Source of the DNA: Gammaproteobacteria bacterium
GTDB taxonomy: Bacteria > Pseudomonadota > Gammaproteobacteria > Pseudomonadales > Azotimanducaceae
Assembly (NCBI GenBank): GCA_002725995.1
Contig: PBRQ01000098.1
Location: forward strand, 1 to 64,000
DNA length: 64,000 nucleotides
Direction: 5' to 3'
The position numbers were made by a program, and so were the translations under genes. Numbering within the stretch: the stretch's first letter is position 1; the number at the start of each line of letters is the position of its first letter. The notes under the pieces were generated by a model. The model saw nothing but the letters and a program-made list of their open reading frames with translations. It did no database searches and was not told the origin of the DNA. This document shows positions 1 to 64,000 of the stretch, in pieces.

Positions 1-214
1 CAGCATGCCGTTGATAATGCAAACGACGTTCTGCAAGGGTGTTTCGTTTGATCCTTTGTCTGTTTCTCAGTATTGATTATCCGCGCCCAAAGCAGTTGCT
101 GCCTCTCTGGATAGTGCTCTAAATAAGATTATCCCAAGGCAATCTATCCCTTACTCCTCGGCACAGGATTTTTCTACCGAATTTCCTTCCGTATACCTCA
201 TCCTCACCAAACAC

Positions 215-538
215 CTATTCACCCCACTGCAATTGATTGTAAGCCAAATCATACAAACTAACTTCCATTCTGGCAGCGCGTGCTATCAGCACTTCTTCAG
301 AGGGTTCTGGATATATCGCCAAATATTCCAGCGCCGGTGTACCGCACCAGTAAATCTGGCCAACCCAATCTCTAATCTTCGGGTCTTTGATATATGGCAC
401 GGCTAGTGCATCAAGTGCATCATCAACTGTGTTCATGGAAGTGTAAAAGAGTAATCTTGTCTGAAGGTCTTCAGATGGAGGCACCTGCAGTGTCATGATC
501 AGTACCAGAGCGATTTGAAACTTTTGACGTAAATCCAT
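215..538 (-). CDS. Hypothetical protein, 107 aa
   Basis: Small protein I do not recognise. The start at 538 (MDLRQKF) is chosen because GAGG lies a few bases upstream; an in-frame ATG at 610 would add 24 residues but has no visible ribosome site. The N-terminus is hydrophobic (FQIALVLIMTL), so it could be a short signal or membrane anchor. The rest is soluble and acidic, with a conserved-looking C-terminal half (WVGQIYWCGTPALEYLA). It stands alone beside a broken IS element, so it may be accessory DNA. No function is proposed. Confidence 0.5.
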   Translation of the reverse strand: MDLRQKFQIALVLIMTLQVPPSEDLQTRLLFYTSMNTVDDALDALAVPYIKDPKIRDWVGQIYWCGTPALEYLAIYPEPSEEVLIARAARMEVSLYDLAYNQLQWGE

Positions 539-749
539 AATGACCTCGTCGTGAAATAGGCAGATAACCTTCAGCAAGAACTGGTGACCAAAATGCAGAT
601 GCCAACCCATATGGTATCACTAACCCCTTCACGCAAAGAGCCACCTTGGCTATCCCTTACCGCTCGGTGCGAGGTTCTTACTACCCGGCGTTCTACCCCT
701 TACTCGAGAGCCCCTGATAATCCCTACTGCCCGTCCTAGCATTTCTAAT

Positions 750-977
750 TCATGTAGCTCCCGAAGTTTGGAACTGGTTACTGTGCGCCTCTTGCGTGTC
801 TCTTTGCCGTGTATGGTCTTCGCGGCGGCACAGCTCGGCAATACTGTTTTCACCGCGTAAACCATCCAGCACAATCCGGATCTTTTCCTCCGCACTGTAT
901 TGCTTACGCGTCTTGCGCCTGATGTCAAGAATGATCCGTTCTGACGATGCGGGTCGTTTTGCTGGTTTCTGTTTCAT
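750..977 (-). pseudogene. IS3-family transposase OrfA fragment
   Basis: Residues 1-53 resemble the start of IS3-type OrfA proteins: basic N-terminus, then RKQYSAEEKIRIVLDGLRGE and SIAELCRRE, the first helix-turn-helix. After CRRE (about base 819) similarity stops and an unrelated tail runs to the stop at 750, so the leucine-zipper part is gone, and I see no OrfB with a DDE domain. The ribosome site AAGGAG upstream of the ATG at 977 is preserved. The whole stretch 611-1077 has no other convincing gene. I read it as a remnant of an insertion sequence deleted from its 3' side. Confidence 0.75.
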
Positions 978-1077
978 CTCAACTCCTTACGTTAGGATGA
1001 ACAAAAACTCTCCTTTAAATCAATGCTATATCTGTTCCATAGATGTTGACGGGGTACATGGAGTTTATAGTCTTTTC

Positions 1078-2082
1078 TTAGGAAAGAAGTTGTAGCGCTC
1101 TGGTCGTTAGGCTTCGCATCGACAACTTTGTAGTTTCCCATTTAGGATCATGTCGTTTGCCGCGGCGATGCAGGCTGAGATTGAATCCGGTAATGATGGC
1201 AAACTTGTAGGCTGCTAACGCTCGGAACCAATTCAATTCAGGCAGGGGGTCTCCGTAGGCCTCGGTGTATATATCCAGCAACGTGTTTGGATCGAGAAAC
1301 ATGGGGCGCCCACCTTCACCCGTCTCCCAGGCCTGCGAGTCGCTGAAGGTACATATCCAGCCAACATCATTTAATGTCGCGCCGATGCCGACCAGTTCCC
1401 AATCTATTACGGCGAGCAGTTTCTGGTCATCGGAAAAGAACAGGTTAGCGTTCTGAAAATCCCCATGAAAAATACCAACAGGTGCATCCTGGGGTATGTT
1501 GCCGAGCAGCTTTTCGCGCACCAGCGGGGCCAGTTCAAGTTCTTCCGGGTCGGCCGCGCGTTCAAAAAACCTGTCCCACCTAGTGACATCTTCATCAAAG
1601 GCAATGGCTGGCCCAAGACCTGGTGCTGCCTCCTTCCAGTCAATTTTGTGTACGTTGGCAAGCGCTGTCATATATTGCTGGGCCATACTGACCGCTTTTT
1701 CCCGAGGCAGATTTTCCGCCCATTCACCCGGTTCCATGCGAATAACGTCACCCTGCAACTGGGGTACGATGAAATAGGGCCTGCCAAACCATTGCAGGTC
1801 ATCGCCTGACCACTTGACTGAACAGTGGGGAACATCTGTCCCGTCCAGTGCATTGAGGACCTGAACCTGCCTCAGAACGTCGGCAGTGCCTTTCCAGTTG
1901 ACGTTGGGCGGCGGTAAGCGAAGGAACCAGGCTTCGGTCCTGCCCTTTGAATTTGCACTGAATCCATAAGCAAATCCTGCGTGGCCTGGCATGACAAACA
2001 CATCGGAAACGACCACAGTTGCATCATCGTAATGGTGCTGGCAAAAAGGGTCGAGCCTTTGTTCGAGTTCTGCTAATTCCAT
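1078..2082 (-). CDS. APH-fold phosphotransferase family protein
   Basis: 334-residue protein of the aminoglycoside phosphotransferase/choline kinase fold. The catalytic loop HGDFQNAN is at about 206-213, and the metal-binding IDWE (equivalent to the kinase DFG) at about 226-229. Chromosomal members in lipid-degrading bacteria are often ACAD10/11-like or small-alcohol kinases rather than antibiotic resistance enzymes, so no resistance is claimed. It is the next gene downstream of the CDP-alcohol phosphatidyltransferase on the same strand (120-bp gap), which would fit phosphorylation of a lipid head group, but that is inference. The substrate cannot be read from sequence. Confidence 0.8.
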   Translation of the reverse strand: MELAELEQRLDPFCQHHYDDATVVVSDVFVMPGHAGFAYGFSANSKGRTEAWFLRLPPPNVNWKGTADVLRQVQVLNALDGTDVPHCSVKWSGDDLQWFGRPYFIVPQLQGDVIRMEPGEWAENLPREKAVSMAQQYMTALANVHKIDWKEAAPGLGPAIAFDEDVTRWDRFFERAADPEELELAPLVREKLLGNIPQDAPVGIFHGDFQNANLFFSDDQKLLAVIDWELVGIGATLNDVGWICTFSDSQAWETGEGGRPMFLDPNTLLDIYTEAYGDPLPELNWFRALAAYKFAIITGFNLSLHRRGKRHDPKWETTKLSMRSLTTRALQLLS

Positions 2083-2202
2083 AGGTGCGTATTATCTGGT
2101 CATGGAGTATTGATGTTGCTGAATCATGCACTTTTTAACAAGGGTGAAGATCTAAGGCTAGAAGCGCTGGATTGTGAGGCGAAGATCAGCGAGCCAGGTT
2201 CG

Positions 2203-2826
2203 TCATGTCTGTTGCTCATCCTCCGCTAACAAGAGACTGTAGGAGGTCAGTATTCGGGTCACAGTGGTCACCCAGCACAGGAAGCCAAAGATAGATGCCA
2301 TTAACCAGAACCAGTCGGGGAAGGCGCACATCAACAGGAACGTGCAAATCGTCTCAAATCCTTCTGTGAGACCACCCAGGTAATAGATGGACTTAGCGCT
2401 GTGGATATCTGTGTTCAGGTTTCTTTTTGCGGCAAAAACGGACAGCGCGAGGAACGAGCTTCCCGTACCGATGAAACTGAAAATTAGGAATGCGCCATAG
2501 ACTGCCTGATCCGGCAGGGCCAGGCAAAAGCCAAATATCACGGCAGAATAGAAGACGAAATCCAGCACGATATCCAGATAACCACCCACATCCGTAATGC
2601 CATGAAGCCGGGCGATGGCGCCGTCGAGCCCATCGCTGAACCGGTTGAGGGCGATGATCGCTATCGCGAGGTTGTATTGTTGAAATGCCAGTGCCGGGAT
2701 TGCCGTCAGCCCCAGCATAAATCCACCAACAGTCACCTGGTTCGCGGTGATGGAAGTTTTTTCCAGCAGGGCCGCAATACTTGCAAGGGGAGGGTTGATA
2801 TAAGGTCTTAACTGGGCATCAATCAT
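2203..2826 (-). CDS. CDP-alcohol phosphatidyltransferase family protein
   Basis: 207-residue integral membrane enzyme of the family that moves a phosphatidyl group from CDP-diacylglycerol to an alcohol. The signature DGLDGAIAR at about 65-73 is followed by GGYLD and D89, giving the D-x2-D-G-x2-A-R...G-x3-D-x3-D metal site; the spacer between AR and G is 7 rather than the usual 8. About five to six hydrophobic segments follow. The acceptor alcohol is unknown. The APH-fold gene downstream on the same strand might supply or modify it. No clear Shine-Dalgarno precedes the ATG at 2826. Confidence 0.85.
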   Translation of the reverse strand: MIDAQLRPYINPPLASIAALLEKTSITANQVTVGGFMLGLTAIPALAFQQYNLAIAIIALNRFSDGLDGAIARLHGITDVGGYLDIVLDFVFYSAVIFGFCLALPDQAVYGAFLIFSFIGTGSSFLALSVFAAKRNLNTDIHSAKSIYYLGGLTEGFETICTFLLMCAFPDWFWLMASIFGFLCWVTTVTRILTSYSLLLAEDEQQT

Positions 2827-3022
2827 ACTGGGAAATTTTATACGAAAGCCATGCAGTTTGTGGTGCTGATTCGGCGGGAGTGAAGAGCGTGATTCAGATC
2901 AATTATTTGTCTTACCTAATCGGCTTGAATAGGAAAACATGCAACTGAGCCTAGTAATGCTCTCATGTGCCAAAATTTACCGGAAGACCGGTTACCGCAT
3001 TGTTTATTTTCGGGTGGAAATC

Positions 3023-3235
3023 ATGGTTAAACTCAAAAAGTTGAGCCAGCTATTAGCTATTGCTGCCTCCCTGGTATTGGCACCCATCACGGGTGTTACG
3101 ACCGCGGATGGTGATATCGAAGAAGTTGTTGTCACTGGTTCGTATATTCAATCAAGTCCAAAAGATGGTGCCTCACCCGTTGATATCGTTACACGTGACT
3201 ATATCGACGAGCAGGCGGCCATTACCATCAGCTAG
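3023..3235 (+). pseudogene. TonB-dependent receptor, N-terminal fragment
   Basis: 70-residue reading frame with a signal peptide (about residues 1-27) and the start of a TonB-dependent receptor plug: IEEVVVTGSYI, then SPVDIVTRDYIDEQAA. Such receptors are usually 700-1000 residues; here a stop follows ITIS and nothing of the barrel is present before FxsA on the opposite strand at 3305. The start has a good ribosome site (GGTGGAAATC before ATG). I read it as the stub of a deleted siderophore/carbohydrate receptor. A functional micropeptide is possible but unlikely. Confidence 0.8.
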
Positions 3236-3304
3236 AGTCCTCTGCTGGTCGAAACATCCACTGAAAAAATCAGGATTTTTGATGATCGCGGGCTGGTTTC
3301 CCAC

Positions 3305-3748
3305 TTAACGGTCCTCTTCTTTGAAATCGCCATCGATGATGCTTCCTCGGCTCTCTGGGCCTGGAGGGAATGGCCTGCCTGTCATGTTTACGGCCCGGAG
3401 CAGCCCCTGCCGAATTATCCAGCGTGCAATTGGTCGCCTTAGGCCGGGGAGTAGACAAGTAAAGCCGATTGCATCGGTGATAAATCCTGGTGTAAGCAGC
3501 AGGGCGCCACCCACCAGCAGCATAATCCCTTCAAGTAGCTCTGTTTCAGGGATCTGTCCCTGGTGGAATTTTTCCTGCACCCTGGCAAGCGTGGCCAAAC
3601 CTTCCAGCTTAAGTAGCCAGATGCCGATGGTCGCGGTGAGGACCACCAAACCCACCGTTGAGATTGCACCAATCAGGCTGCCCACCTTGATCAGGACAAT
3701 CATTTCGATTAGCGGAACTGTAATAAAGATTAGCAGTGCAGTGCGCAT
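3305..3748 (-). CDS. fxsA: FxsA family membrane protein
   Basis: 147-residue inner-membrane protein matching FxsA (suppressor of F-plasmid exclusion of phage T7): N-terminal VPLIEMIVLIKVGSLIG, then GIWLLKLEG, then the LLVGGALLLTPGFITDAIGF block, then RRPIARWI. Three to four membrane spans are visible and the C-terminus is short and polar. The family has no settled biochemical role. It is transcribed towards the TonB-receptor fragment. Confidence 0.9.
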   Translation of the reverse strand: MRTALLIFITVPLIEMIVLIKVGSLIGAISTVGLVVLTATIGIWLLKLEGLATLARVQEKFHQGQIPETELLEGIMLLVGGALLLTPGFITDAIGFTCLLPGLRRPIARWIIRQGLLRAVNMTGRPFPPGPESRGSIIDGDFKEEDR

Positions 3749-3965
3749 GGGTTCGGTTAGCCATATGAAGTTTTCTACTGTCTCACAAAGCGCCTAATAT
3801 GTCCTGCCGTTATGCAGTATTCATTGGAATTATAACGACGGGAAGCGGTCCGATATGTGATAGGTTACTGGGCATTGGTACTAGCCCAGCACTTGTAGAT
3901 CGGCAGATCGCTGGATTCAACTAGTCGGGTGGGGAAGGTTTTCCCGATCCTGGAATGGGAAAGAG

Positions 3966-4562
3966 ATGATGGAGCTTGTGACGATCGAGGGTAAGGCTGG
4001 AAGCCTTGAAGCCCACCTGGAACTACAGGTTCAAAATAGTTGCTGCGCAGTCCTTTGTCATCCGCATCCTCTTTACGGTGGTTCCATGCATGATCAGGTG
4101 CTGACAGTACTGGCGCAATCCATGTCCAGTGCACTGGTGGGCACTCTAGCTTTCAACTTTCGTGGTGTCGGTGCGAGTGAGGGTTGTCATGACAATGGCG
4201 TGGGTGAAGTTGATGATGTTGTGTCGGCTGTAGAGTGGCTACAACGGGAAAAAGGTATTACGTCCATTGTGTTATGCGGATATTCATTTGGCGCACTCAT
4301 GGTGTTGAATGCATTGCCTCGACTCGAAGTGGAGAAGGCGATTCTTGTCGCTCCACCGGTTGGGCGTATGTCAGCCTGTAAGCCAGAGAAGATACCCATG
4401 CTTGTGATATTGGGAGAAGAGGATGAGATCGTTGATTCTGAGTCGACGGCAGCATTTTTCAGTTCTGCCGAAGTGCATACAATTGGTGCCGTTGATCATT
4501 TTTTTGTTGGTGCTGCGGGCGAGATACAAGCGAGAGTCGCGGGGTTTATGAATGGAGCTTAA
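3966..4562 (+). CDS. Alpha/beta hydrolase, HPHP-motif type
   Basis: 198-residue compact alpha/beta hydrolase. Visible elements are CHPHPLYGGSMHD at about 31-43 (typical of this small subgroup), nucleophile elbow GYSFGA with Ser107, Asp153 in GEEDEIVD and His178 in VDHF. It lacks a lid domain, so small ester or thioester substrates are likely. The stop overlaps the start of the following enoyl-CoA hydratase by 11 bases, implying translational coupling; a role in acyl-CoA metabolism is therefore plausible. A second ATG three bases downstream (3969) is an equally good start. Confidence 0.85.
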   Translation: MMELVTIEGKAGSLEAHLELQVQNSCCAVLCHPHPLYGGSMHDQVLTVLAQSMSSALVGTLAFNFRGVGASEGCHDNGVGEVDDVVSAVEWLQREKGITSIVLCGYSFGALMVLNALPRLEVEKAILVAPPVGRMSACKPEKIPMLVILGEEDEIVDSESTAAFFSSAEVHTIGAVDHFFVGAAGEIQARVAGFMNGA

Positions 4563-5373
4563 AACTATCACCTACAATCTGGATGATGAGATAGCGACCG
4601 TTACCCTGAACCGACCCCACCGAATGAATGCTTGGACGGGCCGAATGCACACGGAGTATCGCTGGGTGCTGGCGAAGGCGAATGAGGATGATAAGGTCAG
4701 GGTTATTGTGATCACCGGCGCTGAGCGCGGCTTCTGCGTTGGTGCAGATAGCCAGGCCCTTGAAGGCCATGTCTCCAAAGGTGGATATGACCCTGGAACA
4801 CCAGACCCACTGGCTGAACCGGGATTCGGTGTCAGGCAGGAGTTTGATGCCAGCTTTGCCTATCACTTTGGTCTGAAAAAGCCGGTTATTGCCGCCATTA
4901 ATGGACCAGCAGCCGGGGTTGGACTGGTGCTGGCATGTTATGCGGACATAAGGTTTGCTGTGCCTAGCGTAAAATTCACGACCGCGCATGGAAAGCTGAA
5001 TTTCCCGGCGGAATACGGCTTATCCTGGCTTCTGCCGAGGCTTATCGGGCTCACCAGAGCCAATGACTTGTTGTTGACCAGCCGTGTATTTTCCTCGGAC
5101 GAAGCTTTTGATATGGGTATGATCAATCGTCTGGTTGAGCCGGAAAGATTACTGGCCGAAACCTATGCCTATGCAAAGCAAATGAAGGAGACAATATCTC
5201 CAGCATCTTTACGGGAAACCAAGTGGCAGATATACACGGATCAGCACCGTGATGTGGGCGACAGTGTTGCCGCTAGTGAAAAGCTCCTATTGGAGATGAG
5301 TCGTCACAGAGACTATGAAGAAGGTGTAGCAGCATTTTTAGAGAAACGTAAACCGAACTGGAGTGGAGAATAA
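4552..5373 (+). CDS. Enoyl-CoA hydratase/isomerase family protein
   Basis: 273-residue crotonase-fold enzyme. The first oxyanion-hole segment is ERGFCVGAD (about 58-66), the second [10 protein letters not shown] (about 116-125), and a candidate catalytic Glu154 lies in FPAEYGLSW, as in hydratase-type members. It would add water to, or isomerise, a trans-2-enoyl-CoA in the cytoplasm. It lies between a hydrolase and a MoxR/VWA pair in one tightly packed operon: 11-base overlap upstream, 2-base gap downstream. This is an unusual partner for a MoxR-VWA module. The exact acyl substrate is not readable. Confidence 0.9.
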
Positions 5374-5375
5374 CG

Positions 5376-6242
5376 TTGAATGAAGTGACCAGGTCAGAGG
5401 AGGGGGACGGTTACGCGCTAGCTGAAGAGCCCTATTACTTGCCACTGTCTGATGAGGTGGAATTATTCAAGGCCGCCTACGAAGAAAGGCTCCCGGTCCT
5501 GCTCAAGGGGCCGACCGGGTGTGGAAAGACGCGCTTCGTTGAATATATGGCACATCGGCTCTACCGGGGAGGTGGCTCATCTGCGGATAGAAATGCAGTT
5601 GCCAACCCTCTGCAGACCGTGGCTTGTCATGAGGATCTATCCGCAACCGATCTGGTTGGTCGATACCTTCTCAAGGGTGAGGAAACCGTATGGCAGGACG
5701 GCCCCCTGACCCGGTCCGTAAAGGAGGGGGCTATCTGTTATCTTGACGAGATAGTTGAGGCGCGAAAGGATTCCACCGTGCTTATACATTCACTCACCGA
5801 CCATAGAAGAATTTTGCCACTGGAAAAGCTGGGTACGATTCTTGATGCTCATGAGAACTTTCTACTGGTCATTTCCTATAATCCTGGCTATCAGAGCGTG
5901 TTAAAGGATTTGAAGACCAGTACGCGACAACGGTTTGTTGCCATTGACTTTGATTATCCTGGAGAAGAGCAGGAAACAGATATAATTTTCCACGAGAGCG
6001 GGGCGGGAAAAGATATTGCCGTTGAGCTGGCCATGCTTGGAGCCCGCATCCGAAATCTCAGGCATCATGGGTTTGACGAGGGGATAAGTACACGGTTGCT
6101 TGTCTACGCTGGGCAGCTAATTGTCCGTGGCGTACATCCCATTCGTGCCTGTGATGCTGCAATATGCCGCGCGGTATCGGATGACGTTGATGTGCAGCGC
6201 GCCATAGGCGAAGTGGTGAGCACGGTATTTCCTTCGGAATAG
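5376..6242 (+). CDS. MoxR-type AAA+ ATPase, CbbQ/NorQ-like
   Basis: 288-residue AAA+ ATPase. Walker A is GPTGCGKT (about 45-52), Walker B ICYLDEI (about 120-126), sensor-1 Asn in ISYNPGY (about 167-172), and STRQRF supplies the arginine-finger region. The C-terminal part fits the CbbQ/NorQ/GvpN branch of MoxR ATPases. These hexamers act with a VWA protein to remodel or metallate a client enzyme (NO reductase for NorQD, RuBisCO for CbbQO). The start is TTG with GGAG upstream; the nearby ATG is out of frame and stops at once. The VWA partner follows 6 bases later. No norBC or cbb genes are in the window, so the client is unknown. Confidence 0.9.
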
Positions 6243-6248
6243 CCCGCA

Positions 6249-9206
6249 ATGGTTGCATTCGATGAGGTCGTTAAAAGGCTGGCAAAGATAAACGGACAAA
6301 CGGCGGGGCTGCTTGCGCAAACCATTGACAGTGTCTCTGGTGATGAGGAACATCGCCTGAAATGGGCCACCATGTGTGAGCATATGGCCGAATCCGGGTG
6401 GCATGCATGGGAATCTGCCGATGCCTATATCAAAGTCAGCCCTCTCATTAGCCGGTTTTATGGAATCAATGAGGTTCTTGAGCGTGGTGCTTTTGGGCTG
6501 GGCCTGTGCGGTCATTCCTTTGAACCAGCCCACAGCTATTTCGTCGGGTTGCAGGGGCTGATTCAATCTTCCGGGCCTGAAGGCAAATGGGAGAACCTGC
6601 GGCTTATTGAATCAACTGGCTCGATGGTCCAGCAGAAATATCAGCACGCATCAAAGCTGCTTGCTGCCTATCTCGCTGCAGGCTTTTTCGTTTTAAAGCG
6701 ATACAAAATAGAGGGGGTATCTGCCTGGAGCGATCTGGTGCTCGCGATCGCCAGTCAGAAAAGGGTGGACCTGCTGAAGTTTCTGAAATTGAGTCATTCC
6801 AGAGTTCCCTGGACTGCAGCCCTGGAACTTCAGAAGGTGTCTGCGGATGCCAGCCTTAATTATATAGAGTCCTATCCTTCACTTGAACGAAAATACGGGC
6901 AGAGGTTGATTGAAGAACAGCAGCCCTGTTTCCTTCAACTGGCGGCTGGTAAACACTCCCTCGTGCCCTTCTTTGAAGTGCTGCAGTCTGCTGCATTGCC
7001 CGTTCGCGAAGCGACATTGCTCTTTCGACTGTTGCCTGAAATATCAGATGTAAGGCTTGCTACCTGCCTTATCGAACAGTGCAACTCTCTGCCACTGGGG
7101 AATTACAGGGTATTACGCGCATGGGTTCTGGCGGGGATGGAGGAACTTGGCAGCAATTTTGAAGCGGCGCTGGCCTTTTTCAGCCTTGAGTCCTCTCGCT
7201 CAATTGAACTGCTGGAAGAATTAAAGGGGCAGGTGAATTTTTCTGATTACAGGCGTGTGCTGCAGTTATATGCCGAAGCTATTTCAGGCAGGAAAATTAA
7301 GGTGGATGTTTCTGATGACGAAGATGCAGACTTTCGTGGTCTGGCTAGAACCGACGGTCTTTGTATATTTCTGCCAGATCATGTTGCCAGGTTTTCGGGT
7401 GTGGCAGAAAATTTTGGCTTCTACAAGCTGACCCTGCTGCATCAGATTGGATATTTTGAGTTTGGTGCCCTGGACAGAATCTCTGTCATTGAGCGTCAAT
7501 TGGCTGCCTATGATGATGAATTGCTGGCCTATAAGCTGTTTACTATCCTCGAAGATGCCCGAATAGATTGGCGCCTCGAGAGGCGGTTTCGGGGCATTGC
7601 AGACTTGATAGGTTTTCAAAAGAACCAGGCGCTGCGGGCCAGGGTTGACAGGCCATTTTCGCGCAGGGGACAACTTCTGGAATCGCTTGTGCGCTATGGT
7701 CTCGGGGATGCAGGAAGCGAATTCGCACAACCAGAATATCAGGGTGATATTTCGGCCCTTTGTCGCTGCATGCAGAATCTGAATTCCGATTCTGCTGGTC
7801 CGGAGGATACGCTTAGTGTCGTCAGCAGGTGCTATGACATTATTCACAGCAGTATCGAGCCCACCGAATCCAGGGGCGATACCAAGGGGGAAAATGGCGA
7901 AGTACTGCCGGAGGAGTTACCGGCGCCGGTGGACTTTCATGGCGAGATGGACGTGAAACAGGCGGCCTTGAATATTGAGCTTCTTGAGCTGGGCGAAGAA
8001 CTGAAAGCGCAGTCTGATGAGGACATGATTGCGCTGGCGAGCATGATTGACCCCGAGAGCCTTAACATCGAAGAGATAACGATTGGCGAAGTGCAGGATG
8101 CAATGGCCATGCTGATGACGGACCTTGGCGATAGGGATGATGAGATTGAAGCTGTTGATGAAGAGGGTGGGGAAAAAAAACTCAAGGACTTGAAGTCAAT
8201 GTTAGGTGAAATATCTAAGCAGGCGCGGGAGCATCATCAATTCCTCTACGATGAATGGGATCATGTGATAGATGACTACAGACTTCGCTGGTGTACGCTG
8301 TTTGAAATTCGGGACATGGAAGAAGTACCGGAATTCGTTGTTGATACCCTGGCTCGACATGGAGACCTTAGAAATCGGGTACGAAAACAGCTCAATATGC
8401 TGAAGCCGGAACTGTTGCGCAAGGTCAAGGGTGTGGTTGATGGTGATGAGATGGACCTGGAGCGAACGGTTGAATATGTCATCGACAGAAGGGCCGGCTT
8501 CTCTCCCCAGGAAAATATTTACGTGCAGCGACAGCGAAAAGATCGGGACGTGTCGGCTCTCTTTCTGCTGGACATGAGTGCATCGACGGATGACCCCATA
8601 CCCGATCCGGATGCGGACTCTCATTTTGATGATGGCGAAGACGAGGATAGCTGGATGCTGCCCGCGGAACCGAAGGGAGAGAGGATCATCGACCTAGAAA
8701 AACAATCCGTAGTCCTGATGGCCGAAGCGTTGGAAGAACTTGGGGACAACTATTCAGTTTGCGGGTTCAGTGGGTATGGGCGTGAGCGAGTGGACTACTT
8801 TCTGTGCAAGGACTTCAAGGAGCCCTACGATGACAGGACAAGGGGGCGGATCGGTGGCATTGAGCCCTGCAGAAGCACTCGTATGGGACCGGCGATTCGT
8901 CATGCAACCCGTAGCCTGGTGAAAACCGACTCACGGATCAAAGCACTGATTATCATCAGCGATGGATATCCTCAGGACTTTGACTATGGCAAAGACAGGA
9001 GCAGTAAGGATTACGGTGTAAGGGATACGATGAAGGCGCTGGCGGAGGCCCGGCAGCAGGGGGTACAGTCTTTTTGCCTGACCGTAGACCCTTCCGGTCA
9101 TGATTATCTTCGTGAGATGTGCCCAGACCAGCAATATATGGTGATCCAGGATATAACTCAGCTTCCTGACGAGCTGTCGAAGGTGTACAGGAGTCTGACC
9201 GGCTAG
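6249..9206 (+). CDS. NorD/CbbO-like VWA-domain protein
   Basis: 985-residue protein, the MoxR ATPase partner. The N-terminal ~500 residues are mainly helical with no motif I can name. An acidic stretch (about 590-660) resembles the linker in NorD/CbbO proteins. The C-terminal VWA domain (about 765-980) carries the MIDAS motif DMSAS at 775-779, the downstream Thr in RSTRMGP and Asp in IIISDGYPQD. The MIDAS metal normally contacts the client. The length is nearer to CbbO/long NorD than to short NorD (~600). No membrane spans, so cytoplasmic. It ends the operon begun at 3966. Confidence 0.88.
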   Translation: MVAFDEVVKRLAKINGQTAGLLAQTIDSVSGDEEHRLKWATMCEHMAESGWHAWESADAYIKVSPLISRFYGINEVLERGAFGLGLCGHSFEPAHSYFVGLQGLIQSSGPEGKWENLRLIESTGSMVQQKYQHASKLLAAYLAAGFFVLKRYKIEGVSAWSDLVLAIASQKRVDLLKFLKLSHSRVPWTAALELQKVSADASLNYIESYPSLERKYGQRLIEEQQPCFLQLAAGKHSLVPFFEVLQSAALPVREATLLFRLLPEISDVRLATCLIEQCNSLPLGNYRVLRAWVLAGMEELGSNFEAALAFFSLESSRSIELLEELKGQVNFSDYRRVLQLYAEAISGRKIKVDVSDDEDADFRGLARTDGLCIFLPDHVARFSGVAENFGFYKLTLLHQIGYFEFGALDRISVIERQLAAYDDELLAYKLFTILEDARIDWRLERRFRGIADLIGFQKNQALRARVDRPFSRRGQLLESLVRYGLGDAGSEFAQPEYQGDISALCRCMQNLNSDSAGPEDTLSVVSRCYDIIHSSIEPTESRGDTKGENGEVLPEELPAPVDFHGEMDVKQAALNIELLELGEELKAQSDEDMIALASMIDPESLNIEEITIGEVQDAMAMLMTDLGDRDDEIEAVDEEGGEKKLKDLKSMLGEISKQAREHHQFLYDEWDHVIDDYRLRWCTLFEIRDMEEVPEFVVDTLARHGDLRNRVRKQLNMLKPELLRKVKGVVDGDEMDLERTVEYVIDRRAGFSPQENIYVQRQRKDRDVSALFLLDMSASTDDPIPDPDADSHFDDGEDEDSWMLPAEPKGERIIDLEKQSVVLMAEALEELGDNYSVCGFSGYGRERVDYFLCKDFKEPYDDRTRGRIGGIEPCRSTRMGPAIRHATRSLVKTDSRIKALIIISDGYPQDFDYGKDRSSKDYGVRDTMKALAEARQQGVQSFCLTVDPSGHDYLREMCPDQQYMVIQDITQLPDELSKVYRSLTG

Positions 9207-9289
9207 TTCATATCAGAAGAGATAACTTTCTAAGCGTAACGCGACACAGAAATAGTGTTAGATATAGAACTAAGGCACGCATGAAGGAT

Positions 9290-9319
9290 CATCGAGCTTG
9301 CGCATGAGTCAGCTCGATG
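9290..9319. repeat. Inverted repeat (9-bp arms) after the VWA gene
   Basis: CATCGAGCT at 9290-9298 pairs with AGCTCGATG at 9311-9319 around a 12-base loop. It lies 84 bases past the VWA stop and just before the MFS gene. There is no T-run, so an intrinsic terminator is doubtful; an operator or mRNA structure is also possible. Confidence 0.45.
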
Positions 9320-9346
9320 TTAGATAACGGACAATAGATAGCTAAT

Positions 9347-10570
9347 ATGCCCAAACCATCAACTTCGCGAACGCAGTATGTCTGGTACATGACTGGCTTG
9401 ACCAGTTTTGTCATACCCATGGGTATTCAGGCAGTACTATTTCCCTGGCTGGTTGTAGTTCAGCTCCAGGAGAGTGCCAGTCGCCTCGGGATGGCACAAA
9501 TGGCGACACAATTGCCCGGTCTGTTTCTGATTTTGTTTGGCGGCCTGCTTGCCGATCGTATTGATCAGCGAAAAATACTTATTTCGTGCCATATCGTCGC
9601 GGCAGCTCCCGCTGCAGGCCTGGCGTTGGCTGTGTACTACGGGCACCTGAGCTATCCAGTGTTGATTATTTATGCCCTGGTTATGGGCACCGTCGGCCCC
9701 TTTATGCAGCCAGCCAGAGATGGAATGCTGAATCGCATCGCCGGCGACGAACTGCAGAGAACGGTCACAATAACAATGGGGCTGACGTTTGGTGCCCAGA
9801 TATTTGGCTATGCGGCTGCAAGTTTTGCGGACAGAATTGGTGCCGTAACAATACTGGCGCTTCAGTCTGCGATTGTTCTTAGTGGAGCATTTATTTGTTT
9901 GAAACTGATGCCTTCCAGGCCGCTTGCACATGATTCGGCGGGAAAATCCAGGATTACTCAGATTAAAAGTGGCTTGCGCCTGGTACTGGGATCCAACCGT
10001 ATGCTGCCGGCACTGATAATGATAGCGGTGACGAGTTTCTTTTATGGTGGTAGCTTCTTTGTGCTCAACCCACTTATTGTGAGGGATATTTATGGCGGTA
10101 GCGCGGTAGACATATCGCTGTGCTATGGCATGTTTATGTGCGGTACAATCGTGTCGACCATACTGCTGGTAACATCGGGCGGGCTGCATCTGCAAGGGAA
10201 GGGTATGTTGCTGGCCGTATTTTTTGGCGGTTTCTGTTTGCTCCTTGCAGCTTTGAAACTATCATTTTATGGATATCTAGCTGCGCTCTTCATTTGGGGC
10301 ATGTGTGGCGGAGTTTCCCTGAGTATGGGGCGCACCATCATGCAGGAATCAGCACCGCGTGATCATCTGGCCAGGGTGATGTCGATATTTTCGCTGGGTA
10401 ACATTGGTGCCATGCCCCTGGGTACGTTCACAATGGGCTTCTGTGCAGCGCAAATCGGTTCGCTTGCCAGTCTCATTGTGGCGGTGGCAGGTGTCTGGCT
10501 GGTGGCGACGATCGTCTGGGTAAAGACGGATCTCGCCACACTTGAGCCACTGTCGATACCCATGGATTAA
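9347..10570 (+). CDS. MFS transporter (EntS-like, MFS_3)
   Basis: 407-residue major facilitator with about 12 membrane spans and the cytoplasmic-loop motif GGLLADRIDQRK (about 65-76) after the second span. Sequence style fits the EntS/MFS_3 exporters. Substrate unknown. No clear ribosome site precedes the ATG. It is followed 24 bases later by an alpha/beta hydrolase, so the two are probably co-transcribed; that context does not name a substrate. Confidence 0.85.
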   Translation: MPKPSTSRTQYVWYMTGLTSFVIPMGIQAVLFPWLVVVQLQESASRLGMAQMATQLPGLFLILFGGLLADRIDQRKILISCHIVAAAPAAGLALAVYYGHLSYPVLIIYALVMGTVGPFMQPARDGMLNRIAGDELQRTVTITMGLTFGAQIFGYAAASFADRIGAVTILALQSAIVLSGAFICLKLMPSRPLAHDSAGKSRITQIKSGLRLVLGSNRMLPALIMIAVTSFFYGGSFFVLNPLIVRDIYGGSAVDISLCYGMFMCGTIVSTILLVTSGGLHLQGKGMLLAVFFGGFCLLLAALKLSFYGYLAALFIWGMCGGVSLSMGRTIMQESAPRDHLARVMSIFSLGNIGAMPLGTFTMGFCAAQIGSLASLIVAVAGVWLVATIVWVKTDLATLEPLSIPMD

Positions 10571-10594
10571 ACTGATTGCTAAGGAAATGGAGCT

Positions 10595-11482
10595 ATGAAT
10601 TGTAGTGAGAACTACGTGACCGTAAATGGCGTCAGCCTCTGCTGGTTTGAGTGGGGTAGTGAATTCAGGGAAGAAGGCACGATTCTGCTGGTGCATGCAA
10701 CTGGTTTCCATGCCCGCTGCTGGGACCAGGTTGTAAATCACCTGTCGGGCAAAAATGTCATTGCTATTGATGTTCGTGGGCACGGCCGCAGTGACAAGAC
10801 GCCACCTTTCAACTGGGATGCATTCGGCGCCGATCTCGTGGAGTTCCTGGCGAAATTTGAGCTGAACAATATTGTTGGCGTCGGTCATTCCATGGGTGGT
10901 CATGTCGTGAGCCAAACCGCAGCTAACGACGTATCCAGGTTTACCCGGCTACTTCTGATTGACCCCGTCATAGTATCACCAGAAGCCTATGTACAGCATG
11001 AAGAGGGGCCGCCCGCCTGGTTCAATGATGCTACCGAACATCCTGTGGCTAGGCGGAAAAACTATTTTGCCGATGCTGATGCCATGTTCAATAATCTTCA
11101 TGGCCGAAGTTCCTATGCCGTGTGGAGAGATGATGTGTTGCGTGACTATTGTGAGTATGGTCTGAACGACAATCCTGAGGGTGACGGTTATGTTCTTAGC
11201 TGCCCACCAGAAATTGAGGCTTCAATTTATATTCAGGCAGCCGGAACCAATATATCCGATCAGATTCGCCACGTCGATATACCGGTCAGAGTTTTACGCG
11301 CCAAACCCCGTGACCCGAACAGCATGGAAATGGATTTTACAACCTCTCCCACCTGGCCAGAACTGGCGAGCCAGTTTAAATTGGGAACAGATGTCTTTCT
11401 CCCGGAGCTCACACATTTCATGCCCATGCAGGATCCTGCCCTGATCGCTAACCATATCCTTCATGAAAAAATGGAAGTTTGA
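10595..11482 (+). CDS. Alpha/beta hydrolase
   Basis: 295-residue alpha/beta hydrolase. Oxyanion segment VHATGFHA (about 33-40), DVRGHGRSD (59-67), nucleophile elbow GHSMGG with Ser99, and a C-terminal LTHFMPM whose His is the likely third triad member. Roughly 100 residues between the elbow and the end form a cap. Substrate unknown; esterase or epoxide-hydrolase-like activity is typical. A GGAG/AAGGAA ribosome region lies just before the ATG. Confidence 0.85.
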   Translation: MNCSENYVTVNGVSLCWFEWGSEFREEGTILLVHATGFHARCWDQVVNHLSGKNVIAIDVRGHGRSDKTPPFNWDAFGADLVEFLAKFELNNIVGVGHSMGGHVVSQTAANDVSRFTRLLLIDPVIVSPEAYVQHEEGPPAWFNDATEHPVARRKNYFADADAMFNNLHGRSSYAVWRDDVLRDYCEYGLNDNPEGDGYVLSCPPEIEASIYIQAAGTNISDQIRHVDIPVRVLRAKPRDPNSMEMDFTTSPTWPELASQFKLGTDVFLPELTHFMPMQDPALIANHILHEKMEV

Positions 11483-11621
11483 GTGAGATTAAACCCTTCG
11501 TGGGCGTTTGTTCGTGGGATTCTCGCTGAATTGTACTCGTGATTTGAGTCAGCTTATTTGCATTAGCCACCAGTCTGGACTAAAACACTAAAGACAATTA
11601 AGCCATACAAGGGGTCAAGTT

Positions 11622-12218
11622 ATGGAAGTATCTACAATTGTGTTTCTGGTTGTTGTCGGAGTACTGCTTATCTGGGCGGTCACAATCTATAACCAGCTTG
11701 TTTCGTTGAAGAACCGCTACAAGAATGCCTTCGCCCAAATAGAGGTACAACTGAAACGACGTTATGACCTGATACCCAACCTGGTTGAGACTGCCAAGGG
11801 CTACCTCGAACATGAACGGGAGACCCTGGAAGCCGTTATTAAAGCTAGAGATATGGCGGCCTCGGTTCTTGCGGATGCCGCCAGGGATCCCGCAAATGCT
11901 TCAGCAATAACAGAGTTGGCCGGTCAGGAGCAGGTACTAAGTGGCGCACTGGGAAGGTTCAATGTCGCTGTTGAAGCCTATCCTGATCTGAAGGCCAATG
12001 AGAATATGATTCAGTTGAGTGAGGAGCTGACCAGCACGGAAAATAAGGTCGCATTTGCCCGCCAGGCGTTCAACGATCAGGTCATGAGCTACAACACCTA
12101 TCGTCAGTCCTTTCCCCAGGTTGCGCTTGCGGGCACCTTCGGGCACGGACAGGACGCCACCTTGCTTGAGTTCGCTGACAGTGAAGCGATTCAGAGTGCG
12201 CCAAGCGTGTCTTTCTGA
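11622..12218 (+). CDS. lemA: LemA family protein
   Basis: 198-residue LemA protein: one N-terminal membrane span (about 5-23) followed by the diagnostic [20 protein letters not shown] and [14 protein letters not shown], then a long helical cytoplasmic or periplasmic domain. Ribosome site AAGGGG seven bases before ATG. LemA proteins often pair with HtpX/M48 proteases or TPM-domain proteins, as here with the M48 gene 22 bases downstream. Molecular role unsettled; likely membrane quality control. Confidence 0.95.
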
Positions 12219-12240
12219 GAAGACGTTTCAGCCGTAACCA

Positions 12241-14115
12241 ATGAATTTCTTTGAATCACAGGATGTAGCAAGGCGGAATACAAGATTTCTCATGTTTCTT
12301 TTTTTCCTCGCGGTGCTGTCACTTGTGCTCCTGACGAATCTGCTGGTGCTGGTGATGATCAATTACGGGGACACCGGTGCTGTGATGAGGGAACAGCTGA
12401 ACTATAGCTGGCAACTTTTCGGGGCTGTATCCCTGGGTGTTGTGACGCTAATCGGGGTCGCCAGTCTGATTCGCCTACAGACGCTGAAAAGAGGAGGCTC
12501 GGTCATCGCAGAAATGATGGACGGCATTCTCCTGGTGGACGCGGGAGATGACTATAACAAGCAGAAACTGCTCAACTGCGTGGCGGAAATGGCCATTGCA
12601 TCCAGTATCCCGGTCCCGCCCGTTTACCTTATCCAGGACCCTGCGATCAACGCATTTGCTGCTGGGTATTCCAGTGGTGATGCGGTTATCGGCATTACCA
12701 CGGGCGCTATAGAGAACCTGAACAGGGAGCAGCTTCAAGGGGTAATCGCCCATGAGTTCAGCCATATCTTGAACGGCGACATGAGGCTCAACATCCGCCT
12801 GATTGGCGTACTGCATGGAATACTGGTGCTCGCCCTTGCGGGGCGCATGATCCTATATTCCGGTAATAGAAGGAGCCGTAATAAGGATGGGGGCGGGCTG
12901 CTGGCCCTAGGTATTGGCTTGCTGGTCATTGGTTACATAGGTCGCTTTTTTGGCAACCTGATCAAGGCTGCTGTCAGCAGGCAAAGGGAGTACCTCGCTG
13001 ATGCTTCTGCAGTCCAGTTCACCCGGAATGCGGATGGTATAGCGGACGCCCTTAAGCGAATCGGTGGTTACGAAACAGGTTCGATTGTGGCGAATCCAGA
13101 GAGCGAAGAATTGAGCCATGCCTTCTTTTCCCAGGGTGTCAATTTCATGCTGGGCAACCTGTTTGCAACGCACCCGGATCTCGAGGACAGGATTCAGAGG
13201 ATTGAGCCCCGCTGGAGCGGCAAGTTTCTAGCTGAAACGGTTCCGGAGCCCCAGGGTGGCGACGGTGGGCAGGATCACGTTATGGGTTTTGCTTCCCAAG
13301 GAGTCAAGGTGGACCCGGAGGTTTTGGTCAGCCAGGTTGGTAATCCGGATGTTGGTCATCTGCTACTGGCAAGGCAGCTTATAAAAATGATTCCGGCTAA
13401 GTTTCGTGAGGCTGCCAACGAACCCTATTCATCTCGTGCACTTGTTTATCTCATGCTACTTGATGGGGACGAAGAAGTTAGGAAGGTGCAGCTGGATCAT
13501 TTACGTGATACGGCGGACCTGTCCGTGTTTGATTCACTCGAAGCGCTGCTCGCTTGTCGGTCAGACCTGAAGCGGGAGATGTGCCTGCCAATTCTGGAGC
13601 TGAGCATGCCCACGCTTCGACAGCTAACATTCAAGCAGTATCAGCTGTTTATGAGCAATATCCGGGTCCTGATCGAGGCAGACAATCGCATCAGCTTATC
13701 TGAGTGGTGTCTGCAGAAGTACATCAGCAAGCACCTGAAAGAAGTATTCGAGAAGGCGCATGGAGAACCAAAATACAGGAATATGGGTAAGCTAAAGGCG
13801 CACTGTGCAGTATTGCTGTCGATGCTGGCCTACTGTGATCGCAAATCTAGAATCGAGCCGATGGAGGCATTCTCTTTAGGGAGTGCCGAACTGGGCGTAC
13901 CTATCGCGCTCCTGGAGAAATCCCAGTTGAGCTTTAACAAGCTTGATGCAGCATTGGATACGCTGGCTGTGCTGCACCCCCTGAAAAAGCCGAAGCTGTT
14001 AAAGGCCTGCATAAAGACGATAGCTGCCGATGGTATCGTTAGTGTCGCCGAAGCTGAATTGGTTCGTACCGTCGCAGACTCACTGGATTGTCCGATTCCG
14101 CCTATTTCAGCATAA
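12241..14115 (+). CDS. M48 family metalloprotease with TerB-like C-terminus
   Basis: 624-residue membrane protease. Two N-terminal spans (about 15-40 and 58-78), zinc motif HEFSH at 171-175, two more spans (about 185-200 and 215-240), then SRQREYLADASAV supplying the third zinc ligand Glu. This is HtpX-like topology, but HtpX is about 290 residues; here roughly 320 extra residues follow, ending in a helical segment with AHCAVLLSMLAYCDR and ACIKTIAADGIVSVAEAELV that resembles a TerB/tellurite-resistance domain. Paired with LemA. Probable role: degradation of damaged membrane proteins; the C-terminal domain may be regulatory. Confidence 0.9.
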   Translation: MNFFESQDVARRNTRFLMFLFFLAVLSLVLLTNLLVLVMINYGDTGAVMREQLNYSWQLFGAVSLGVVTLIGVASLIRLQTLKRGGSVIAEMMDGILLVDAGDDYNKQKLLNCVAEMAIASSIPVPPVYLIQDPAINAFAAGYSSGDAVIGITTGAIENLNREQLQGVIAHEFSHILNGDMRLNIRLIGVLHGILVLALAGRMILYSGNRRSRNKDGGGLLALGIGLLVIGYIGRFFGNLIKAAVSRQREYLADASAVQFTRNADGIADALKRIGGYETGSIVANPESEELSHAFFSQGVNFMLGNLFATHPDLEDRIQRIEPRWSGKFLAETVPEPQGGDGGQDHVMGFASQGVKVDPEVLVSQVGNPDVGHLLLARQLIKMIPAKFREAANEPYSSRALVYLMLLDGDEEVRKVQLDHLRDTADLSVFDSLEALLACRSDLKREMCLPILELSMPTLRQLTFKQYQLFMSNIRVLIEADNRISLSEWCLQKYISKHLKEVFEKAHGEPKYRNMGKLKAHCAVLLSMLAYCDRKSRIEPMEAFSLGSAELGVPIALLEKSQLSFNKLDAALDTLAVLHPLKKPKLLKACIKTIAADGIVSVAEAELVRTVADSLDCPIPPISA

Positions 14116-14180
14116 GTGGATCTAGGTCGTAGCAGCTTGGTTTTTATCTATGACCTTTGCCTGGACAACTGTCTTTTTTA

Positions 14181-14897
14181 TTAGTGGAACAAGGATGCAT
14201 TTTTAAGCATGTAGGCTGGCCCATGTATACCGTTGATCGCTGCATTTTCACCATAGAGTTGTTCCTTTAACTGCCCATAAGCATCACGATTAGCGCCAAG
14301 CCGTGATAGCTCCTGGGCTTTGCTCATCGCTGAGCTAAGCAACTGGTCCTGCTCGTCAATATGTTGAACGATTCCTGCAGCCAGCGCCTCTGGCCCAGTC
14401 CAGCGCTTGGCCAGCTGTACCGTTTGAAAGAAGGCGCTCATCGGTATTTTGTGGCGGAATAATGCCAGCTCGGGGTTTGGTATGGTTAGGCCCAATTCGA
14501 TTTCATTTGCACAGATGAAACCGCGGTCAGCCCGCATACACCTTATGTCATGACATAGGGCTAACATAAAACCGGCGCCAAATGCGTGACCATTAACGGC
14601 ACAGACCGAGGGCATGGGTAGCGTTATCAGCCTCCCCATCAGTGCCATGTATTCGTCTCCAAAAACGTCCCGATCTCCACCCGGGTGATCACCTGTCGCG
14701 CTATACCAGTCAAGGTCCAGCCCGTTGGAGAAAAATTTCGGGTTGGTGGAGGTGGTAACCAAGGCTGCAGGACCAGTCGAATTCTCTACTTCGTCCAATG
14801 CTTTTGAAAATTCACGGACGAAGGTAGTGTTCCAGCGATTTTCACCCGCGTTCATGTTCAGGACGAAGACGTCATACTCGTGCGTCAGTTCAATCAT
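14181..14897 (-). CDS. Enoyl-CoA isomerase-like crotonase
   Basis: 238-residue crotonase-fold protein. Oxyanion segments are FFSNGLDLDW (about 54-63) and VNGHAFGAGFMLALCHDIR; the ANEIELGL segment resembles delta3,delta2-enoyl-CoA isomerases of the ECI/PECI type more than hydratases. It would shift double bonds during unsaturated fatty acid oxidation. Good AGGA ribosome site. It is convergent with the protease and divergent from the acyl-CoA dehydrogenase, sharing its promoter region. Confidence 0.85.
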   Translation of the reverse strand: MIELTHEYDVFVLNMNAGENRWNTTFVREFSKALDEVENSTGPAALVTTSTNPKFFSNGLDLDWYSATGDHPGGDRDVFGDEYMALMGRLITLPMPSVCAVNGHAFGAGFMLALCHDIRCMRADRGFICANEIELGLTIPNPELALFRHKIPMSAFFQTVQLAKRWTGPEALAAGIVQHIDEQDQLLSSAMSKAQELSRLGANRDAYGQLKEQLYGENAAINGIHGPAYMLKNASLFH

Positions 14898-15106
14898 TTG
14901 GTTCCTGATTGTCGGTGATAAAAGTGGAGTGTACCTGAGATGCTAAATCGCCACTATCACCCTGGTTAATATGGGCACACAGTTGGAGCCTGCCTACTTA
15001 TCTTTGCTCCGTGTTTTTGATACTGTAGCCCGGTGCCGAGCTGCCCTGCATGGTGTGCAGGACTGGCTCAGGATATTCTAGATATAAGGATGAGGAGATT
15101 ACAGAC

Positions 15107-16234
15107 ATGCCCCTAGTTTTGAATGAAGAGCAGAACATGCTCAAGGATGCAGCCAAAGACTTTTGTACCACTAATACGCCCATCACGCAGATGCGCCGAT
15201 TAAGGGACGAAAAAGATGCGGACGGATTTGACCGTGAATCCTGGCAGCAGATGGTGGAACTCGGCTGGGCTGGTATTACTATTCCTGAGGATTTCGGTGG
15301 TCTTGGTTTTGGCTATATGGGAATGGGCGTGGTCATGGAGGAGTGTGGCCGTACCTTAACCTGTTCTCCGCTGTTGGCTACCGCGGTTGGTGCCTGTGCA
15401 ATTGTTCAGGGTGGAACCGACGCTCAGAAGTCAGAGTTATTGCCCAAGGTGGCTGGCGGGGAACTGCTGCTGGCTGTCGCACTTGAAGAGACGCCTCATC
15501 ACAATCCATACGGAGCTGCCACAAGCGTGGAGAAATCTGGGGATGGTTACAAGGTAACGGGTAGCAAGAAGTTTGTACTGGACGGACATGTAGCGGATAA
15601 GATTATTGTCGTCACCAGGACATCGGGAAGTGCGGGTGACCGGGATGGTTTGACACTGGTTATGGTTGACCGGGATTCTGTGGGTGTCGCGGTGACACGA
15701 ACTATTATGGCCGACAGCAGGAACGCAGCAAATATTGAATTTGATAATGCTGAGGGCGTGTTGCTGGGTGAGGAGGGTGAGGGTGCTGCTGTCCTCGATA
15801 TCTCGCTTGATACAGGCAGGGTTCTTCTTGCTGCAGAAATGCTTGGCGGCCTGCAGGAATGTTTTGAGCGAACCGTTGAGTATCTGAAGGTGCGAGAACA
15901 GTTTGGCGTTCCCATCGGCTCATTTCAGGCGCTGAAGCATCGTGCAGCAGATATGTTCTGCGAGGTTGAACTGTCAAAGTCCGTCGTACTTGAAGCCCTT
16001 TCTGCACTGGATGAAGGTTCAGACGAAACGGCCGAATTGGCTAGCCTTGCCAAGGCGAGGCTCAATGACACCTACAACCTTGTCAGTAGTGAGGGTGTTC
16101 AGATGCATGGTGGTATAGGTATGACAGATGAATATGAAATCGGCTTTTTCCTGAAAAGATCACGCGTCTGTGAGCATACCTTTGGCAACAGTGCTTTTCA
16201 TCGGAATCGATATGGTGAGTTGCAGGGTTACTAG
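15107..16234 (+). CDS. Acyl-CoA dehydrogenase
   Basis: 375-residue flavoprotein of the acyl-CoA dehydrogenase family: N-terminal helical domain, middle beta domain (VALEETPHHN ... VTGSKKFVLDG), C-terminal helical domain ending in QMHGGIGMTDEYEI and FLKRSR, which lines the FAD site. It oxidises an acyl-CoA to the 2-enoyl-CoA. Start at 15107 is chosen for GAGGAG nine bases upstream; an upstream ATG at 15050 would add 19 non-conserved residues. Chain length specificity is not readable. The lysine- and serine-containing middle domain and lack of an N-terminal extension argue against a fusion type. Confidence 0.92.
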   Translation: MPLVLNEEQNMLKDAAKDFCTTNTPITQMRRLRDEKDADGFDRESWQQMVELGWAGITIPEDFGGLGFGYMGMGVVMEECGRTLTCSPLLATAVGACAIVQGGTDAQKSELLPKVAGGELLLAVALEETPHHNPYGAATSVEKSGDGYKVTGSKKFVLDGHVADKIIVVTRTSGSAGDRDGLTLVMVDRDSVGVAVTRTIMADSRNAANIEFDNAEGVLLGEEGEGAAVLDISLDTGRVLLAAEMLGGLQECFERTVEYLKVREQFGVPIGSFQALKHRAADMFCEVELSKSVVLEALSALDEGSDETAELASLAKARLNDTYNLVSSEGVQMHGGIGMTDEYEIGFFLKRSRVCEHTFGNSAFHRNRYGELQGY

Positions 16235-16250
16235 AAACCGAAGGGATGGT

Positions 16251-16526
16251 TTACTTTGACCGTCTCTGGATTCCCGCTAATCCTTGGGACAGTAAATATC
16301 GTAGAGTGTTGATATTCGCTGCTTCTCCTTCTTTTAGGGAGTAGTAGACGACCTGCGCATCCCTGTGTGAGTTGACTACGTTTTCGTGCCGCATACGTGC
16401 CAGGTGTTGGGAGACGAGCGACTGGCTGATGCCAATAGAATTGGACAGGTCACCCACGGACCGTTCCTCTATTTTTAACTCACAAAGAATCATAAGCCGG
16501 TGGGGGTGCCCCAGGAGTTTCATCAT
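16251..16526 (-). CDS. ArsR/SmtB-family regulator (YgaV/BigR-like), short N-terminus
   Basis: 91-residue winged-helix repressor: LLGHPHRLMILCEL, then recognition helix region GISQSLVSQHLARMRHENVV, then wing SHRDAQVVYYSL. This is closest in style to YgaV/BigR sulfide- or persulfide-responsive regulators, which fits the thioredoxin-like and YeeE/YedE genes beyond. Known members carry about 15-20 more residues before LLGH. Here VAQRASE is still readable upstream but runs into a TAG, so the N-terminus may be truncated or frameshifted. Cys15 is the only cysteine visible, so a two-cysteine switch would be incomplete. Convergent with the dehydrogenase. Confidence 0.8.
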   Translation of the reverse strand: MMKLLGHPHRLMILCELKIEERSVGDLSNSIGISQSLVSQHLARMRHENVVNSHRDAQVVYYSLKEGEAANINTLRYLLSQGLAGIQRRSK

Positions 16527-16726
16527 TTCACTTGCCCGCTGTGCAACCCAGGGCTACCTGCGGTTTCTCAGTCATAGAATTGAAGGGATAATTGAAAAAG
16601 ATGGTGACCTGGCGGACGCCTACGCGATAGATCAGTCTGACTACGCCCACCTGAATACATTTCAGGAACTGGCTGCTAAGAATGTAGGTCGGCTGTTTCA
16701 AACCATGGAAATGGAATTCTTTTAAG

Positions 16727-17182
16727 ATGCGAATGATCTGTTTAGTAGCTCTGCTGTGGATTAACCATACATACGCGGCACCTATTGAAGCTGTCAGCAA
16801 TCTTGCAGCCGAGAGTATGCGGGCCGTAAGTGAGGGCAGGGTTTATCTGCTCTATGTTTCTCGAATGGCGTGTCCCTATTGCACTCAGCTGGAGCAAGGC
16901 GTTCTTTCACCCACGCTCAAAAATGATGGCTACCTGCCCCTGGTAGATCTGCGTGAGCTTGCCTGGGAGGCCGAGAAGGTTGTAGATTTTGATCAGCAGG
17001 TTCGGGGAGCCGCTGAGATTATTACCCGCTACAAGGTTATGGGCACGCCAACACTGCTGTTTTTGGGTGTCCAGGGAAACGAGCTGGTGAGTCGAATCAC
17101 CGGTTATCAATCCGAAGACTTCTATTGGTACTACTTTGATGAAGCAATTGAGAATGTCTGGATAGAATTGGAAGGGAGGTAG
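16727..17182 (+). CDS. Periplasmic thioredoxin-like protein
   Basis: 151-residue secreted protein: signal peptide about 1-18 (ending YAA), active site CPYC at 49-52, cis-proline segment MGTPTLLF near 106. It resembles SoxW-like thioredoxins that maintain sulfur-oxidation or sulfur-uptake proteins in the periplasm. It lies upstream of the YeeE/YedE pair and opposite an ArsR regulator, giving a small sulfur-related cluster. No strong ribosome site; the ATG starts one base after the stop of an unexplained upstream reading frame. Confidence 0.82.
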   Translation: MRMICLVALLWINHTYAAPIEAVSNLAAESMRAVSEGRVYLLYVSRMACPYCTQLEQGVLSPTLKNDGYLPLVDLRELAWEAEKVVDFDQQVRGAAEIITRYKVMGTPTLLFLGVQGNELVSRITGYQSEDFYWYYFDEAIENVWIELEGR

Positions 17183-17341
17183 CCCCTCGAAAACCAAAGT
17201 CGGCAAGAGCTGGCTGATTTGCCGGCGCCTGTTTCCCATCGGTTATAGTGAAGGGCATGCTTATGCTTAGGTCCAACTCTTTCTTGTACCTGTTTGGTCC
17301 CCCTTGTACATTACAGGTTCAGCATACTGAGGAGGCTCCCC

Positions 17342-17812
17342 GTGCCGCTCATTGATACATTGTTTCCCCTAGGAATAGCGCACTACCTCGTAGGCGGAAT
17401 ATTTATTGGCCTGGGTGTAAGTTTTCTGTTTATTTCCACTGGCCTGATCGGTGGTATGAGCAGCCTCTTTACCACAACCTTGTCCTATGTCTCCAGTTGG
17501 AGTTACTTCAACCAGGAATCATTCATTTCCAGTCGAAACTGGCGCCTGGTTTATGCAACCGGACTTATCATTGGTGCGGCACTCTGGTGTTTTTTCATCG
17601 GAGAATCCTTTCAAACATCCGTGAACTGGTGGCAGCTGAGTCTGGGTGGATTCATCGCTGGATTTGGAGCAAGACTTTCGAACGGTTGCACTTCAGGTCA
17701 TGGGATCTGTGGTCTCGCGTCTATGCAGCTGCCATCGTTGCTGGCAGTAATCATATTTCTATCATCTGCCATGGTCTCTGCTGCCATTGTAAAAATGTTG
17801 GGGGGTGTGTAA
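17342..17812 (+). CDS. YeeE/YedE family sulfur transporter, first half
   Basis: 156-residue membrane protein with four spans and the motif GARLSNGCTSGHGICG, the conserved cysteine-bearing loop of YeeE/YedE (TsuA-like) permeases that carry thiosulfate or related sulfur compounds. The GTG start at 17342 is preferred because AGGAGG lies seven bases before it; an upstream TTG would add 16 residues. The stop overlaps the next gene's ATG (TAATG), so the two halves are translated together, as in PmpAB-type transporters. Confidence 0.88.
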   Translation: MPLIDTLFPLGIAHYLVGGIFIGLGVSFLFISTGLIGGMSSLFTTTLSYVSSWSYFNQESFISSRNWRLVYATGLIIGAALWCFFIGESFQTSVNWWQLSLGGFIAGFGARLSNGCTSGHGICGLASMQLPSLLAVIIFLSSAMVSAAIVKMLGGV

Positions 17813-18243
17813 TGAAAATATCCTCTTTGGCCTGTGTGTTGATTGCCGGTATTTTATTTGGCTTTGGGCTTTCTTATGCTTCGATGATCAGTCCTGAAGT
17901 TGTCCTTTCTTTCTTGCGGTTTGAAGATTTTGGACTGTTGTGGGTGTTGGGCGCTGCCTCTTTCGTCACTTTTCTTACCTACCAGCTAGTGCCCAGGGTG
18001 ATGAGCAAGCCTCTTCTGGAATCAGTGTTTGGAGTGCACCCATCGGAGATGAGCAGAAATACTCTGGTGGGTGCTGCAATTTTTGGAATTGGCTGGGGTA
18101 TTTGTGGGGTCTGTCCCGGGCCAGCGATAGCCGGCCTTGGTGCTGGCAATTGGCCGTTGGCGATTACCCTGGCTTCGGTATTTGCCGGTGCCTTTGTCCA
18201 GGGTCGAATTAGTGATGTACCCCCTGTGGGGGAAGACCAATAA
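17812..18243 (+). CDS. YeeE/YedE family transporter, second half (DUF6691-like)
   Basis: 143-residue membrane protein with four spans and the loop GWGICGVCPGPAIAGLG, the partner cysteine motif of two-component YeeE/YedE transporters. The start overlaps the stop of the first half by one base. The pair would form the import channel for thiosulfate, sulfide or persulfide-type sulfur; direction and exact substrate are inference. A hairpin terminator follows immediately. Confidence 0.88.
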   Translation: MKISSLACVLIAGILFGFGLSYASMISPEVVLSFLRFEDFGLLWVLGAASFVTFLTYQLVPRVMSKPLLESVFGVHPSEMSRNTLVGAAIFGIGWGICGVCPGPAIAGLGAGNWPLAITLASVFAGAFVQGRISDVPPVGEDQ

Positions 18244-18245
18244 AA

Positions 18246-18269
18246 AAGCCCCACTGTTAAGCGGGGCTT
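18246..18269. terminator. Probable bidirectional intrinsic terminator
   Basis: AAGCCCC (18246-18252) pairs with GGGGCTT (18263-18269) around a 10-base loop. Six A residues precede the left arm, so a transcript from the minus strand would end in a run of U; the plus side has only CCGGTTTT. It ends the YeeE/YedE operon and may stop read-through from the opposite operon. Confidence 0.75.
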
Positions 18270-18478
18270 CCGGTTTTCACGTGTCTTCCGAGTAAGTACT
18301 TCACAACTCCAAGCACCCTTAAAGAGTTTTGACCTTGGCGTTTTTCGTACGTTGGCAGATTTAGGTGTCCGCCTTAGTGGGGGCTTACTAGACCCTTAAA
18401 ATCACTATACGCTCTCTCGGATGGATTGTTAAAGACCGATTATTTCTCAACAGATTCTGTTTAGAGTTTCCGGAGATA

Positions 18479-18607
18479 ATGAAACCACTACTGGTTTTGC
18501 TGGCGTTGGTTTTTGTGATTCTTATCGTTCTCCATTACCTGCTGGACACTTTTCTGCGCGCGGAGTTCGGGGCAACATGGACCGACTGTTCGGCGGCCTT
18601 CAATTGA
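18479..18607 (+). CDS. Possible 42-residue single-span membrane protein
   Basis: Short frame starting ATGAAACC after GGAGATA, encoding 42 residues: a single hydrophobic helix (about 3-22, LLVLLALVFVILIVLHYLL) followed by a short polar tail with one cysteine. This is the layout of many bacterial micro-membrane proteins. No homologue is recognised and no neighbour suggests a role; it could also be a chance frame. Confidence 0.35.
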   Translation: MKPLLVLLALVFVILIVLHYLLDTFLRAEFGATWTDCSAAFN

Positions 18608-18897
18608 AATGGCTGGTGCTCCATGCTTTATCCCTACTGAACTAGATGCTGAGATTATGCGGGCAAGGGGTAGTGATTTTCACCTGAGTTCACCGCCATC
18701 GCAGCCTTGCGTACACTGAAGTCGTACAGGTATTCAAATAGTCCTGATTGCCCTAAACCGTTGATATCAAAGACCCCACTGGGAATGAGATTTCGGCAAC
18801 TGAACGAACTGCAAAGATCCTGTTGCCGGCATCTCTCCTTGAGAAGGATGAAGAGGAATAGCCACATTCCACGATCAGAGGCTCTCAAGGTCAGGTT
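18608..18897. other. Intergenic stretch without a convincing gene
   Basis: Together with 18270-18478 this gives about 500 bases lacking a recognisable gene apart from the 42-residue frame. Frames of 64-77 codons exist on both strands but have no ribosome site, no domain and atypical composition. It may hold decayed coding DNA. Confidence 0.5.
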
Positions 18898-20103
18898 TTA
18901 GAAATAGAATCTCAGGCTGGCGTAAATCGTATCGGGATTGGTGCCGTATTCTGATCGGAGCAGCGGTATTCCTGGCGCGACTACCGTGAGTTCATCACCA
19001 AGGAAATGGTAAAAACCAAAATCCATGTAGAGGTCTCCCATCACATTGTACTCAGCGGATAGTGATATGAATGCCGAGTCATCACCAAGGTTATAGATTG
19101 CCTGGGTTGTTAGTGCCCACAGGGGTGACAGTTGAAGGGTGAAGGAGGGCATGAGGTAGTCTTCACCCAGCATAAATATTCCGCCCCGCTGAAAGGGCAG
19201 GGTTGTCAGCAAGGCCAGGTATTCTTCTGGCTCATCTGAGCCGGCCCCATTGTGATGGTATTCGATCATGGCAAAAGAATTCTCTGTAAAGGCGTAGTCC
19301 AGCCCGACGGATGTACGCCAATAGTTGAAGTCACCGTTTACATTGGCGTGCTCGAGCCAGAAGCCGAAATCTCCAAGGGCGGTTTGAATGCCTGCGCCAA
19401 CCAGGGTCTGTTCGGCAAAACGTGTAAAGGTGAATTGCAGGTCTTTGCCTCGTACATTGCCCTTTAGTTGCAGGAAGGCTGCTGAGTTTTCCGCCTTGCC
19501 ATCTTCTCCAATGACTAATCCAAAATCAAACTCACCAAGCTCTCCGATGGGAGCTTGAAAACGGATTGCATCAACGCCCATCCGGTATTCCTGGTTAAAT
19601 GTTTGCAGGTTGAAGGGCAGGAATATGTCCGTTGGATTGATAATTCGTGCTGAACCAAATGAAATCGCCTGCCTGCCGATAGTCAGGTCTCCCCGAGAAA
19701 ATTGCCACTGGATATTGAATCGATCCAGGTTTTGATACACCTGATTCTTCTGGGACATGCCGGAAAGGCTGGTTTGCAAATCCGTTAACCGGTAGCTGTC
19801 GCCGACAACCGAGAAGGTTGGGCTATCGACGGGCTGGCGTCGGGAGAGCAGGACAGGGCTTATTTCATAATGGATTTGCCAGACTGCCTTGCCAAATTTC
19901 TCCCACATAAGGCGAACACTGTTCTGTGACTGATAGGTTTCCTGCGTGGATAGTGCGGTCGTATTTATCCCGTCCTGTGCAACTGCGAAGGACTTTAGAT
20001 AGCCTGCAAAATTTGAATCAGCGTGAGCACTGAACGATGTTGTCAGTAATATTGTCAGTGATGTCGCCAGCAGGCACCAGCTAAGAATCAGTTTGCTAGT
20101 CAC
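18898..20103 (-). CDS. Outer-membrane beta-barrel-like protein
   Basis: 401-residue exported protein with a signal peptide (about 1-28, ending AHA). The mature part alternates short amphipathic strands (FDFGLVIGEDG, FWLEHANVNGDF, LYMDFGFYHF) and ends in LRFYF, the terminal aromatic pattern recognised by the Bam machine. I read it as a 12-16 stranded barrel. It is the last gene of an operon with an ABC ATPase, two FtsX permeases and a LolA-like protein, and its ATG overlaps the ATPase stop by four bases. It could be the outer-membrane exit or acceptor for the system. Exact family not recognised. Confidence 0.75.
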   Translation of the reverse strand: MTSKLILSWCLLATSLTILLTTSFSAHADSNFAGYLKSFAVAQDGINTTALSTQETYQSQNSVRLMWEKFGKAVWQIHYEISPVLLSRRQPVDSPTFSVVGDSYRLTDLQTSLSGMSQKNQVYQNLDRFNIQWQFSRGDLTIGRQAISFGSARIINPTDIFLPFNLQTFNQEYRMGVDAIRFQAPIGELGEFDFGLVIGEDGKAENSAAFLQLKGNVRGKDLQFTFTRFAEQTLVGAGIQTALGDFGFWLEHANVNGDFNYWRTSVGLDYAFTENSFAMIEYHHNGAGSDEPEEYLALLTTLPFQRGGIFMLGEDYLMPSFTLQLSPLWALTTQAIYNLGDDSAFISLSAEYNVMGDLYMDFGFYHFLGDELTVVAPGIPLLRSEYGTNPDTIYASLRFYF

Positions 20104-20792
20104 GCCTGTTTACGTTCATTACGCTCAATTTTTCCGTCGTGTAAATGGATGAGACGGGTGGCACGGTCCATAATTTTTTCATCGTGGGTAGAGAAAATGA
20201 AAGTCATGTTTTGGGTTTGGTTGAGTCCGCGCATTACCTCCAGCAGGCTGATGCCTGTTTTTGAATCTAAGTTAGCAGTGGGCTCATCCGCAAGAATGAT
20301 ATCCGGTTTTGATGCCATTGCGCGGGCTACTGCGACCCTTTGCTGCTGGCCACCAGATAACTGTGCAGGCCGGCGGTCACCAAGATCATCGAGGCCAACC
20401 ATGTGCAACATCTCTCGAACCTGTTTTGCTCTTTCTCCGGCGGGAACGCCCTGCAACAGCATGATGTATTCGATATTTTCTGCTGCGGAGAGTACAGGGA
20501 TGAGATTGTAGGACTGAAAGATAAAACCGATATGGTCACGCCTGAAATCAGACAACTCAGCGCCAGACATGTCAGCAATGTTGACACCTGACAATTCGAT
20601 GATGCCACTATCAGGGTTGTCCAGTCCTCCAATCAGGTGAAGCAATGTCGTTTTACCGGATCCTGATGGTCCAATGATTGCTGTGAATTCACCTTCTTCG
20701 ATTGTAAGGGAAACGTCCTGCAGTGCATTCACCCGGGTTTCGTCACTGCCGAAGAAGCGACATAATTTTTTTGTTTCGATCACACTGTTCAT
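20100..20792 (-). CDS. ABC transporter ATPase, LolD/MacB type
   Basis: 230-residue ATPase: Walker A GPSGSGKT (41-48), Q-loop FQSYNLIPVLSA, signature LSGGQQQRVAVARAM, Walker B IILADEPT, and the H-loop STHDEKIM. This is the LolD/MacB/FtsE mechanotransmission type that pairs with FtsX-like permeases. Good AGGAAA ribosome site. It would power the two permeases directly upstream in the operon. Confidence 0.95.
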   Translation of the reverse strand: MNSVIETKKLCRFFGSDETRVNALQDVSLTIEEGEFTAIIGPSGSGKTTLLHLIGGLDNPDSGIIELSGVNIADMSGAELSDFRRDHIGFIFQSYNLIPVLSAAENIEYIMLLQGVPAGERAKQVREMLHMVGLDDLGDRRPAQLSGGQQQRVAVARAMASKPDIILADEPTANLDSKTGISLLEVMRGLNQTQNMTFIFSTHDEKIMDRATRLIHLHDGKIERNERKQA

Positions 20793-20813
20793 TCTATTTC
20801 CTGGATGGGTTTC

Positions 20814-22034
20814 CTAAAGTGAGCGTTGTAGCGCCGTTGAGGGAACAATTCGGGCAGCAAAGATTGCAGGGTAAAGGGCTGCGGTGACCGTCAGCAGAAT
20901 CACATATATTGGAAATTTGATGAATTGATCCAGCGCCAGTTTGGTATTCATGTTTCCATCGAGGACCACACCTGAGACCTCCATCCTGCCCATTGGTATG
21001 CCATTTTCCGCATAGTAGCTACCCAGACCAAAGCCAAGAATAGCACCGAAGAAGCAACTGATCAGGCCAAGGAAAAGTGCTTCATACAAAACCAGCAGTA
21101 TGATCTGTCGTGGCGTGGTTCCTATAGCCTTGGCCACACCAAATTCATAGATACGTTCATAAATTGACATGAACATCGAGTTGACGACGCCCAGAGAGGC
21201 AAGCAGGAAAAGGATCATGCCAGCAATCAGGGTCGTGTAGTTCGTCATCTCCAGCATTGCGCCTAGGGATGGTTCGAAATCCAGCCACCCCAGCGCCTCA
21301 GTTTTTCCATCATTGAGTGACTGGTACAGGGTGAGTTCGCGGTTCTTTGCGTCTGCCGCACGCTTGAAACGCACGGCAATCTGGTGAATTTTGCGTTCCA
21401 TGGCAAGTAATTGCTGCGCCTTGTCCAGGTTGATGAAGACGATGTTTTCATCAAGTTCGCGTGGGCCAAACTCGAACATACCGGTGACTCGAAATAGTTC
21501 TTGTGCAATTTCCCCGCTATCTACCTCCGCCGCCGTGACTACGATCCGATCGCCCAGCTCAACTTCCAAAAGCTCAGCCATGGGCTTGCCGATAAGAATT
21601 TCCCGATCATCACCACTGAGGTACTTTCCTTGGACAATCGCATCCTTTATTTTGCTGACGCCTGTTTCTCTCACCGAATCAACGCCGTATACCAGACCGC
21701 CCACTGCATTGTAGCTTGATGCAAACATTCCTCCGGCCATAACCCTTGGGGCGTATTCAGCCACGGCACTATCTTGATCAATGATGTCGAATATGGAGTC
21801 AGGTTCTTTGAGGTAGAGGTCCACGTCAAGATTTTCGAGGAATCCTTTCCTGTGGATCTGGGCCTCCCCGGCCAGCGTGTGAGTAATGCTGCCGATCATT
21901 ACGTCCACCATACCCAGGACCATTCCGTCTGTAAGTATGAGGGCTGCCAGCGAAAAACCTATTAAAGTACAGGTCAGGACCGTTCGCCTGGTATTTCTGA
22001 ACAGGTTTCTCCAGGCCAGTTTTATGGTCAACAT
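20814..22034 (-). CDS. FtsX-like ABC permease (second)
   Basis: 406-residue permease with LolC/E-MacB architecture: N-terminal span (about 18-40), a large periplasmic domain (about 45-270), then three spans with FtsX signature YERIYEFGVAKAIGTTPRQI (about 290-310). Same length as the permease upstream; the two probably form a heterodimer. Such proteins extract or push lipoproteins, lipids or other amphiphiles from the outer leaflet of the inner membrane without transporting through a channel. Confidence 0.93.
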   Translation of the reverse strand: MLTIKLAWRNLFRNTRRTVLTCTLIGFSLAALILTDGMVLGMVDVMIGSITHTLAGEAQIHRKGFLENLDVDLYLKEPDSIFDIIDQDSAVAEYAPRVMAGGMFASSYNAVGGLVYGVDSVRETGVSKIKDAIVQGKYLSGDDREILIGKPMAELLEVELGDRIVVTAAEVDSGEIAQELFRVTGMFEFGPRELDENIVFINLDKAQQLLAMERKIHQIAVRFKRAADAKNRELTLYQSLNDGKTEALGWLDFEPSLGAMLEMTNYTTLIAGMILFLLASLGVVNSMFMSIYERIYEFGVAKAIGTTPRQIILLVLYEALFLGLISCFFGAILGFGLGSYYAENGIPMGRMEVSGVVLDGNMNTKLALDQFIKFPIYVILLTVTAALYPAIFAARIVPSTALQRSL

Positions 22035-22091
22035 GCTTTTAGCATCCCGTACTTTAAGGGGCGTGTTGGGGTGGCACCGGATAGTCGCATC

Positions 22092-23312
22092 CTAGTGACT
22101 CCCCAACGCATCGCGGGGCAGAATATGTGCGGCACGGAATCCTGGTGGGATACTCACCACCGCTGAGAAAGCAAAAATCAGCCACATGGGTGTTGTGAAA
22201 ACATACCAGGAGAATTCACCAGTCATATATTGAAATTCGATGCCACTCATATCAATTGGTTCCGGCAGTAGCAGACCGACATAGGTAAACCAGGTGATCA
22301 GTGGAATACTAAGGACAATACCGATACTGATGCTGATGCTGGCGAGAAGCATCGTCTCAAGGAAAATCATCTTGATGATTTCCAGCGGCCTGCTGCCGAT
22401 CGCCCGCAGAACACCAAACTCCCGAGTACGCTCAAGTACTGACATCAATACAGTATTCAGGACGCCGACAAATACAATGAAGATGATGATTCCGAGGGCA
22501 AATCCATTTGCCTGTTTATCGGCCTGCATTGTTCGATAAAAGGTTTCTTCTATTTTCTGCCATGGGGAAACATCCAGCTCTGGCATTTCATCCTGTAGAA
22601 TTTCCGCGACGGTCTTATTGTCATCTTTGTTTTCAACGATGATGGCGTACTCGTGGACGTCTGATCCAAGGCTCAGAAACATCTGTGCCGCACCGAGGGG
22701 CAGGTAAACGCCGAGCCGATCGTAGGAGGTCCGGTTGCCTACGATAGCGCTTATGATGAAGATGTCGTTTGCGATGGAACCATCAGCACCCTGTGAAATC
22801 AGGACTATCTCATCACCGATATCAAGATGCAGTATGTCAGCAACTCCCTGGCCTATCATGGCTTTGAAATAGCCATCGTTATCTGGATTCGCATCGAAGT
22901 AATCACCTTTCTGAACTTTTTGTGCCAGGCGTGATGTTTTCGGTTCCTGCTCCACGTCGACGCCCAGGACACGCACGGGGGATGTTTTGTTCCCAGCGTA
23001 GGCCAGGGCGGGCGCGAAGACTCGAGGAGAAAAGCTGCTTACATGTTCACTGTTGGCAAGAATAGTTTCCAATGCTTCCCGATTATTGATGGTCTTATAG
23101 ATTTTTGGTCTTCGCAGGTAGTTGTCCCTGTGGATCTGGATGTGCCCGGTGTGATCGAGAGTGAACATGTCGATGATATTGCCGTAACTTCCTTCTATCA
23201 GTGAGAATGACAGGGAGCATAGAATGTACCCGCCTGCCATACTGAGTCCGGTGAGCAGAGACCTGCGTTTCTGGCGCAATATATTTCGGAACGCGATTTT
23301 TAGAATCAGCAC
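22092..23312 (-). CDS. FtsX-like ABC permease (first)
   Basis: 406-residue permease, same topology as its neighbour: span at about 20-40, periplasmic MacB-PCD-like domain, three C-terminal spans with LERTREFGVLRAIGSRPLEI. GTG start with GAGGAG upstream. A 57-bp gap separates it from the second permease and 13 bp from the LolA-like gene. The two permeases share little obvious identity outside the FtsX domain, which suggests distinct roles like LolC and LolE. Confidence 0.93.
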   Translation of the reverse strand: MLILKIAFRNILRQKRRSLLTGLSMAGGYILCSLSFSLIEGSYGNIIDMFTLDHTGHIQIHRDNYLRRPKIYKTINNREALETILANSEHVSSFSPRVFAPALAYAGNKTSPVRVLGVDVEQEPKTSRLAQKVQKGDYFDANPDNDGYFKAMIGQGVADILHLDIGDEIVLISQGADGSIANDIFIISAIVGNRTSYDRLGVYLPLGAAQMFLSLGSDVHEYAIIVENKDDNKTVAEILQDEMPELDVSPWQKIEETFYRTMQADKQANGFALGIIIFIVFVGVLNTVLMSVLERTREFGVLRAIGSRPLEIIKMIFLETMLLASISISIGIVLSIPLITWFTYVGLLLPEPIDMSGIEFQYMTGEFSWYVFTTPMWLIFAFSAVVSIPPGFRAAHILPRDALGSH

Positions 23313-23325
23313 CTGCTCTACTCCT

Positions 23326-24105
23326 CTAAAAACGGCTTTTAAGGTTGCGCAGGGAAAATGTCTGCTGGTTCACTGCAGGCGGGTTAAATACCAGCTCGTC
23401 ATAGATGATAAGCGTTCGGTAACCTTCCTTTCGCAGGGGGATCATTTCCATGATAGATGGCATAAGCTTGCCATCAAACTCCTTTGGCTCCTTGAACTCC
23501 AGGCGTCGAATCATGTTACCTTCATCGTCGAAAAAAATCTGTGCCATTGGTAATAGTGGTGACTTACTGACAATATATTCGATCTTGCCCCATACCGTTA
23601 CTGTTTGCTCCCTGGGAGTAAGGGTTACTTGGTATTGATCCTCCGTTTCGACCAGCGATAGATTGTAGGCATCAATCAGTGTGGTCTCTTTAACCAGGTC
23701 ATCGTTGGTGAAATCACTGCCCATCCATGAACCCATCATCATGGAAGGTGGCACCTTGATGACCTTATTGATTTTTGGGAAGTAGTTCCACATTTCCTGG
23801 TCACGTTTCAGCGTCGCAATGCCGCGGTCTTTTTTGGGTGACAGAAAGCGGAAGAACGCAAACTCCTGGCCAAGACTCTGCCCTTCCATCTTCAGCAAGC
23901 GCTCATACTGCGGTGTCTCAATTTTCATTGTGATGATTGAACTGCTGGAATCTCCACGATGCAGCTGTTCCATTTTTTTGATCACCTGCCGCGCCCTAGT
24001 CTCGTTATCGGGTTCTTTATCAAGAACCGCTGAGGGCTCTGCCGCCAGGGATGGGGTCAGCAGCAAGCTGAGTGTGATGAATAGAAAACGATGTGGTACT
24101 TTCAT
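23326..24105 (-). CDS. Outer membrane lipoprotein-sorting (LolA-like) protein
   Basis: 259-residue exported protein (signal peptide about 1-21, ending SLAA). The body is an open beta-barrel LolA/LppX-like domain: TRARQVIKKMEQLHRGDSSS, then EFAFFRFLSPKKDRGIATLK, MWNYFPKINKVIKVPPSMMMGSWMGSDFTNDDLV, which is diagnostic of the outer-membrane lipoprotein-sorting proteins that accompany FtsX-type ABC systems. It would ferry an amphiphile across the periplasm. First gene of the operon, with GGGAAG before its ATG. Confidence 0.92.
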   Translation of the reverse strand: MKVPHRFLFITLSLLLTPSLAAEPSAVLDKEPDNETRARQVIKKMEQLHRGDSSSSIITMKIETPQYERLLKMEGQSLGQEFAFFRFLSPKKDRGIATLKRDQEMWNYFPKINKVIKVPPSMMMGSWMGSDFTNDDLVKETTLIDAYNLSLVETEDQYQVTLTPREQTVTVWGKIEYIVSKSPLLPMAQIFFDDEGNMIRRLEFKEPKEFDGKLMPSIMEMIPLRKEGYRTLIIYDELVFNPPAVNQQTFSLRNLKSRF

Positions 24106-24358
24106 TCAATAACTTCCCGGGTTAATGCTTGTCGTGAACTCCACAGGCTGGTTGCACTCTGTGCAATTCCAGTCGTTTTATTTAGCTGGTAGCTGTATTG
24201 TGGTTCATTTCGATTCATAAGAACAACAAATTGTGGTCGTGAAAATTCCGCGGCGACGGTTTCAGGTTCGGGCAATCATTCCTACCATGCGGCGAACATG
24301 GGCAGGGCTTTCCGTTTCAAGCAGGCGTATGCGAGGGCAAGGTATATGGAAACTAACG

Positions 24359-24735
24359 ATGGTTGATTACCGGGCTCTCGGTTCCACTTTACTGAGACTG
24401 TTCATTTTTTTCATTCCAGTGCCTGTCCTGTCTTCTGATGCAAACCCTTTTGAAGACTTGGAGGAGAAACTGCTCGGCGCAGAGGGAATATCGATGAATT
24501 TCGAGCTGAGCTCTGACGGTGCCGTAGTGTCCTCCCTCACTGGTTCCTTGAGCCTGTGCCGTGGAAATAGGGCCTCGATTCGATCCTGGGGGCAGGTTTT
24601 CGGGCAGAAAGAGCGGATCTGGGCCTCTCGGACAAAGGGCTGCCGGTGAGCCGGTCACAGACTGTCTATTTTGGCAGTGAAGAGATGGAGGTAGTGGAAA
24701 CCTACACTGACCTGTCGCTGATCTGTGAAATGTAG
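24359..24735 (+). pseudogene. Decayed exported protein, perhaps LolA-like
   Basis: The frame from ATG 24359 has a signal peptide (LLRLFIFFIPVPVLSSDA) and a start like a periplasmic lipid-carrier (FEDLEEKLLGAEGISMNFEL), but after about GQKERI the sense continues in another frame (ADLGLSDKGLPVSRSQ ... VETYTDLSLICEM) to a stop at 24735. A one-base change near 24610 would restore one protein of about 125 residues. It is divergent from the LolA-like gene and may once have belonged to that system. Family assignment is tentative. Confidence 0.45.
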
Positions 24736-24818
24736 CTCAGCATGAAGTAGGATTCGAAGCTGATTCCAGGCCTGCTATATATTCCGAAAGTGAATCTAAT
24801 TTATTCGAATAGACTCTA

Positions 24819-24840
24819 TTAACAAAAGAATGAGAATATA
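24819..24840 (+). promoter_or_regulatory. 22-bp motif shared with the LysR/peroxiredoxin promoter
   Basis: This AT-rich block matches 26056-26077 at 19 of 22 bases (both begin TTAACAAA and end GAATATA). One copy lies upstream of the small frame at 24877, the other in the divergent promoter of the LysR-type gene that sits between them. A binding site of that regulator is possible; the copies also contain a -35-like TTAACA. Confidence 0.35.
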
Positions 24841-24876
24841 TAAAATGCTGTCAAACATTAAATATGAAGAACTACC

Positions 24877-25080
24877 ATGTGTATTTGCAACCATACCTGC
24901 GATGAGCCAACTGAAATACCCTTCAGGGGCCTGTCAAACCGGCCACGATTGTTCCAGTGGACGACTATTGTGCTGCTGGCATGTTGGGTTTTGATTGTCG
25001 CAGTAGCTGGCAATAATGCCCAGGTGGAGGAGCGCGAGGTGTCCTTGCCGCCGCTGCAGAGCTTCATAGAGAGTTTCTAG
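24877..25080 (+). CDS. Small hypothetical membrane protein, 67 aa
   Basis: 67-residue frame: polar N-terminus with three cysteines (MCICNHTC), one membrane span at about 27-45 (WTTIVLLACWVLIVAVAG), acidic tail. It ends 8 bases before the LysR stop on the other strand. The start lacks a clear ribosome site. A motif shared with the LysR promoter lies 37 bases upstream. No family recognised; could be a chance frame. Confidence 0.35.
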   Translation: MCICNHTCDEPTEIPFRGLSNRPRLFQWTTIVLLACWVLIVAVAGNNAQVEEREVSLPPLQSFIESF

Positions 25081-25087
25081 CCATTCA

Positions 25088-26008
25088 TCATAGCCCTTCG
25101 TCAGCGCAACCGCAGATCAGCGAACAGTGCTTAAACTGGTCCATAAAGAATTCGATAAAACAGCGAACCTTCGATGGCAGGTGCCTGCCAGATGAATAGA
25201 CCACATGTATGCCCATCGCACCTGGCTGGTAGTCAGGCAGAATTTCGACCAGTTCGCCACCGGCGATAGCATCTCCAATCAGCCAGCGGGGACCGCGGCT
25301 TATGCCCAGGCCCGAGATCAGCGCTGTACGCATTGCCTCCGTGTTATTAGTCGAAAGGTTTCCATCAACCCTCACATAGAGGGGTTTGCCCCCTTCCTGA
25401 AAAGCCGTTTCTTCGCGCCTGCCGGTGTCTGAGTAGACGATGTAATTGTGATCCCTGAGATCACTGGGGTGTTGAGGGGTGCCGTTTCTTTTGAGATATT
25501 CGGGTGAAGCAACGGTCACGATAGGGCTTGAGCACAGTTTTCTGGCGATAAGGTTGGAATCAGGCAGGTCACCCATCCTGAATGCAACATCGATGCCTTC
25601 TTCAACCAGGTCGACTACCCGGTCATTCAGCCGCAAATCGACCTTAATATCCGGGTACTGGTCAAAAAAGGCCTGCAACCTTGGCACGATATGCAGCCGG
25701 CCAAAGGCAACGACGGCGCTGACCCGGACCAACCCCTTGGGTTGAGTCTGCAACTGACCGACAACCTGCTCTGCTTCCTCTACATCCTGCAGGATTGCGA
25801 CACATCTTTCATAGTAGTCGGTTCCGGTCTCGGTGAGCCGCAGACTCCGGGTGCTGCGGGTTAGTAATTTAGCTCCGAGCCACTGTTCCAGTTCAGCAAC
25901 GTTCTTACTGATCGTGGGCTGGGTACTGTTGAGTTCCTTGGCAACTGCTGAAAAACTACCGGTTTCCACAACCCTGACAAACATATTCATTGCGGACAGT
26001 CTGTCCAT
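25088..26008 (-). CDS. LysR-family transcriptional regulator
   Basis: 306-residue LysR regulator: N-terminal winged HTH (MDRLSAMNMFVRVVETGSFS, STQPTISKNVAELEQWLG), linker helix, then substrate-binding domain (GLVRVSAVVAFGRLHIVP ... DVAFRMGDLPDSNLIARKL). This is the CrgA/AaeR-like subgroup. AGG ribosome site before ATG. It is divergent from the peroxiredoxin-like gene across 182 bases, the classic arrangement for a LysR target. Inducer unknown. Confidence 0.95.
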   Translation of the reverse strand: MDRLSAMNMFVRVVETGSFSAVAKELNSTQPTISKNVAELEQWLGAKLLTRSTRSLRLTETGTDYYERCVAILQDVEEAEQVVGQLQTQPKGLVRVSAVVAFGRLHIVPRLQAFFDQYPDIKVDLRLNDRVVDLVEEGIDVAFRMGDLPDSNLIARKLCSSPIVTVASPEYLKRNGTPQHPSDLRDHNYIVYSDTGRREETAFQEGGKPLYVRVDGNLSTNNTEAMRTALISGLGISRGPRWLIGDAIAGGELVEILPDYQPGAMGIHVVYSSGRHLPSKVRCFIEFFMDQFKHCSLICGCADEGL

Positions 26009-26055
26009 CGTCTACCTATTCCAACTGAGAATAAAGTGTATTAAAAAGAAGTAAG

Positions 26056-26084
26056 TTAACAAAGCAATGTGAATATAATATATT
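26056..26084 (+). promoter_or_regulatory. Candidate sigma-70 promoter for the peroxiredoxin-like gene
   Basis: TTAACA (26056-26061), a 17-base spacer and TATATT (26079-26084) give a reasonable -35/-10 pair pointing to the gene at 26191. It overlaps the 22-bp block shared with 24819-24840. Prediction from consensus only. Confidence 0.35.
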
Positions 26085-26190
26085 GCGCTTAAGAGTAATA
26101 CACCCAGTAAAAGTGGGGGTGTCGAGGCTGGGCAGGCTGGAACGGTTCGTCCGGAATGGGAAGGCCGAGATCGTCTGACAACCAGAATCA

Positions 26191-26859
26191 ATGATGGTGC
26201 CTATGGTAGAAACCAGTTTTATCGACAAACTTGCGCAGCTCCGTGCAACCAGCTGCCAGGATCTGCCGACGCCAGAGTTGGCGGTACTTACTCGGACAAC
26301 CGCAAGGCTTAGGCGCTGCGGTATTCTGAACAAGTGCCTGCAGTCAGGTGAAACTGCGCCGGACTTTTCCCTTGTTAACGCAGATGGCGAAAATGCTCGC
26401 CTTTACGATCTGCTGGATAGGGGACCGGTCGTTCTCAATTTTTTTAGGGGTTTCTGGTGCGCGTTTTGTAGTACTGAACTTGAGGCCTATGCAAAGATTC
26501 AGCAGGAACTTGATCGCCTGGGTTGCCACTACCTAGCGATTTCACCGCAAAAGCCTGCGGCTGAGCAGGAGCAGGCAAAGAACTGGCGGATAATTTTTGA
26601 CAAGGACAATGAAATTGCTGAACAGTTCGGCATTGTTTACTCGCTGGAAGAAGATGAAATCAAACTGTTTACCAGTTGGGGACTGCGAATTGACCAGGTA
26701 AACGAAACGGGTAAGTGGGAATTGCCCCTGGCAGCAACCTTCATCGTTACGCGAGAGCGAACGATTGGGTATGAATTTATCGATGTGGATTTTCGAGCCC
26801 GCTGCTGCCCGGACGCGCTTATTGAGGAGATTAAGCCCTTCTGTTCGAATCAGCCTTGA
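26191..26859 (+). CDS. Peroxiredoxin-like (AhpC/TSA family) protein
   Basis: 222-residue cytoplasmic protein with a thioredoxin fold: helical N-terminal ~50 residues, GETAPDFSLVNADG, then FFRGFWCAFCSTELEAY with Cys90 and Cys93, and KDNEIAEQFGIVYSLEEDEIKLF. It matches the peroxiredoxin-like group of the AhpC/TSA family, where the first Cys reduces peroxides. Divergent LysR gene suggests regulation by oxidant or ligand. ATG at 26203 is an alternative start. Confidence 0.88.
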   Translation: MMVPMVETSFIDKLAQLRATSCQDLPTPELAVLTRTTARLRRCGILNKCLQSGETAPDFSLVNADGENARLYDLLDRGPVVLNFFRGFWCAFCSTELEAYAKIQQELDRLGCHYLAISPQKPAAEQEQAKNWRIIFDKDNEIAEQFGIVYSLEEDEIKLFTSWGLRIDQVNETGKWELPLAATFIVTRERTIGYEFIDVDFRARCCPDALIEEIKPFCSNQP

Positions 26860-26880
26860 GCTGCCTTCAACAGGCAGATT

Positions 26881-26896
26881 AAGGCCAATTGGCCTT
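26881..26896. terminator. Short palindromic terminator between convergent genes
   Basis: AAGGCC-AATT-GGCCTT is a perfect 16-base palindrome (6-bp stem, 4-base loop) followed by TTGAAAAG on the plus strand. It sits in the 46 bases between the peroxiredoxin-like and methyltransferase stops. Weak T-run, so moderate support. Confidence 0.5.
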
Positions 26897-26905
26897 TGAA
26901 AAGCC

Positions 26906-27658
26906 CTAGGGTTTTCTGAACATCAACGTAAACCGGTCCGTATTGCCTGTAACAGTTTTTCTGCCAACCTCGTAACGAAGTTCATCGTCGGGTCGATAGT
27001 GCAGCCTGCTGTAGTCGACCAGTTCAAAACCGGCGGCCTGAACTTCCTTTATGACATCAACCGGGTCAATGCGGCGCGATAGCTCATCCGTCATTGGCTG
27101 CATGTGTCGCAGGGTGTGATCTACAACACCAAAGACACCACCCCGCTTCAGAGCTTTAAAGACAGCACTATTCATGTTGGCTCTTCCCTTGGCAGTAAAA
27201 TTATGCTGATTGCGAAAGGTGAGCACCATATCTACCTTGCGAACGTCAAAGCTGAATTCAGGTATATCAGTGTGGCGGGCACCTTCCTCGCGGGTGAAAT
27301 TGGCTCGGTCAAAGGGAATAACCTCCGTTGACGCAAAGCCAGGTTTGCCTTTGATTGCCTCGCCGGTTCGAGATGCGCCGATAGAAATGTACAACTTGCC
27401 GCTTTCTTCAAGAACCGGTCCAAGGATATTCGTGTACCACCCGCCACCCGGCAGGAGTTCAAGCACGGTCATATCATCCCTCAAACCAAAAAATTTTAGC
27501 GTCTCTACCGGCTTCCTGTTTTTGTCACGGATGGTTTCGGCTTCGCTCCGGCGATCGTTTTTGAGAGCGGCTTTGATTTTTGCCTCGGTTGCTGAAAAAT
27601 CGTCAGCCAAAACGGGGCAGGCGAGGGTGGCAAGAGTTAGGGCTAACAGGTATCTCAT
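26906..27658 (-). CDS. Exported class I methyltransferase-like protein
   Basis: 250-residue protein with a signal peptide (about 1-18, ending VLA) and a Rossmann methyltransferase core: motif I VLELLPGGGWYTN (about 65-77), VDMVLTFRNQHNF, and KALKRGGVFGVVDH. A SAM-dependent methyltransferase fold behind a signal peptide is seen in a known proteobacterial group of predicted methyltransferases, where SAM supply in the periplasm is a puzzle. Start supported by GGAGAT. Confidence 0.82.
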   Translation of the reverse strand: MRYLLALTLATLACPVLADDFSATEAKIKAALKNDRRSEAETIRDKNRKPVETLKFFGLRDDMTVLELLPGGGWYTNILGPVLEESGKLYISIGASRTGEAIKGKPGFASTEVIPFDRANFTREEGARHTDIPEFSFDVRKVDMVLTFRNQHNFTAKGRANMNSAVFKALKRGGVFGVVDHTLRHMQPMTDELSRRIDPVDVIKEVQAAGFELVDYSRLHYRPDDELRYEVGRKTVTGNTDRFTLMFRKP

Positions 27659-27789
27659 CAGGGTATCTCCAGTTGAGGAAGTGAAGTCACGTGAAAGTAA
27701 TAGTAATCACGGTTGGCTCTTATCTTGGTGTTGGAATTTTTGCTGTTGAATATCTTGATAGTGAAGATCATGATGCTGGACAGGCATAT

Positions 27790-28944
27790 TTATAAGGCAC
27801 ATTGTGCCGCTCGGTTGGAAATGCTTACGCTCCTGCGCCCCTGTCTGACTTTATTTCTGTCATGGCCGTTAGTGCAGTAGCCCAGACTAATTCCAGTTTG
27901 TGGATCCATCCACCCGATTTGACCGCCGGCACCAGCATGTCCAAATGCCAGTGGAGAGTTAAGGTGTCCAAAGCCGCGGAAATTTCTGTTTTCATCTCCG
28001 GCAATTGAAACGCCAAGTGCACGGTTTACGGGGATATCAGTCAGCTGGTCAACCATGGAACCTGTGCGTACCCTCAGAACGGTATCCAGCGTTTCCTGAG
28101 ACCAGAATTTCTCACCGGAATGAGTGTTTCCAAAAAGGCCCTGGTAAAAAAGTGCGATCTCGGTGGCGGACATAACGCCTCCCCCCCCGGGTACACCCAC
28201 CAGGCGAATATCGGCATTGTTAAAGGCGGTCAGGGCACCTTCCGTCACCTCTGTGACCGGGGGCTCCGGTATTCCTAGTTTCGCGTATTCCTCGCTTGTT
28301 AGTGGGTCTCCAACATGCATGACTTCAGTAATTCGATGATGTTGATCGACCGGGCAGCCTACCCACATGTCCGGGAGGTTCAACGGTAGGGCTATCCGCT
28401 CCCGTACGAATGAACTGAAGGGCTGGTCGGCTATGCGCTCGATGATTTCAGCGATCACCCACATGGAAGACGTGGCGTGGTACTCGAATCGGCTGCCGGG
28501 TTCCCAGTTCAGCCTCCATTTGGAATAGCGCTCAAGTCTGCGTGCCATTTCATTCCAATCGGTCGGCCGAAAAGGTGCGTGTGGAAAACCTGAGGTGTGA
28601 GTAAATAGCTGCTCAATGGTTATATTCTGCTTACCATTGTTGGCAAATTCTGGAACGATCTCTGCTACCTTGCGGGTGACATCGAGCGATCCATCCTGGA
28701 TCAAAAGCCAGGCGGCGGCGGAAGTGATGCCTTTGGTTGAAGAGAAAATACAATAGAGTGAATCATTGGTGGCATCACCAAATGTCTCGAATGCCACCAG
28801 CTTCCCGTTCCTAGCGATGGCTATCTGGCAGGAGGGGAGTAGGCCCTCATCTACCTCCTGCTTCGCGCGGTCAAGCAGCGCTAGCAGTTTCGCTGGATCT
28901 ATTCCAAGGGTGGCCGGATCTTCCTGAAAGTCAGTACCCTGCAA
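27790..28944 (-). CDS. Serine hydrolase, beta-lactamase class C/EstB fold
   Basis: 384-residue serine hydrolase: SxxK motif SSTK with Ser68 and Lys71, the YxA-type Tyr in FEYHATSSM (about 154), and HAGAGGQIGW as the third motif region. There is no signal peptide, so it is a cytoplasmic esterase/EstB-like enzyme rather than a beta-lactamase. Start is TTG with GGGG upstream, 13 bases after the PntB stop, so it may be co-transcribed with pnt. Substrate unknown. Confidence 0.85.
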   Translation of the reverse strand: MQGTDFQEDPATLGIDPAKLLALLDRAKQEVDEGLLPSCQIAIARNGKLVAFETFGDATNDSLYCIFSSTKGITSAAAWLLIQDGSLDVTRKVAEIVPEFANNGKQNITIEQLFTHTSGFPHAPFRPTDWNEMARRLERYSKWRLNWEPGSRFEYHATSSMWVIAEIIERIADQPFSSFVRERIALPLNLPDMWVGCPVDQHHRITEVMHVGDPLTSEEYAKLGIPEPPVTEVTEGALTAFNNADIRLVGVPGGGGVMSATEIALFYQGLFGNTHSGEKFWSQETLDTVLRVRTGSMVDQLTDIPVNRALGVSIAGDENRNFRGFGHLNSPLAFGHAGAGGQIGWMDPQTGISLGYCTNGHDRNKVRQGRRSVSISNRAAQCAL

Positions 28945-28957
28945 TTATTTACCCCGG

Positions 28958-30367
28958 CTAAGAGAACTCGGCTATTACACCCGAAATCGATACCTTGGCA
29001 TCGCCAAATAACATCCTGCTGTTCTCGCCGAAAAAGAGCGGGTTGTCGACCCCGGAAAAACCGGATGCCATGGACCGCTTCAGTATGAACACAGTTCGTG
29101 CCTGATCGACGTTGATGATGGGCATTCCCCATATCGGGCTGTCTTCATCTTCTCGTGCGCTGGGGTTGACCACATCGTTCGCACCTATGACGATGGCAAC
29201 ATCGACATTTTCGATTCGTGGATTGATGTCATCCATTTCAACCAGTTGCTCGTAGGGGACGTCTGCTTCTGCCAGCAGTACATTCATGTGCCCGGGCATT
29301 CGCCCGGCAACCGGATGGATGGCGTAGCTGACTTCGCACCCATTTTCTTCAAGAATCTCTCCTAATTCCTTCACAACGTGTTGCGCCTGTGCAACGGCCA
29401 TGCCGTAGCCAGGGACAAAACATACGTTGTTTGCCGCCTCGAGGATGTAGTAAGCATCTTCGACGGAAATGGGATTCACTTCACCCTCAATGGCTTTGCC
29501 CTGTTTTACAGCGCCGAAGCCACTGAACAGCACGTTAGCAAGCGATCTATTCATCGCCTTACACATGATGTTGGTCAGGATGATGCCAGCAGCACCGACC
29601 AGGGATCCGGCAACGATCAGGATATTGTTGTTAATGGCAAAACCTGCTGCACAGGCAGCGATTCCTGAGTAGCTGTTGAGTAGCGAGATCACTACGGGCA
29701 TATCGGCACCACCAATCGGTATCACTACCATCACACCGAGCACCAGTGAAAGGCCGAGAACGATATACAACCACTGTGAATCAACGGCGGGTTGCTGACA
29801 GAACATCACGCCGGAACCAATCAGCCCGGCAAGTATCAAGCTGTTCACCAGGCGCTGGCCGGTGAAGACGACTGCCGCACTGCCGATGGTTTCACTTAAT
29901 TTCCCGTAAGCAATCAGGCTGCCGGTGAAGGTGACTCCGCCGATCAGGATGGCGAGTACAGCAGTGAACGCCTTGAAAGTACTTATACCTGTTGCCGGGC
30001 CCACGGTTGAAAGGACGGCCGTTGCTGTATCATTCCCCGCCAGGTAAAGGGTCGCCCAACCGACAAGTAAACTCGCCACACCACCGGAACCATTAAACAG
30101 AGCTACCATCTCAGGCATGCTCGTCATGGCCACCAGTCGAGCAGCGAGGGCACCGATAATTGATCCAAGAATAACGCCACCAATGATGTACTCATAGGAG
30201 ACAATACCGGAAGCCGTAAGACCTGCCACGACGGCAATCAGCATTCCCAGGGAGGAAAGCAGGTTTCCCCTGCGCGCTGTGGCCGGTGAGCCAAGCATTT
30301 TCAAACCAAATATAAACAGCCCTGCGGACAGGATATAGGAGAAGTTGGCAGCGAGTTCGATATTCAT
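28958..30367 (-). CDS. pntB: NAD(P) transhydrogenase beta subunit
   Basis: 469-residue membrane subunit: about nine spans over the first 280 residues, then the cytosolic NADP-binding domain III with PGYGMAVAQAQH, HPVAGRMPGHMNVLLAEADV and GANDVVNPSAREDEDSPI. It couples proton entry to hydride transfer from NADH to NADP+, giving NADPH. Its ATG overlaps the pntA2 stop by four bases. Confidence 0.98.
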   Translation of the reverse strand: MNIELAANFSYILSAGLFIFGLKMLGSPATARRGNLLSSLGMLIAVVAGLTASGIVSYEYIIGGVILGSIIGALAARLVAMTSMPEMVALFNGSGGVASLLVGWATLYLAGNDTATAVLSTVGPATGISTFKAFTAVLAILIGGVTFTGSLIAYGKLSETIGSAAVVFTGQRLVNSLILAGLIGSGVMFCQQPAVDSQWLYIVLGLSLVLGVMVVIPIGGADMPVVISLLNSYSGIAACAAGFAINNNILIVAGSLVGAAGIILTNIMCKAMNRSLANVLFSGFGAVKQGKAIEGEVNPISVEDAYYILEAANNVCFVPGYGMAVAQAQHVVKELGEILEENGCEVSYAIHPVAGRMPGHMNVLLAEADVPYEQLVEMDDINPRIENVDVAIVIGANDVVNPSAREDEDSPIWGMPIINVDQARTVFILKRSMASGFSGVDNPLFFGENSRMLFGDAKVSISGVIAEFS

Positions 30368-30654
30368 TTGCCACCTCCGGTCTTACTTTTAAACATGCCC
30401 AGCATGCGGTCGGTTACCAGGTAACCACCGGCGACGTTAATAGTCGCGAAGGTAACGGCAGCAGTTCCCAGGATCACGGCTGCTTCATTGCCGACGGCAC
30501 CTGCGGACAGGAATGCACCTGCGAGCGTAATTCCAGAGATAGCGTTGGCACCTGACATCAAGGGTGTGTGCAGGGTTGCCGGTACTTTTGATATTAGTTC
30601 AAAACCGAGGAAAATCGACAGAACAAGGATAAATGTGAGAAATACAACTTCCAC
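30364..30654 (-). CDS. pntA2: NAD(P) transhydrogenase alpha-2 (membrane) subunit
   Basis: 96-residue protein with three spans: FLTFILVLSIFLGFELI, then the conserved VPATLHTPLMSGANAISGI, then AVILGTAAVTFATINVAGGYLVTDRML. This is the separate alpha-2 subunit of three-gene pnt operons. The GTG start at 30654 is chosen for AAGGAG seven bases upstream; it lies one base after the pntA1 stop. An upstream ATG would add 13 residues overlapping pntA1. Confidence 0.95.
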   Translation of the reverse strand: MEVVFLTFILVLSIFLGFELISKVPATLHTPLMSGANAISGITLAGAFLSAGAVGNEAAVILGTAAVTFATINVAGGYLVTDRMLGMFKSKTGGGK

Positions 30655-30655
30655 G

Positions 30656-31822
30656 TTAGCTCTCCTTCTTTGGTTGTGTGCGATTCTGGCCATCTCTCAG
30701 CGTCTTTATCGCTTCATTGACGATACCGCCTTCGTGGGTAATTACGCAGCCTTTTAGAATGTCATCTTCAAGGTTGAGGTTGAATGCCTTTTCCTCCTCA
30801 TCCCAGAATTCAGATACCAGGTTGAAAAGGTTGGCAGAATACATCTGGCTTGCATCTGAGCAAACCTCAGCAGGAAGGTTGGAAACACCGATAATTGAGA
30901 CACCGTTCACCTCTACGGTCTCATCTGAGTTGGACCCTTCAACATTTCCACCGGAGTCTACTGCCATGTCGACGATGACTCCGCCCTGTTTCATGGCATC
31001 AATCATGTCCTGGGTCACGATTCTTGGAGCCGGACGCCCAAATACCTGGGCGGTAGTAATGACGATATCGGATTGACTGATGACCTCTTTCATTCCCTGA
31101 CGCTGCATTTCTAACTGCTCAGCGGTCAGTTCTTTGGCGTAGCCATCTTTGGTCTGGCCGGTTTCACCCAGGTCAATATCAACAAATTTTGCGCCAAGGG
31201 ATTGAACCTGCTCGGCGACAATCGGGCGAGTATCGAACGCTTCCACGCGGGCGCCAAGTCTTTTAGCAGTAGCAATTGCCTGAAGTCCTGCAACGCCTGC
31301 ACCAATGACAAACACCTTTGCCGGGCTTATGGTCCCAGCAGGGGTCATCATCATCGGTAGAATACGATCCAGTTTTTGTGCCGCCAGGATAACCATAACG
31401 TAGCCGGCGAGATTGGCCTGGGAACTAAGGGCATCCATTTTTTGTGCCCTGGTGGTTCGCGGGATCATCTCCATGCTTATTGCAGAAACACCCTGGGAAG
31501 CCAGGGCATCAACGGTTTCATTCTCGTTGTAGGGGTCGAGGTAACTGACATGGACAGCGCCCTTTTTAATCGACGTGATCTCCTCCAGCGCAGGTTTTCT
31601 CACCCTCAGCACGATGTCCCCAGATGCCATCAATTCCTGGCGATTTGAGGAGATGGTAGCTCCAGCCTCAGTATAGTCTTCATCGGAAAAGCCGGCCTTA
31701 AGGCCGAGCCCCGATTCTACTGCGATGGCTATTCCCACCTTGCTAAGCTTTTTGACTGATTCCGGGACCAGAGCAACTCGTCGTTCCCCTTCATGGTTTT
31801 CCGCAGGTACAGCTATCTGCAT
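30656..31822 (-). CDS. pntA1: NAD(P) transhydrogenase alpha-1 subunit
   Basis: 388-residue cytosolic NAD(H)-binding subunit: alanine dehydrogenase/PntA N-terminal domain (PAENHEGERRVALVPESVKK), Rossmann motif VIGAGVAGLQAIATAKRLGA (about 168-187), RVEAFDTRP, and DMAVDSGGN. GAGG ribosome site. First gene of pntA1-A2-B(-serine hydrolase). Its promoter lies in the 207 bases shared with the divergent carboxylase gene. Confidence 0.97.
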   Translation of the reverse strand: MQIAVPAENHEGERRVALVPESVKKLSKVGIAIAVESGLGLKAGFSDEDYTEAGATISSNRQELMASGDIVLRVRKPALEEITSIKKGAVHVSYLDPYNENETVDALASQGVSAISMEMIPRTTRAQKMDALSSQANLAGYVMVILAAQKLDRILPMMMTPAGTISPAKVFVIGAGVAGLQAIATAKRLGARVEAFDTRPIVAEQVQSLGAKFVDIDLGETGQTKDGYAKELTAEQLEMQRQGMKEVISQSDIVITTAQVFGRPAPRIVTQDMIDAMKQGGVIVDMAVDSGGNVEGSNSDETVEVNGVSIIGVSNLPAEVCSDASQMYSANLFNLVSEFWDEEEKAFNLNLEDDILKGCVITHEGGIVNEAIKTLRDGQNRTQPKKES

Positions 31823-32029
31823 AAGCGACCTCTTATTCGCTGAATTCTCATTCTTGTTTAGTGATGTTGTTAATCCTGAAGTTTGGATCCTTGCAAGCGC
31901 TATAAAGATAGGTTCGCTATACAGGAGGGCCGACTTCCGGAAGGGGAAACTAACATGATCAAACCATCATTTCTATAACTCATCAGAATTGATATAAAGG
32001 TCCCTTGCTTGGAAAACTGGATAAATTGA

Positions 32030-33586
32030 ATGAGTTGGCAGGAAGAAGTTCGTGAAATTGAACAGCGGCGCGAGCTGTCCAAGCAGCAGGGTGGTGAAGA
32101 GTCGATAGCGAAGCAGCACGCAAAGGGGCGGTTGACGATCCGGGAACGAATTGATGCCCTGGTTGAGAAGGGCAGTTTCGAAGAACACGGGGAAGGGGCT
32201 GGCTTTGCTGAAAAAGCTGGTGATGGCTCCATCGAGGACTTTGCCCCTGCTAATTATGTCGTTGGGTTTGGTGACATCAAGGGCCGTAGAATGGTTGTCG
32301 GTGGTGAGGACTTCACGCTCAAAGGTGGCTCCCCGAATGGTGCTGGTTTGCGTAAAAGCGTCTATGCGGAGGAGCTTGCTGTTCAGTTCAAGGTCCCCTT
32401 GATACGAATGCTTGAAGGTGGTGGTGGAAGTGTAGCCGGGTCTGGTGGTAAGCGGCCGACCACAGTAGGCTCTCCAGTCTATAGTGAGCCGAGATTTAAG
32501 ATTATTGCGCAGGCGATGAATGAGGTCCCCGTCGTATCGGGTGCCATGGGGCCAGTTGCAGGTTTTCCTGCTGGTCGCCTGGTGGCCTCACATTTTTCGG
32601 TCATGGTGAAGGAGACCGCACAGGTATTGGTAGCAGGCCCTGCGCTGGTGGACAGGGCTCTGGGTGTTTCTCTGACCAAGGAAGAACTGGGTGGCTGGAA
32701 AGTTCATACTCGCAGCGGCATCGTCGACAATGCAGCGGAGTCGGAGTCCGAAGCTTTTGAGCAGATGCGAATGTTCCTGAGTTTCATGCCACAGAATATC
32801 TGGAATATCCCGGATCGGCTCCACTCTGATGATGATCCAAATAGAGCTGATGAGGCGCTGATGTCCGTTGTGCCAAAGGACGGGCGCATCCCATTTGATA
32901 TGCGTGAAGTGATCACCCGGGTAATGGATAAGGGCTCATTTTTTGAAATTGCGCCTTTCTTTGGTCAGGGGCAGATAATCGGTCTGGCAAGATTGAATGG
33001 TGCTGTCGTGGGTATCATCGCCAATGACTGTGTACATTTTGCCGGTGCTATGACTTCGCAGGGCTCGCAAAAGGCCAAGAAAATGATGGAACTATGTGAC
33101 ACATTTCATATCCCCATCGTGAACTTTATGGATGAGCCGGGATTCATGATCGGGCCGGATGCTGAAAAAGCTGCAACGATTCGCTACGGCATGAGCGCGG
33201 TCGCAGCAGCGGTGCAATCAACGGTTCCATGGGCTACTATCGCCGTCCACAAGTCGTTTGGCGTGGCATCTGCTGCTCACTTCGCACCTAATACCTTTAA
33301 GCTGGCGTGGCCTTCCTGGGAGATGGGTGCACTACCGGTAGAGGGTGGTGTAGCCGTTGCCTTTCATCGGGAGATAGCGGCTGCGGATGACCCGGCGGCA
33401 AAACGCAGGGAACTGGAAGAAAAACTTATGCAAGACCGTTCTCCATTCCCCATGATGGAGAGTTTTGCCATTCACGAATTAATTGATCCCAGGCAGACGA
33501 GAGCCAAACTTTGTCGTTGGATAGAGTGGGTGCAACCATTGCTGGAAGAACTGAAAGGCCCCGTAACCTGGGGTATGAGACCTTGA
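32030..33586 (+). CDS. Acyl-CoA carboxylase carboxyltransferase (beta) subunit
   Basis: 518-residue carboxyltransferase of the propionyl-/methylcrotonyl-CoA carboxylase type. N-terminal half has KQHAKGRLTIRERIDAL and RMLEGGGGSVAG; C-terminal half has GIIANDCVHFAGAMTSQGSQ, FMDEPGFMIGPDAEK and SFGVASAAHF. It transfers CO2 from biotin to an acyl-CoA. No biotin carboxylase/BCCP gene is next to it, so its partner is elsewhere or outside the window. Substrate (propionyl, methylcrotonyl, geranyl, other) cannot be told. Confidence 0.92.
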   Translation: MSWQEEVREIEQRRELSKQQGGEESIAKQHAKGRLTIRERIDALVEKGSFEEHGEGAGFAEKAGDGSIEDFAPANYVVGFGDIKGRRMVVGGEDFTLKGGSPNGAGLRKSVYAEELAVQFKVPLIRMLEGGGGSVAGSGGKRPTTVGSPVYSEPRFKIIAQAMNEVPVVSGAMGPVAGFPAGRLVASHFSVMVKETAQVLVAGPALVDRALGVSLTKEELGGWKVHTRSGIVDNAAESESEAFEQMRMFLSFMPQNIWNIPDRLHSDDDPNRADEALMSVVPKDGRIPFDMREVITRVMDKGSFFEIAPFFGQGQIIGLARLNGAVVGIIANDCVHFAGAMTSQGSQKAKKMMELCDTFHIPIVNFMDEPGFMIGPDAEKAATIRYGMSAVAAAVQSTVPWATIAVHKSFGVASAAHFAPNTFKLAWPSWEMGALPVEGGVAVAFHREIAAADDPAAKRRELEEKLMQDRSPFPMMESFAIHELIDPRQTRAKLCRWIEWVQPLLEELKGPVTWGMRP

Positions 33587-33596
33587 TGGCCATGAT

Positions 33597-35687
33597 ATGA
33601 ATCTGATAAATAGAAGTACAGTGACGACCTGGATCGTTGCACTCCTATTCCTGCCCAATGTCCAGGCCACACCGGTCAATTCGGGTCACCTTGAAGCAGA
33701 GCTAATCTCTGAAGCCTCCAGCATCAAGCCAGGAGAGTCCCTGTGGGTGGCGGTTAAGCAGGTTATCAAACCCGGCTGGCATACCTATTGGTTTAACCCG
33801 GGAGATGCTGGTGCGGAGGCAAAACTGGACTGGCAACTGCCCGAAGGATTTACGGCTTCTGAAATCCACTGGCCATACCCCGAGAGAATACCCTACGGCC
33901 CGCTGATGAATTTTGGCTATCACGATGAGGTCCTGCTACTGGTTCAGATCACGACCCCGGCTAACTTCGATGCGGAAGAAGTGCATTTGCGGGTGAAAGG
34001 TGAGTGGCTGGTATGCGAAGACATCTGTATACCCGAGGGTGCTGAACTGGAATTGGTGTTACCCGTTACAGATGCGACACCGCACTCAGTAACTGCGAAT
34101 GCAGGCTCCTTTCGGGAGGCGCGACAAAAACTGCCGAGAGATATAGGTGTCACTGCCCAATATTCAGCTGGGGTTGACAGAATACTTTTGGAAGTCCAGA
34201 TGTCTGGTCTCGAACGATCGAGAATAGAATCCGTGGGATTTTTTCCCTTCGGTGAGGACGTCCTTAACTACCCCAGTCCGCAAAAGCTGTCAGTGATCAA
34301 TGATGGTTTTCGCCTGGCGCTCACGCCCGGTTATAGCTTTGACCCGTTGGAGTCAAGCCTGGATGGGGTTGTCGTCGTAACCGAAAAGGCCGGTGAAGAA
34401 ATTCAGACGGCCTTCATAGTCAGGCCGGGCAGAATTGGGGTGATTGAAGACAATGGAATTACCGTCGCTGTGGCGCTGCTGTTCGCGTTTCTGGGTGGAA
34501 TGATTCTGAACTTGATGCCCTGTGTATTCCCTGTTCTATCTATCAAGGTTCTGTCGCTGATTGAGAGCACTCATTCAGACAGGAGTGCCATCAGGATGCA
34601 TGCGTTTGTTTATGCTCTTGGCGTGATGTCGAGTTTTTTGGCAATAGCCCTGGTTCTGATAGCGCTACGTGAAAGTGGTGAGCAAATAGGCTGGGGCTTT
34701 CAACTTCAATCACCCCTGGTCATTGGCCTTTTGATCTACTTATTTGTGATTATTGGTCTGAACCTAGCGGGCTATTTTGAATTCGGAACATCCCTTATGG
34801 GCGCAGGTGAAGGACTTGCGGAGCGAAGCGGGCATTCCGGGTCATTTTTTACTGGTGTATTGGCGGCTCTGGTGGCGGCGCCGTGTACGGCCCCGTTTAT
34901 GGGCGCTGCAATTGGTTTTGCCCTGACTCAAAGTACGTTTACCTCTCTCGCCGTCTTCGCATCGTTAGGCCTGGGTATGGCCTTGCCCTATTTTCTGCTG
35001 TGTTTTTCTCAACCATTGCTGGACAGGATGCCAAAACCAGGTCCTTGGATGGAAATACTCAAGCAGGTTTTTGCCTTTCCAATGTTTGCGACTTCAGTAT
35101 GGTTGATCTGGGTGCTCAATCAGCAGACAGGTGCCAATGGGCTGCTTGCCGTTTTAAGCGGCCTATTGTTGATTGTGTTTGCCATCTGGCTGTTGAAGCA
35201 TCAGGGCGCAGGTGCTGGCGGTTGGGTAGGGCGATTAGTTGCGCTCATTCTTAGTGTGATCGCCATTGGCCTGACGGGGGTGGTTGTTGGAACCAATTCT
35301 TCTGCTTCAGGAGACCCGGCGGAAGCTGTCTCAACTAGCACGTCCGGTTTAGCCGTAGAACCCTATTCCCGGGAGAGGTTAGAGGCGTTGGCTGTCGAAG
35401 GCCCTGTGTTTGTGAATTTCAGCGCCGCCTGGTGCATTACCTGCAAGGTGAACGAGCTAGCCGCCCTTAGCTCCGATGGAATCCGCCTGATCTTTGAGGA
35501 AAACAACGTGACATATCTTAAGGCTGACTGGACAAACGAAGATCCCCTGATAACTAAGGCGCTTTCAGAATATGGCCGCAGTGGTGTGCCCCTGTACCTG
35601 TTATATGGAAAGGGCAGTTCGCGTGCTTCCATTTTGCCCCAGATTCTGACCGAGGCAATAGTGATTGAGGCGGTTGAGGGGCTTTAA
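33597..35687 (+). CDS. DsbD/ScsB-like protein-disulfide reductase
   Basis: 696-residue membrane protein that passes electrons from the cytoplasm to the periplasm. Signal peptide (about 1-27), N-terminal periplasmic domain with the cysteine pair in VCEDICIPEG, eight-span DsbD core with Cys309 in MPCVFPVLS and Cys430 in APCTAPFMG, and C-terminal thioredoxin domain with CITC at 613-616. All six redox cysteines are present. Ten bases after the carboxylase gene. It could feed the periplasmic thioredoxin-like protein at 16727, but that is inference. Confidence 0.93.
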   Translation: MNLINRSTVTTWIVALLFLPNVQATPVNSGHLEAELISEASSIKPGESLWVAVKQVIKPGWHTYWFNPGDAGAEAKLDWQLPEGFTASEIHWPYPERIPYGPLMNFGYHDEVLLLVQITTPANFDAEEVHLRVKGEWLVCEDICIPEGAELELVLPVTDATPHSVTANAGSFREARQKLPRDIGVTAQYSAGVDRILLEVQMSGLERSRIESVGFFPFGEDVLNYPSPQKLSVINDGFRLALTPGYSFDPLESSLDGVVVVTEKAGEEIQTAFIVRPGRIGVIEDNGITVAVALLFAFLGGMILNLMPCVFPVLSIKVLSLIESTHSDRSAIRMHAFVYALGVMSSFLAIALVLIALRESGEQIGWGFQLQSPLVIGLLIYLFVIIGLNLAGYFEFGTSLMGAGEGLAERSGHSGSFFTGVLAALVAAPCTAPFMGAAIGFALTQSTFTSLAVFASLGLGMALPYFLLCFSQPLLDRMPKPGPWMEILKQVFAFPMFATSVWLIWVLNQQTGANGLLAVLSGLLLIVFAIWLLKHQGAGAGGWVGRLVALILSVIAIGLTGVVVGTNSSASGDPAEAVSTSTSGLAVEPYSRERLEALAVEGPVFVNFSAAWCITCKVNELAALSSDGIRLIFEENNVTYLKADWTNEDPLITKALSEYGRSGVPLYLLYGKGSSRASILPQILTEAIVIEAVEGL

Positions 35688-35858
35688 GTGTTGAGGTGCT
35701 CTAGCTAATACCGCTCACTGGGCTAAGTTTTCAAGTAGTGAACTGGTCGGGAAGTGGGCGTGCCTTTATTGTGTTCGCAACATTGTACTGTTGTTAGCTA
35801 TGTCCGGGCGCCAGGCAGGTTTTGTCACCTTTCTGGCGCACAAGCAGTTGAGCTAAGG

Positions 35859-36281
35859 TCAGGGGTCGATACGGGCGGTAGCTGTCCCCTTGATCACCTG
35901 CGTTCCTTCTCCATCCGTCGTGGATATATCAATATCAGCGAACTGGACGCCATCCTCTTCTCGAAGTGCTGAGATGGTTGCCTCCGCAGTCAGAGTCGCT
36001 CCAGGAAACACCTGTGAGGTAAACCTGACGCCGTACTGAGACAGTCGGCCATCGCCAACAAAATTTGTCAGCATTTTCCCGGTCATTCCCATCGACAGCA
36101 TGCCATGGGCAAAAACTGACGGGTAGCCAGCGATCTCGGTGGTGAATAACTCATCACTGTGCAGTGGGTTGTAGTCCCCAGAAGCTCCCGCATATTGGAC
36201 TATCTGGGTTCTTGAGAGGTTGTTGCAGACTTCCTCTGAATAGGTATCTCCAACCTTAATTTCACTTGCTTTTAGAGCCAT
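35859..36281 (-). CDS. MaoC-like (R)-hydratase subunit
   Basis: 140-residue hotdog-fold protein with the hydratase-2 motif YAGASGDYNPLHSDE (about 31-45) followed by FAHGMLSMG, supplying Asp and His for (3R)-hydroxyacyl-CoA/ACP hydration. AGGAG ribosome site. It pairs with the FAS1-type MaoC N-terminal gene 22 bases upstream, a layout like mycobacterial HadAB heterodimers. Confidence 0.9.
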   Translation of the reverse strand: MALKASEIKVGDTYSEEVCNNLSRTQIVQYAGASGDYNPLHSDELFTTEIAGYPSVFAHGMLSMGMTGKMLTNFVGDGRLSQYGVRFTSQVFPGATLTAEATISALREEDGVQFADIDISTTDGEGTQVIKGTATARIDP

Positions 36282-36303
36282 ATCATTCTCCTAGGCTAAT
36301 CTC

Positions 36304-36816
36304 TTAATCACCGGAAGTTGCGGGACGCTCTGTCCGCACTCCGACGCTGGTGGCAGTAATAACAAGTTCCCCATTTTCATCATGGTATTCAGTAATAGAT
36401 TCACTGAACGTCAGTTTGCCACCGCGGCGACCTTCTTTTTCCCATGTTTCCCCGGGTTTGTTAGTTGCTTTCAGCACATCTCCAACCATAAGTTGGCGAT
36501 GATATTCATAGCGCTGCTCAGCATGTAGCCCAGCCCCAATTCCACCGGCAGCTCCGCCACCGCCACTGCCTTCTCGTTGGGTGATACCTGTTGGCCCCTT
36601 CGCGGAGCCAAACCATTCCTGGCCGATCTTAGGTCTTAGAAAATAATCTGGATCAAACTGAGCACTTGCCTGAACGAAAGTTGGAGGTGCGACGATCGCA
36701 CCTGGTTCACTTTTTTCTGCATAGTCCTGATCATAGTAAATTTGGTTTGCATCACCGATTGAGCGCGCGAACATCATGACATGTCCGGCTTCAACGGGAA
36801 ATTTGTCAACAGCCAT
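36304..36816 (-). CDS. MaoC N-terminal-like dehydratase subunit
   Basis: 170-residue hotdog-fold protein of the FAS1-like dehydratase type: HVMMFARSIGDANQIYYD, IVAPPTFVQASAQFD, and QRYEYHRQLMVGDVL. It lacks the catalytic D-x4-H pair seen in its partner, as expected of the structural subunit of a heterodimer. A glycine-rich insert (REGSGGGGAAGGIGAG) is unusual. GGGAG ribosome site. First gene of the pair. Confidence 0.88.
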   Translation of the reverse strand: MAVDKFPVEAGHVMMFARSIGDANQIYYDQDYAEKSEPGAIVAPPTFVQASAQFDPDYFLRPKIGQEWFGSAKGPTGITQREGSGGGGAAGGIGAGLHAEQRYEYHRQLMVGDVLKATNKPGETWEKEGRRGGKLTFSESITEYHDENGELVITATSVGVRTERPATSGD

Positions 36817-37038
36817 ACGCTTTCTCCCTATTTCTGATAGCTAATCTTACGTAGCGAAAGGAACTTACTAACAGAAACTACCTGCAGTCAAGTAGGAAAT
36901 GTCTAAAATATCCAGGTTAGGGCTTGTTCACAAAAGAATGCAGGGTTATGATTTTTACCCCACTCGATTCGAAGCTGAGCTTTGAGCGGAGTGTGAGGAA
37001 ACACTAAAAATTTCCATACAAGTGCTAGGGCCTGATTT

Positions 37039-37881
37039 ATGTCCAGACCGGTTCGTATCGAATTTCCCGGCGCCTGCCACCATGTGACAAGCAAGGGAAC
37101 AAAAGGGCGAACTGTTTTTGGTGGAAAAGAAGACAGGACCACCTTCTTAAGTATTCTCGAAGGCGTTACCAGCAGATTCGGTTGGTTGCTACACAGCTAC
37201 GTTCTGATGGAAGACCACTACCACCTTGTCGTTGAAATTCCACAAGCCAATCTCTCCAAGGGAATGCGCCAGCTGAATGGCGTATATACACAGCATTATA
37301 ATCGCCGGCACGAGCAAGAAGGCCCGATATTCCAGGGCAGGTTCAAAAGCGTTCTGTTTGAGAAGGAAGCTTACCTCTTGCCCCTGTGCAGACACGTGGT
37401 TCTTAATCCAGTAAGAAGCGGATCCCTGGGTGCGCTGAAAAATTACCGGTGGAGCAGTCATCGAGCGATGGCGGGTGATATCAAAAGGCCAAAATTCCTC
37501 TCGGTGGATTCCGTGCTCGGTTCCTTTGGCAAGCGTGATAAGGAAAATCCCGAGAAGTACCGGCAGTATGTCAGGGATGGTGTTGATCTTGACTCACCCT
37601 TGAACAAGCGAAGTCACCAGGTTTTACTGGGTAGTCCACGTTTTCTAAGTGAAATGCAGCCGGTATTGAATGGGGTAAAAATAGCGAAACGTGGCCCCAA
37701 ACAGGCGAAGCGTAGACGTAGTTTGAATGCGCTATTCAAGAATATAGGCGAGGGAAGTCGGGTGGAGCGAAACGAAGTTATCAAGCTAGCGCACCTGGAC
37801 TACTCCTACACGCTGATGGAAATTGGCGATCATATCGGTTTGCACTATACAACCGTCAGCAAGGTTATTAATTCAAGATAG
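37039..37881 (+). CDS. REP-associated tyrosine transposase (RAYT)
   Basis: 280-residue Y1 HUH-type transposase of the IS200-related RAYT family: HxH at 60-62 in MEDHYHLVVE, candidate catalytic Tyr83/87 in YTQHYNRR, GPIFQGRFKSV, and NPVRSG. A C-terminal DnaA-like helix-turn-helix (LMEIGDHIGLHYTTVSKVI) fits the longer RAYT group. RAYTs are single-copy domesticated transposases that move REP palindromes; no clear REP array was found nearby. Confidence 0.92.
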   Translation: MSRPVRIEFPGACHHVTSKGTKGRTVFGGKEDRTTFLSILEGVTSRFGWLLHSYVLMEDHYHLVVEIPQANLSKGMRQLNGVYTQHYNRRHEQEGPIFQGRFKSVLFEKEAYLLPLCRHVVLNPVRSGSLGALKNYRWSSHRAMAGDIKRPKFLSVDSVLGSFGKRDKENPEKYRQYVRDGVDLDSPLNKRSHQVLLGSPRFLSEMQPVLNGVKIAKRGPKQAKRRRSLNALFKNIGEGSRVERNEVIKLAHLDYSYTLMEIGDHIGLHYTTVSKVINSR

Positions 37882-37945
37882 AAGTTAGTGCCCTCATGCC
37901 TCCCGGCCGGCAGTACGGAACGGTTCGCCACGCAGCATGCTAGAG

Positions 37946-37983
37946 ACGGGCAAGAATTACGGGCAAGAATTACGGGCGAGAAT
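37946..37983 (+). repeat. Tandem repeat, about 3 x 13 bp
   Basis: ACGGGCAAGAATT is present at 37946-37958 and 37959-37971, with a third degenerate, shortened copy to 37983. It lies between the RAYT gene and exbD, 65 bases past the RAYT stop. It might be an iteron or simple slippage product. Confidence 0.7.
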
Positions 37984-38093
37984 GACCAGCAAGAAAAACT
38001 GGGTTGGGTTCGGTCAGGTTTGTATCCTTTATTAAGACGCTGTATTCTTGCCCCCCAAGCGGTAAACAGCAATACAGAAAGTAGGAGATCATT

Positions 38094-38495
38094 GTGCGCA
38101 GGTTACGTGCCGTACAGGCCGAAGAGCAGCAGGAGATTGATTTAACACCCATGTTGGACGTGGTGTTTATCATGCTCATCTTTTTTATTGTGACGGCGAC
38201 CTTCGTCAAGGAAATTGGCATTGACGTTAATAGCCCGGATAAGAACCAGAACGTCAAGGATGCGGACAAACAAAGCATCGTGGTTCAAATTACCAGCAGG
38301 GATCGTATCAGGATCCGCAACAGGGATGTGGATGTTCGTTCCGTGCGGGCGAATATTGAACGCCTTCATGCAGAAAATCCCGAAGCACCGGTGGTTGTTC
38401 AGCCACACCCGCGCAGTACAACCGAGATCATGATTCAAGTGATGGATGCTGCACGCCAGGCGGGCATATATAACGTGTCAATTGCTGCCACCTGA
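38094..38495 (+). CDS. ExbD/TolR family biopolymer transporter, orphan
   Basis: 133-residue ExbD-type protein: cytoplasmic tail, one span, periplasmic domain. Asp22 in IDLTPMLDVVF corresponds to the proton-carrying Asp of ExbD/TolR. GTG start with GGAG upstream. No exbB, second exbD or tonB neighbours are present, although such genes are normally clustered, so this is either an orphan or the leftover of a cluster. Upstream DNA is occupied by RAYT and repeats, suggesting rearrangement. Confidence 0.9.
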   Translation: MRRLRAVQAEEQQEIDLTPMLDVVFIMLIFFIVTATFVKEIGIDVNSPDKNQNVKDADKQSIVVQITSRDRIRIRNRDVDVRSVRANIERLHAENPEAPVVVQPHPRSTTEIMIQVMDAARQAGIYNVSIAAT

Positions 38496-38614
38496 TTGAC
38501 TTGATGTTACTTCGCTGTCGCCTAGACTAAATAGATATTTGCAGCGTGATTTCAAAACCAACCCCATTTGATCAGGACTATTTCATGCGATCTACTTCGC
38601 GGCGGTAGGATGCC

Positions 38615-39196
38615 ATGGAGCTTCTGCTAATAAGGCACGGATTACCGACTGCAGTCATTAAGGAAGATGGTTATCCTGCTGATCCTCCCCTATCGGATAC
38701 AGGCCTCAAACAGGCTCAGAAGGTAGCGGACTGGTTGAAGGAAAATGAGATAGAGCGACTCTATTCCAGCCCAATGCAGAGGGCGTTGCAGACGGCCGAA
38801 CCGCTGGCAAGGATCACGAAACTTGAGATAGAAGTTCGCGATGGTGTTGCGGAATATGATCAGGAGTCAGAGTCCTACATACCGGTTGAGCAGTTGAAGG
38901 AAGTTGACTATGACCGCTGGCAGCAGCTCATGAAAGGAAGCCTTGAGGTTGATTATCCGGGGTACAGCCAACGAGTAGTTTCTACCCTTAAGGAAATAGT
39001 TAGGGAAAATAGGGGCAAAAAAGTAGCAGTTACCTGTCATGGTGGGGTTATTAATGCCTGGGCTGCCCACGTGATAGGTTTTGAGCCCAGGATGTTTTTT
39101 AACCCGAACTACACCAGCATCAATCGTTTCAAGGCCGCTAGTTCAGGGGAAATGTCTGTGATTACGTTGAATGAGTATTTTCATTTGCGGAGCTAA
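38615..39196 (+). CDS. Histidine phosphatase family protein
   Basis: 193-residue phosphatase of the phosphoglycerate-mutase superfamily: RHG at 7-9 with the catalytic His, SSPMQRALQTAEPL, and CHGGVINAW near the C-terminus with the second His. Cytoplasmic. Substrate unknown. A GTAGGA ribosome site precedes ATG. Confidence 0.9.
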   Translation: MELLLIRHGLPTAVIKEDGYPADPPLSDTGLKQAQKVADWLKENEIERLYSSPMQRALQTAEPLARITKLEIEVRDGVAEYDQESESYIPVEQLKEVDYDRWQQLMKGSLEVDYPGYSQRVVSTLKEIVRENRGKKVAVTCHGGVINAWAAHVIGFEPRMFFNPNYTSINRFKAASSGEMSVITLNEYFHLRS

Positions 39197-39407
39197 CGCT
39201 GCCGTTTATACCAAAAGGTACAACTGAACGCTAGGAATGGCTTCAATTCCAACCCTTAACTTTCCGCTAGCCTGTGGCTTCGCAGCAGGTATCCAGTCGG
39301 GCTCAGGCCCCGCCGGCCGCGAGGTGATGATCAAAACCCAGCTTTGCTATACTAGCGGTCATATGACTGGATTTGTGACATTTATTTGCCTCATTGGAGG
39401 CACCACG

Positions 39408-40115
39408 ATGCTGTTTCGTTTCCTTCGAAAACGAGAGATTGAGGCATTTCGTGAGGCTGATATATCAGCTTTTGAAGACTTTAAACTAGCGCGTGATAAG
39501 AAACTGAGAGATCCCGCGGTGCTCAAGGCGAAAGCAGTCGCCAATTCAAATGTTGTTTCCTTGCCAGCCTCCGAGACTTTCCAGCCTATCCAGCCTGTCT
39601 TCACTTTAAAGAAGGCACTTTTTGATGAGGTTCACCGGCTGTTTTACCAGCGACTGGAAAAGGTAGCAGCTAAAAAGTATCGCATATTTGTCGGTGTACC
39701 GCTCGAAGACTTCATCCGAGTCAGTCAGGGGAAAACTGGTGAGCACGTACTTCGCGGAAGGAAACTGTCCTTTCTTCTGTGCAACAAAAATACGATGACC
39801 GTGGCCTGTGGAATTCAGCTGCGGGGGTCAGGATCAGATTTTGGCAGGCAGTTTGAATTTGTAAGAAAGCTGTTCAGTCAGATTGAAAAGCCGTTGATCG
39901 ATTTCCCTTTGATCAACAATATATCTGAGGAGGAGATCAGGGAAAAGCTGCATGAAGTTCTTGAGGAATCACCCCTCACTAGAAGCTGCCCCAAATGTAG
40001 CCGGGAGATGACGATGCTTAAGGCTGTTGCGGGTAAAAATGCTGGAAAGTCCTTCTGGGTTTGCTCTGAGTTTCCCAGCTGTAATGGAATTGCGCGGATT
40101 GGAAGGCTCCCCTAG
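39408..40115 (+). CDS. DUF2726-like protein with C-terminal zinc finger
   Basis: 235-residue protein: central DUF2726-like nuclease-related domain (KRIFVGVPLEDFI, GRKLSFLLCNKNTM type pattern) and a C-terminal topoisomerase-type zinc finger with CPKC ... CSEFPSC. Start at 39408 is chosen because GGAGG lies seven bases upstream; ATGs at 39363 and 39237 would add 15 or 57 residues including a hydrophobic stretch. Likely DNA-associated; function unknown. Confidence 0.8.
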   Translation: MLFRFLRKREIEAFREADISAFEDFKLARDKKLRDPAVLKAKAVANSNVVSLPASETFQPIQPVFTLKKALFDEVHRLFYQRLEKVAAKKYRIFVGVPLEDFIRVSQGKTGEHVLRGRKLSFLLCNKNTMTVACGIQLRGSGSDFGRQFEFVRKLFSQIEKPLIDFPLINNISEEEIREKLHEVLEESPLTRSCPKCSREMTMLKAVAGKNAGKSFWVCSEFPSCNGIARIGRLP

Positions 40116-40299
40116 ACAATATGGGTTGCTGTACCTGTACTGATATCAGCTTTTTGAAATGTTTGTTGTGGAAGCGCACGTTTCCTGCCGGTGGAAGCAG
40201 TCGAGCCTATGCAGGGTCTGTTAGTATGGCAGTCATCAATTTTCGTGATGTACAATAGCGTTTCCTCAAAATTATAATGGAGATATCTCAATTTTTAAG

Positions 40300-41139
40300 A
40301 TGAAGATATCAGTGCTGTTGCTGGCCCTGTTTGGCATTACTGGATGCGCTAACCTGGTTTCCGGCCTTACCTCAAAAATGGCAGATGACCTCGCTTACAC
40401 GATATTGAACAGTGATGATCTGGACACCGTGAGGGAAGGCGTGCCTGCATATCTACTCTTGATCGACAGCTTTCTTAAGAGTGACCCGGAAAATAAGAAT
40501 CTGCTGCTGGCAGCATCTTCTTTGAATGGTTCCTACAGTATTTTTGCTGATGACGAGAGGGCAAAACTACTGACCGCCAAGTCATTTTCCTATGCCGTGA
40601 GAGCAGCGTGCATCGAAAGCGCCCGGCTGTGCAAATTTCGCTTCCTTGAGTTTCCGGAGTTTCGACTGGTTGCGGACGGCCTGCGGATGGAAGACCTGCC
40701 AGTCGCTTATTCGATGGGTGTCGCCTGGACCGGATGGATCCAGGCTCACAGTGAAGACTGGAACGCAATTGCTGAGCTTGCGAAGGTTCGTTACCTGATG
40801 GAGCGTATCATCGTGCTGGATGAGAGTTGGGAAAATGGAGGCCCACATTTATACATGGGTGGGCTGGAGACCGTCTTTCCTGCTGCCATGGGTGGTCACC
40901 CGGAAAAGGGGCGCGAGCACTTTGAGAGAGCACTTGTATTGTCTGAGGAGAAATACCTGATGACAAAGGTTGTCTACGCGGAACAGTATGCGAGACTCGT
41001 ATTTGACAGGGAGGTTCACGACCGGTTGTTAAACGAAGTTGTAGATGCTGACCCGGTAGTAGAGGGAATGACTCTGACAAACCGCATTGCACAGGAGCGA
41101 GCAAGGGAGTTGCTGGCCACTTCAGATGACTATTTTTGA
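40300..41139 (+). CDS. TatT-like TRAP-associated lipoprotein
   Basis: 279-residue lipoprotein: signal peptide with lipobox ITGC (Cys16). The mature part is alpha-helical and repeat-like, matching the TatT component family that binds DctP in a subset of TRAP systems (known from a Treponema pallidum TatPT structure). It precedes dctP, dctQ and dctM. TatT-containing TRAPs are suggested to import hydrophobic ligands such as fatty acids, which would fit this genome region, but that is inference. Confidence 0.85.
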   Translation: MKISVLLLALFGITGCANLVSGLTSKMADDLAYTILNSDDLDTVREGVPAYLLLIDSFLKSDPENKNLLLAASSLNGSYSIFADDERAKLLTAKSFSYAVRAACIESARLCKFRFLEFPEFRLVADGLRMEDLPVAYSMGVAWTGWIQAHSEDWNAIAELAKVRYLMERIIVLDESWENGGPHLYMGGLETVFPAAMGGHPEKGREHFERALVLSEEKYLMTKVVYAEQYARLVFDREVHDRLLNEVVDADPVVEGMTLTNRIAQERARELLATSDDYF

Positions 41140-41173
41140 TATGCCGATACAGTATCACCGAGGAACTCGGCTC

Positions 41174-42235
41174 ATGAGCCAAATATCCGAAAAATTGGTC
41201 CACCTATTTTCAGGGCGCGTGCTGGCAAAAGTGAGTTTGCTGATGACATTGCTGATGCTTGTGCCCTGTACTGCTCATGCAAAGAGCTACAAGGTCGCAA
41301 CGATTTCCCCGGATGGCCTTTCCTGGATGAAAAAGTTTCGCGCTGCTATCAAAGATATTGAAGCTCAGACTGAAGGTCGGGTGAAGTTTAAAATCTATCC
41401 TGGTGGGGTTATGGGTGATGACTATACGGTGCTGCGCAAGATGCGAGTTGGCCAGCTACATGGTGGTGGATTTGCTGCTGGTTCCTTAACGAGGTTCTAC
41501 CCGGACCTTCAGGTCTACAACCTCCCTTTTCAGTTCCAGTCGTTTGACGAAGTGGATTACGTCAGGGCGCGAATGGACAGCCGCATTGTTGATGGACTGG
41601 AAAGTGGTGGTTTGAACAGTTTCTCCCTGACAGAGACCGGGTTTGCCTACCTGATGTCCAAGGACCCGGTGACTAGCGTAGACGACCTCCATAAGCTCAA
41701 GGCCTGGGTTCCCGATGGCGATCCGATTTCCGCGGACCTGATCAAGTCATTTGGCATCAGTCCAATTCCGCTGAGTATTACTGACGTATTGCCCGGGCTA
41801 CAGACAGGGCTGATTAATGCTGTTGCGGTACCACCTATTGTGGCGCTCGCTCTGCAGTGGCATAACCACGTCAAATATATGATGGATATGCCACTCATTT
41901 ACATTTATTCGCTGGTCGCCATGGACAAAAAAGTATTTTCGAGAATTTCAGAGTTGGACCGCAAGATCGTATACAAGGTGATGAATAAGCTGTTCAACGA
42001 AATCGATGCAGACAACCGCAGGGACAATCAAAAAGCCTATAGCGCACTTGTTGCGCAGGGAATAAAGGTGACCTCTCCCGGCCCAGAGCAGATACCTGCC
42101 TGGAGGGCGATAGCGGACAGGTCTATTGATGAGTTGGTTGAATCCGGTCAGATCTCGAACGAGTCCCTGGGTCTTTACAAGGGCTTTCTCGAGGAATTTC
42201 GACAGCAGGCGGGCGGCTCAGAACCAGGCGAGTAG
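41174..42235 (+). CDS. TRAP transporter solute-binding protein (DctP family)
   Basis: 353-residue periplasmic binding protein with signal peptide ending AHAK: KVATISPDGLSWMKKFRAA, GVMGDDYTVLRKMRVGQLHGGG, and DPVTSVDDLHKLKAWVPDGD. Belongs to the DctP/TatP group that pairs with TatT. The start at 41174 gives a normal signal peptide; ATG at 41141 directly after the TatT stop would add 11 residues. Ligand not readable. Confidence 0.9.
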   Translation: MSQISEKLVHLFSGRVLAKVSLLMTLLMLVPCTAHAKSYKVATISPDGLSWMKKFRAAIKDIEAQTEGRVKFKIYPGGVMGDDYTVLRKMRVGQLHGGGFAAGSLTRFYPDLQVYNLPFQFQSFDEVDYVRARMDSRIVDGLESGGLNSFSLTETGFAYLMSKDPVTSVDDLHKLKAWVPDGDPISADLIKSFGISPIPLSITDVLPGLQTGLINAVAVPPIVALALQWHNHVKYMMDMPLIYIYSLVAMDKKVFSRISELDRKIVYKVMNKLFNEIDADNRRDNQKAYSALVAQGIKVTSPGPEQIPAWRAIADRSIDELVESGQISNESLGLYKGFLEEFRQQAGGSEPGE

Positions 42236-42243
42236 TATCTTCA

Positions 42244-42732
42244 ATGCAGGGTGAAATGTTTAAGCGGTTGCTTCATGGTCTCCATCGGTTTGAAGATGGT
42301 GCTCTGATAGCTGCGCTTGCTTCCATGCTCATACTTGCAATCGTTCAGATTGCGCTGCGAAATATCTTCGATAGCGGGCTCCTCTGGGTGGAGTCTTTCC
42401 TCCGTATTCTCGTACTCTGGGTGGCCATTCTCGGTGCCATGGTGGCCACCAGAGAGAAAAATCACATCAATATTGATGCGTTGTCCCGTTATGCGCCCAG
42501 AGGGTTAAGACTGGCGCTCCAGCTGTGTACGACACTGTTTGCCGCTGCAACCTGCACAATTGTGGCCTGGTATTCCGTTGAATTCATCCAATTCGAGTAC
42601 GAAGACCAGACGATAGCATTCGCCAGTGTTCCGACCTGGGTGTGCCAATCAATCCTGCCGATTGGCTTTACCGTAATGGCGGTTAGGTTTGTCCATGGCG
42701 CTATTTCAGATATTTTGGTGCGGCAGCACTGA
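42244..42732 (+). CDS. TRAP transporter small permease (DctQ)
   Basis: 162-residue protein with four spans and the DctQ signature WVESFLRILVLWVAILGAM and KNHINIDAL. ATG at 42256 with AGGG upstream is an alternative start. Its stop overlaps the dctM ATG by one base. It links the large permease and shields the transport channel. Confidence 0.92.
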   Translation: MQGEMFKRLLHGLHRFEDGALIAALASMLILAIVQIALRNIFDSGLLWVESFLRILVLWVAILGAMVATREKNHINIDALSRYAPRGLRLALQLCTTLFAAATCTIVAWYSVEFIQFEYEDQTIAFASVPTWVCQSILPIGFTVMAVRFVHGAISDILVRQH

Positions 42733-44015
42733 TGGCTCTACTTGTCTCGCTTCTGATAGCTTTGCTCGCCCTCGCTGGCGCGCCACTTTTTGTGGTGATC
42801 CTGGCAGCAGCTATGACGGGATTCTACTATGCGGAAATTCCCCTGACAGTGATTACCGTCGAAATCTACCGGTTGGTGGATACACCCCTGTTGCTGGCGC
42901 TGCCCCTGTTTACCTTCTCGGGATACGTGCTGGCTGAGAGTCAGCTGTCTTCCCGCCTTGTGCGGTTGACCCAGGTGTTTCTCGGCTGGCTCCCTGGGGG
43001 ACTCTCGGTAGTAGCATTTGTAACCTGCGCATTTTTTACAGCATTTACGGGTGCTTCCGGAGTGACCATTGTTGCCGTTGGGGCGTTGCTGTTTCCTGCC
43101 CTGGTACGGGCTGGCTACCAGGAAAAATTCAGCCTCGGCCTGGTCACAACCTCCGGAAGTCTCGGCTTGCTATTGGCACCCTCTCTCCCTCTGATACTTT
43201 ATGGCGTAATAGTTCAGCAGATGGAACTACCCAATCCATTCACGATTCAGGAATTGTTTATCGCCGGGATTCTGCCAGCCCTGTTGATGATTGTATTGTT
43301 GACCCTGTTCAGTATCTGGTCCAATCGCTCCCAACCGATTGAAATAGGAAAATTCAGCCGTAAGGAAGCTCTGAGCGCTTTGTGGGTGATGCGGTGGGAG
43401 TTGCCCCTTCCGGTCATCGTTCTGGGTGGAATCTACTCGGGATTTTTTGCCGTATCTGAAGCAGCAGCAGTTACCGCATTTTATGTGCTATTGGTCGAGG
43501 TGGTTATTCATCGTGAAGTGAAGTATCTCGATTTGCCTCGTGTCATCAGGGAGGCCATGATAATGGTGGGGGGAATCCTGCTAATCCTGGGCGTCTCCCT
43601 CGCATTCACAAACTATCTGATTGATGCCGAAGTCCCGCAGCTGCTGTTTGAGTGGATACAGACATTCATTTCTTCGAAAACCACTTTCCTGATCCTGCTG
43701 AACCTGATTCTGCTTGCCCTCGGCGCCATCCTGGATATCTTTTCAGCACTGGTCATTATGATTCCACTGATCGTGCCCATGGCACTTCAGTTTGGTATTG
43801 ACCCGGTACACCTGGGTATCATTTTCCTGGCGAATATGCAGATCGGGTACTTCACACCACCGATTGGCATGAATCTCTTCATCGCCAGTTACCGCTTCAA
43901 ACGGCCAATTACAGAGCTTTATCAGGCCACCATCCCGTTCATGCTGGTATTGCTGGTCGCGCTGGTGATCATCACCTATGTCCCTGAGGTTAGTCTTATC
44001 TTTCTCAACAGGTAG
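42732..44015 (+). CDS. TRAP transporter large permease (DctM)
   Basis: 427-residue ion-coupled permease with about 12 spans and DctM motifs AFFTAFTGASGVTIVAVGALL, LGLLLAPSLPLILYGV and LANMQIGYFTPPIGMNLF. It completes the tatT-dctP-dctQ-dctM operon and uses a Na+ gradient to import the bound solute. Confidence 0.95.
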   Translation: MALLVSLLIALLALAGAPLFVVILAAAMTGFYYAEIPLTVITVEIYRLVDTPLLLALPLFTFSGYVLAESQLSSRLVRLTQVFLGWLPGGLSVVAFVTCAFFTAFTGASGVTIVAVGALLFPALVRAGYQEKFSLGLVTTSGSLGLLLAPSLPLILYGVIVQQMELPNPFTIQELFIAGILPALLMIVLLTLFSIWSNRSQPIEIGKFSRKEALSALWVMRWELPLPVIVLGGIYSGFFAVSEAAAVTAFYVLLVEVVIHREVKYLDLPRVIREAMIMVGGILLILGVSLAFTNYLIDAEVPQLLFEWIQTFISSKTTFLILLNLILLALGAILDIFSALVIMIPLIVPMALQFGIDPVHLGIIFLANMQIGYFTPPIGMNLFIASYRFKRPITELYQATIPFMLVLLVALVIITYVPEVSLIFLNR

Positions 44016-44257
44016 GTGCCTGTAGGTCAGACTGATATTCTTGTTTTATTCGACTTTTCCTGAGGCCGGCAGGTTCCCCAAAGGCTGGATATTGCTAGAA
44101 TATAATATTGTTAAAAATCAAATAGATAGGTAAGATTCTTAAGTACGATTTTAACTATAGTATGTAGTGGACTTAATTCCTACTTGAGTGGTTCTTCAAT
44201 TGAGCTAGTCGTATAGTGCAGGAACTGAATTCAATGGATGGAAGACTGGATACCTAG

Positions 44258-45460
44258 TTGAGTAGCGTAATTACAAGTGCTGACTATCAGCGCCTGATTG
44301 AAATCGGGCTGGCATTGTCTGCAGAAAAGGAAATCAACAGCCTGCTGGAGCGTGTCCTCAGGGAGGCGAAGGCAGTGGGAAATGCTGATGCCGGAACACT
44401 CTACCTCAAGAATAGTGATGAAACGCTGAGTTTCGTTATTATTCTCAATGATACCTTGAATATATTCCAGGGCGGGACAAGTGAAGACCCTGTGGCCTTG
44501 CCTAATGTACCGCTGCTGACGGAATCCGGTGATCAGAATATGGCCAATATCGTGAGCCGCGCGACCCTTCTTGGGGAGACACTGATTGTCGATGATGCAT
44601 ATGCCACAGACGAGTTTGATTTCTCGGGTACCAGGTTATTCGACGAAATGACTGGCTACCATTCAACTTCCTTCCTCACGATTCCCATGAAGGCACACTC
44701 GGAAAAAGTAATCGGGGTCTTGCAGTTGCTCAACGCGAAATCACCGAAGGGAGAGGTCATCGCCTTTTCAAGTCATGTGAGGTCGCTGATTGAGGCACTA
44801 TGTTCTCAAGCTTCAGTAGCGATGGAAAACAGGTACCTGCTTGATGAACAGGAACAGTTAAAGAAACAGCTGGAAGATGAGGTTGATGTCCGAACCGCGG
44901 AACTTAAGAAAGCGTTAGACGAACTGTCACGTGCACATACCGTATTGAAAGAAATAACGACGATTGACCCGGTCACGGGGATCCGAAACCGACAGTATTT
45001 CGATGAGATTTTTGATCAGGAGTGGCGACGTGCGCAGCGGCAGCAATATAGTCTTTCGATGCTATTGGTGGACATTGATCATTTCAAAAAGGTCAACGAT
45101 ACCTATGGTCACCTGGCGGGTGATGAATGCCTCGCCGGGGTTGCTGGTGCTATAGACGTGATGCTAAATCGACCGTCTGACGTGGTTGCTCGCTATGGTG
45201 GTGAGGAATTTGTTGTGGTTATGCCCTATGCTTCGAGTGAGAATGCAGAGCATCTGGCAGATTTTGTCCGAGATGGCGTGGCTAAACGTGTATTTAACGC
45301 TGCTGGTGAAAATATTAGCGTGACAATCAGCATTGGAGTAAGTTCGGTTGTTCCAGACGAGCAGGGACGGCCCCGTGATCTGATCAGCCAGGCGGATGAT
45401 GCGCTTTATCAGGCAAAGGCAAAGGGCCGCAACCAAGTGTGTGTTTATGGAGTTGACTAG
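44258..45460 (+). CDS. GAF-GGDEF diguanylate cyclase
   Basis: 400-residue cytoplasmic signalling protein. GAF domain about 1-190 with FDEMTGYHSTSFLTIP, a coiled-coil linker (about 195-235), and a GGDEF domain with active site GGEEF at 314-318 and inhibitory I-site RPSD at 305-308, five residues upstream, so feedback by c-di-GMP is expected. TTG start with weak GGAT ribosome site. The GAF domain is clearly paralogous to that of the HD-GYP protein at 50275. It would make c-di-GMP in response to an unknown GAF ligand. Confidence 0.92.
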   Translation: MSSVITSADYQRLIEIGLALSAEKEINSLLERVLREAKAVGNADAGTLYLKNSDETLSFVIILNDTLNIFQGGTSEDPVALPNVPLLTESGDQNMANIVSRATLLGETLIVDDAYATDEFDFSGTRLFDEMTGYHSTSFLTIPMKAHSEKVIGVLQLLNAKSPKGEVIAFSSHVRSLIEALCSQASVAMENRYLLDEQEQLKKQLEDEVDVRTAELKKALDELSRAHTVLKEITTIDPVTGIRNRQYFDEIFDQEWRRAQRQQYSLSMLLVDIDHFKKVNDTYGHLAGDECLAGVAGAIDVMLNRPSDVVARYGGEEFVVVMPYASSENAEHLADFVRDGVAKRVFNAAGENISVTISIGVSSVVPDEQGRPRDLISQADDALYQAKAKGRNQVCVYGVD

Positions 45461-45749
45461 GCGCTTTTTGCATGGGCCTGCCCGCAGCCAAGCGGCGCAA
45501 GGTTTTGATACGCACGCATTGGGTCCAGCGCATAAGCGAAATGAAATGTGGTCAGGCTGCTGATAAGCAGAAATAATCTCGCAAGAGCGCGAGCACTTTT
45601 CACGATAGGCTCGGTCTGTAGGATTTAGCGAAGTCTATAATATCGATGGATGATCATAGGCGGTAAATTGGGTGTGCTCGGCCACTATTTTTGAGTAGAC
45701 TTAGCGACAATTGCTATATTGCTGACAGGGCCGCGGCTAGGGGAAGATA

Positions 45750-47528
45750 GTGGCGCAACAGATATCATTCAATAGTTTCGCTCGTCAACTGAATGCCCAC
45801 ACGGACCAGCTCAGTTACAATAAAATAGCTCCACCCATCGAATATGATAGTGACGGTAACGACATTCCCCATCGCCCCCAGTCCCTGACGATTGAATCTG
45901 GCGATGTCTATCGATTGCTAAAGCCCTATTTCACCGTCAGGTTTATGGACCAGTTTAAGTCAGTCCTGCCATTGGCCGTATACCTGGCGCTATTTCAAAT
46001 GTTTATTTTGCGGCAGTCAGTCGAAGATGCTCTGATTATCACCGGAGGCCTGGTTGCCGTAATATTTGGTCTGATGCTTTTTATGGAAGGGCTGAAAGTT
46101 GGGCTTATGCCCTTCGGTGAGTCACTTGGCATATCCCTGCCTGCGAAGGTGAGTCTTAGCATTGTTCTCGTCGTTGTATTCCTGCTGGGTATCGGCGTCA
46201 CTTTTGCTGAACCCGCTATAGGCGCCCTGAAGACCGCAGGATCGCTGGTTGATGTCAACCGGGCACCCTATTTGTATTCAATACTTAACGATTGGTCGGA
46301 TATTCTCGTGCTGTCGGTGGGTGTGGGCGTGGGCCTTGCCGCGGTACTTGGGACAATACGTTTCATTTACGGCTGGAGCCTGAAACCACTGATTTATCTG
46401 ACCCTGGCTCCTGTTCTGCTGGTAAGTCTCTATATGGCGATAGACGAGGAGTTGTCCAAGGTGCTCGGGCTTGCATTTGATTGTGGCGCAGTAACAACGG
46501 GCCCGGTAACCGTGCCCCTCGTGCTGTCCCTTGGTATCGGGATTGCACATGCGGCTGGAAAGGGCGGCGACTCCCTGTCAGGGTTTGGCATTGTTACGCT
46601 GGCTTCGCTATTTCCCATCGTTGCCGTGATGCTTTTAACCATGTATGTGTCGGCTCAATTTACGCCAGAAATGATAATTACCGCAGCGCAGCAGACACAG
46701 ATTGTCTCGGATGCAGTGCCCTGGTATGAATCCACTCCAGGGGTTGAAGTTGTTGGTGGGATTCGTGCCATCGTCCCCCTTGTCATATTCCTGCTACTTG
46801 TCATGACCGTACTGCTCAAGGAGAAATTGCCAAATCCAACGATTATGTTCTTCGGTATCTTTCTCTGTGTCCTTGGCATGGTGGTATTCAACCTTGGTCT
46901 GAGCTATGGCTTGTCAAAACTGGGAGGTCAGAGCGGCGGGCTGGTTCCTGCGGCATTTACTCAGATCGAGGCGGTAGAGGACTCACCCCTGTACTTTGTC
47001 GCGCTGGGAGTCTTCATCGCACTTGCCTTTGCCTGGTTGTTGGGATTTGGAGCAACCCTGGCAGAACCTGCACTAAATGCACTAGGGATGACAGTTGAAA
47101 ACCTGACCAATGGCTCCTTTAAAAAGACCACCTTGATGTACGCTGTTTCGCTTGGCGTAGCCTTCGGGATATCCATCGGCGTGGCAAAAATCATATTTGA
47201 TATACCGATCGCATACCTGTTAATTCCCGGATACTTACTGGCCATTTTCTTGACCTCTATTTCCAATGAAGAGTTTGTCAATATAGCGTGGGATAGTGCT
47301 GGAGTGACCACAGGGCCCGTAACCGTACCGCTGGTACTGGCGATGGGACTTGGGTTTGGTAATGCCCTTGGGGCCGTTGAAGGCTTTGGTATTTTGTCCA
47401 TGGCCTCTATCGGTCCAATCGTCGCTGTTTTGAGCACCGGTGTGTACATAAGGTGGAAGATCTCCAGGCGTTACGCGCGAGATGAACAGGAAGATAACGA
47501 AAGTTTAGTGGGGGAACCCATGTTATGA
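45750..47528 (+). CDS. DUF1538 membrane protein, duplicated transporter-like
   Basis: 592-residue membrane protein with about 14 spans made of two related halves. TFAEPAIGAL (about 150) is repeated as TLAEPALNAL (about 435), and VTTGPVTVPLVL (about 248) recurs near 518; an internal repeat of this kind is typical of transporters. GTG start after GGGGAAGATA. Its stop overlaps the ATG of a P-II-like gene by four bases and a second P-II-like gene follows, so it is probably controlled by these proteins as AmtB is by GlnK. Substrate unknown. Confidence 0.88.
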   Translation: MAQQISFNSFARQLNAHTDQLSYNKIAPPIEYDSDGNDIPHRPQSLTIESGDVYRLLKPYFTVRFMDQFKSVLPLAVYLALFQMFILRQSVEDALIITGGLVAVIFGLMLFMEGLKVGLMPFGESLGISLPAKVSLSIVLVVVFLLGIGVTFAEPAIGALKTAGSLVDVNRAPYLYSILNDWSDILVLSVGVGVGLAAVLGTIRFIYGWSLKPLIYLTLAPVLLVSLYMAIDEELSKVLGLAFDCGAVTTGPVTVPLVLSLGIGIAHAAGKGGDSLSGFGIVTLASLFPIVAVMLLTMYVSAQFTPEMIITAAQQTQIVSDAVPWYESTPGVEVVGGIRAIVPLVIFLLLVMTVLLKEKLPNPTIMFFGIFLCVLGMVVFNLGLSYGLSKLGGQSGGLVPAAFTQIEAVEDSPLYFVALGVFIALAFAWLLGFGATLAEPALNALGMTVENLTNGSFKKTTLMYAVSLGVAFGISIGVAKIIFDIPIAYLLIPGYLLAIFLTSISNEEFVNIAWDSAGVTTGPVTVPLVLAMGLGFGNALGAVEGFGILSMASIGPIVAVLSTGVYIRWKISRRYARDEQEDNESLVGEPML

Positions 47529-47896
47529 ATGCAAAAGAATTTACTGTCCTTACGGATGTTTCGATGATCACGTGTGTTGTGCAGCGAGGCAAGGCAGATG
47601 CGGTGGTTAAGGCTGCCCAGGATGCAGGGGCACAGGGTGCCACTATCTACTATGGGTATGGCAGTGGTGTAAGGGAGAGGCTCGGTATTCTGGGGCTGGC
47701 CGTTGATGTGGAAAAGGAAATAATCACCTCCCTCGTGGCTGATGACCAGGTAGACAGAATATTTGAAAGGATGTACTTCGCCGGAGAACTGGATGTCCCG
47801 GGCGGTGGAATCATTTACATAACCAAGCTTGATAAGGCCGCGACCTATATTCCCAAAGATGTTATTGAGAGTATCAATGAGAAGTCCGAGGCATGA
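47525..47896 (+). CDS. P-II family-like regulator, DUF1538-associated (first)
   Basis: 123-residue P-II fold protein: core strand ITCVVQRGKADAVVKAAQ, a short T-loop (GATIYYGYGSGVRE), B-loop-like segment, and C-terminal PGGGIIYITKLDKAATYIP. The GlnB uridylylation motif (RGAEY) is absent, so it is not a standard nitrogen P-II. Translationally coupled to the DUF1538 gene. Probably a ligand-gated plug or modulator of the transporter. Confidence 0.85.
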   Translation: MNAKEFTVLTDVSMITCVVQRGKADAVVKAAQDAGAQGATIYYGYGSGVRERLGILGLAVDVEKEIITSLVADDQVDRIFERMYFAGELDVPGGGIIYITKLDKAATYIPKDVIESINEKSEA

Positions 47897-47992
47897 GCTG
47901 TTTTAGTCTGGATCTATCGATCCGATTCAGACGGCTGGCTCGTTTGTCAATCCAATGTGGGTGAGAGCCAGTCATCTTCCTTGCAGGTATGT

Positions 47993-48358
47993 ATGGAAAA
48001 TAAACTAGACAACGCCAAATTGATAACCTGTATTCTGCCCAAGGGCAGAGCTCATAATCTTCAACAGGCGCTCATAGAGGAGAAGGAAAACCACAGTGTG
48101 AACTTTCACTTTGCACGTGGCGTAGGGCGGTTCTCGCAGATCACTGCTCGCGGTATCGGTGAGCAACAGGAGAAAGAGGTGCTGGAAGCGATCATATCCG
48201 CGGAACTAGCAGATGAGTTGTTTGAATTTATGTTCTTTAAGGGTGAAATGGACCAGCCCCATGGCGGGGTTATCTATATGACCAGTATTCCCGGGGCAAC
48301 GGAGTTGCAAATGCCAGATCTTCCCTCTGAAGATAAAAGGGCCAAGCAACAGCACTAG
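47993..48358 (+). CDS. P-II family-like regulator (second)
   Basis: 121-residue P-II fold protein related to its neighbour: ITCILPKGRAHNLQQALIEE, T-loop region NFHFARGVGRFSQIT, and QPHGGVIYMTSI. The start at 47993 (MENKLD) has AGG upstream; a GTG at 47957 lacks a ribosome site. Two non-identical P-II-like proteins could form homo- or hetero-trimers and sense different states. Third gene of the DUF1538 operon after a 96-bp gap. Confidence 0.83.
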   Translation: MENKLDNAKLITCILPKGRAHNLQQALIEEKENHSVNFHFARGVGRFSQITARGIGEQQEKEVLEAIISAELADELFEFMFFKGEMDQPHGGVIYMTSIPGATELQMPDLPSEDKRAKQQH

Positions 48359-48436
48359 CAACCCGCTGGGAAATAATCTTGGCGATCAACCTGGAATATA
48401 AAAGTCCCATTCATTACGTTGGAAGTATCCATGTTC

Positions 48437-48798
48437 CTACCCAAGGTTCTCTGCCGTCGCTGAAGAGCGAACCGCATAAACGATTTCCTCATCGCGGGCT
48501 TTCTGCAAGGCCTCATGGTGGCTGCGGAGTTGGTCTTCTATCGCTCTGGATATTGCTGTGGAAGTAATTTTGTAGCGGATAGAAGCGCAGAATGAATCGG
48601 CATCGGCGCCAATCTCATCATTGCTAGGCAGGCTGTCGATATCAACGAATTCAGCGTAGGCGTCAACTGTGACAACAAATCCTGGTGGAACCGGAAACCC
48701 CTGGTGAATGAGTTCCCGAGGCTGGCACCTTTACCGCCCGTTGCCTTGAGGTCTTCTCTGCGAACCTCGTCAAGCTTGATGATGGACATAAACTTCAC
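48437..48798 (-). pseudogene. PEP synthase/PPDK N-terminal fragment, frameshifted
   Basis: From ATG 48798 (or 48789) the frame reads IIKLDEVRREDLKATGGKGASLG, the ATP-binding start of PEP synthase. Near 48690-48720 the sense moves to another frame (FPVPPGFVVTVDAYAEF ... DEIGADADSF) and continues through ARDEEIVYAVRSSATAENLG to a stop at 48437. The RSSATAE motif is typical of PpsA (normally about 790 residues), so only the first ~120 residues remain. One frameshift and a large 3' deletion. Confidence 0.88.
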
Positions 48799-49014
48799 AT
48801 CCTTAGTCAGGTTCGCAAGATAGCAAAGCTACGGATAACTTTCGAAGGAAACCGAGCCATCATTGATATTGAGATGACTGGGCTGGAAGTTTCAGGCATC
48901 GAGAGCGCCGTTCAAATTGTCAGGCTGCGATTTTCGACAGACCGTTGTTTATCAGACGGGGTATTCTATATTTACTTTTAATAACAATAAGATGGGCGTT
49001 AATGTCAAAGTGTT

Positions 49015-49923
49015 TTACTGATCTGCTAGTTTGAATTCTGACGACAGAGTAGGATTCCCTGAACAGGTAACCTGGCCGGAATCGATCAGTCTGAGCATGG
49101 CTGCCAAAACTGACCAGCCCGCCGCAGTGTACATGACCGGGTCCGTATCTGCGTACATAACAGGGACCATGTCCTTGATCACCGAGTACCCCTGGGTCAT
49201 CACATCTATGATCTGACGTTCCCGGTCAAGGCGGTGATCGATATATGCCTGTACATACGTTTTGACATCCTTGATGCAGGGACCGTGGCTTGGCCAGTAG
49301 ATTGTTTCGTCACGCTGCAGGAGCAGATTGAGACTATCCAGATACTGGGTCATATCACCATCCGGCGGGGCAATAACGCTGGTAGCCCAGCCCATAATAT
49401 GGTCGCCGGTGAAAATTGCGTTCTCCTCTGCCAGTGCAAAGCACAGGTGATTGGAGGTGTGGCCGGGCGTATACACACACTCGATGGTCCAGCCATCTCC
49501 TTCGAGAACTTCTCCATGTTTGACGCGCACATCCGGTTCGAAATCCCTGTCACCTCCTACTTCAACAGCGATTCCCTGCTCTAGTTTCCCTGCACCGTGT
49601 GGGCCGTAGGCATAGGTCCGGGCGTCCCAGAATGCTTTCAATGGTTCTGCTGCCGGCGAGTGGTCCCCGTGGGTATGGGTGACAAAAATGTGTGAAACTT
49701 CCTCACCCTCGAGAGCATCTTTTAGTGCATCGATATGCTCCTCAAGCAGGGGCCCAGGGTCGATAACGGCGACTCTGCCCTGGCCGACAATATAGGTCCC
49801 GGTACCATTGTAGGTAAAGCCACTTGAGTTTCTGGCCGTGACCCTTCGGATTAAGGGGGTCAGTTGCTCTGACTTGCAGTATTCAAAGTCATACTTGAAG
49901 TTAAAGGGTATTTTCACCGACAT
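49015..49923 (-). CDS. MBL-fold metallo-hydrolase
   Basis: 302-residue metallo-beta-lactamase-fold hydrolase: HTHGDH at 83-88 (two-metal site), further His in VYTPGHTSNHLCF and Asp in IFTGDHIMG, then a C-terminal helical domain as in LACTB2-like proteins. Ribosome site GAGAGG. Substrate unknown; glyoxalase II-like or thioesterase-like activity is common. Isolated on this strand. Confidence 0.9.
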   Translation of the reverse strand: MSVKIPFNFKYDFEYCKSEQLTPLIRRVTARNSSGFTYNGTGTYIVGQGRVAVIDPGPLLEEHIDALKDALEGEEVSHIFVTHTHGDHSPAAEPLKAFWDARTYAYGPHGAGKLEQGIAVEVGGDRDFEPDVRVKHGEVLEGDGWTIECVYTPGHTSNHLCFALAEENAIFTGDHIMGWATSVIAPPDGDMTQYLDSLNLLLQRDETIYWPSHGPCIKDVKTYVQAYIDHRLDRERQIIDVMTQGYSVIKDMVPVMYADTDPVMYTAAGWSVLAAMLRLIDSGQVTCSGNPTLSSEFKLADQ

Positions 49924-49979
49924 AGGAGCCTCTCTACTGAACGAAGAGTGGCAGCTTAGCAGAATTAGTCAGGGGTTCC

Positions 49980-50230
49980 CTAGCCCGGACAATTCATGAA
50001 GGGGTGGGAATTTAGGAGAAATCTGGCAAAGCATATTGGGTTAACGCCCGCAGAATCATAGCCGTAGCTATGGTTTAAGGGGGTCTGTTCAATAGGCAAA
50101 GTCAGATTTTTTCTAAAGCCGATCAGGTACAAACTGGACCCCTGGGAAAGCGTGAAGATCACCCATAACTCGTTGAAACTACTAATGTTAACGACGATTC
50201 CAAGCCGCCTTCATGAAATGTCCGGGCTAG
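49980..50230. mobile_element. MITE-like element, 251 bp, 23-bp terminal inverted repeats
   Basis: The left end (49980-50002, beginning CTAGCCCGGACAATTCATGA) and right end (50208-50230) are inverted copies with one mismatch. The ends resemble those I recall from IS1380-family elements, but that is from memory. The interior has no full transposase, only a 60-codon minus frame. No clear target duplication was seen. It lies between the MBL gene and the GAF-HD-GYP gene. A non-autonomous element or deleted IS fits best. Confidence 0.7.
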
Positions 50231-50274
50231 TTGGGTAAACTGTTGGAGTAGTTTCAGCAAGAAAGAGGAACCAG

Positions 50275-52032
50275 ATGTCTTCTGACCAAGCTTCATTTAA
50301 GCGACTGATTGATATCGGTATTGCGCTATCTGCGGAGAAGGATACCAATAGCCTGATGGAGCGAATTCTGCTCGAAGCAAAAGACATGGGAAATGCTGAT
50401 GGCGGGACCCTTTATATTCGGACGAAGAACGATGAACTGAAATTTGAAATTGTTCGCACGGACTCGCTTGGTATTGCCCAGGGTGGCACGACGGGCGTTG
50501 AAGTGACCCTTGGGCTGGTAAACATGTATAGCGATGACAATAAGCCTAACAATCACAATATTGTGACCTACTGTGCGCTTGCTGGAGAGACGATCAATAT
50601 AGCCGATGCCTACAATTCGGATGATTTTGATTTCTCTGGCACCAAAAAATTTGATCAGGACACTGGTTACCGGTCCAAGTCCCTCCTTACTGTGCCGCTT
50701 AAGAACAACGTCAACGATGTCATCGGTATACTTCAGCTTTTAAACTCACAGGATCCGGAAACTGGTGAGGTCGTTTCTTTTTCCGGTGAAGTTCAACCCC
50801 TGATTGAGGCGCTAGCGTCACAAGCTGCCGTGGCGCTGGACAACGCTATCCTGATCGATGCCCAAAAGAACCTCCTCGAGTCGTTCATTGAGCTAATGGC
50901 AAGCGCTGTTGATGCCAAATCCCCATACACTGGTGGTCATTGTCAGCGGGTACCGGAGCTAACGGAGATGTTGACGCGCGCCGCATGTGAGTCAGGGGAA
51001 GCGCCTTTTTCGGATTTCGACCTTGATGAGGACGAATGGTATGAATTGCACATAGGCGCATGGCTGCATGACTGTGGAAAGGTTACGACACCGGAATATG
51101 TGGTGGACAAGGCGACTAAACTTGAGACGATTACTGATCGTATTCACGAAGTCCGCACTAGATTTGAAGTACTGAAGAGAGAGGCAGTTATTGATTGCCA
51201 GGACAAAATAATTGCAGGCGGAGATGCCGCTGCGCTTCGCGATACACTGGAAGAGGAACTGGCAAAGATTGATGATGATTATGAGTTTATCGCCGACTGC
51301 AATGTTGGTGGTGAGTTTATGGCCCCGGAACATATTGATCGTCTTAAACAAATTGCCAAGATCGAGTGGACACGGACCCTTGACGATCGGGTCGGAATTG
51401 CCCGGGAAGAACTGGATCGCAAGGAACTGGAGCCGGCACGAGAACTCCCCTGCCGGGAATCTTTGTTGGCGGACCGGGTTGATCACATTTTCGAGCATGA
51501 CGCGGTTGTACCATCGGCGGACCCGGATAACCAATATGGGTTCAAGGTAGATGTTCCTGAGTACAAGTTCAACAAGGGAGAGGTCTACAACCTGTCGGTC
51601 GCGCGCGGTACCCTGACCAAGGAGGAGCGATTCAAGATCAACGATCATATCGTGCAGACCATCGTGATGCTAGAAAGCCTGCCTTTCCCCAAGCACCTGG
51701 AACGAATACCGGAAATAGCTGGGGGGCACCACGAGAAGACTGACGGGACAGGTTATCCAAAGCGTCTAGACGGAGATGACATGACTATCCCGGCAAAGGT
51801 TATGGCGATTGCCGATGTTTTTGAAGCACTCACGGCGGCTGACCGTCCCTACAAGATGCCGAAGACGCTGACGGCGAGTATCAAGATCATGTCATTTATG
51901 GTGAAGGATGCCCACCTAGATGCGGAACTGTTCCGCTTATTCCTGGAGTCAGGCGTCTACCAGACTTACGCAGAGAAGTATCTGCAGCCCAGCCAGATTG
52001 ACGAAGTAAATATTGCAGACTTTCTCAACTAA
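50275..52032 (+). CDS. GAF-HD-GYP phosphodiesterase with large insertion
   Basis: 585-residue protein: GAF domain about 1-190 (FDQDTGYRSKSLLTVP), then an HD-GYP domain starting DAKSPYTGGHCQRV. HD metal pair is His265-Asp266 (HDCGK) and the HHE-x2-DGTGYP motif is at 485-495. In ordinary HD-GYP proteins these lie about 60 residues apart; here about 220, so roughly 150 residues of charged helical sequence are inserted. It would hydrolyse c-di-GMP to GMP. GAGGAA ribosome site. Paralogous GAF to the cyclase at 44258. Confidence 0.92.
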   Translation: MSSDQASFKRLIDIGIALSAEKDTNSLMERILLEAKDMGNADGGTLYIRTKNDELKFEIVRTDSLGIAQGGTTGVEVTLGLVNMYSDDNKPNNHNIVTYCALAGETINIADAYNSDDFDFSGTKKFDQDTGYRSKSLLTVPLKNNVNDVIGILQLLNSQDPETGEVVSFSGEVQPLIEALASQAAVALDNAILIDAQKNLLESFIELMASAVDAKSPYTGGHCQRVPELTEMLTRAACESGEAPFSDFDLDEDEWYELHIGAWLHDCGKVTTPEYVVDKATKLETITDRIHEVRTRFEVLKREAVIDCQDKIIAGGDAAALRDTLEEELAKIDDDYEFIADCNVGGEFMAPEHIDRLKQIAKIEWTRTLDDRVGIAREELDRKELEPARELPCRESLLADRVDHIFEHDAVVPSADPDNQYGFKVDVPEYKFNKGEVYNLSVARGTLTKEERFKINDHIVQTIVMLESLPFPKHLERIPEIAGGHHEKTDGTGYPKRLDGDDMTIPAKVMAIADVFEALTAADRPYKMPKTLTASIKIMSFMVKDAHLDAELFRLFLESGVYQTYAEKYLQPSQIDEVNIADFLN

Positions 52033-52060
52033 CGGTACCTGCTACCGGTCACCTGGTCAG

Positions 52061-53668
52061 ATGGCACCTACAACCCTTCGGCTTGTATGCTTCTGCACTT
52101 TGCTGCTGCTATCGAGTTCACTGTTGGCAGGGGCAGTGAATTTTGAGCGCCAGTCTATAACCATTGCCTTCACTCAGGAGCCACCAAACCTCAACTCTAT
52201 CCGCATGACCGATCTGCTCAGCTATTTCGTAATAGGGCATGTGAACGAGGGGCTGCTGCGTTACGACAGAAAAGGACGGTTGGCTCCCGGTGTGGCTGAA
52301 TCATGGGAGGTATCCGAAAAGAAAATCCGTTTCATGTTACGCAGGAATGCAAGGTGGTCAGATGGATCTACGGTCACTGCAAACGATTTTGAATTTGCCT
52401 GGAAGCTGGTAAACGACCCGAAGGTCGCTGCGCCATTCGCGGCTATCATGCATCCACTAAAAAATGCAGAGAAAATCCAGAACGGCGAATTGCCGGTTAG
52501 TGAGCTTGGTGTCTCCGTCATAGATGACTTCACACTGGAAGTTGACCTTGAGCGGCCCTGTGGTTATTGCATTAGTCTGATGCCTCACGCTACCTTTTTT
52601 CCGGTTAAAAAGGCGTTCTATCTGCCGCGAAAGGAGCAGTATGGGGCGGAATTCAACCAGTTGTTATACAACGGCCCCTTCAAGATGACAGGTTGGGTCC
52701 ATGGGTCATCCATGGTGCTGGTCAAGAATCCACACTATTGGAATACCGCGAAGGTTCACCTGAATGAGATCAACGTCGGTTATATTACGGAAGACAACCG
52801 AACCAGGCTTAACCTGTTTCGTGACGGTAGTATTGCACTGGCAAGACTTGATGCAGAAACCGTGCGCGATGCCTCTAGCCAGGGGCTGCGGCTGAAGACT
52901 TTTGTCACCGGGGGAATGGCATATGTCTGGTTCAATCATCGCCCAGGCTCTATCACGGGGCAGCGGAAAATACGCAGGGCAATCCAGCTATCCTTCGATA
53001 CGGACCTGTTTGTCAATAAGGTTATCGCTGTCCCTGGATATAAACCGGCACACTCATTCTTCCCTTCATGGCTAAATGGAGTAGACGCGAAGTTTTCATC
53101 TGAATATCCGCCAACAATTGTGCAGCCAGATTCAAAACAGGCGCTAAAACTGATTCAAGAAGTGAAGGAGGAAATGCGGCTTGAGTCAATTCCTGAAATG
53201 ACGCTGCTGACGGTTGCATCACCAACGGGAGTAAAAATAGGTGAGTTTTTCCAGGGATTGCTCGGCCAGTCACTTGGTATCAAGGTCAAGATCGATCAAC
53301 AAACCTTCAAGCAGTACCTTGAAAAGGCGAGGGCAGGGCAATTTGATCTGGTGTTGTCCAGTTGGTTCCCGGATTTTAACGATATAGTGACCTACGCTGA
53401 TCTAATGGCCTCCTGGAATCCTAATAACCGCGGTGTTTACGTGAACGCTGAGTACGATCGATATTTTCGTATCCTGCAGGGTTCGACGGACAGGCGTGAC
53501 AGAATGGATGCAGCTGCCGAACTGCAGAAGATCATCACGGATGATGTTCCGCTGCTTCCGACGGCAGAGACCGGTTCAGCTTATCTGCAGCATCCGAAAC
53601 TCAAGGGTGTCGTTAGAAGAGTCCTGGGGCAGGATCCGGACTATACCTATGCAAGAGTGATTAACTAG
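52061..53668 (+). CDS. Peptide ABC transporter substrate-binding protein (SBP_bac_5)
   Basis: 535-residue OppA/DppA-type binding protein: signal peptide about 1-30, ITIAFTQEPPNLNSIRMTD, VAESWEVSEKKIRFMLR, NARWSDGSTVTANDFEFAWK. Start at 52061 gives a normal signal peptide; upstream frame overlaps the HD-GYP gene. No permease or ATPase genes follow, so partners lie elsewhere. The stop abuts the stop of the convergent glutamine synthetase-like gene with no gap. Confidence 0.92.
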   Translation: MAPTTLRLVCFCTLLLLSSSLLAGAVNFERQSITIAFTQEPPNLNSIRMTDLLSYFVIGHVNEGLLRYDRKGRLAPGVAESWEVSEKKIRFMLRRNARWSDGSTVTANDFEFAWKLVNDPKVAAPFAAIMHPLKNAEKIQNGELPVSELGVSVIDDFTLEVDLERPCGYCISLMPHATFFPVKKAFYLPRKEQYGAEFNQLLYNGPFKMTGWVHGSSMVLVKNPHYWNTAKVHLNEINVGYITEDNRTRLNLFRDGSIALARLDAETVRDASSQGLRLKTFVTGGMAYVWFNHRPGSITGQRKIRRAIQLSFDTDLFVNKVIAVPGYKPAHSFFPSWLNGVDAKFSSEYPPTIVQPDSKQALKLIQEVKEEMRLESIPEMTLLTVASPTGVKIGEFFQGLLGQSLGIKVKIDQQTFKQYLEKARAGQFDLVLSSWFPDFNDIVTYADLMASWNPNNRGVYVNAEYDRYFRILQGSTDRRDRMDAAAELQKIITDDVPLLPTAETGSAYLQHPKLKGVVRRVLGQDPDYTYARVIN

Positions 53669-55066
53669 TCAGACAATCTCAAAGTATCGCTCATATTCCC
53701 ACTGGGTCGGTTTCTTGCTATCCGGGTCGCCGCCTTCAGTGTGAAATGAGAGCCATGCCAGCTTGCGAGTTTTGATCCAGTATTCAACTTCCTCGGTACC
53801 CAGAACCTCGTTGAGATAGGCATCATTCTGCAGTGCCTCGGTAGTACTGTTGACCGTTTTAGGTAGACGCTCGAAGCTATGAGGTAGACCCCAGCCGATG
53901 TGAGAAAATTCTTCCGGCGGTTCAATACTATGGCGAACACCGGCGATTCCGCCGGCCAGAATGACGGCGAGTCCCAGGTAAGGGTTGAGATCAGCGGCGC
54001 CGAGGCGGTGTTCTATGCGGCTTAGTCCGGCACTCCTAGTAATTAGACGCAGTGCGCAGGATTTGTTTTCTTCTCCCCAACTGGCTGTAGTTGGCGGCGC
54101 TGAGAATTCTGTCAGGCGCCTGAGTGAATTGATGGTGGGGCAGAGATAAGACACCGCGCCCGGCATGGTTTTAATCATTCCCCCGACCCAGTGACGAAGC
54201 AGGTCTGAACGATTATCTGGCATGTCCGCAGCATAAAAGGCAGATTCTCCATCCCGGGTGAGTGAATGGTGCATGTGCATGCCACTGGAGTAACCGCGCA
54301 ACGGATGGGCCATAAAAGTTGCGCTCATATCCTGATCGACAGCGACCTCATAGATTATCTGTTTTGTTCGCACGACCGCATCCGCCATTGTGACCGGGTC
54401 AGCGGGGACAAGGTTGAGCTCAATCTGGCCGGCGCCATTTTCATCATTCCAGCCTTCCCAGCCGATGCCCAGATAGTTAAGGCGTCTCGTGACCTCATCC
54501 ATAAACGTCTTGGCATGGAAAGCGTTGCGCAGCAGGTAGACGGTTTGTAGTTTCGAGGCCCCGATAGCGTCAAGGTTTGAATATTTTTTGCGGCGCGCAT
54601 CGGTGAATGAATCTCTGAACAGGTAAAACTCCAGTTCGCAGGAAGCCTTGACCTCATAGCCCAAATCAGCAATTTCACTAACCAGGCGCTTCAAATTGGT
54701 TCTGGGGCAAAGATTGATGGGGGATCCGTCCACCTGGACGAAATCACCGATACAATGCCCGAGGCTAGGATCCGTACCATCAGAAACCAGTGTATCCAGG
54801 TCGGGTTTTAGGGCAATGTCACCGAGTGTCTCGTGTCTGAAGCTATGCCAGAACGTCAGGTGGGGAGTGCCGGCTATATCCATGGCAAGTGAAATGTCGG
54901 CGACATTGTGACCGCCTGGCAGTGTCTTGATGAATTTTCCTCGATTACAGTACTTGCCCATGCTAACGCCTTCGAGGTTAGTCGCATGGGTGCGGATGAC
55001 ATCGACATGGTGACGATCCAGCCAGGCATCGAGGTTTATTTCGCCCCTAAAGGTCTGGTTATTCAT
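53669..55066 (-). CDS. Glutamine synthetase family protein
   Basis: 465-residue GlnA-fold ligase: N-terminal beta-grasp, then ELEFYLF, NENGAGQIELNL-like segment, HMHHSL and SYLCPTINSLRR, the Mg/ATP-glutamate site elements. Divergent from housekeeping GlnA, so it may be a gamma-glutamyl-polyamine/amine ligase (PuuA-type). Start at 55066 chosen for GGGGAG upstream; it overlaps the lipid-binding-like gene by 8 bases, giving translational coupling. Opposite a peptide-binding gene, it could act on imported amines. Confidence 0.9.
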   Translation of the reverse strand: MNNQTFRGEINLDAWLDRHHVDVIRTHATNLEGVSMGKYCNRGKFIKTLPGGHNVADISLAMDIAGTPHLTFWHSFRHETLGDIALKPDLDTLVSDGTDPSLGHCIGDFVQVDGSPINLCPRTNLKRLVSEIADLGYEVKASCELEFYLFRDSFTDARRKKYSNLDAIGASKLQTVYLLRNAFHAKTFMDEVTRRLNYLGIGWEGWNDENGAGQIELNLVPADPVTMADAVVRTKQIIYEVAVDQDMSATFMAHPLRGYSSGMHMHHSLTRDGESAFYAADMPDNRSDLLRHWVGGMIKTMPGAVSYLCPTINSLRRLTEFSAPPTTASWGEENKSCALRLITRSAGLSRIEHRLGAADLNPYLGLAVILAGGIAGVRHSIEPPEEFSHIGWGLPHSFERLPKTVNSTTEALQNDAYLNEVLGTEEVEYWIKTRKLAWLSFHTEGGDPDSKKPTQWEYERYFEIV

Positions 55067-55703
55067 GATCAAGCTCCCCAAGTTTCATCTTGAGGGTTGC
55101 CTCACTCAAGACTGAAAGATGCTTCAGGGATCCAATAATTTGAACACGACCGGCGATGACATCTTCAACCAGAATGCTGGACCCGGTCAGCATACTCGAG
55201 AGCATTTTGGATTTACCGCAGATTTCAACCTCATTCAGCCCGTTTCCGAACCATAGGTCCTGATGTTTATCGGTGCTGGTTATTTTGATGGCCTTCGGCA
55301 TATGGGGAAGAAATTGTGTGCTGTCCCAAAATCGTTTTGCATCGTCAGCCCAGTTGGTTGCGGGGAAATTGAGCAATCTGCCAACCCTGTATGTAAAAAA
55401 TGGGTGCCTGATTAGTCCTTTAACTGAAGGTTTGTACCCTTTTTCGGACATCCGAGAAAGGTCTAAGTTGATAACAATTTTCGCTTTATCACTGACACCA
55501 TGCTGGATATTGATTTGATAGCCATCCAGTGTAATCGTAGCTGACTGGGGGTCCCTGGTGGATGCAAGCGCAAAGCAGCCATCAACGGATCTTACAAGGG
55601 CAGCATAGGCTGGGTTTGACAGAGCGTGTTTCAATATTGTGCATAATGAAACAACAATCGGGACAGGGTCGGTCTCCAGTTTAAACACGAAATCTGCTGT
55701 CAT
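55059..55703 (-). CDS. Putative SCP2-like lipid-binding protein
   Basis: 214-residue protein without signal peptide or spans. The central part (FALASTRDPQSATITLDGYQ, INLDLSRMSEKGYK) and strand pattern suggest a SCP2-type sterol-carrier fold, but the match is weak and the family is not certain. Start at 55703 has GAGAG nearby; an ATG at 55733 lacks a ribosome site. Its stop overlaps the GS-like start. Confidence 0.6.
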   Translation of the reverse strand: MTADFVFKLETDPVPIVVSLCTILKHALSNPAYAALVRSVDGCFALASTRDPQSATITLDGYQINIQHGVSDKAKIVINLDLSRMSEKGYKPSVKGLIRHPFFTYRVGRLLNFPATNWADDAKRFWDSTQFLPHMPKAIKITSTDKHQDLWFGNGLNEVEICGKSKMLSSMLTGSSILVEDVIAGRVQIIGSLKHLSVLSEATLKMKLGELDHE

Positions 55704-55851
55704 GGTGCTCTCGTAGGACTCGAATGAAAGCATGTTAGAGGCTGAAGAGTACTAATACAAACTCCCCCGTGGGTCGTTTGGTGTCGGCGACCAGCATGTC
55801 ATACGGGCAATAAATTGCTAAAGTTCGAGCCACACCAGTAATCGGCTGTCC

Positions 55852-56601
55852 ATGAATCTACCTGATCTTTACGACGTTTTAGTCCTCGCCATGCTGGTTC
55901 TGGCGCCAGTTGTATTCGTTGTGCTGTTCTATATCTCTGCCCCCTATGGGCGATTTACCAGAGCAGGTTGGGGGCCAACCCTGAATAACCGCGTTGGCTG
56001 GTTTGTAATGGAAGCACCGGTATCGCTGGTTGTGGCATTTATCATGCTGTTCCTGGTGGAGTTGAACACGGTGACGTGGGTCTTTTTTTTCATGTGGCAA
56101 CTGCATTATTTTCATCGCGCCTTCATATATCCTTTTTCGTTGCGAGCAAGTAGATCCATGCCTATTGTCATTGCGCTGATGGCTATCCTGTTTAACAGTA
56201 TCAACGCCTATCTCATCGGTTTTCACTTTGTTTTGAATAGCTATGAGTTTGAGTGGCTGACTTCGCCCTTTTTTATTCTTGGCAGCATCCTGTATGGGAC
56301 GGGCTACGTCGTGACCAAACGTTCGGATACCATACTGCGAAGCCTGCGTACCCCGGGGGATAAGAGTTACAAGGTTCCCCATGGATTTCTCTATCGCTAC
56401 GTGAGTTGCCCCAACTACCTGGGTGAAATAATTCAGTGGGCGGGATGGGCGATATTGACCTGGTCAATGGCAGGGTTGGTATTCCTTGTCTGGACCATTG
56501 CTAACTTGGCTCCAAGGGCAATTGCGCACCACAAGTGGTATGGCGAGACCTTTCCCGACTACCCGAGTGAGAGAAAGGCTTTACTGCCTTTTATTTTTTA
56601 G
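55852..56601 (+). CDS. Steroid 5-alpha-reductase-like membrane protein
   Basis: 249-residue integral membrane enzyme with about six spans. C-terminal NADPH-binding motifs of the 3-oxo-5-alpha-steroid 4-dehydrogenase family are clear: GFLYRYVSCPNYLGEIIQWAGW near 180-200 and HHKWYGETFPDYPSERKALLPF at the end. It would reduce a delta4 or enoyl double bond of a lipid or steroid; bacterial substrates are usually unknown. Its 3' end overlaps the RND gene by 11 bases, tail to tail. Confidence 0.9.
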   Translation: MNLPDLYDVLVLAMLVLAPVVFVVLFYISAPYGRFTRAGWGPTLNNRVGWFVMEAPVSLVVAFIMLFLVELNTVTWVFFFMWQLHYFHRAFIYPFSLRASRSMPIVIALMAILFNSINAYLIGFHFVLNSYEFEWLTSPFFILGSILYGTGYVVTKRSDTILRSLRTPGDKSYKVPHGFLYRYVSCPNYLGEIIQWAGWAILTWSMAGLVFLVWTIANLAPRAIAHHKWYGETFPDYPSERKALLPFIF

Positions 56602-59179
56602 TGATCCTGGCAGTAGAGAATACCGAGAGCAGTGCCGGAAGTGAAACCAGCGTCAGCAGCATCAGTGAGCTCAAGGCGCAGGTCAACAGTACACCAATGG
56701 AGTAGATCCCCTGGTGTGTTGAAAAGGACAGGGCACCGAAGGTACCTAATGTTGTCAGGGTGCTGAGGAATACAGCCCTTGAAGTACTGGATTCAGCCAG
56801 GTCCCGTATGTCATCTGATTCATGGAATCGCTCGACCACGTGAATGCCGTTGTCGACACCGAGCCCAAAAATCAGGGGTACGACCACAACATTGGCCATA
56901 TTCAGCGGCATATCGATAATGACGGTTGCAGCAAAGGTCGTCATTGCAGTCATGGCAAGGGGAATGAACACGAGAATCGTATCGACGAAGCTTCTCAGGG
57001 TTAATACCAGAACGATCATGATGCAGGCAACAGCAATCGCTATCGCTTGTCTGAAAGCGGTAATAACAATTTCACCGATACCCAGGTCAACGACTGGTCG
57101 ACCCGTTGCATCCTTTATGATTGATTGGACATCCGTTGCAAAGCGACGCATCGCCTTGACCGGCACAATATTCTCACTGGGGGTTACCGTCAGCATGACT
57201 TCACCCTGGTCTGTGATTAGCCTGTCACGAAGCTTCTCGGGCAGATCATCCAGTCGAATATGTTGTGCAGCGATTGCACGTTCCAGCCAATCAAGTTCTT
57301 CGAGTGCGGGCATGATGACACTTTGCTCAAAGGCCTGCTTGATCTGGCTGTCGCTGGCAGCAAGTTTGGTTAGAGATAGATTGAGTCGCTGAACAGCCTG
57401 CTTTAGTTCTGGTTTAATACTCTCGAGTGAAAATGCTTCGCTTGCCCTAAGGAGGTCCTGGATGAATACATCCCGGTCTGAACTACTGTAGGGTGCCTTG
57501 TTAACTTCGGAGAAAAATGTGCTGGCGAGCATGAACCCGGCGTCTTCCAGTAAGTAGATTTTTTCATCCTGCTCAGAAGGTACATAATCGAGTGGTATCT
57601 TGACCTCGGATACGGAATTCAATTCCAGCAGTCTTTTTTTGACATCCTCTGCACCGGACATATCAGGGGCAATATAACTAATCGCATAGTCGGTTATCAC
57701 ATCCTCCCGTTGTAGCTCGCGGAAGGTTGTCATGGCTTCTGAATTAGGGTTTTTTAGGGAAAGGGTGCTGTAGTCAAAGTAGGCGTCTTTGGCTATATAG
57801 GTAACCAGGGCGGCAACCATCAGGGTGACAACAACAATAACCCTGCGGTAGCTGTGAAGCAGGTTCGAGAGTAGAAGAAGGTACGGGGCCCGGGAAACGG
57901 GTGCCGGGCTCTTAACGAGGGCAAAAAAGGCGGGGATCACCGTCAAACTAAGTGCTACGGCAATAATCATCCCGCCACCTGAGATTATGCCGAGTTCTGC
58001 CAAGCCCAGATATTCTGTAGGCACGAATGCCAGAAAACCCAGGGCGGAAGTGATTCCACAGAGACTGATTGCTGGCCCGACCCTGGTGTTGGTATATATG
58101 AGCGCGTCTTTTTTATCCTTGTGGCCGATGGCTTCCTGGTAGCGCAGGCTGAGGTGGATGGCGAAGTCGACGCCAAGGCCAATGAACATGACCAGGAATA
58201 CGATCGATATAGTATTGTATTGCCCTACGGTCAGGATGGCATATGCGCTGGTCCAGATCAGGCCGATAACCATGGTCAGGTAGGTCGCAATGATTACCCG
58301 CAGCGAACCCACGCCGAATACAAGGATCAGTACCAGTAGCACCGCGGCGATGGAACCTGCTATCTGAGCGCTTTGCATTGCGCTCTCAATCTCACCATTA
58401 TCAAACGGTATCTGCCCGGTGAGGCGTATTTTCACCAGGGGTTTCTGAGGGTGTTCGAGGGAATCAATGGTGGAGCGAATTTCCTGGATAATTTTCCTAC
58501 TCGGCAGACTCTCGTCGAAATTCTGTCGGCCCTGGACAAAAATGATGCTGTACAGGGTGTCATCACCCTCTCGCTTTACCATTTCATCCCGCCAGGCAAC
58601 GGGAAGTGATTGTCCTGCCAGGGTTGAGTCGATTGCATCGGACAGGAGATTGACAATCCTTGCCATACTAACCGGCAGGTCCTCATCACCGTCCAGTGCA
58701 TCGGACAAGAGGGTAAAGAGACCGCGCAGATTCGGATCCCTGGCAATAGAAGTAAGGAATGGTTGTGCTTCTGCCAAATCAGAAACCAGCGAGTCCAGGT
58801 CGTCTGGATCCAGGAATATCAACGCATGTGTTTCCATGAATGGGTCGTTTGCCGGCCCGTAGACCAGCTGGAACATCTCAGTATTGTCTGCAATTTCTGC
58901 TTCCAGCGCCTTGGACACATTCGACACGGCCGAGAGGCTTTGCCCACTCACCACGACAAAGGTGTTATTGATGTACTGGGGGAACACGTCAGAAAGTCTG
59001 TTGTACACCTGTTTCCAGTCTGTGTCCTGGCGTATGAGCTTGCCGGTGTCAGAATTAATGCTGAATTGGGTGATGGCTACGTATAGTGCGGCTGCTGTGA
59101 TTAGGGCAACTGCACCTAGTACGCGTTTTGGACACGAAATAACGAATCCGGTCCATATCATGAGGAAGCGGCGATACAT
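56591..59179 (-). CDS. MMPL/HpnN-like RND transporter
   Basis: 862-residue RND transporter with 12 spans in two halves, each with one large periplasmic domain (about 35-260 and 460-690). GLGVDFAIHLSLRYQEA (first half) and GLGVDNGIHVVERFHES (second) are the paired proton-relay motifs with Asp residues. Architecture and partner gene fit HpnN/MMPL exporters that move hopanoids or other lipids to the outer membrane. Downstream of the MlaC-like gene, two bases apart. Confidence 0.9.
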   Translation of the reverse strand: MYRRFLMIWTGFVISCPKRVLGAVALITAAALYVAITQFSINSDTGKLIRQDTDWKQVYNRLSDVFPQYINNTFVVVSGQSLSAVSNVSKALEAEIADNTEMFQLVYGPANDPFMETHALIFLDPDDLDSLVSDLAEAQPFLTSIARDPNLRGLFTLLSDALDGDEDLPVSMARIVNLLSDAIDSTLAGQSLPVAWRDEMVKREGDDTLYSIIFVQGRQNFDESLPSRKIIQEIRSTIDSLEHPQKPLVKIRLTGQIPFDNGEIESAMQSAQIAGSIAAVLLVLILVFGVGSLRVIIATYLTMVIGLIWTSAYAILTVGQYNTISIVFLVMFIGLGVDFAIHLSLRYQEAIGHKDKKDALIYTNTRVGPAISLCGITSALGFLAFVPTEYLGLAELGIISGGGMIIAVALSLTVIPAFFALVKSPAPVSRAPYLLLLSNLLHSYRRVIVVVTLMVAALVTYIAKDAYFDYSTLSLKNPNSEAMTTFRELQREDVITDYAISYIAPDMSGAEDVKKRLLELNSVSEVKIPLDYVPSEQDEKIYLLEDAGFMLASTFFSEVNKAPYSSSDRDVFIQDLLRASEAFSLESIKPELKQAVQRLNLSLTKLAASDSQIKQAFEQSVIMPALEELDWLERAIAAQHIRLDDLPEKLRDRLITDQGEVMLTVTPSENIVPVKAMRRFATDVQSIIKDATGRPVVDLGIGEIVITAFRQAIAIAVACIMIVLVLTLRSFVDTILVFIPLAMTAMTTFAATVIIDMPLNMANVVVVPLIFGLGVDNGIHVVERFHESDDIRDLAESSTSRAVFLSTLTTLGTFGALSFSTHQGIYSIGVLLTCALSSLMLLTLVSLPALLSVFSTARITKK

Positions 59180-59181
59180 TT

Positions 59182-59772
59182 CTAGTGGACGCTGGCCTTA
59201 TCCTGGTTGTCTTTGATGGTCTGCCTGATTTCTTCAATGACGCCTGTCACACCACCGGATTCGAAGGTAGCAGAATAGGTAGCGCGCTTGAGGGACAAGT
59301 CAGATACACCATTGGCAACAACATCGAATATTTTCCACTGACCTCCGAGGTCGACAAGCTGGTAGTCGAGGTCGACCTTTTCTGAACCCGTGTGCAGTTG
59401 GGTTCGCACGATAACACGATTGGATTTAATCGATTTTTGTCCAAGAACCTCAAAGTGCTGTTGGCTGTAAATGGGGAACCGGCTGGCATAACTGGTAACA
59501 ATGACCTCGCCCATCAAGCTGGTGATGGTCGCCTTCTGCTCATCTTCGATCTTTCGCCAGTTGCGCCCAAGGGCAACACGGGCAACCGTCGTGGTATCAA
59601 AAGTGCTTTCCACGATGGGCGCTAACAATTGTAATCGATCGCTGTAGCTTGTAGAGCGCATCACCTGTATCAAACCCTCATGAAATTTGTTTACGGGAGT
59701 GGCCGGCTCAGCCAACGCACCAGAACCCAAATTAAATGCAAAAAACAGAACCGTGACGAACCACCTAATCAT
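59182..59772 (-). CDS. MlaC/HpnM-like periplasmic lipid-binding protein
   Basis: 196-residue exported protein (signal peptide about 1-22, ending ALAE) of the Ttg2D/MlaC family: VARVALGRNWRKIEDEQKA, VIVTSYASRF, VDLDYQLVDLGGQWKIFDVVANGVSDL. It binds phospholipid-like molecules in the periplasm. Start at 59772 overlaps the end of the RibB-like gene by 8 bases. With the RND gene it matches the HpnM-HpnN pair of hopanoid producers. Confidence 0.9.
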   Translation of the reverse strand: MIRWFVTVLFFAFNLGSGALAEPATPVNKFHEGLIQVMRSTSYSDRLQLLAPIVESTFDTTTVARVALGRNWRKIEDEQKATITSLMGEVIVTSYASRFPIYSQQHFEVLGQKSIKSNRVIVRTQLHTGSEKVDLDYQLVDLGGQWKIFDVVANGVSDLSLKRATYSATFESGGVTGVIEEIRQTIKDNQDKASVH

Positions 59773-60877
59773 TCTCGACAAACTCAGCAACCTCCAGGTG
59801 GAACCCTGACAGGGCGTTGAAGCGGAAGGGTGAGCTCAAGAGGCGCATCTTGCCTACACCAATATCGCGAAGTATCTGCGAACCCGTGCCTATCACCCGG
59901 TATGTTCCGACTTCGTTGGTATGACGTTCCTCCGGTGACATATCCGGGAAGTATTTAACCTGCGCCAGGGCTTCGGCCTGGGATATTTCTTGGCCAACTA
60001 TGACAATGACGCCTCTACCTTTATCGGAGATGTGATGCATTGCCTCCTGCAGGGACCAGGTTTTCTTGAATCCTGGTCGCTGGGTACCTAATACATCGCG
60101 CAATGAATTGACCACCTGGACCCTTACCAGGCATGGGTCATCTTCTGATATATTGCCCTTGACCAAAGCATGGTGTACGCAATCTGAAATCTTGTCGGTG
60201 TAGGTCCTGAGGGAGAAGTCACCCTGCTGAGTGGTGATTTCTTTTTTATCCACCAACTCAATTGTCTTATCATTGAGTGCACGATACTGAATCAGGTCAG
60301 CTATGGTTCCAATCTTAATGCCGTGTTTTTCTGCGAATTCTTCCAGCTCTGGTCGCTGGGCCATGGTGCCGTCTTCATTCATCACTTCAACGATGAGGGC
60401 GGAGCTGTCATAACCCGCCATCCTTGCCAGGTCGCATCCGGCTTCCGTGTGACCGGCCCTGGTCAGTACGCCGCCGGCCTGAGCGATCAGCGGGAAGATA
60501 TGCCCTGGCATCACCAGGTCTTCAGGCTTCGCATTCCGGGCGACGGCATCGCGAACGGTCTTCGCACGATCTGCAGCTGAAATGCCGGTAGTGATACCGT
60601 TTGCCGCCTCGATAGACACGGTGAAATTTGTTTCATGCATGGACAAATTGTTCTCCACCATCAGCGGAAGGTTCAACTGCCGGCCACGCTCTTCAGTTAT
60701 TGTCAGGCATATCAGCCCACACGCATAGCGTGCGTAGAAGGTCACAACTTCAGGTGTGACCACGTCTGCGGCGATGATCAGGTCACCTTCATTTTCGCGA
60801 TCCTCATCATCCATGATAAGTACCATCTTCCCTTGGCGAAATTCGTCCAGGATCTCTTCTGTCGTGTTAATGGGCAC
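59765..60877 (-). CDS. ribB: 3,4-dihydroxy-2-butanone-4-phosphate synthase with degenerate GTP cyclohydrolase II domain
   Basis: 370-residue protein. N-terminal RibB domain is complete: [16 protein letters not shown] (about 22-37), HETNFTVS, and [16 protein letters not shown]. The C-terminal RibA-like domain (about 210-370) lacks the zinc cysteines (no C-x-GDVFGSxRCDCG) and the GQEISQ segment replaces RQEGRG, so cyclohydrolase activity is probably lost, as in RibBX-type proteins. GTG start with GGAG. First gene of a ribB-mlaC-RND operon. Confidence 0.88.
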
Positions 60878-61004
60878 AATATCTCCGAGTCTGCCACTTG
60901 CAACGCCGGATTATACCCAAAAGGGAAGCCAAGAGAAGAGTGCGATCCGGCTATATGGGTGAAGTTCATCGTATAATCATTTTTTTGGACAGGCAGAGAA
61001 CAAC

Positions 61005-62456
61005 GTGGACAAACATGCGTTCATTCACAGGCTGCGGGCAATCTGCGGCGAAAATATCATTGCCGATGAGCCACAGCTGAAGGTTTATGAAACGGATGGT
61101 TTAACCGCCAAAAGAAGGGCTCCATGGCTGGTGGTACTACCTTCAAGTGTCAAAGAAGTGCAGCAGGTGGTAAAACTGTGCTTTGATGCTGAAGTGCCCC
61201 TTGTGGCCCGTGGCGCAGGGACGGGGTTGTCTGGTGGCGCCTTGCCCCATGCTGATGGTGTACTGCTTATTCTGGCAAAGCTCAAGCGTATTCTTTCCGT
61301 AGACACCGAGAACCGACTGGCAACTGTTGAACCAGGTGTTACCAATCTTGCGATTTCAGAGGCGGTGAAGGATAGGGGGCTCTACTATGCACCCGACCCT
61401 TCATCCCAGGTAGCCTGCTCGATTGGTGGCAATGTTGCTGAAAACTCAGGAGGCGTCCACTGCCTCAAATACGGGTTGACTGTGCATAACGTTCGCCGCT
61501 TGAAAATAATTTCCCCGACCGGTGATTTATACGAAGTTGGCAGCCATGCATTCGACTCGGCCGGATATGACCTGCTGGCCCTTCTTCATGGATCTGAAGG
61601 AATGTTTGGTATCGTTGTCGAGATCACCGTTGCACTGTTGCCAATACCGGAGTCAGTCAGTGTCGTGACAGCTGGATTTGCAGCGGTCGAAGATGCTGCT
61701 TCAGCAGTAACCGATATCATTTCCGCTGGAATCATCCCTGCTGGTCTGGAAATGATGGATAAACTGGCAATAGAGGCTGCGGAGGCCTATGTGAAGGCGG
61801 GCTACCCAACCGGTGCAGAGGCGCTGCTTTTGTGTGAGTTGGACGGCATTGAAATGGAGCTTGAAACACAACTGCGGAGTTTGATGGATATTCTGAAGGA
61901 AAACGGCGCAACCAGCATCGATTCCGCGACCGTCCCCGAAGAAAGAGAACGATTATGGCGCGGCAGGAAGGCCGCGTTTCCAGCTATTGGTAGAATCGCA
62001 CCGGATTACTATTGTATGGATGGCACCATCCCCAGGAGGCATCTATCCCTGGTACTGAACCGAATAGCTGCCTTGTCAGAGGAGTTCTCTCTGCCCGTGG
62101 CAAATGTGTTCCACGCCGGAGACGGGAACCTGCACCCACTGATCCTGTATGACGCCAATGAAGCTGATGAATTGCGAAGGGCGGAGGAATTCGGAGCGCG
62201 CATCCTGGAATGCTGCATAGAAGCTGGCGGGACTATCACCGGGGAACACGGTGTCGGCATCGAGAAAATAGACCAGATGTGCATCCAGTTTTCCGAAACC
62301 GAGCTTTCCCTGTTTCATGGGGTCAAGGCTGCCTTCGATGAAAAGTCTATCCTTAACCCAGGCAAAGCTGTACCGAGCCTTCACCGCTGTGTTGAATTTG
62401 GCGCCCAGCACGTACACCAGGGAAAGACCAAATTCCCTGAACTGGACCTGTTTTGA
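61005..62456 (+). CDS. glcD: Glycolate oxidase subunit GlcD (FAD-linked)
   Basis: 483-residue FAD-linked oxidase: PP-type FAD site RGAGTGLSGGALP (about 69-81), SIGGNVAENSGGVHCLKYG, and HAGDGNLHPLILYD with C-terminal GEHGVGIEK. GTG start with GAGAA. It oxidises glycolate or a similar 2-hydroxyacid to the 2-oxoacid, passing electrons to GlcF. The stop overlaps the GlcE start. Confidence 0.95.
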   Translation: MDKHAFIHRLRAICGENIIADEPQLKVYETDGLTAKRRAPWLVVLPSSVKEVQQVVKLCFDAEVPLVARGAGTGLSGGALPHADGVLLILAKLKRILSVDTENRLATVEPGVTNLAISEAVKDRGLYYAPDPSSQVACSIGGNVAENSGGVHCLKYGLTVHNVRRLKIISPTGDLYEVGSHAFDSAGYDLLALLHGSEGMFGIVVEITVALLPIPESVSVVTAGFAAVEDAASAVTDIISAGIIPAGLEMMDKLAIEAAEAYVKAGYPTGAEALLLCELDGIEMELETQLRSLMDILKENGATSIDSATVPEERERLWRGRKAAFPAIGRIAPDYYCMDGTIPRRHLSLVLNRIAALSEEFSLPVANVFHAGDGNLHPLILYDANEADELRRAEEFGARILECCIEAGGTITGEHGVGIEKIDQMCIQFSETELSLFHGVKAAFDEKSILNPGKAVPSLHRCVEFGAQHVHQGKTKFPELDLF

Positions 62457-63505
62457 CGGGCGACTTCACCCAATCACTGCTTGAGCAGGTTCAGGAAGCG
62501 ATCGGTTACAAATCTCCCCTTGTTATTGAGGGTGGTGGCAGCAAAAAATTCTATGGTTACCCACAGCCAGATGTCTTGAAACGATTGTATACCAGCGACC
62601 ATCAGGGTGTGATTGACTACTCTCCTGATGAACTAGTGATCCATGTGCGTGCTGGTACGCCCCTGTCTGAAGTCAGAAAACTGCTGGCGGACAGTGGTCA
62701 GATGCTGGCGTTCGAGCCACCTGATTTCGCTGGCAATGCCACCATTGGTGGTGTCATTGCCAGTGGACTATCGGGGGCAAGGAGGCCATTTTCCGGTGCC
62801 CTGCGAGATTTTGTCCTGGGCACAACAGTCATTACAGGTTCAGCGGAAGTACTGACATTTGGCGGCCAGGTGATGAAAAATGTTGCCGGCTATGATGTGT
62901 CCCGGCTTATCGCCGGCTCACTCGGCACCCTCGGGGTCATCCTGGATGTGAGCCTGAAGGTGCTGCCGCTGCCCGAACTGGAAGTGACCCTTACCATTCC
63001 GGTTTCCCGTGGCGGATTTCAGGTATTGCTGCAGTCGATGCGGCAAAGTGTTCCCGTTAGCGCTGCTGCCCATGAGGGAGATCATCTCAGGGTTCGTCTC
63101 TCGGGAAGTGAAATATCGGTTACTGCGGCGGTAAAAGAACTGGGAGGAGAAGAGATAGATAACAGCTATTGGGATCAGGTTAATAATCTTGAGCGCTTTG
63201 GTGAAATAGAACAGTTATGGCGGATAAGTGTTGTGCCCGGGTCAGATATCCTGCTGGAGGAGGCGGCGCTGGTCGATTGGGGTGGTAGTCTTCGCTGGCT
63301 TGTGCAACCCGGCTTTAGTCCAAGGGAAAGGCTGAAGAAAAATGGTCATGCTACCCTGATGAAGTACAAGGCAGCCTCGCTAGCGCCGGGCCTGGATATT
63401 TTTCAGCCACTTGTCGAACCGGTTGCCGGGATTCACCAGCGATTGAAGAAGCAGTTCGACCCGGCGGGAATTTTTAATCCTGGCAGAATGTACCGGGATC
63501 TCTGA
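62453..63505 (+). CDS. glcE: Glycolate oxidase subunit GlcE (FAD-binding)
   Basis: 350-residue FAD-binding subunit: VIEGGGSKKFYG, ATIGGVIASGLSGARRPFSGALRDFVLG and KNVAGYDVSRLIAGSLGTLG are diagnostic. TTG start overlapping the glcD stop by four bases; its own stop overlaps glcF by one base, so glcDEF is one operon. Confidence 0.95.
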   Translation: MTGDFTQSLLEQVQEAIGYKSPLVIEGGGSKKFYGYPQPDVLKRLYTSDHQGVIDYSPDELVIHVRAGTPLSEVRKLLADSGQMLAFEPPDFAGNATIGGVIASGLSGARRPFSGALRDFVLGTTVITGSAEVLTFGGQVMKNVAGYDVSRLIAGSLGTLGVILDVSLKVLPLPELEVTLTIPVSRGGFQVLLQSMRQSVPVSAAAHEGDHLRVRLSGSEISVTAAVKELGGEEIDNSYWDQVNNLERFGEIEQLWRISVVPGSDILLEEAALVDWGGSLRWLVQPGFSPRERLKKNGHATLMKYKAASLAPGLDIFQPLVEPVAGIHQRLKKQFDPAGIFNPGRMYRDL

Positions 63506-64000
63506 TGCAGACCCTTATTCACCCAGAACTGAAGGGCCAGCCGAAGGTTGAAGAGGCAAATAGCATTCTGCGCAGTTGTGTCCACTGCGGCTTCTGTCTT
63601 GCTGCCTGCCCCACTTATCAACTGTCAGGCAATGAGCTCGATAGCCCACGCGGTAGAATTTATCTGCTTAAAAACCTGCTTGAGGAAGATGCCATTGAAG
63701 GATCTTCAGCGTTACACCTGGATCAGTGTTTGACCTGTCGAGCCTGCGAAACTGCCTGCCCGTCCGGAGTGAAGTACAGCCGATTGCTGGATATTGGCAG
63801 GGAACTGATCGCCACCAGGCAGAAGCAGCGGCTCCCGGTTCGGTTATTATCTCAGGTGGTGAGGCTAATTGTTCCCCGTGACTATTTATTCAGGCCGTTA
63901 CTGATGATGGGGCAGTTCCTTGCCCCGATATTACCAACAATTGTTGCAGGGAAGATTCCGCCGGTACCTGGTTCAATCAACCTTGCGACCGAAGAACCTT
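63505..64000 (+). CDS. glcF: Glycolate oxidase iron-sulfur subunit GlcF (partial)
   Basis: First 165 residues of an about 400-residue iron-sulfur subunit, cut by the window end. Two 4Fe-4S cysteine clusters: CVHCGFCLAACP (Cys25, 28, 31, 35) and CLTCRACETACP (Cys75, 78, 81, 85). It accepts electrons from GlcD/GlcE for the quinone pool. The frame stays open to base 64000. Confidence 0.95.
   Translation, partial: MQTLIHPELKGQPKVEEANSILRSCVHCGFCLAACPTYQLSGNELDSPRGRIYLLKNLLEEDAIEGSSALHLDQCLTCRACETACPSGVKYSRLLDIGRELIATRQKQRLPVRLLSQVVRLIVPRDYLFRPLLMMGQFLAPILPTIVAGKIPPVPGSINLATEEP

Follow-up and report, generated by a model that had tools for sequence, protein, structure and literature searches.

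What does a membrane protein built of two DUF1538 units do beside two different P-II-like (PII) proteins? The question is raised by three adjoining genes in the window, the whole stretch of 64,000 nucleotides that was analysed. The features are as follows:

45750..47528, + strand: gene of a fused DUF1538-DUF1538 membrane protein of the UmpA-UmpB fusion type, 592 aa, GTG start
47525..47528, + strand: ATGA start/stop overlap of the transporter and PII-1 genes, four bases, seen in the sequence
47525..47896, + strand: PII-1 gene (PF00543 match, AlphaFold model, residue table)
47993..48358, + strand: PII-2 gene, a divergent PII (profile homology and tree clade)

The PII-2 reading frame as listed runs from a GTG (47957-48358); the family alignment starts at the ATG at 47993. 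A preliminary description had claimed a duplicated DUF1538 transporter, a four-base overlap with the first P-II-like gene and a second, different P-II-like gene behind it, and all three points were confirmed. The overlap is likely to couple the translation of the transporter and PII-1, and the transporter stop has the form [AGT]TGA in 54 of the 80 loci of the window type.

The Pfam family DUF1538 (PF07556) matches the transporter in two stretches with 353.9 bits against a cut-off of 22.6 (E 3e-106), which places the protein in the family. At E 0.01 Pfam found no family besides DUF1538 in it, and by this test it is a member of neither Amt nor SbtA. The NCBIfam models of UmpA (NF041627) and UmpB (NF041628) score 202.4 and 151.2 bits, both under their equivalog cut-offs of 490 and 500 by a wide margin; by these scores the protein is a relative of UmpA and UmpB and not an equivalog. 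Alignment A4, with 56 transporter rows, has AEP and D..TTGPVTVP motifs conserved in each half and invariant acidic residues in both halves (E154, D244, E439 and D515). The proposed topology is 7+7 TM with the halves facing opposite ways. Its basis is the charge distribution, with a K+R content of 19.1 in the proposed inside segments versus 5.6 outside, the segments having been labelled by eye before counting. The proposed inside loop 504-509, which has zero K/R and two acidic residues, counts against it. A Foldseek search with the transporter model returned nothing at E<=1e-3, VIA-align gave a best Z of 4.8 over 85 aligned residues, and a sequence-profile search of the PDB produced two matches, both at chance level. 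Because the model finds no solved relative, antiport has no independent support from the fold; the missing relative is not to be taken as evidence of a new fold.

PII-1 is a member of PF00543 (31.2 bits, cut-off 25). Its AlphaFold model, with a pLDDT of 81.6, resembles solved PII proteins with VIA Z values of up to 13.0, the best match being 1hwu_F (rmsd 1.7 over 83 residues). PII-2 has no Pfam match at E 0.01 and falls outside PF00543 by that test. The profile of its family finds PII chains in the PDB (best E 1.9e-6) and aligns with the PII-1 profile at an hhalign E of 8e-26; by profile homology PII-2 is a PII protein. The PII-2 rows in the tree (n=12) form a single clade with a support of 99/98.

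Both PIIs had also been described as lacking the GlnB uridylylation motif and as having altered T-loops, and the alignments bear this out. Their rows were chosen by hand from the 80 window-type loci and the window (51 for PII-1, 47 for PII-2 and the 56 of the transporter), with 26 rows of split-type PII in addition. No residue aligns with Tyr51 in 51/51 PII-1 and 26/26 split-type rows of the residue table and in about 97% of the PII-2 rows. Between the G37 and K58 columns, the T-loop has 15 residues in 51/51 PII-1 rows and in 32/47 PII-2 rows, the remaining PII-2 rows having 8-17 or being unlisted, versus 20 residues in canonical GlnB/K (two rows aligned). K90, R101 and R103 are the ATP-phosphate residues of classical GlnB/GlnK. 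Their columns are occupied mainly by F/I/L, T and I, respectively, in PII-1 and by I/L/F and mixed residues in PII-2. The glycines at the G35, G37, G87 and G89 columns are conserved in PII-1 together with K58. The classical uridylylation and ATP-phosphate residues are thus lost in both PIIs, and neither protein is a member of the classical GlnB/GlnK group.

The pairing of the genes is widespread. Wherever a window-type locus extends 900 bp or more past the transporter, two PIIs follow it (76/76); judging by MAG titles, these loci come from several phyla. The other four of the 80 have less than 900 bp downstream; L050 and L069 have two PIIs, L005 has one, and L072 has none because its contig ends. 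A phylum sample of 60 loci, one per genome, was picked by hand from the listed best places in 126 DUF1538-bearing genomes of 398, and therefore leans to high scores; a same-strand PII lies directly downstream of DUF1538 in 58 of these loci with either profile set and is absent from two (L185 and L187). Some of the 11 seeds of the first split-type PII profile were canonical GlnB rows; a recount with the A1-A3 profiles again gave 58/60 and 76/76. True equivalogs of Halomonas UmpAB beside PII were sought in the order and not found: 0/390 genomes pass the NF041627 cut-off (best 428 bits). The nearest 30 UmpA-like loci of the order were taken in their place: PII follows in 30/30, and two have PII on both sides. 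Chance adjacency is ruled out by the counts in the window-type, phylum-sample and order loci. On plasmids, PII stands beside DUF1538 in all six cases examined, out of eight plasmid records with DUF1538. In the reverse test with a PII query, 13/13 matches at E<=1e-10 adjoin DUF1538, the three-domain chains and the window being excluded. Other neighbours vary, the widest-spread family besides CBS reaching 16/140 loci; two bigger clusters (43 and 36 loci) are antisense ORFs of PII/CBS genes, judging from the coordinates of the printed examples. The ratio dN/dS is 0.02-0.09 in the seven of 12 comparisons that were computable, the five without dS including three of the four for PII-2. The transporter, PII-1 and, from one computable comparison, PII-2 are under purifying selection.

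The regulators are modular and occur as a single PII, in many cases accompanied by a CBS protein, as two PIIs, as two-domain chains and as three-domain chains. A CBS protein follows the PII in 41/60 phylum-sample loci versus 0/80 window-type loci, short loci included; its identification by Pfam was run on one representative. Clostridia have a single chain with two PII domains; of the four such chains, L199 has a weak first domain of about 7 bits. Seven gammaproteobacterial loci encode a chain with three PII-like domains. The third domain reaches at least 16 bits in only 3/7, and in the five three-domain chains that a search recovered, the evidence for it is similarity over nearly the full length at 27-39% identity. 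The DUF1538 gene is split into two ORFs in L206, and L204 has one stop in the matched stretch. The linkage across phyla, the regulator fusions and the purifying selection strongly imply a dedicated PII-regulated transport unit. To this extent the earlier view of a little-described regulated transport system stands; its other half, that the substrate of the family is unknown, does not.

The substrate had been held not to be known, and a substrate already assigned to the family had been named as grounds for abandoning the proposal. For the family this is out of date. According to the available text of the report on UmpAB of Halomonas zhaodongensis (PMC5484666), this split DUF1538 pair is a measured Na+(Li+,K+)/H+ antiporter, a heterodimer of UmpA and UmpB with 7 predicted TM each. 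The same text describes a cloned 4.2-kb insert of ORF1-ORF4 with umpAB as ORF3-4, from which umpA and umpB were subcloned and alone gave E. coli salt tolerance and antiport, so that a cognate PII is not needed for activity. The antiport label comes from one pair and one laboratory, whose screen also credited unrelated families (UPF0118, RDD and an MFS protein) with similar activity. PII has 0 occurrences in the main text of the paper, and no PII protein is mentioned in the available parts of the open-access papers naming DUF1538 (PMC5484666, PMC13255231, PMC5996927, PMC6055358 and PMC7221264). A machine-learning paper has, in the part available, DUF1538 among its pH-adaptation features. By analogy, UmpAB antiport suggests the substrate class of the window transporter, and it is no argument against PII control.

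On balance, the three genes probably encode a PII-regulated monovalent cation/proton antiporter unit that would follow an AmtB-GlnK-like logic with an unrelated, pseudo-dimeric transporter. The transporter would be an antiporter of the UmpAB (DUF1538) kind in one chain, its two 7-TM halves in opposite orientation. The PIIs, probably joined in a PII-1/PII-2 hetero-oligomer, would bind the transporter from the cytoplasmic side, and a small ligand between the PII subunits would make them switch or throttle ion exchange; the sign of control may be guessed as inhibition. Since the DUF1538-PII pairing recurs so widely, the PII proteins are probably a built-in control valve. In many split-type relatives the gene next after PII encodes a CBS-domain protein, and adenosyl compounds are the usual ligands of CBS pairs; for this reason the ligand may be an adenine nucleotide or energy signal, a tentative first guess that is rather more apt to be wrong than right; nucleotide-binding examples of CBS domains are given in the available part of a review. 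The PII:transporter stoichiometry is hard to explain, because UmpAB is a heterodimer. It is about an even call whether DUF1538/UmpAB as a whole is a widespread dedicated family of PII-gated cation/proton antiporters with diversified regulators, from one PII with or without CBS through hetero-pairs and two-domain chains to three-domain pseudo-trimers. We know of no earlier PII partnership on a pseudo-dimeric secondary transporter.

PII regulation could be real and the substrate another one, such as bicarbonate or an anion that is moved together with Na+ or H+, with SbtA-SbtB as the model; UmpAB antiport would then not be family-wide. The distance of the window transporter from the UmpA/UmpB equivalog cut-offs speaks for this, as do the names Thiothrix, Chromatiaceae and Mariprofundus among the window-type carriers, which stand for sulfur-/iron-oxidising or phototrophic groups, in which carbon uptake would matter. 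We nevertheless consider it unlikely, for the only measured DUF1538 pair found exchanges Na+, Li+ and K+ for H+, the four acidic residues are invariant across both halves, and Pfam gives DUF1538 only. The loss or replacement of the Tyr51, K90, R101 and R103 columns, together with regulators that are nearly always co-encoded and sometimes fused, with two or three PII domains per chain, would also suit PIIs that are fixed transporter subunits for gating or assembly and not ligand-driven signal carriers. This is quite improbable, given that umpA and umpB sufficed in E. coli and that PII-1 keeps its glycines and K58. A reading in which the PIIs have other targets, such as enzymes or gene expression, and simply share a transcript with an ion transporter has very little probability: canonical PIIs have many targets and the PII-transporter interaction is here predicted from gene linkage, but this linkage holds whether the transporter is split or fused and whether it lies on a plasmid or a chromosome, other neighbours are variable, and the genome retains separate canonical GlnB/K.

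The PII-regulated antiporter unit proposed here has partial counterparts among known systems. It shares paired homologous DUF1538 units with UmpAB, which is encoded by two genes and not by one fused chain. That the layout copies AmtB-GlnK holds only as an analogy, in that a transporter gene adjoins a PII gene expected to act on the transporter; the transporter family is unrelated, as had been said, only DUF1538 being found, and the unit differs further in its two PIIs, the missing Tyr51 and the replaced classical ATP-ligand columns. CzcABC is an RND efflux system, and no CzcABC/RND genes were found among the window neighbours tested between 40300 and 53668, in which the locus is unlike PII-NG. 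What the two share is that a PII gene clusters with the genes of a cation antiporter (a proposed one in the window), as described for PII-NG/CzcABC in the available part of PMC7726332. SbtA-SbtB, in the accessible part of a review, also combines a secondary transporter with a dedicated PII-family regulator, but SbtA is of another transporter family and trimeric, whereas UmpAB is a heterodimer. NifI1-NifI2, so far as the source is available, are likewise two different PII proteins and work as a complex, which for PII-1/PII-2 is putative; their target is nitrogenase, unlike the transporter neighbour here.

If DUF1538/UmpAB is a PII-gated antiporter family, PII signalling would control pH and Na+/K+ homeostasis, beyond nitrogen or carbon uptake, and the work on the only UmpAB studied so far would have lacked a regulator. 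Where a DUF1538 gene has a neighbour labelled only 'P-II family nitrogen regulator', the function of that protein would then become testable. The natural designs on offer (a single PII, PII with CBS, a PII pair, and chains of two or three domains) could serve to work out how the number of PII units and their ligand sensing relate to an antiporter that is a pseudo-dimer.

In the 3.2-Mb genome that holds the window, PF00543 matches at just two places, PII-2 being missed by the model, and a separate canonical GlnB/K is kept elsewhere in it. The PII-1 query also gives five weak matches in relatives (loci L097-L101, E 1.9e-4 to 7.4e-4), which are canonical-looking GlnB/K with no DUF1538 in their short loci.

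The genes tested with Pfam between 40300 and 53668 comprise TRAP T-component/DctP/DctQ/DctM, GAF-GGDEF, metallo-beta-lactamase fold, GAF-HD and family-5 solute-binding protein genes. A c-di-GMP link as part of the unit was dropped, and the GAF-GGDEF and GAF-HD genes were left out of it, because their relatives recur mainly in the closest relatives. In the window, the GAF-GGDEF gene lies upstream of the unit and the GAF-HD gene downstream.

The transporter gene of the window is followed by the genes of two PII-like proteins, PII-1 and PII-2, in one operon:

45750-47528, plus strand: fused DUF1538 protein of 592 aa, in which Pfam finds DUF1538 twice
47525-47896, plus strand: PII-1, a Pfam P-II match
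47993 (best start) to 48358, plus strand: PII-2, a PII by profile homology

As the preliminary description had stated, the transporter gene overlaps the first P-II-like gene by four bases (the two have ATGA in common), and a second, different P-II-like gene lies downstream. PII-2 has no Pfam match; its profile (47 rows) matches solved PII proteins with a best E of 1.9e-6 and the PII-1 profile with an E of 8e-26 (hhalign). The predicted model of PII-1 has a pLDDT of 81.6, and its 50 best listed structural matches are PII proteins (Z 11.4-13.0) except rank 50, a NIF3-related protein. Where dN/dS is computable, the operon genes are under strongly purifying selection: two of four transporter comparisons give 0.03-0.04, all four PII-1 comparisons 0.02-0.05, and one of four PII-2 comparisons 0.09. 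Because a canonical GlnB/K whose T-loop motif is complete is encoded on another contig of the same genome, PII-1 and PII-2 are regarded as extra and specialised.

The DUF1538 transporter and PII genes are co-inherited. A scan with the transporter as query yielded 80 loci, mostly in MAGs, under record titles that name bacteria of several phyla. Exactly two PII ORFs start within 600 bp of the transporter end in all 76 loci with at least 900 bp of downstream DNA, which, with the Pfam and profile matches, confirms the arrangement of one DUF1538 and two P-II-like genes. The four loci with shorter downstream DNA have two PIIs (two loci), one PII, or a contig that ends at the transporter. In 54 of these 80 loci the transporter gene closes with [AGT]TGA, which permits a start/stop overlap. 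DUF1538 is present in 126 of 398 sampled genomes of the phylum; among 60 of these loci picked by hand, one per genome, 58 carry a PII gene immediately 3' of the transporter and in the same orientation. The other two (L185, L187) have no downstream PII even at E 10, and each has one antisense or distant ORF at chance level. Strong matches to UmpA, which with UmpB forms the DUF1538 pair of Halomonas zhaodongensis, occur in 55 of 390 genomes of the order, none above the UmpA equivalog cut-off, and the best 30 of these loci all have a downstream PII. Two loci with separate umpA and umpB genes (L223, L225), among the top NCBIfam UmpA scores, have a PII gene upstream of umpAB as well. Eight plasmid records contain DUF1538, and all six that were opened have an adjacent PII.

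The reverse search, with a three-domain PII chain as query (E<=1e-10), gave matches in 18 of 369 genomes of the class, including the window's own. Five matches are near full-length three-domain chains adjoining DUF1538, and another is the window's; the remaining 13 all adjoin DUF1538 and a second PII. At a looser E<=1e-3, five canonical-looking GlnB/K proteins without DUF1538 were also matched. Public annotation shows the linkage too, with 'DUF1538' adjoining 'P-II family nitrogen regulator'.

The regulators are arranged in five ways:

(A) split umpA-umpB with one PII, often with a CBS-domain gene
(B) the window type, a long fused transporter followed by two PIIs on separate chains
(C) a short fused transporter, of about 500 aa, accompanied by a single PII and a CBS gene
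(D) a Clostridial short fused transporter with a single chain of 217-224 aa containing two PII domains
(E) a long fused transporter with a single chain of 384-420 aa containing three PII-like domains

The CBS gene lies directly 3' of the PII gene in 41 of the 60 phylum loci (five of the 41 short fused), with a four-base overlap in 34; it follows PII in none of the 80 window-type loci. Its product, about 135 aa long (L176:5827-6234 and 40 other loci of L133-L192), was assigned by a Pfam run on one of these proteins. A CBS gene is missing from the neighbourhood of some split systems. Type D is plasmid-borne (L195:4860-5528, L197:4497-5165, L199 and L200), and its first PII domain is weak in one of the four chains (L199). 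Type E chains (L201:3399-4661, L202:3558-4748, L203-L207) come from two of 38 relatives and five of the 369 class genomes; the transporters of two loci fetched whole have 652 and 656 aa. The third PII-like domain reaches at least 16 bits in three of the seven chains and is weaker in the others; the chain looks like a covalent PII pseudo-trimer. Since the architectures vary in this way, the slot of a 'second regulator' can be filled by a CBS protein, PII-2 or a fused PII domain. L178 and L184 each have a split system with PII and a fused window-type system with PII within the same few kb, the fused one in L178 being cut by the locus end.

Residue columns of the PIIs were read from an alignment that includes two canonical GlnB/K sequences of relatives. 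The Tyr51 column, which we take to be the uridylylation site, is empty in PII-1, and the G37 and K58 columns are separated by 15 residues in 51 of 51 PII-1 rows versus 20 in the canonical proteins. The K90, R101 and R103 columns, presumably the classical ATP-phosphate residues, are F/I/L, T (100%) and I (76%) in PII-1; G35, G37 and G89 (100% each), G87 (98%) and the K58 column (K in 96%) are retained. In PII-2, whose rows vary more, and in the split-type PIIs, Tyr51, K90, R101 and R103 are likewise not the prevailing residues of their columns. The lack of the GlnB uridylylation motif and the altered T-loops noticed earlier are thus borne out, and the loss of the ATP-phosphate residues indicates a different ligand or a different way of binding it. 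In a tree of 61 PII rows all 12 PII-2 rows form one clade (99/98). On the same side of the tree fall PII-1 and, from four of the three-domain chains, domains one and two. Canonical GlnB/K (100/100) and split-type PIIs fall apart from this side, the dividing fork having a support of only 94/83.

UmpA and UmpB are the only DUF1538 proteins with a functional study found in the literature search. They form a heterodimer, with 7 TM predicted for each, that performs Na+(Li+,K+)/H+ antiport at pH 6.5-9.5 (PMC5484666), although the screen of the same group assigned similar activity to several unrelated families. A 2026 machine-learning paper has DUF1538 among pH-adaptation features, which fits an ion/pH role. 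The window protein is a DUF1538 member below the curated UmpA/UmpB equivalog cut-offs. The motifs AEP and D..TTGPVTVPL recur in each half of 56 aligned window-type proteins, in which E154, D244, E439 and D515 are invariant. With seven helices per half, oppositely oriented halves and both termini inside (labels set before the count), K+R per protein is 19.1 inside (127 positions) versus 5.6 outside (126 positions); the assumed inside loop 504-509 has no K or R. The AlphaFold model (pLDDT 79.9) found no convincing solved relative in structure comparisons.

The operon, with a transporter of known family, an overlapping gene and co-inherited partners, probably encodes a PII-gated monovalent cation/proton antiporter, the substrate being carried over from UmpAB, a distant family member. 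A PII-1/PII-2 hetero-oligomer may dock on the cytoplasmic face of the transporter and inhibit transport under ligand control. Docking and inhibition are proposed because of the AmtB-GlnK and SbtA-SbtB precedents described in a review, and the pair because NifI1-NifI2 is a working PII pair. The frequent CBS partner suggests an adenine-nucleotide signal, a first guess that is less likely than not. According to the review, PII use seems confined to transporters able to be trimers, two ABC importers also being listed; the UmpAB heterodimer remains a puzzle in this respect, and the true stoichiometry may be disclosed by the PII chains with two and three domains.

The early suggestion of a regulated transport system is supported by the linkage (76/76, 58/60 and 30/30 loci), but its remark on the substrate is out of step with the DUF1538 family, for which UmpAB antiport is published. 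The layout copies AmtB-GlnK in its logic, as it does SbtA-SbtB, but the operon is a member of neither because the transporter family differs (DUF1538 by Pfam). The PII-NG proteins cluster with CzcABC, a different antiporter (PMC7726332). The accessible text of the UmpAB paper nowhere mentions PII, nor does that of other open-licence literature naming DUF1538, with one or two such mentions per paper, mention a PII protein; the one 'PII' string in PMC7221264 is part of a sequence motif. Among the open-licence matches listed, no title or abstract start describes the DUF1538-PII linkage. The system would be of a known kind, a PII-controlled transporter, with an unusually rich regulator architecture.

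The operon lies between genes for a GAF-GGDEF protein (44258-45460) and a GAF-HD protein (50275-52032) with similar N-terminal GAF domains (Pfam), which may act as a pair that makes and breaks c-di-GMP. Near the operon, relatives of one of these genes or of both occur chiefly in close relatives. An ORF of 86 aa without a Pfam match (48541-48798, minus strand) resembles at its start, as judged by eye, the start of an 863-aa protein encoded in L004 between PII-2 and a metallo-beta-lactamase gene, and the window counterpart of that gene seems truncated. A TRAP transporter set (T-component, DctP, DctQ and DctM; 40300-44015) lies upstream of the GAF-GGDEF gene.
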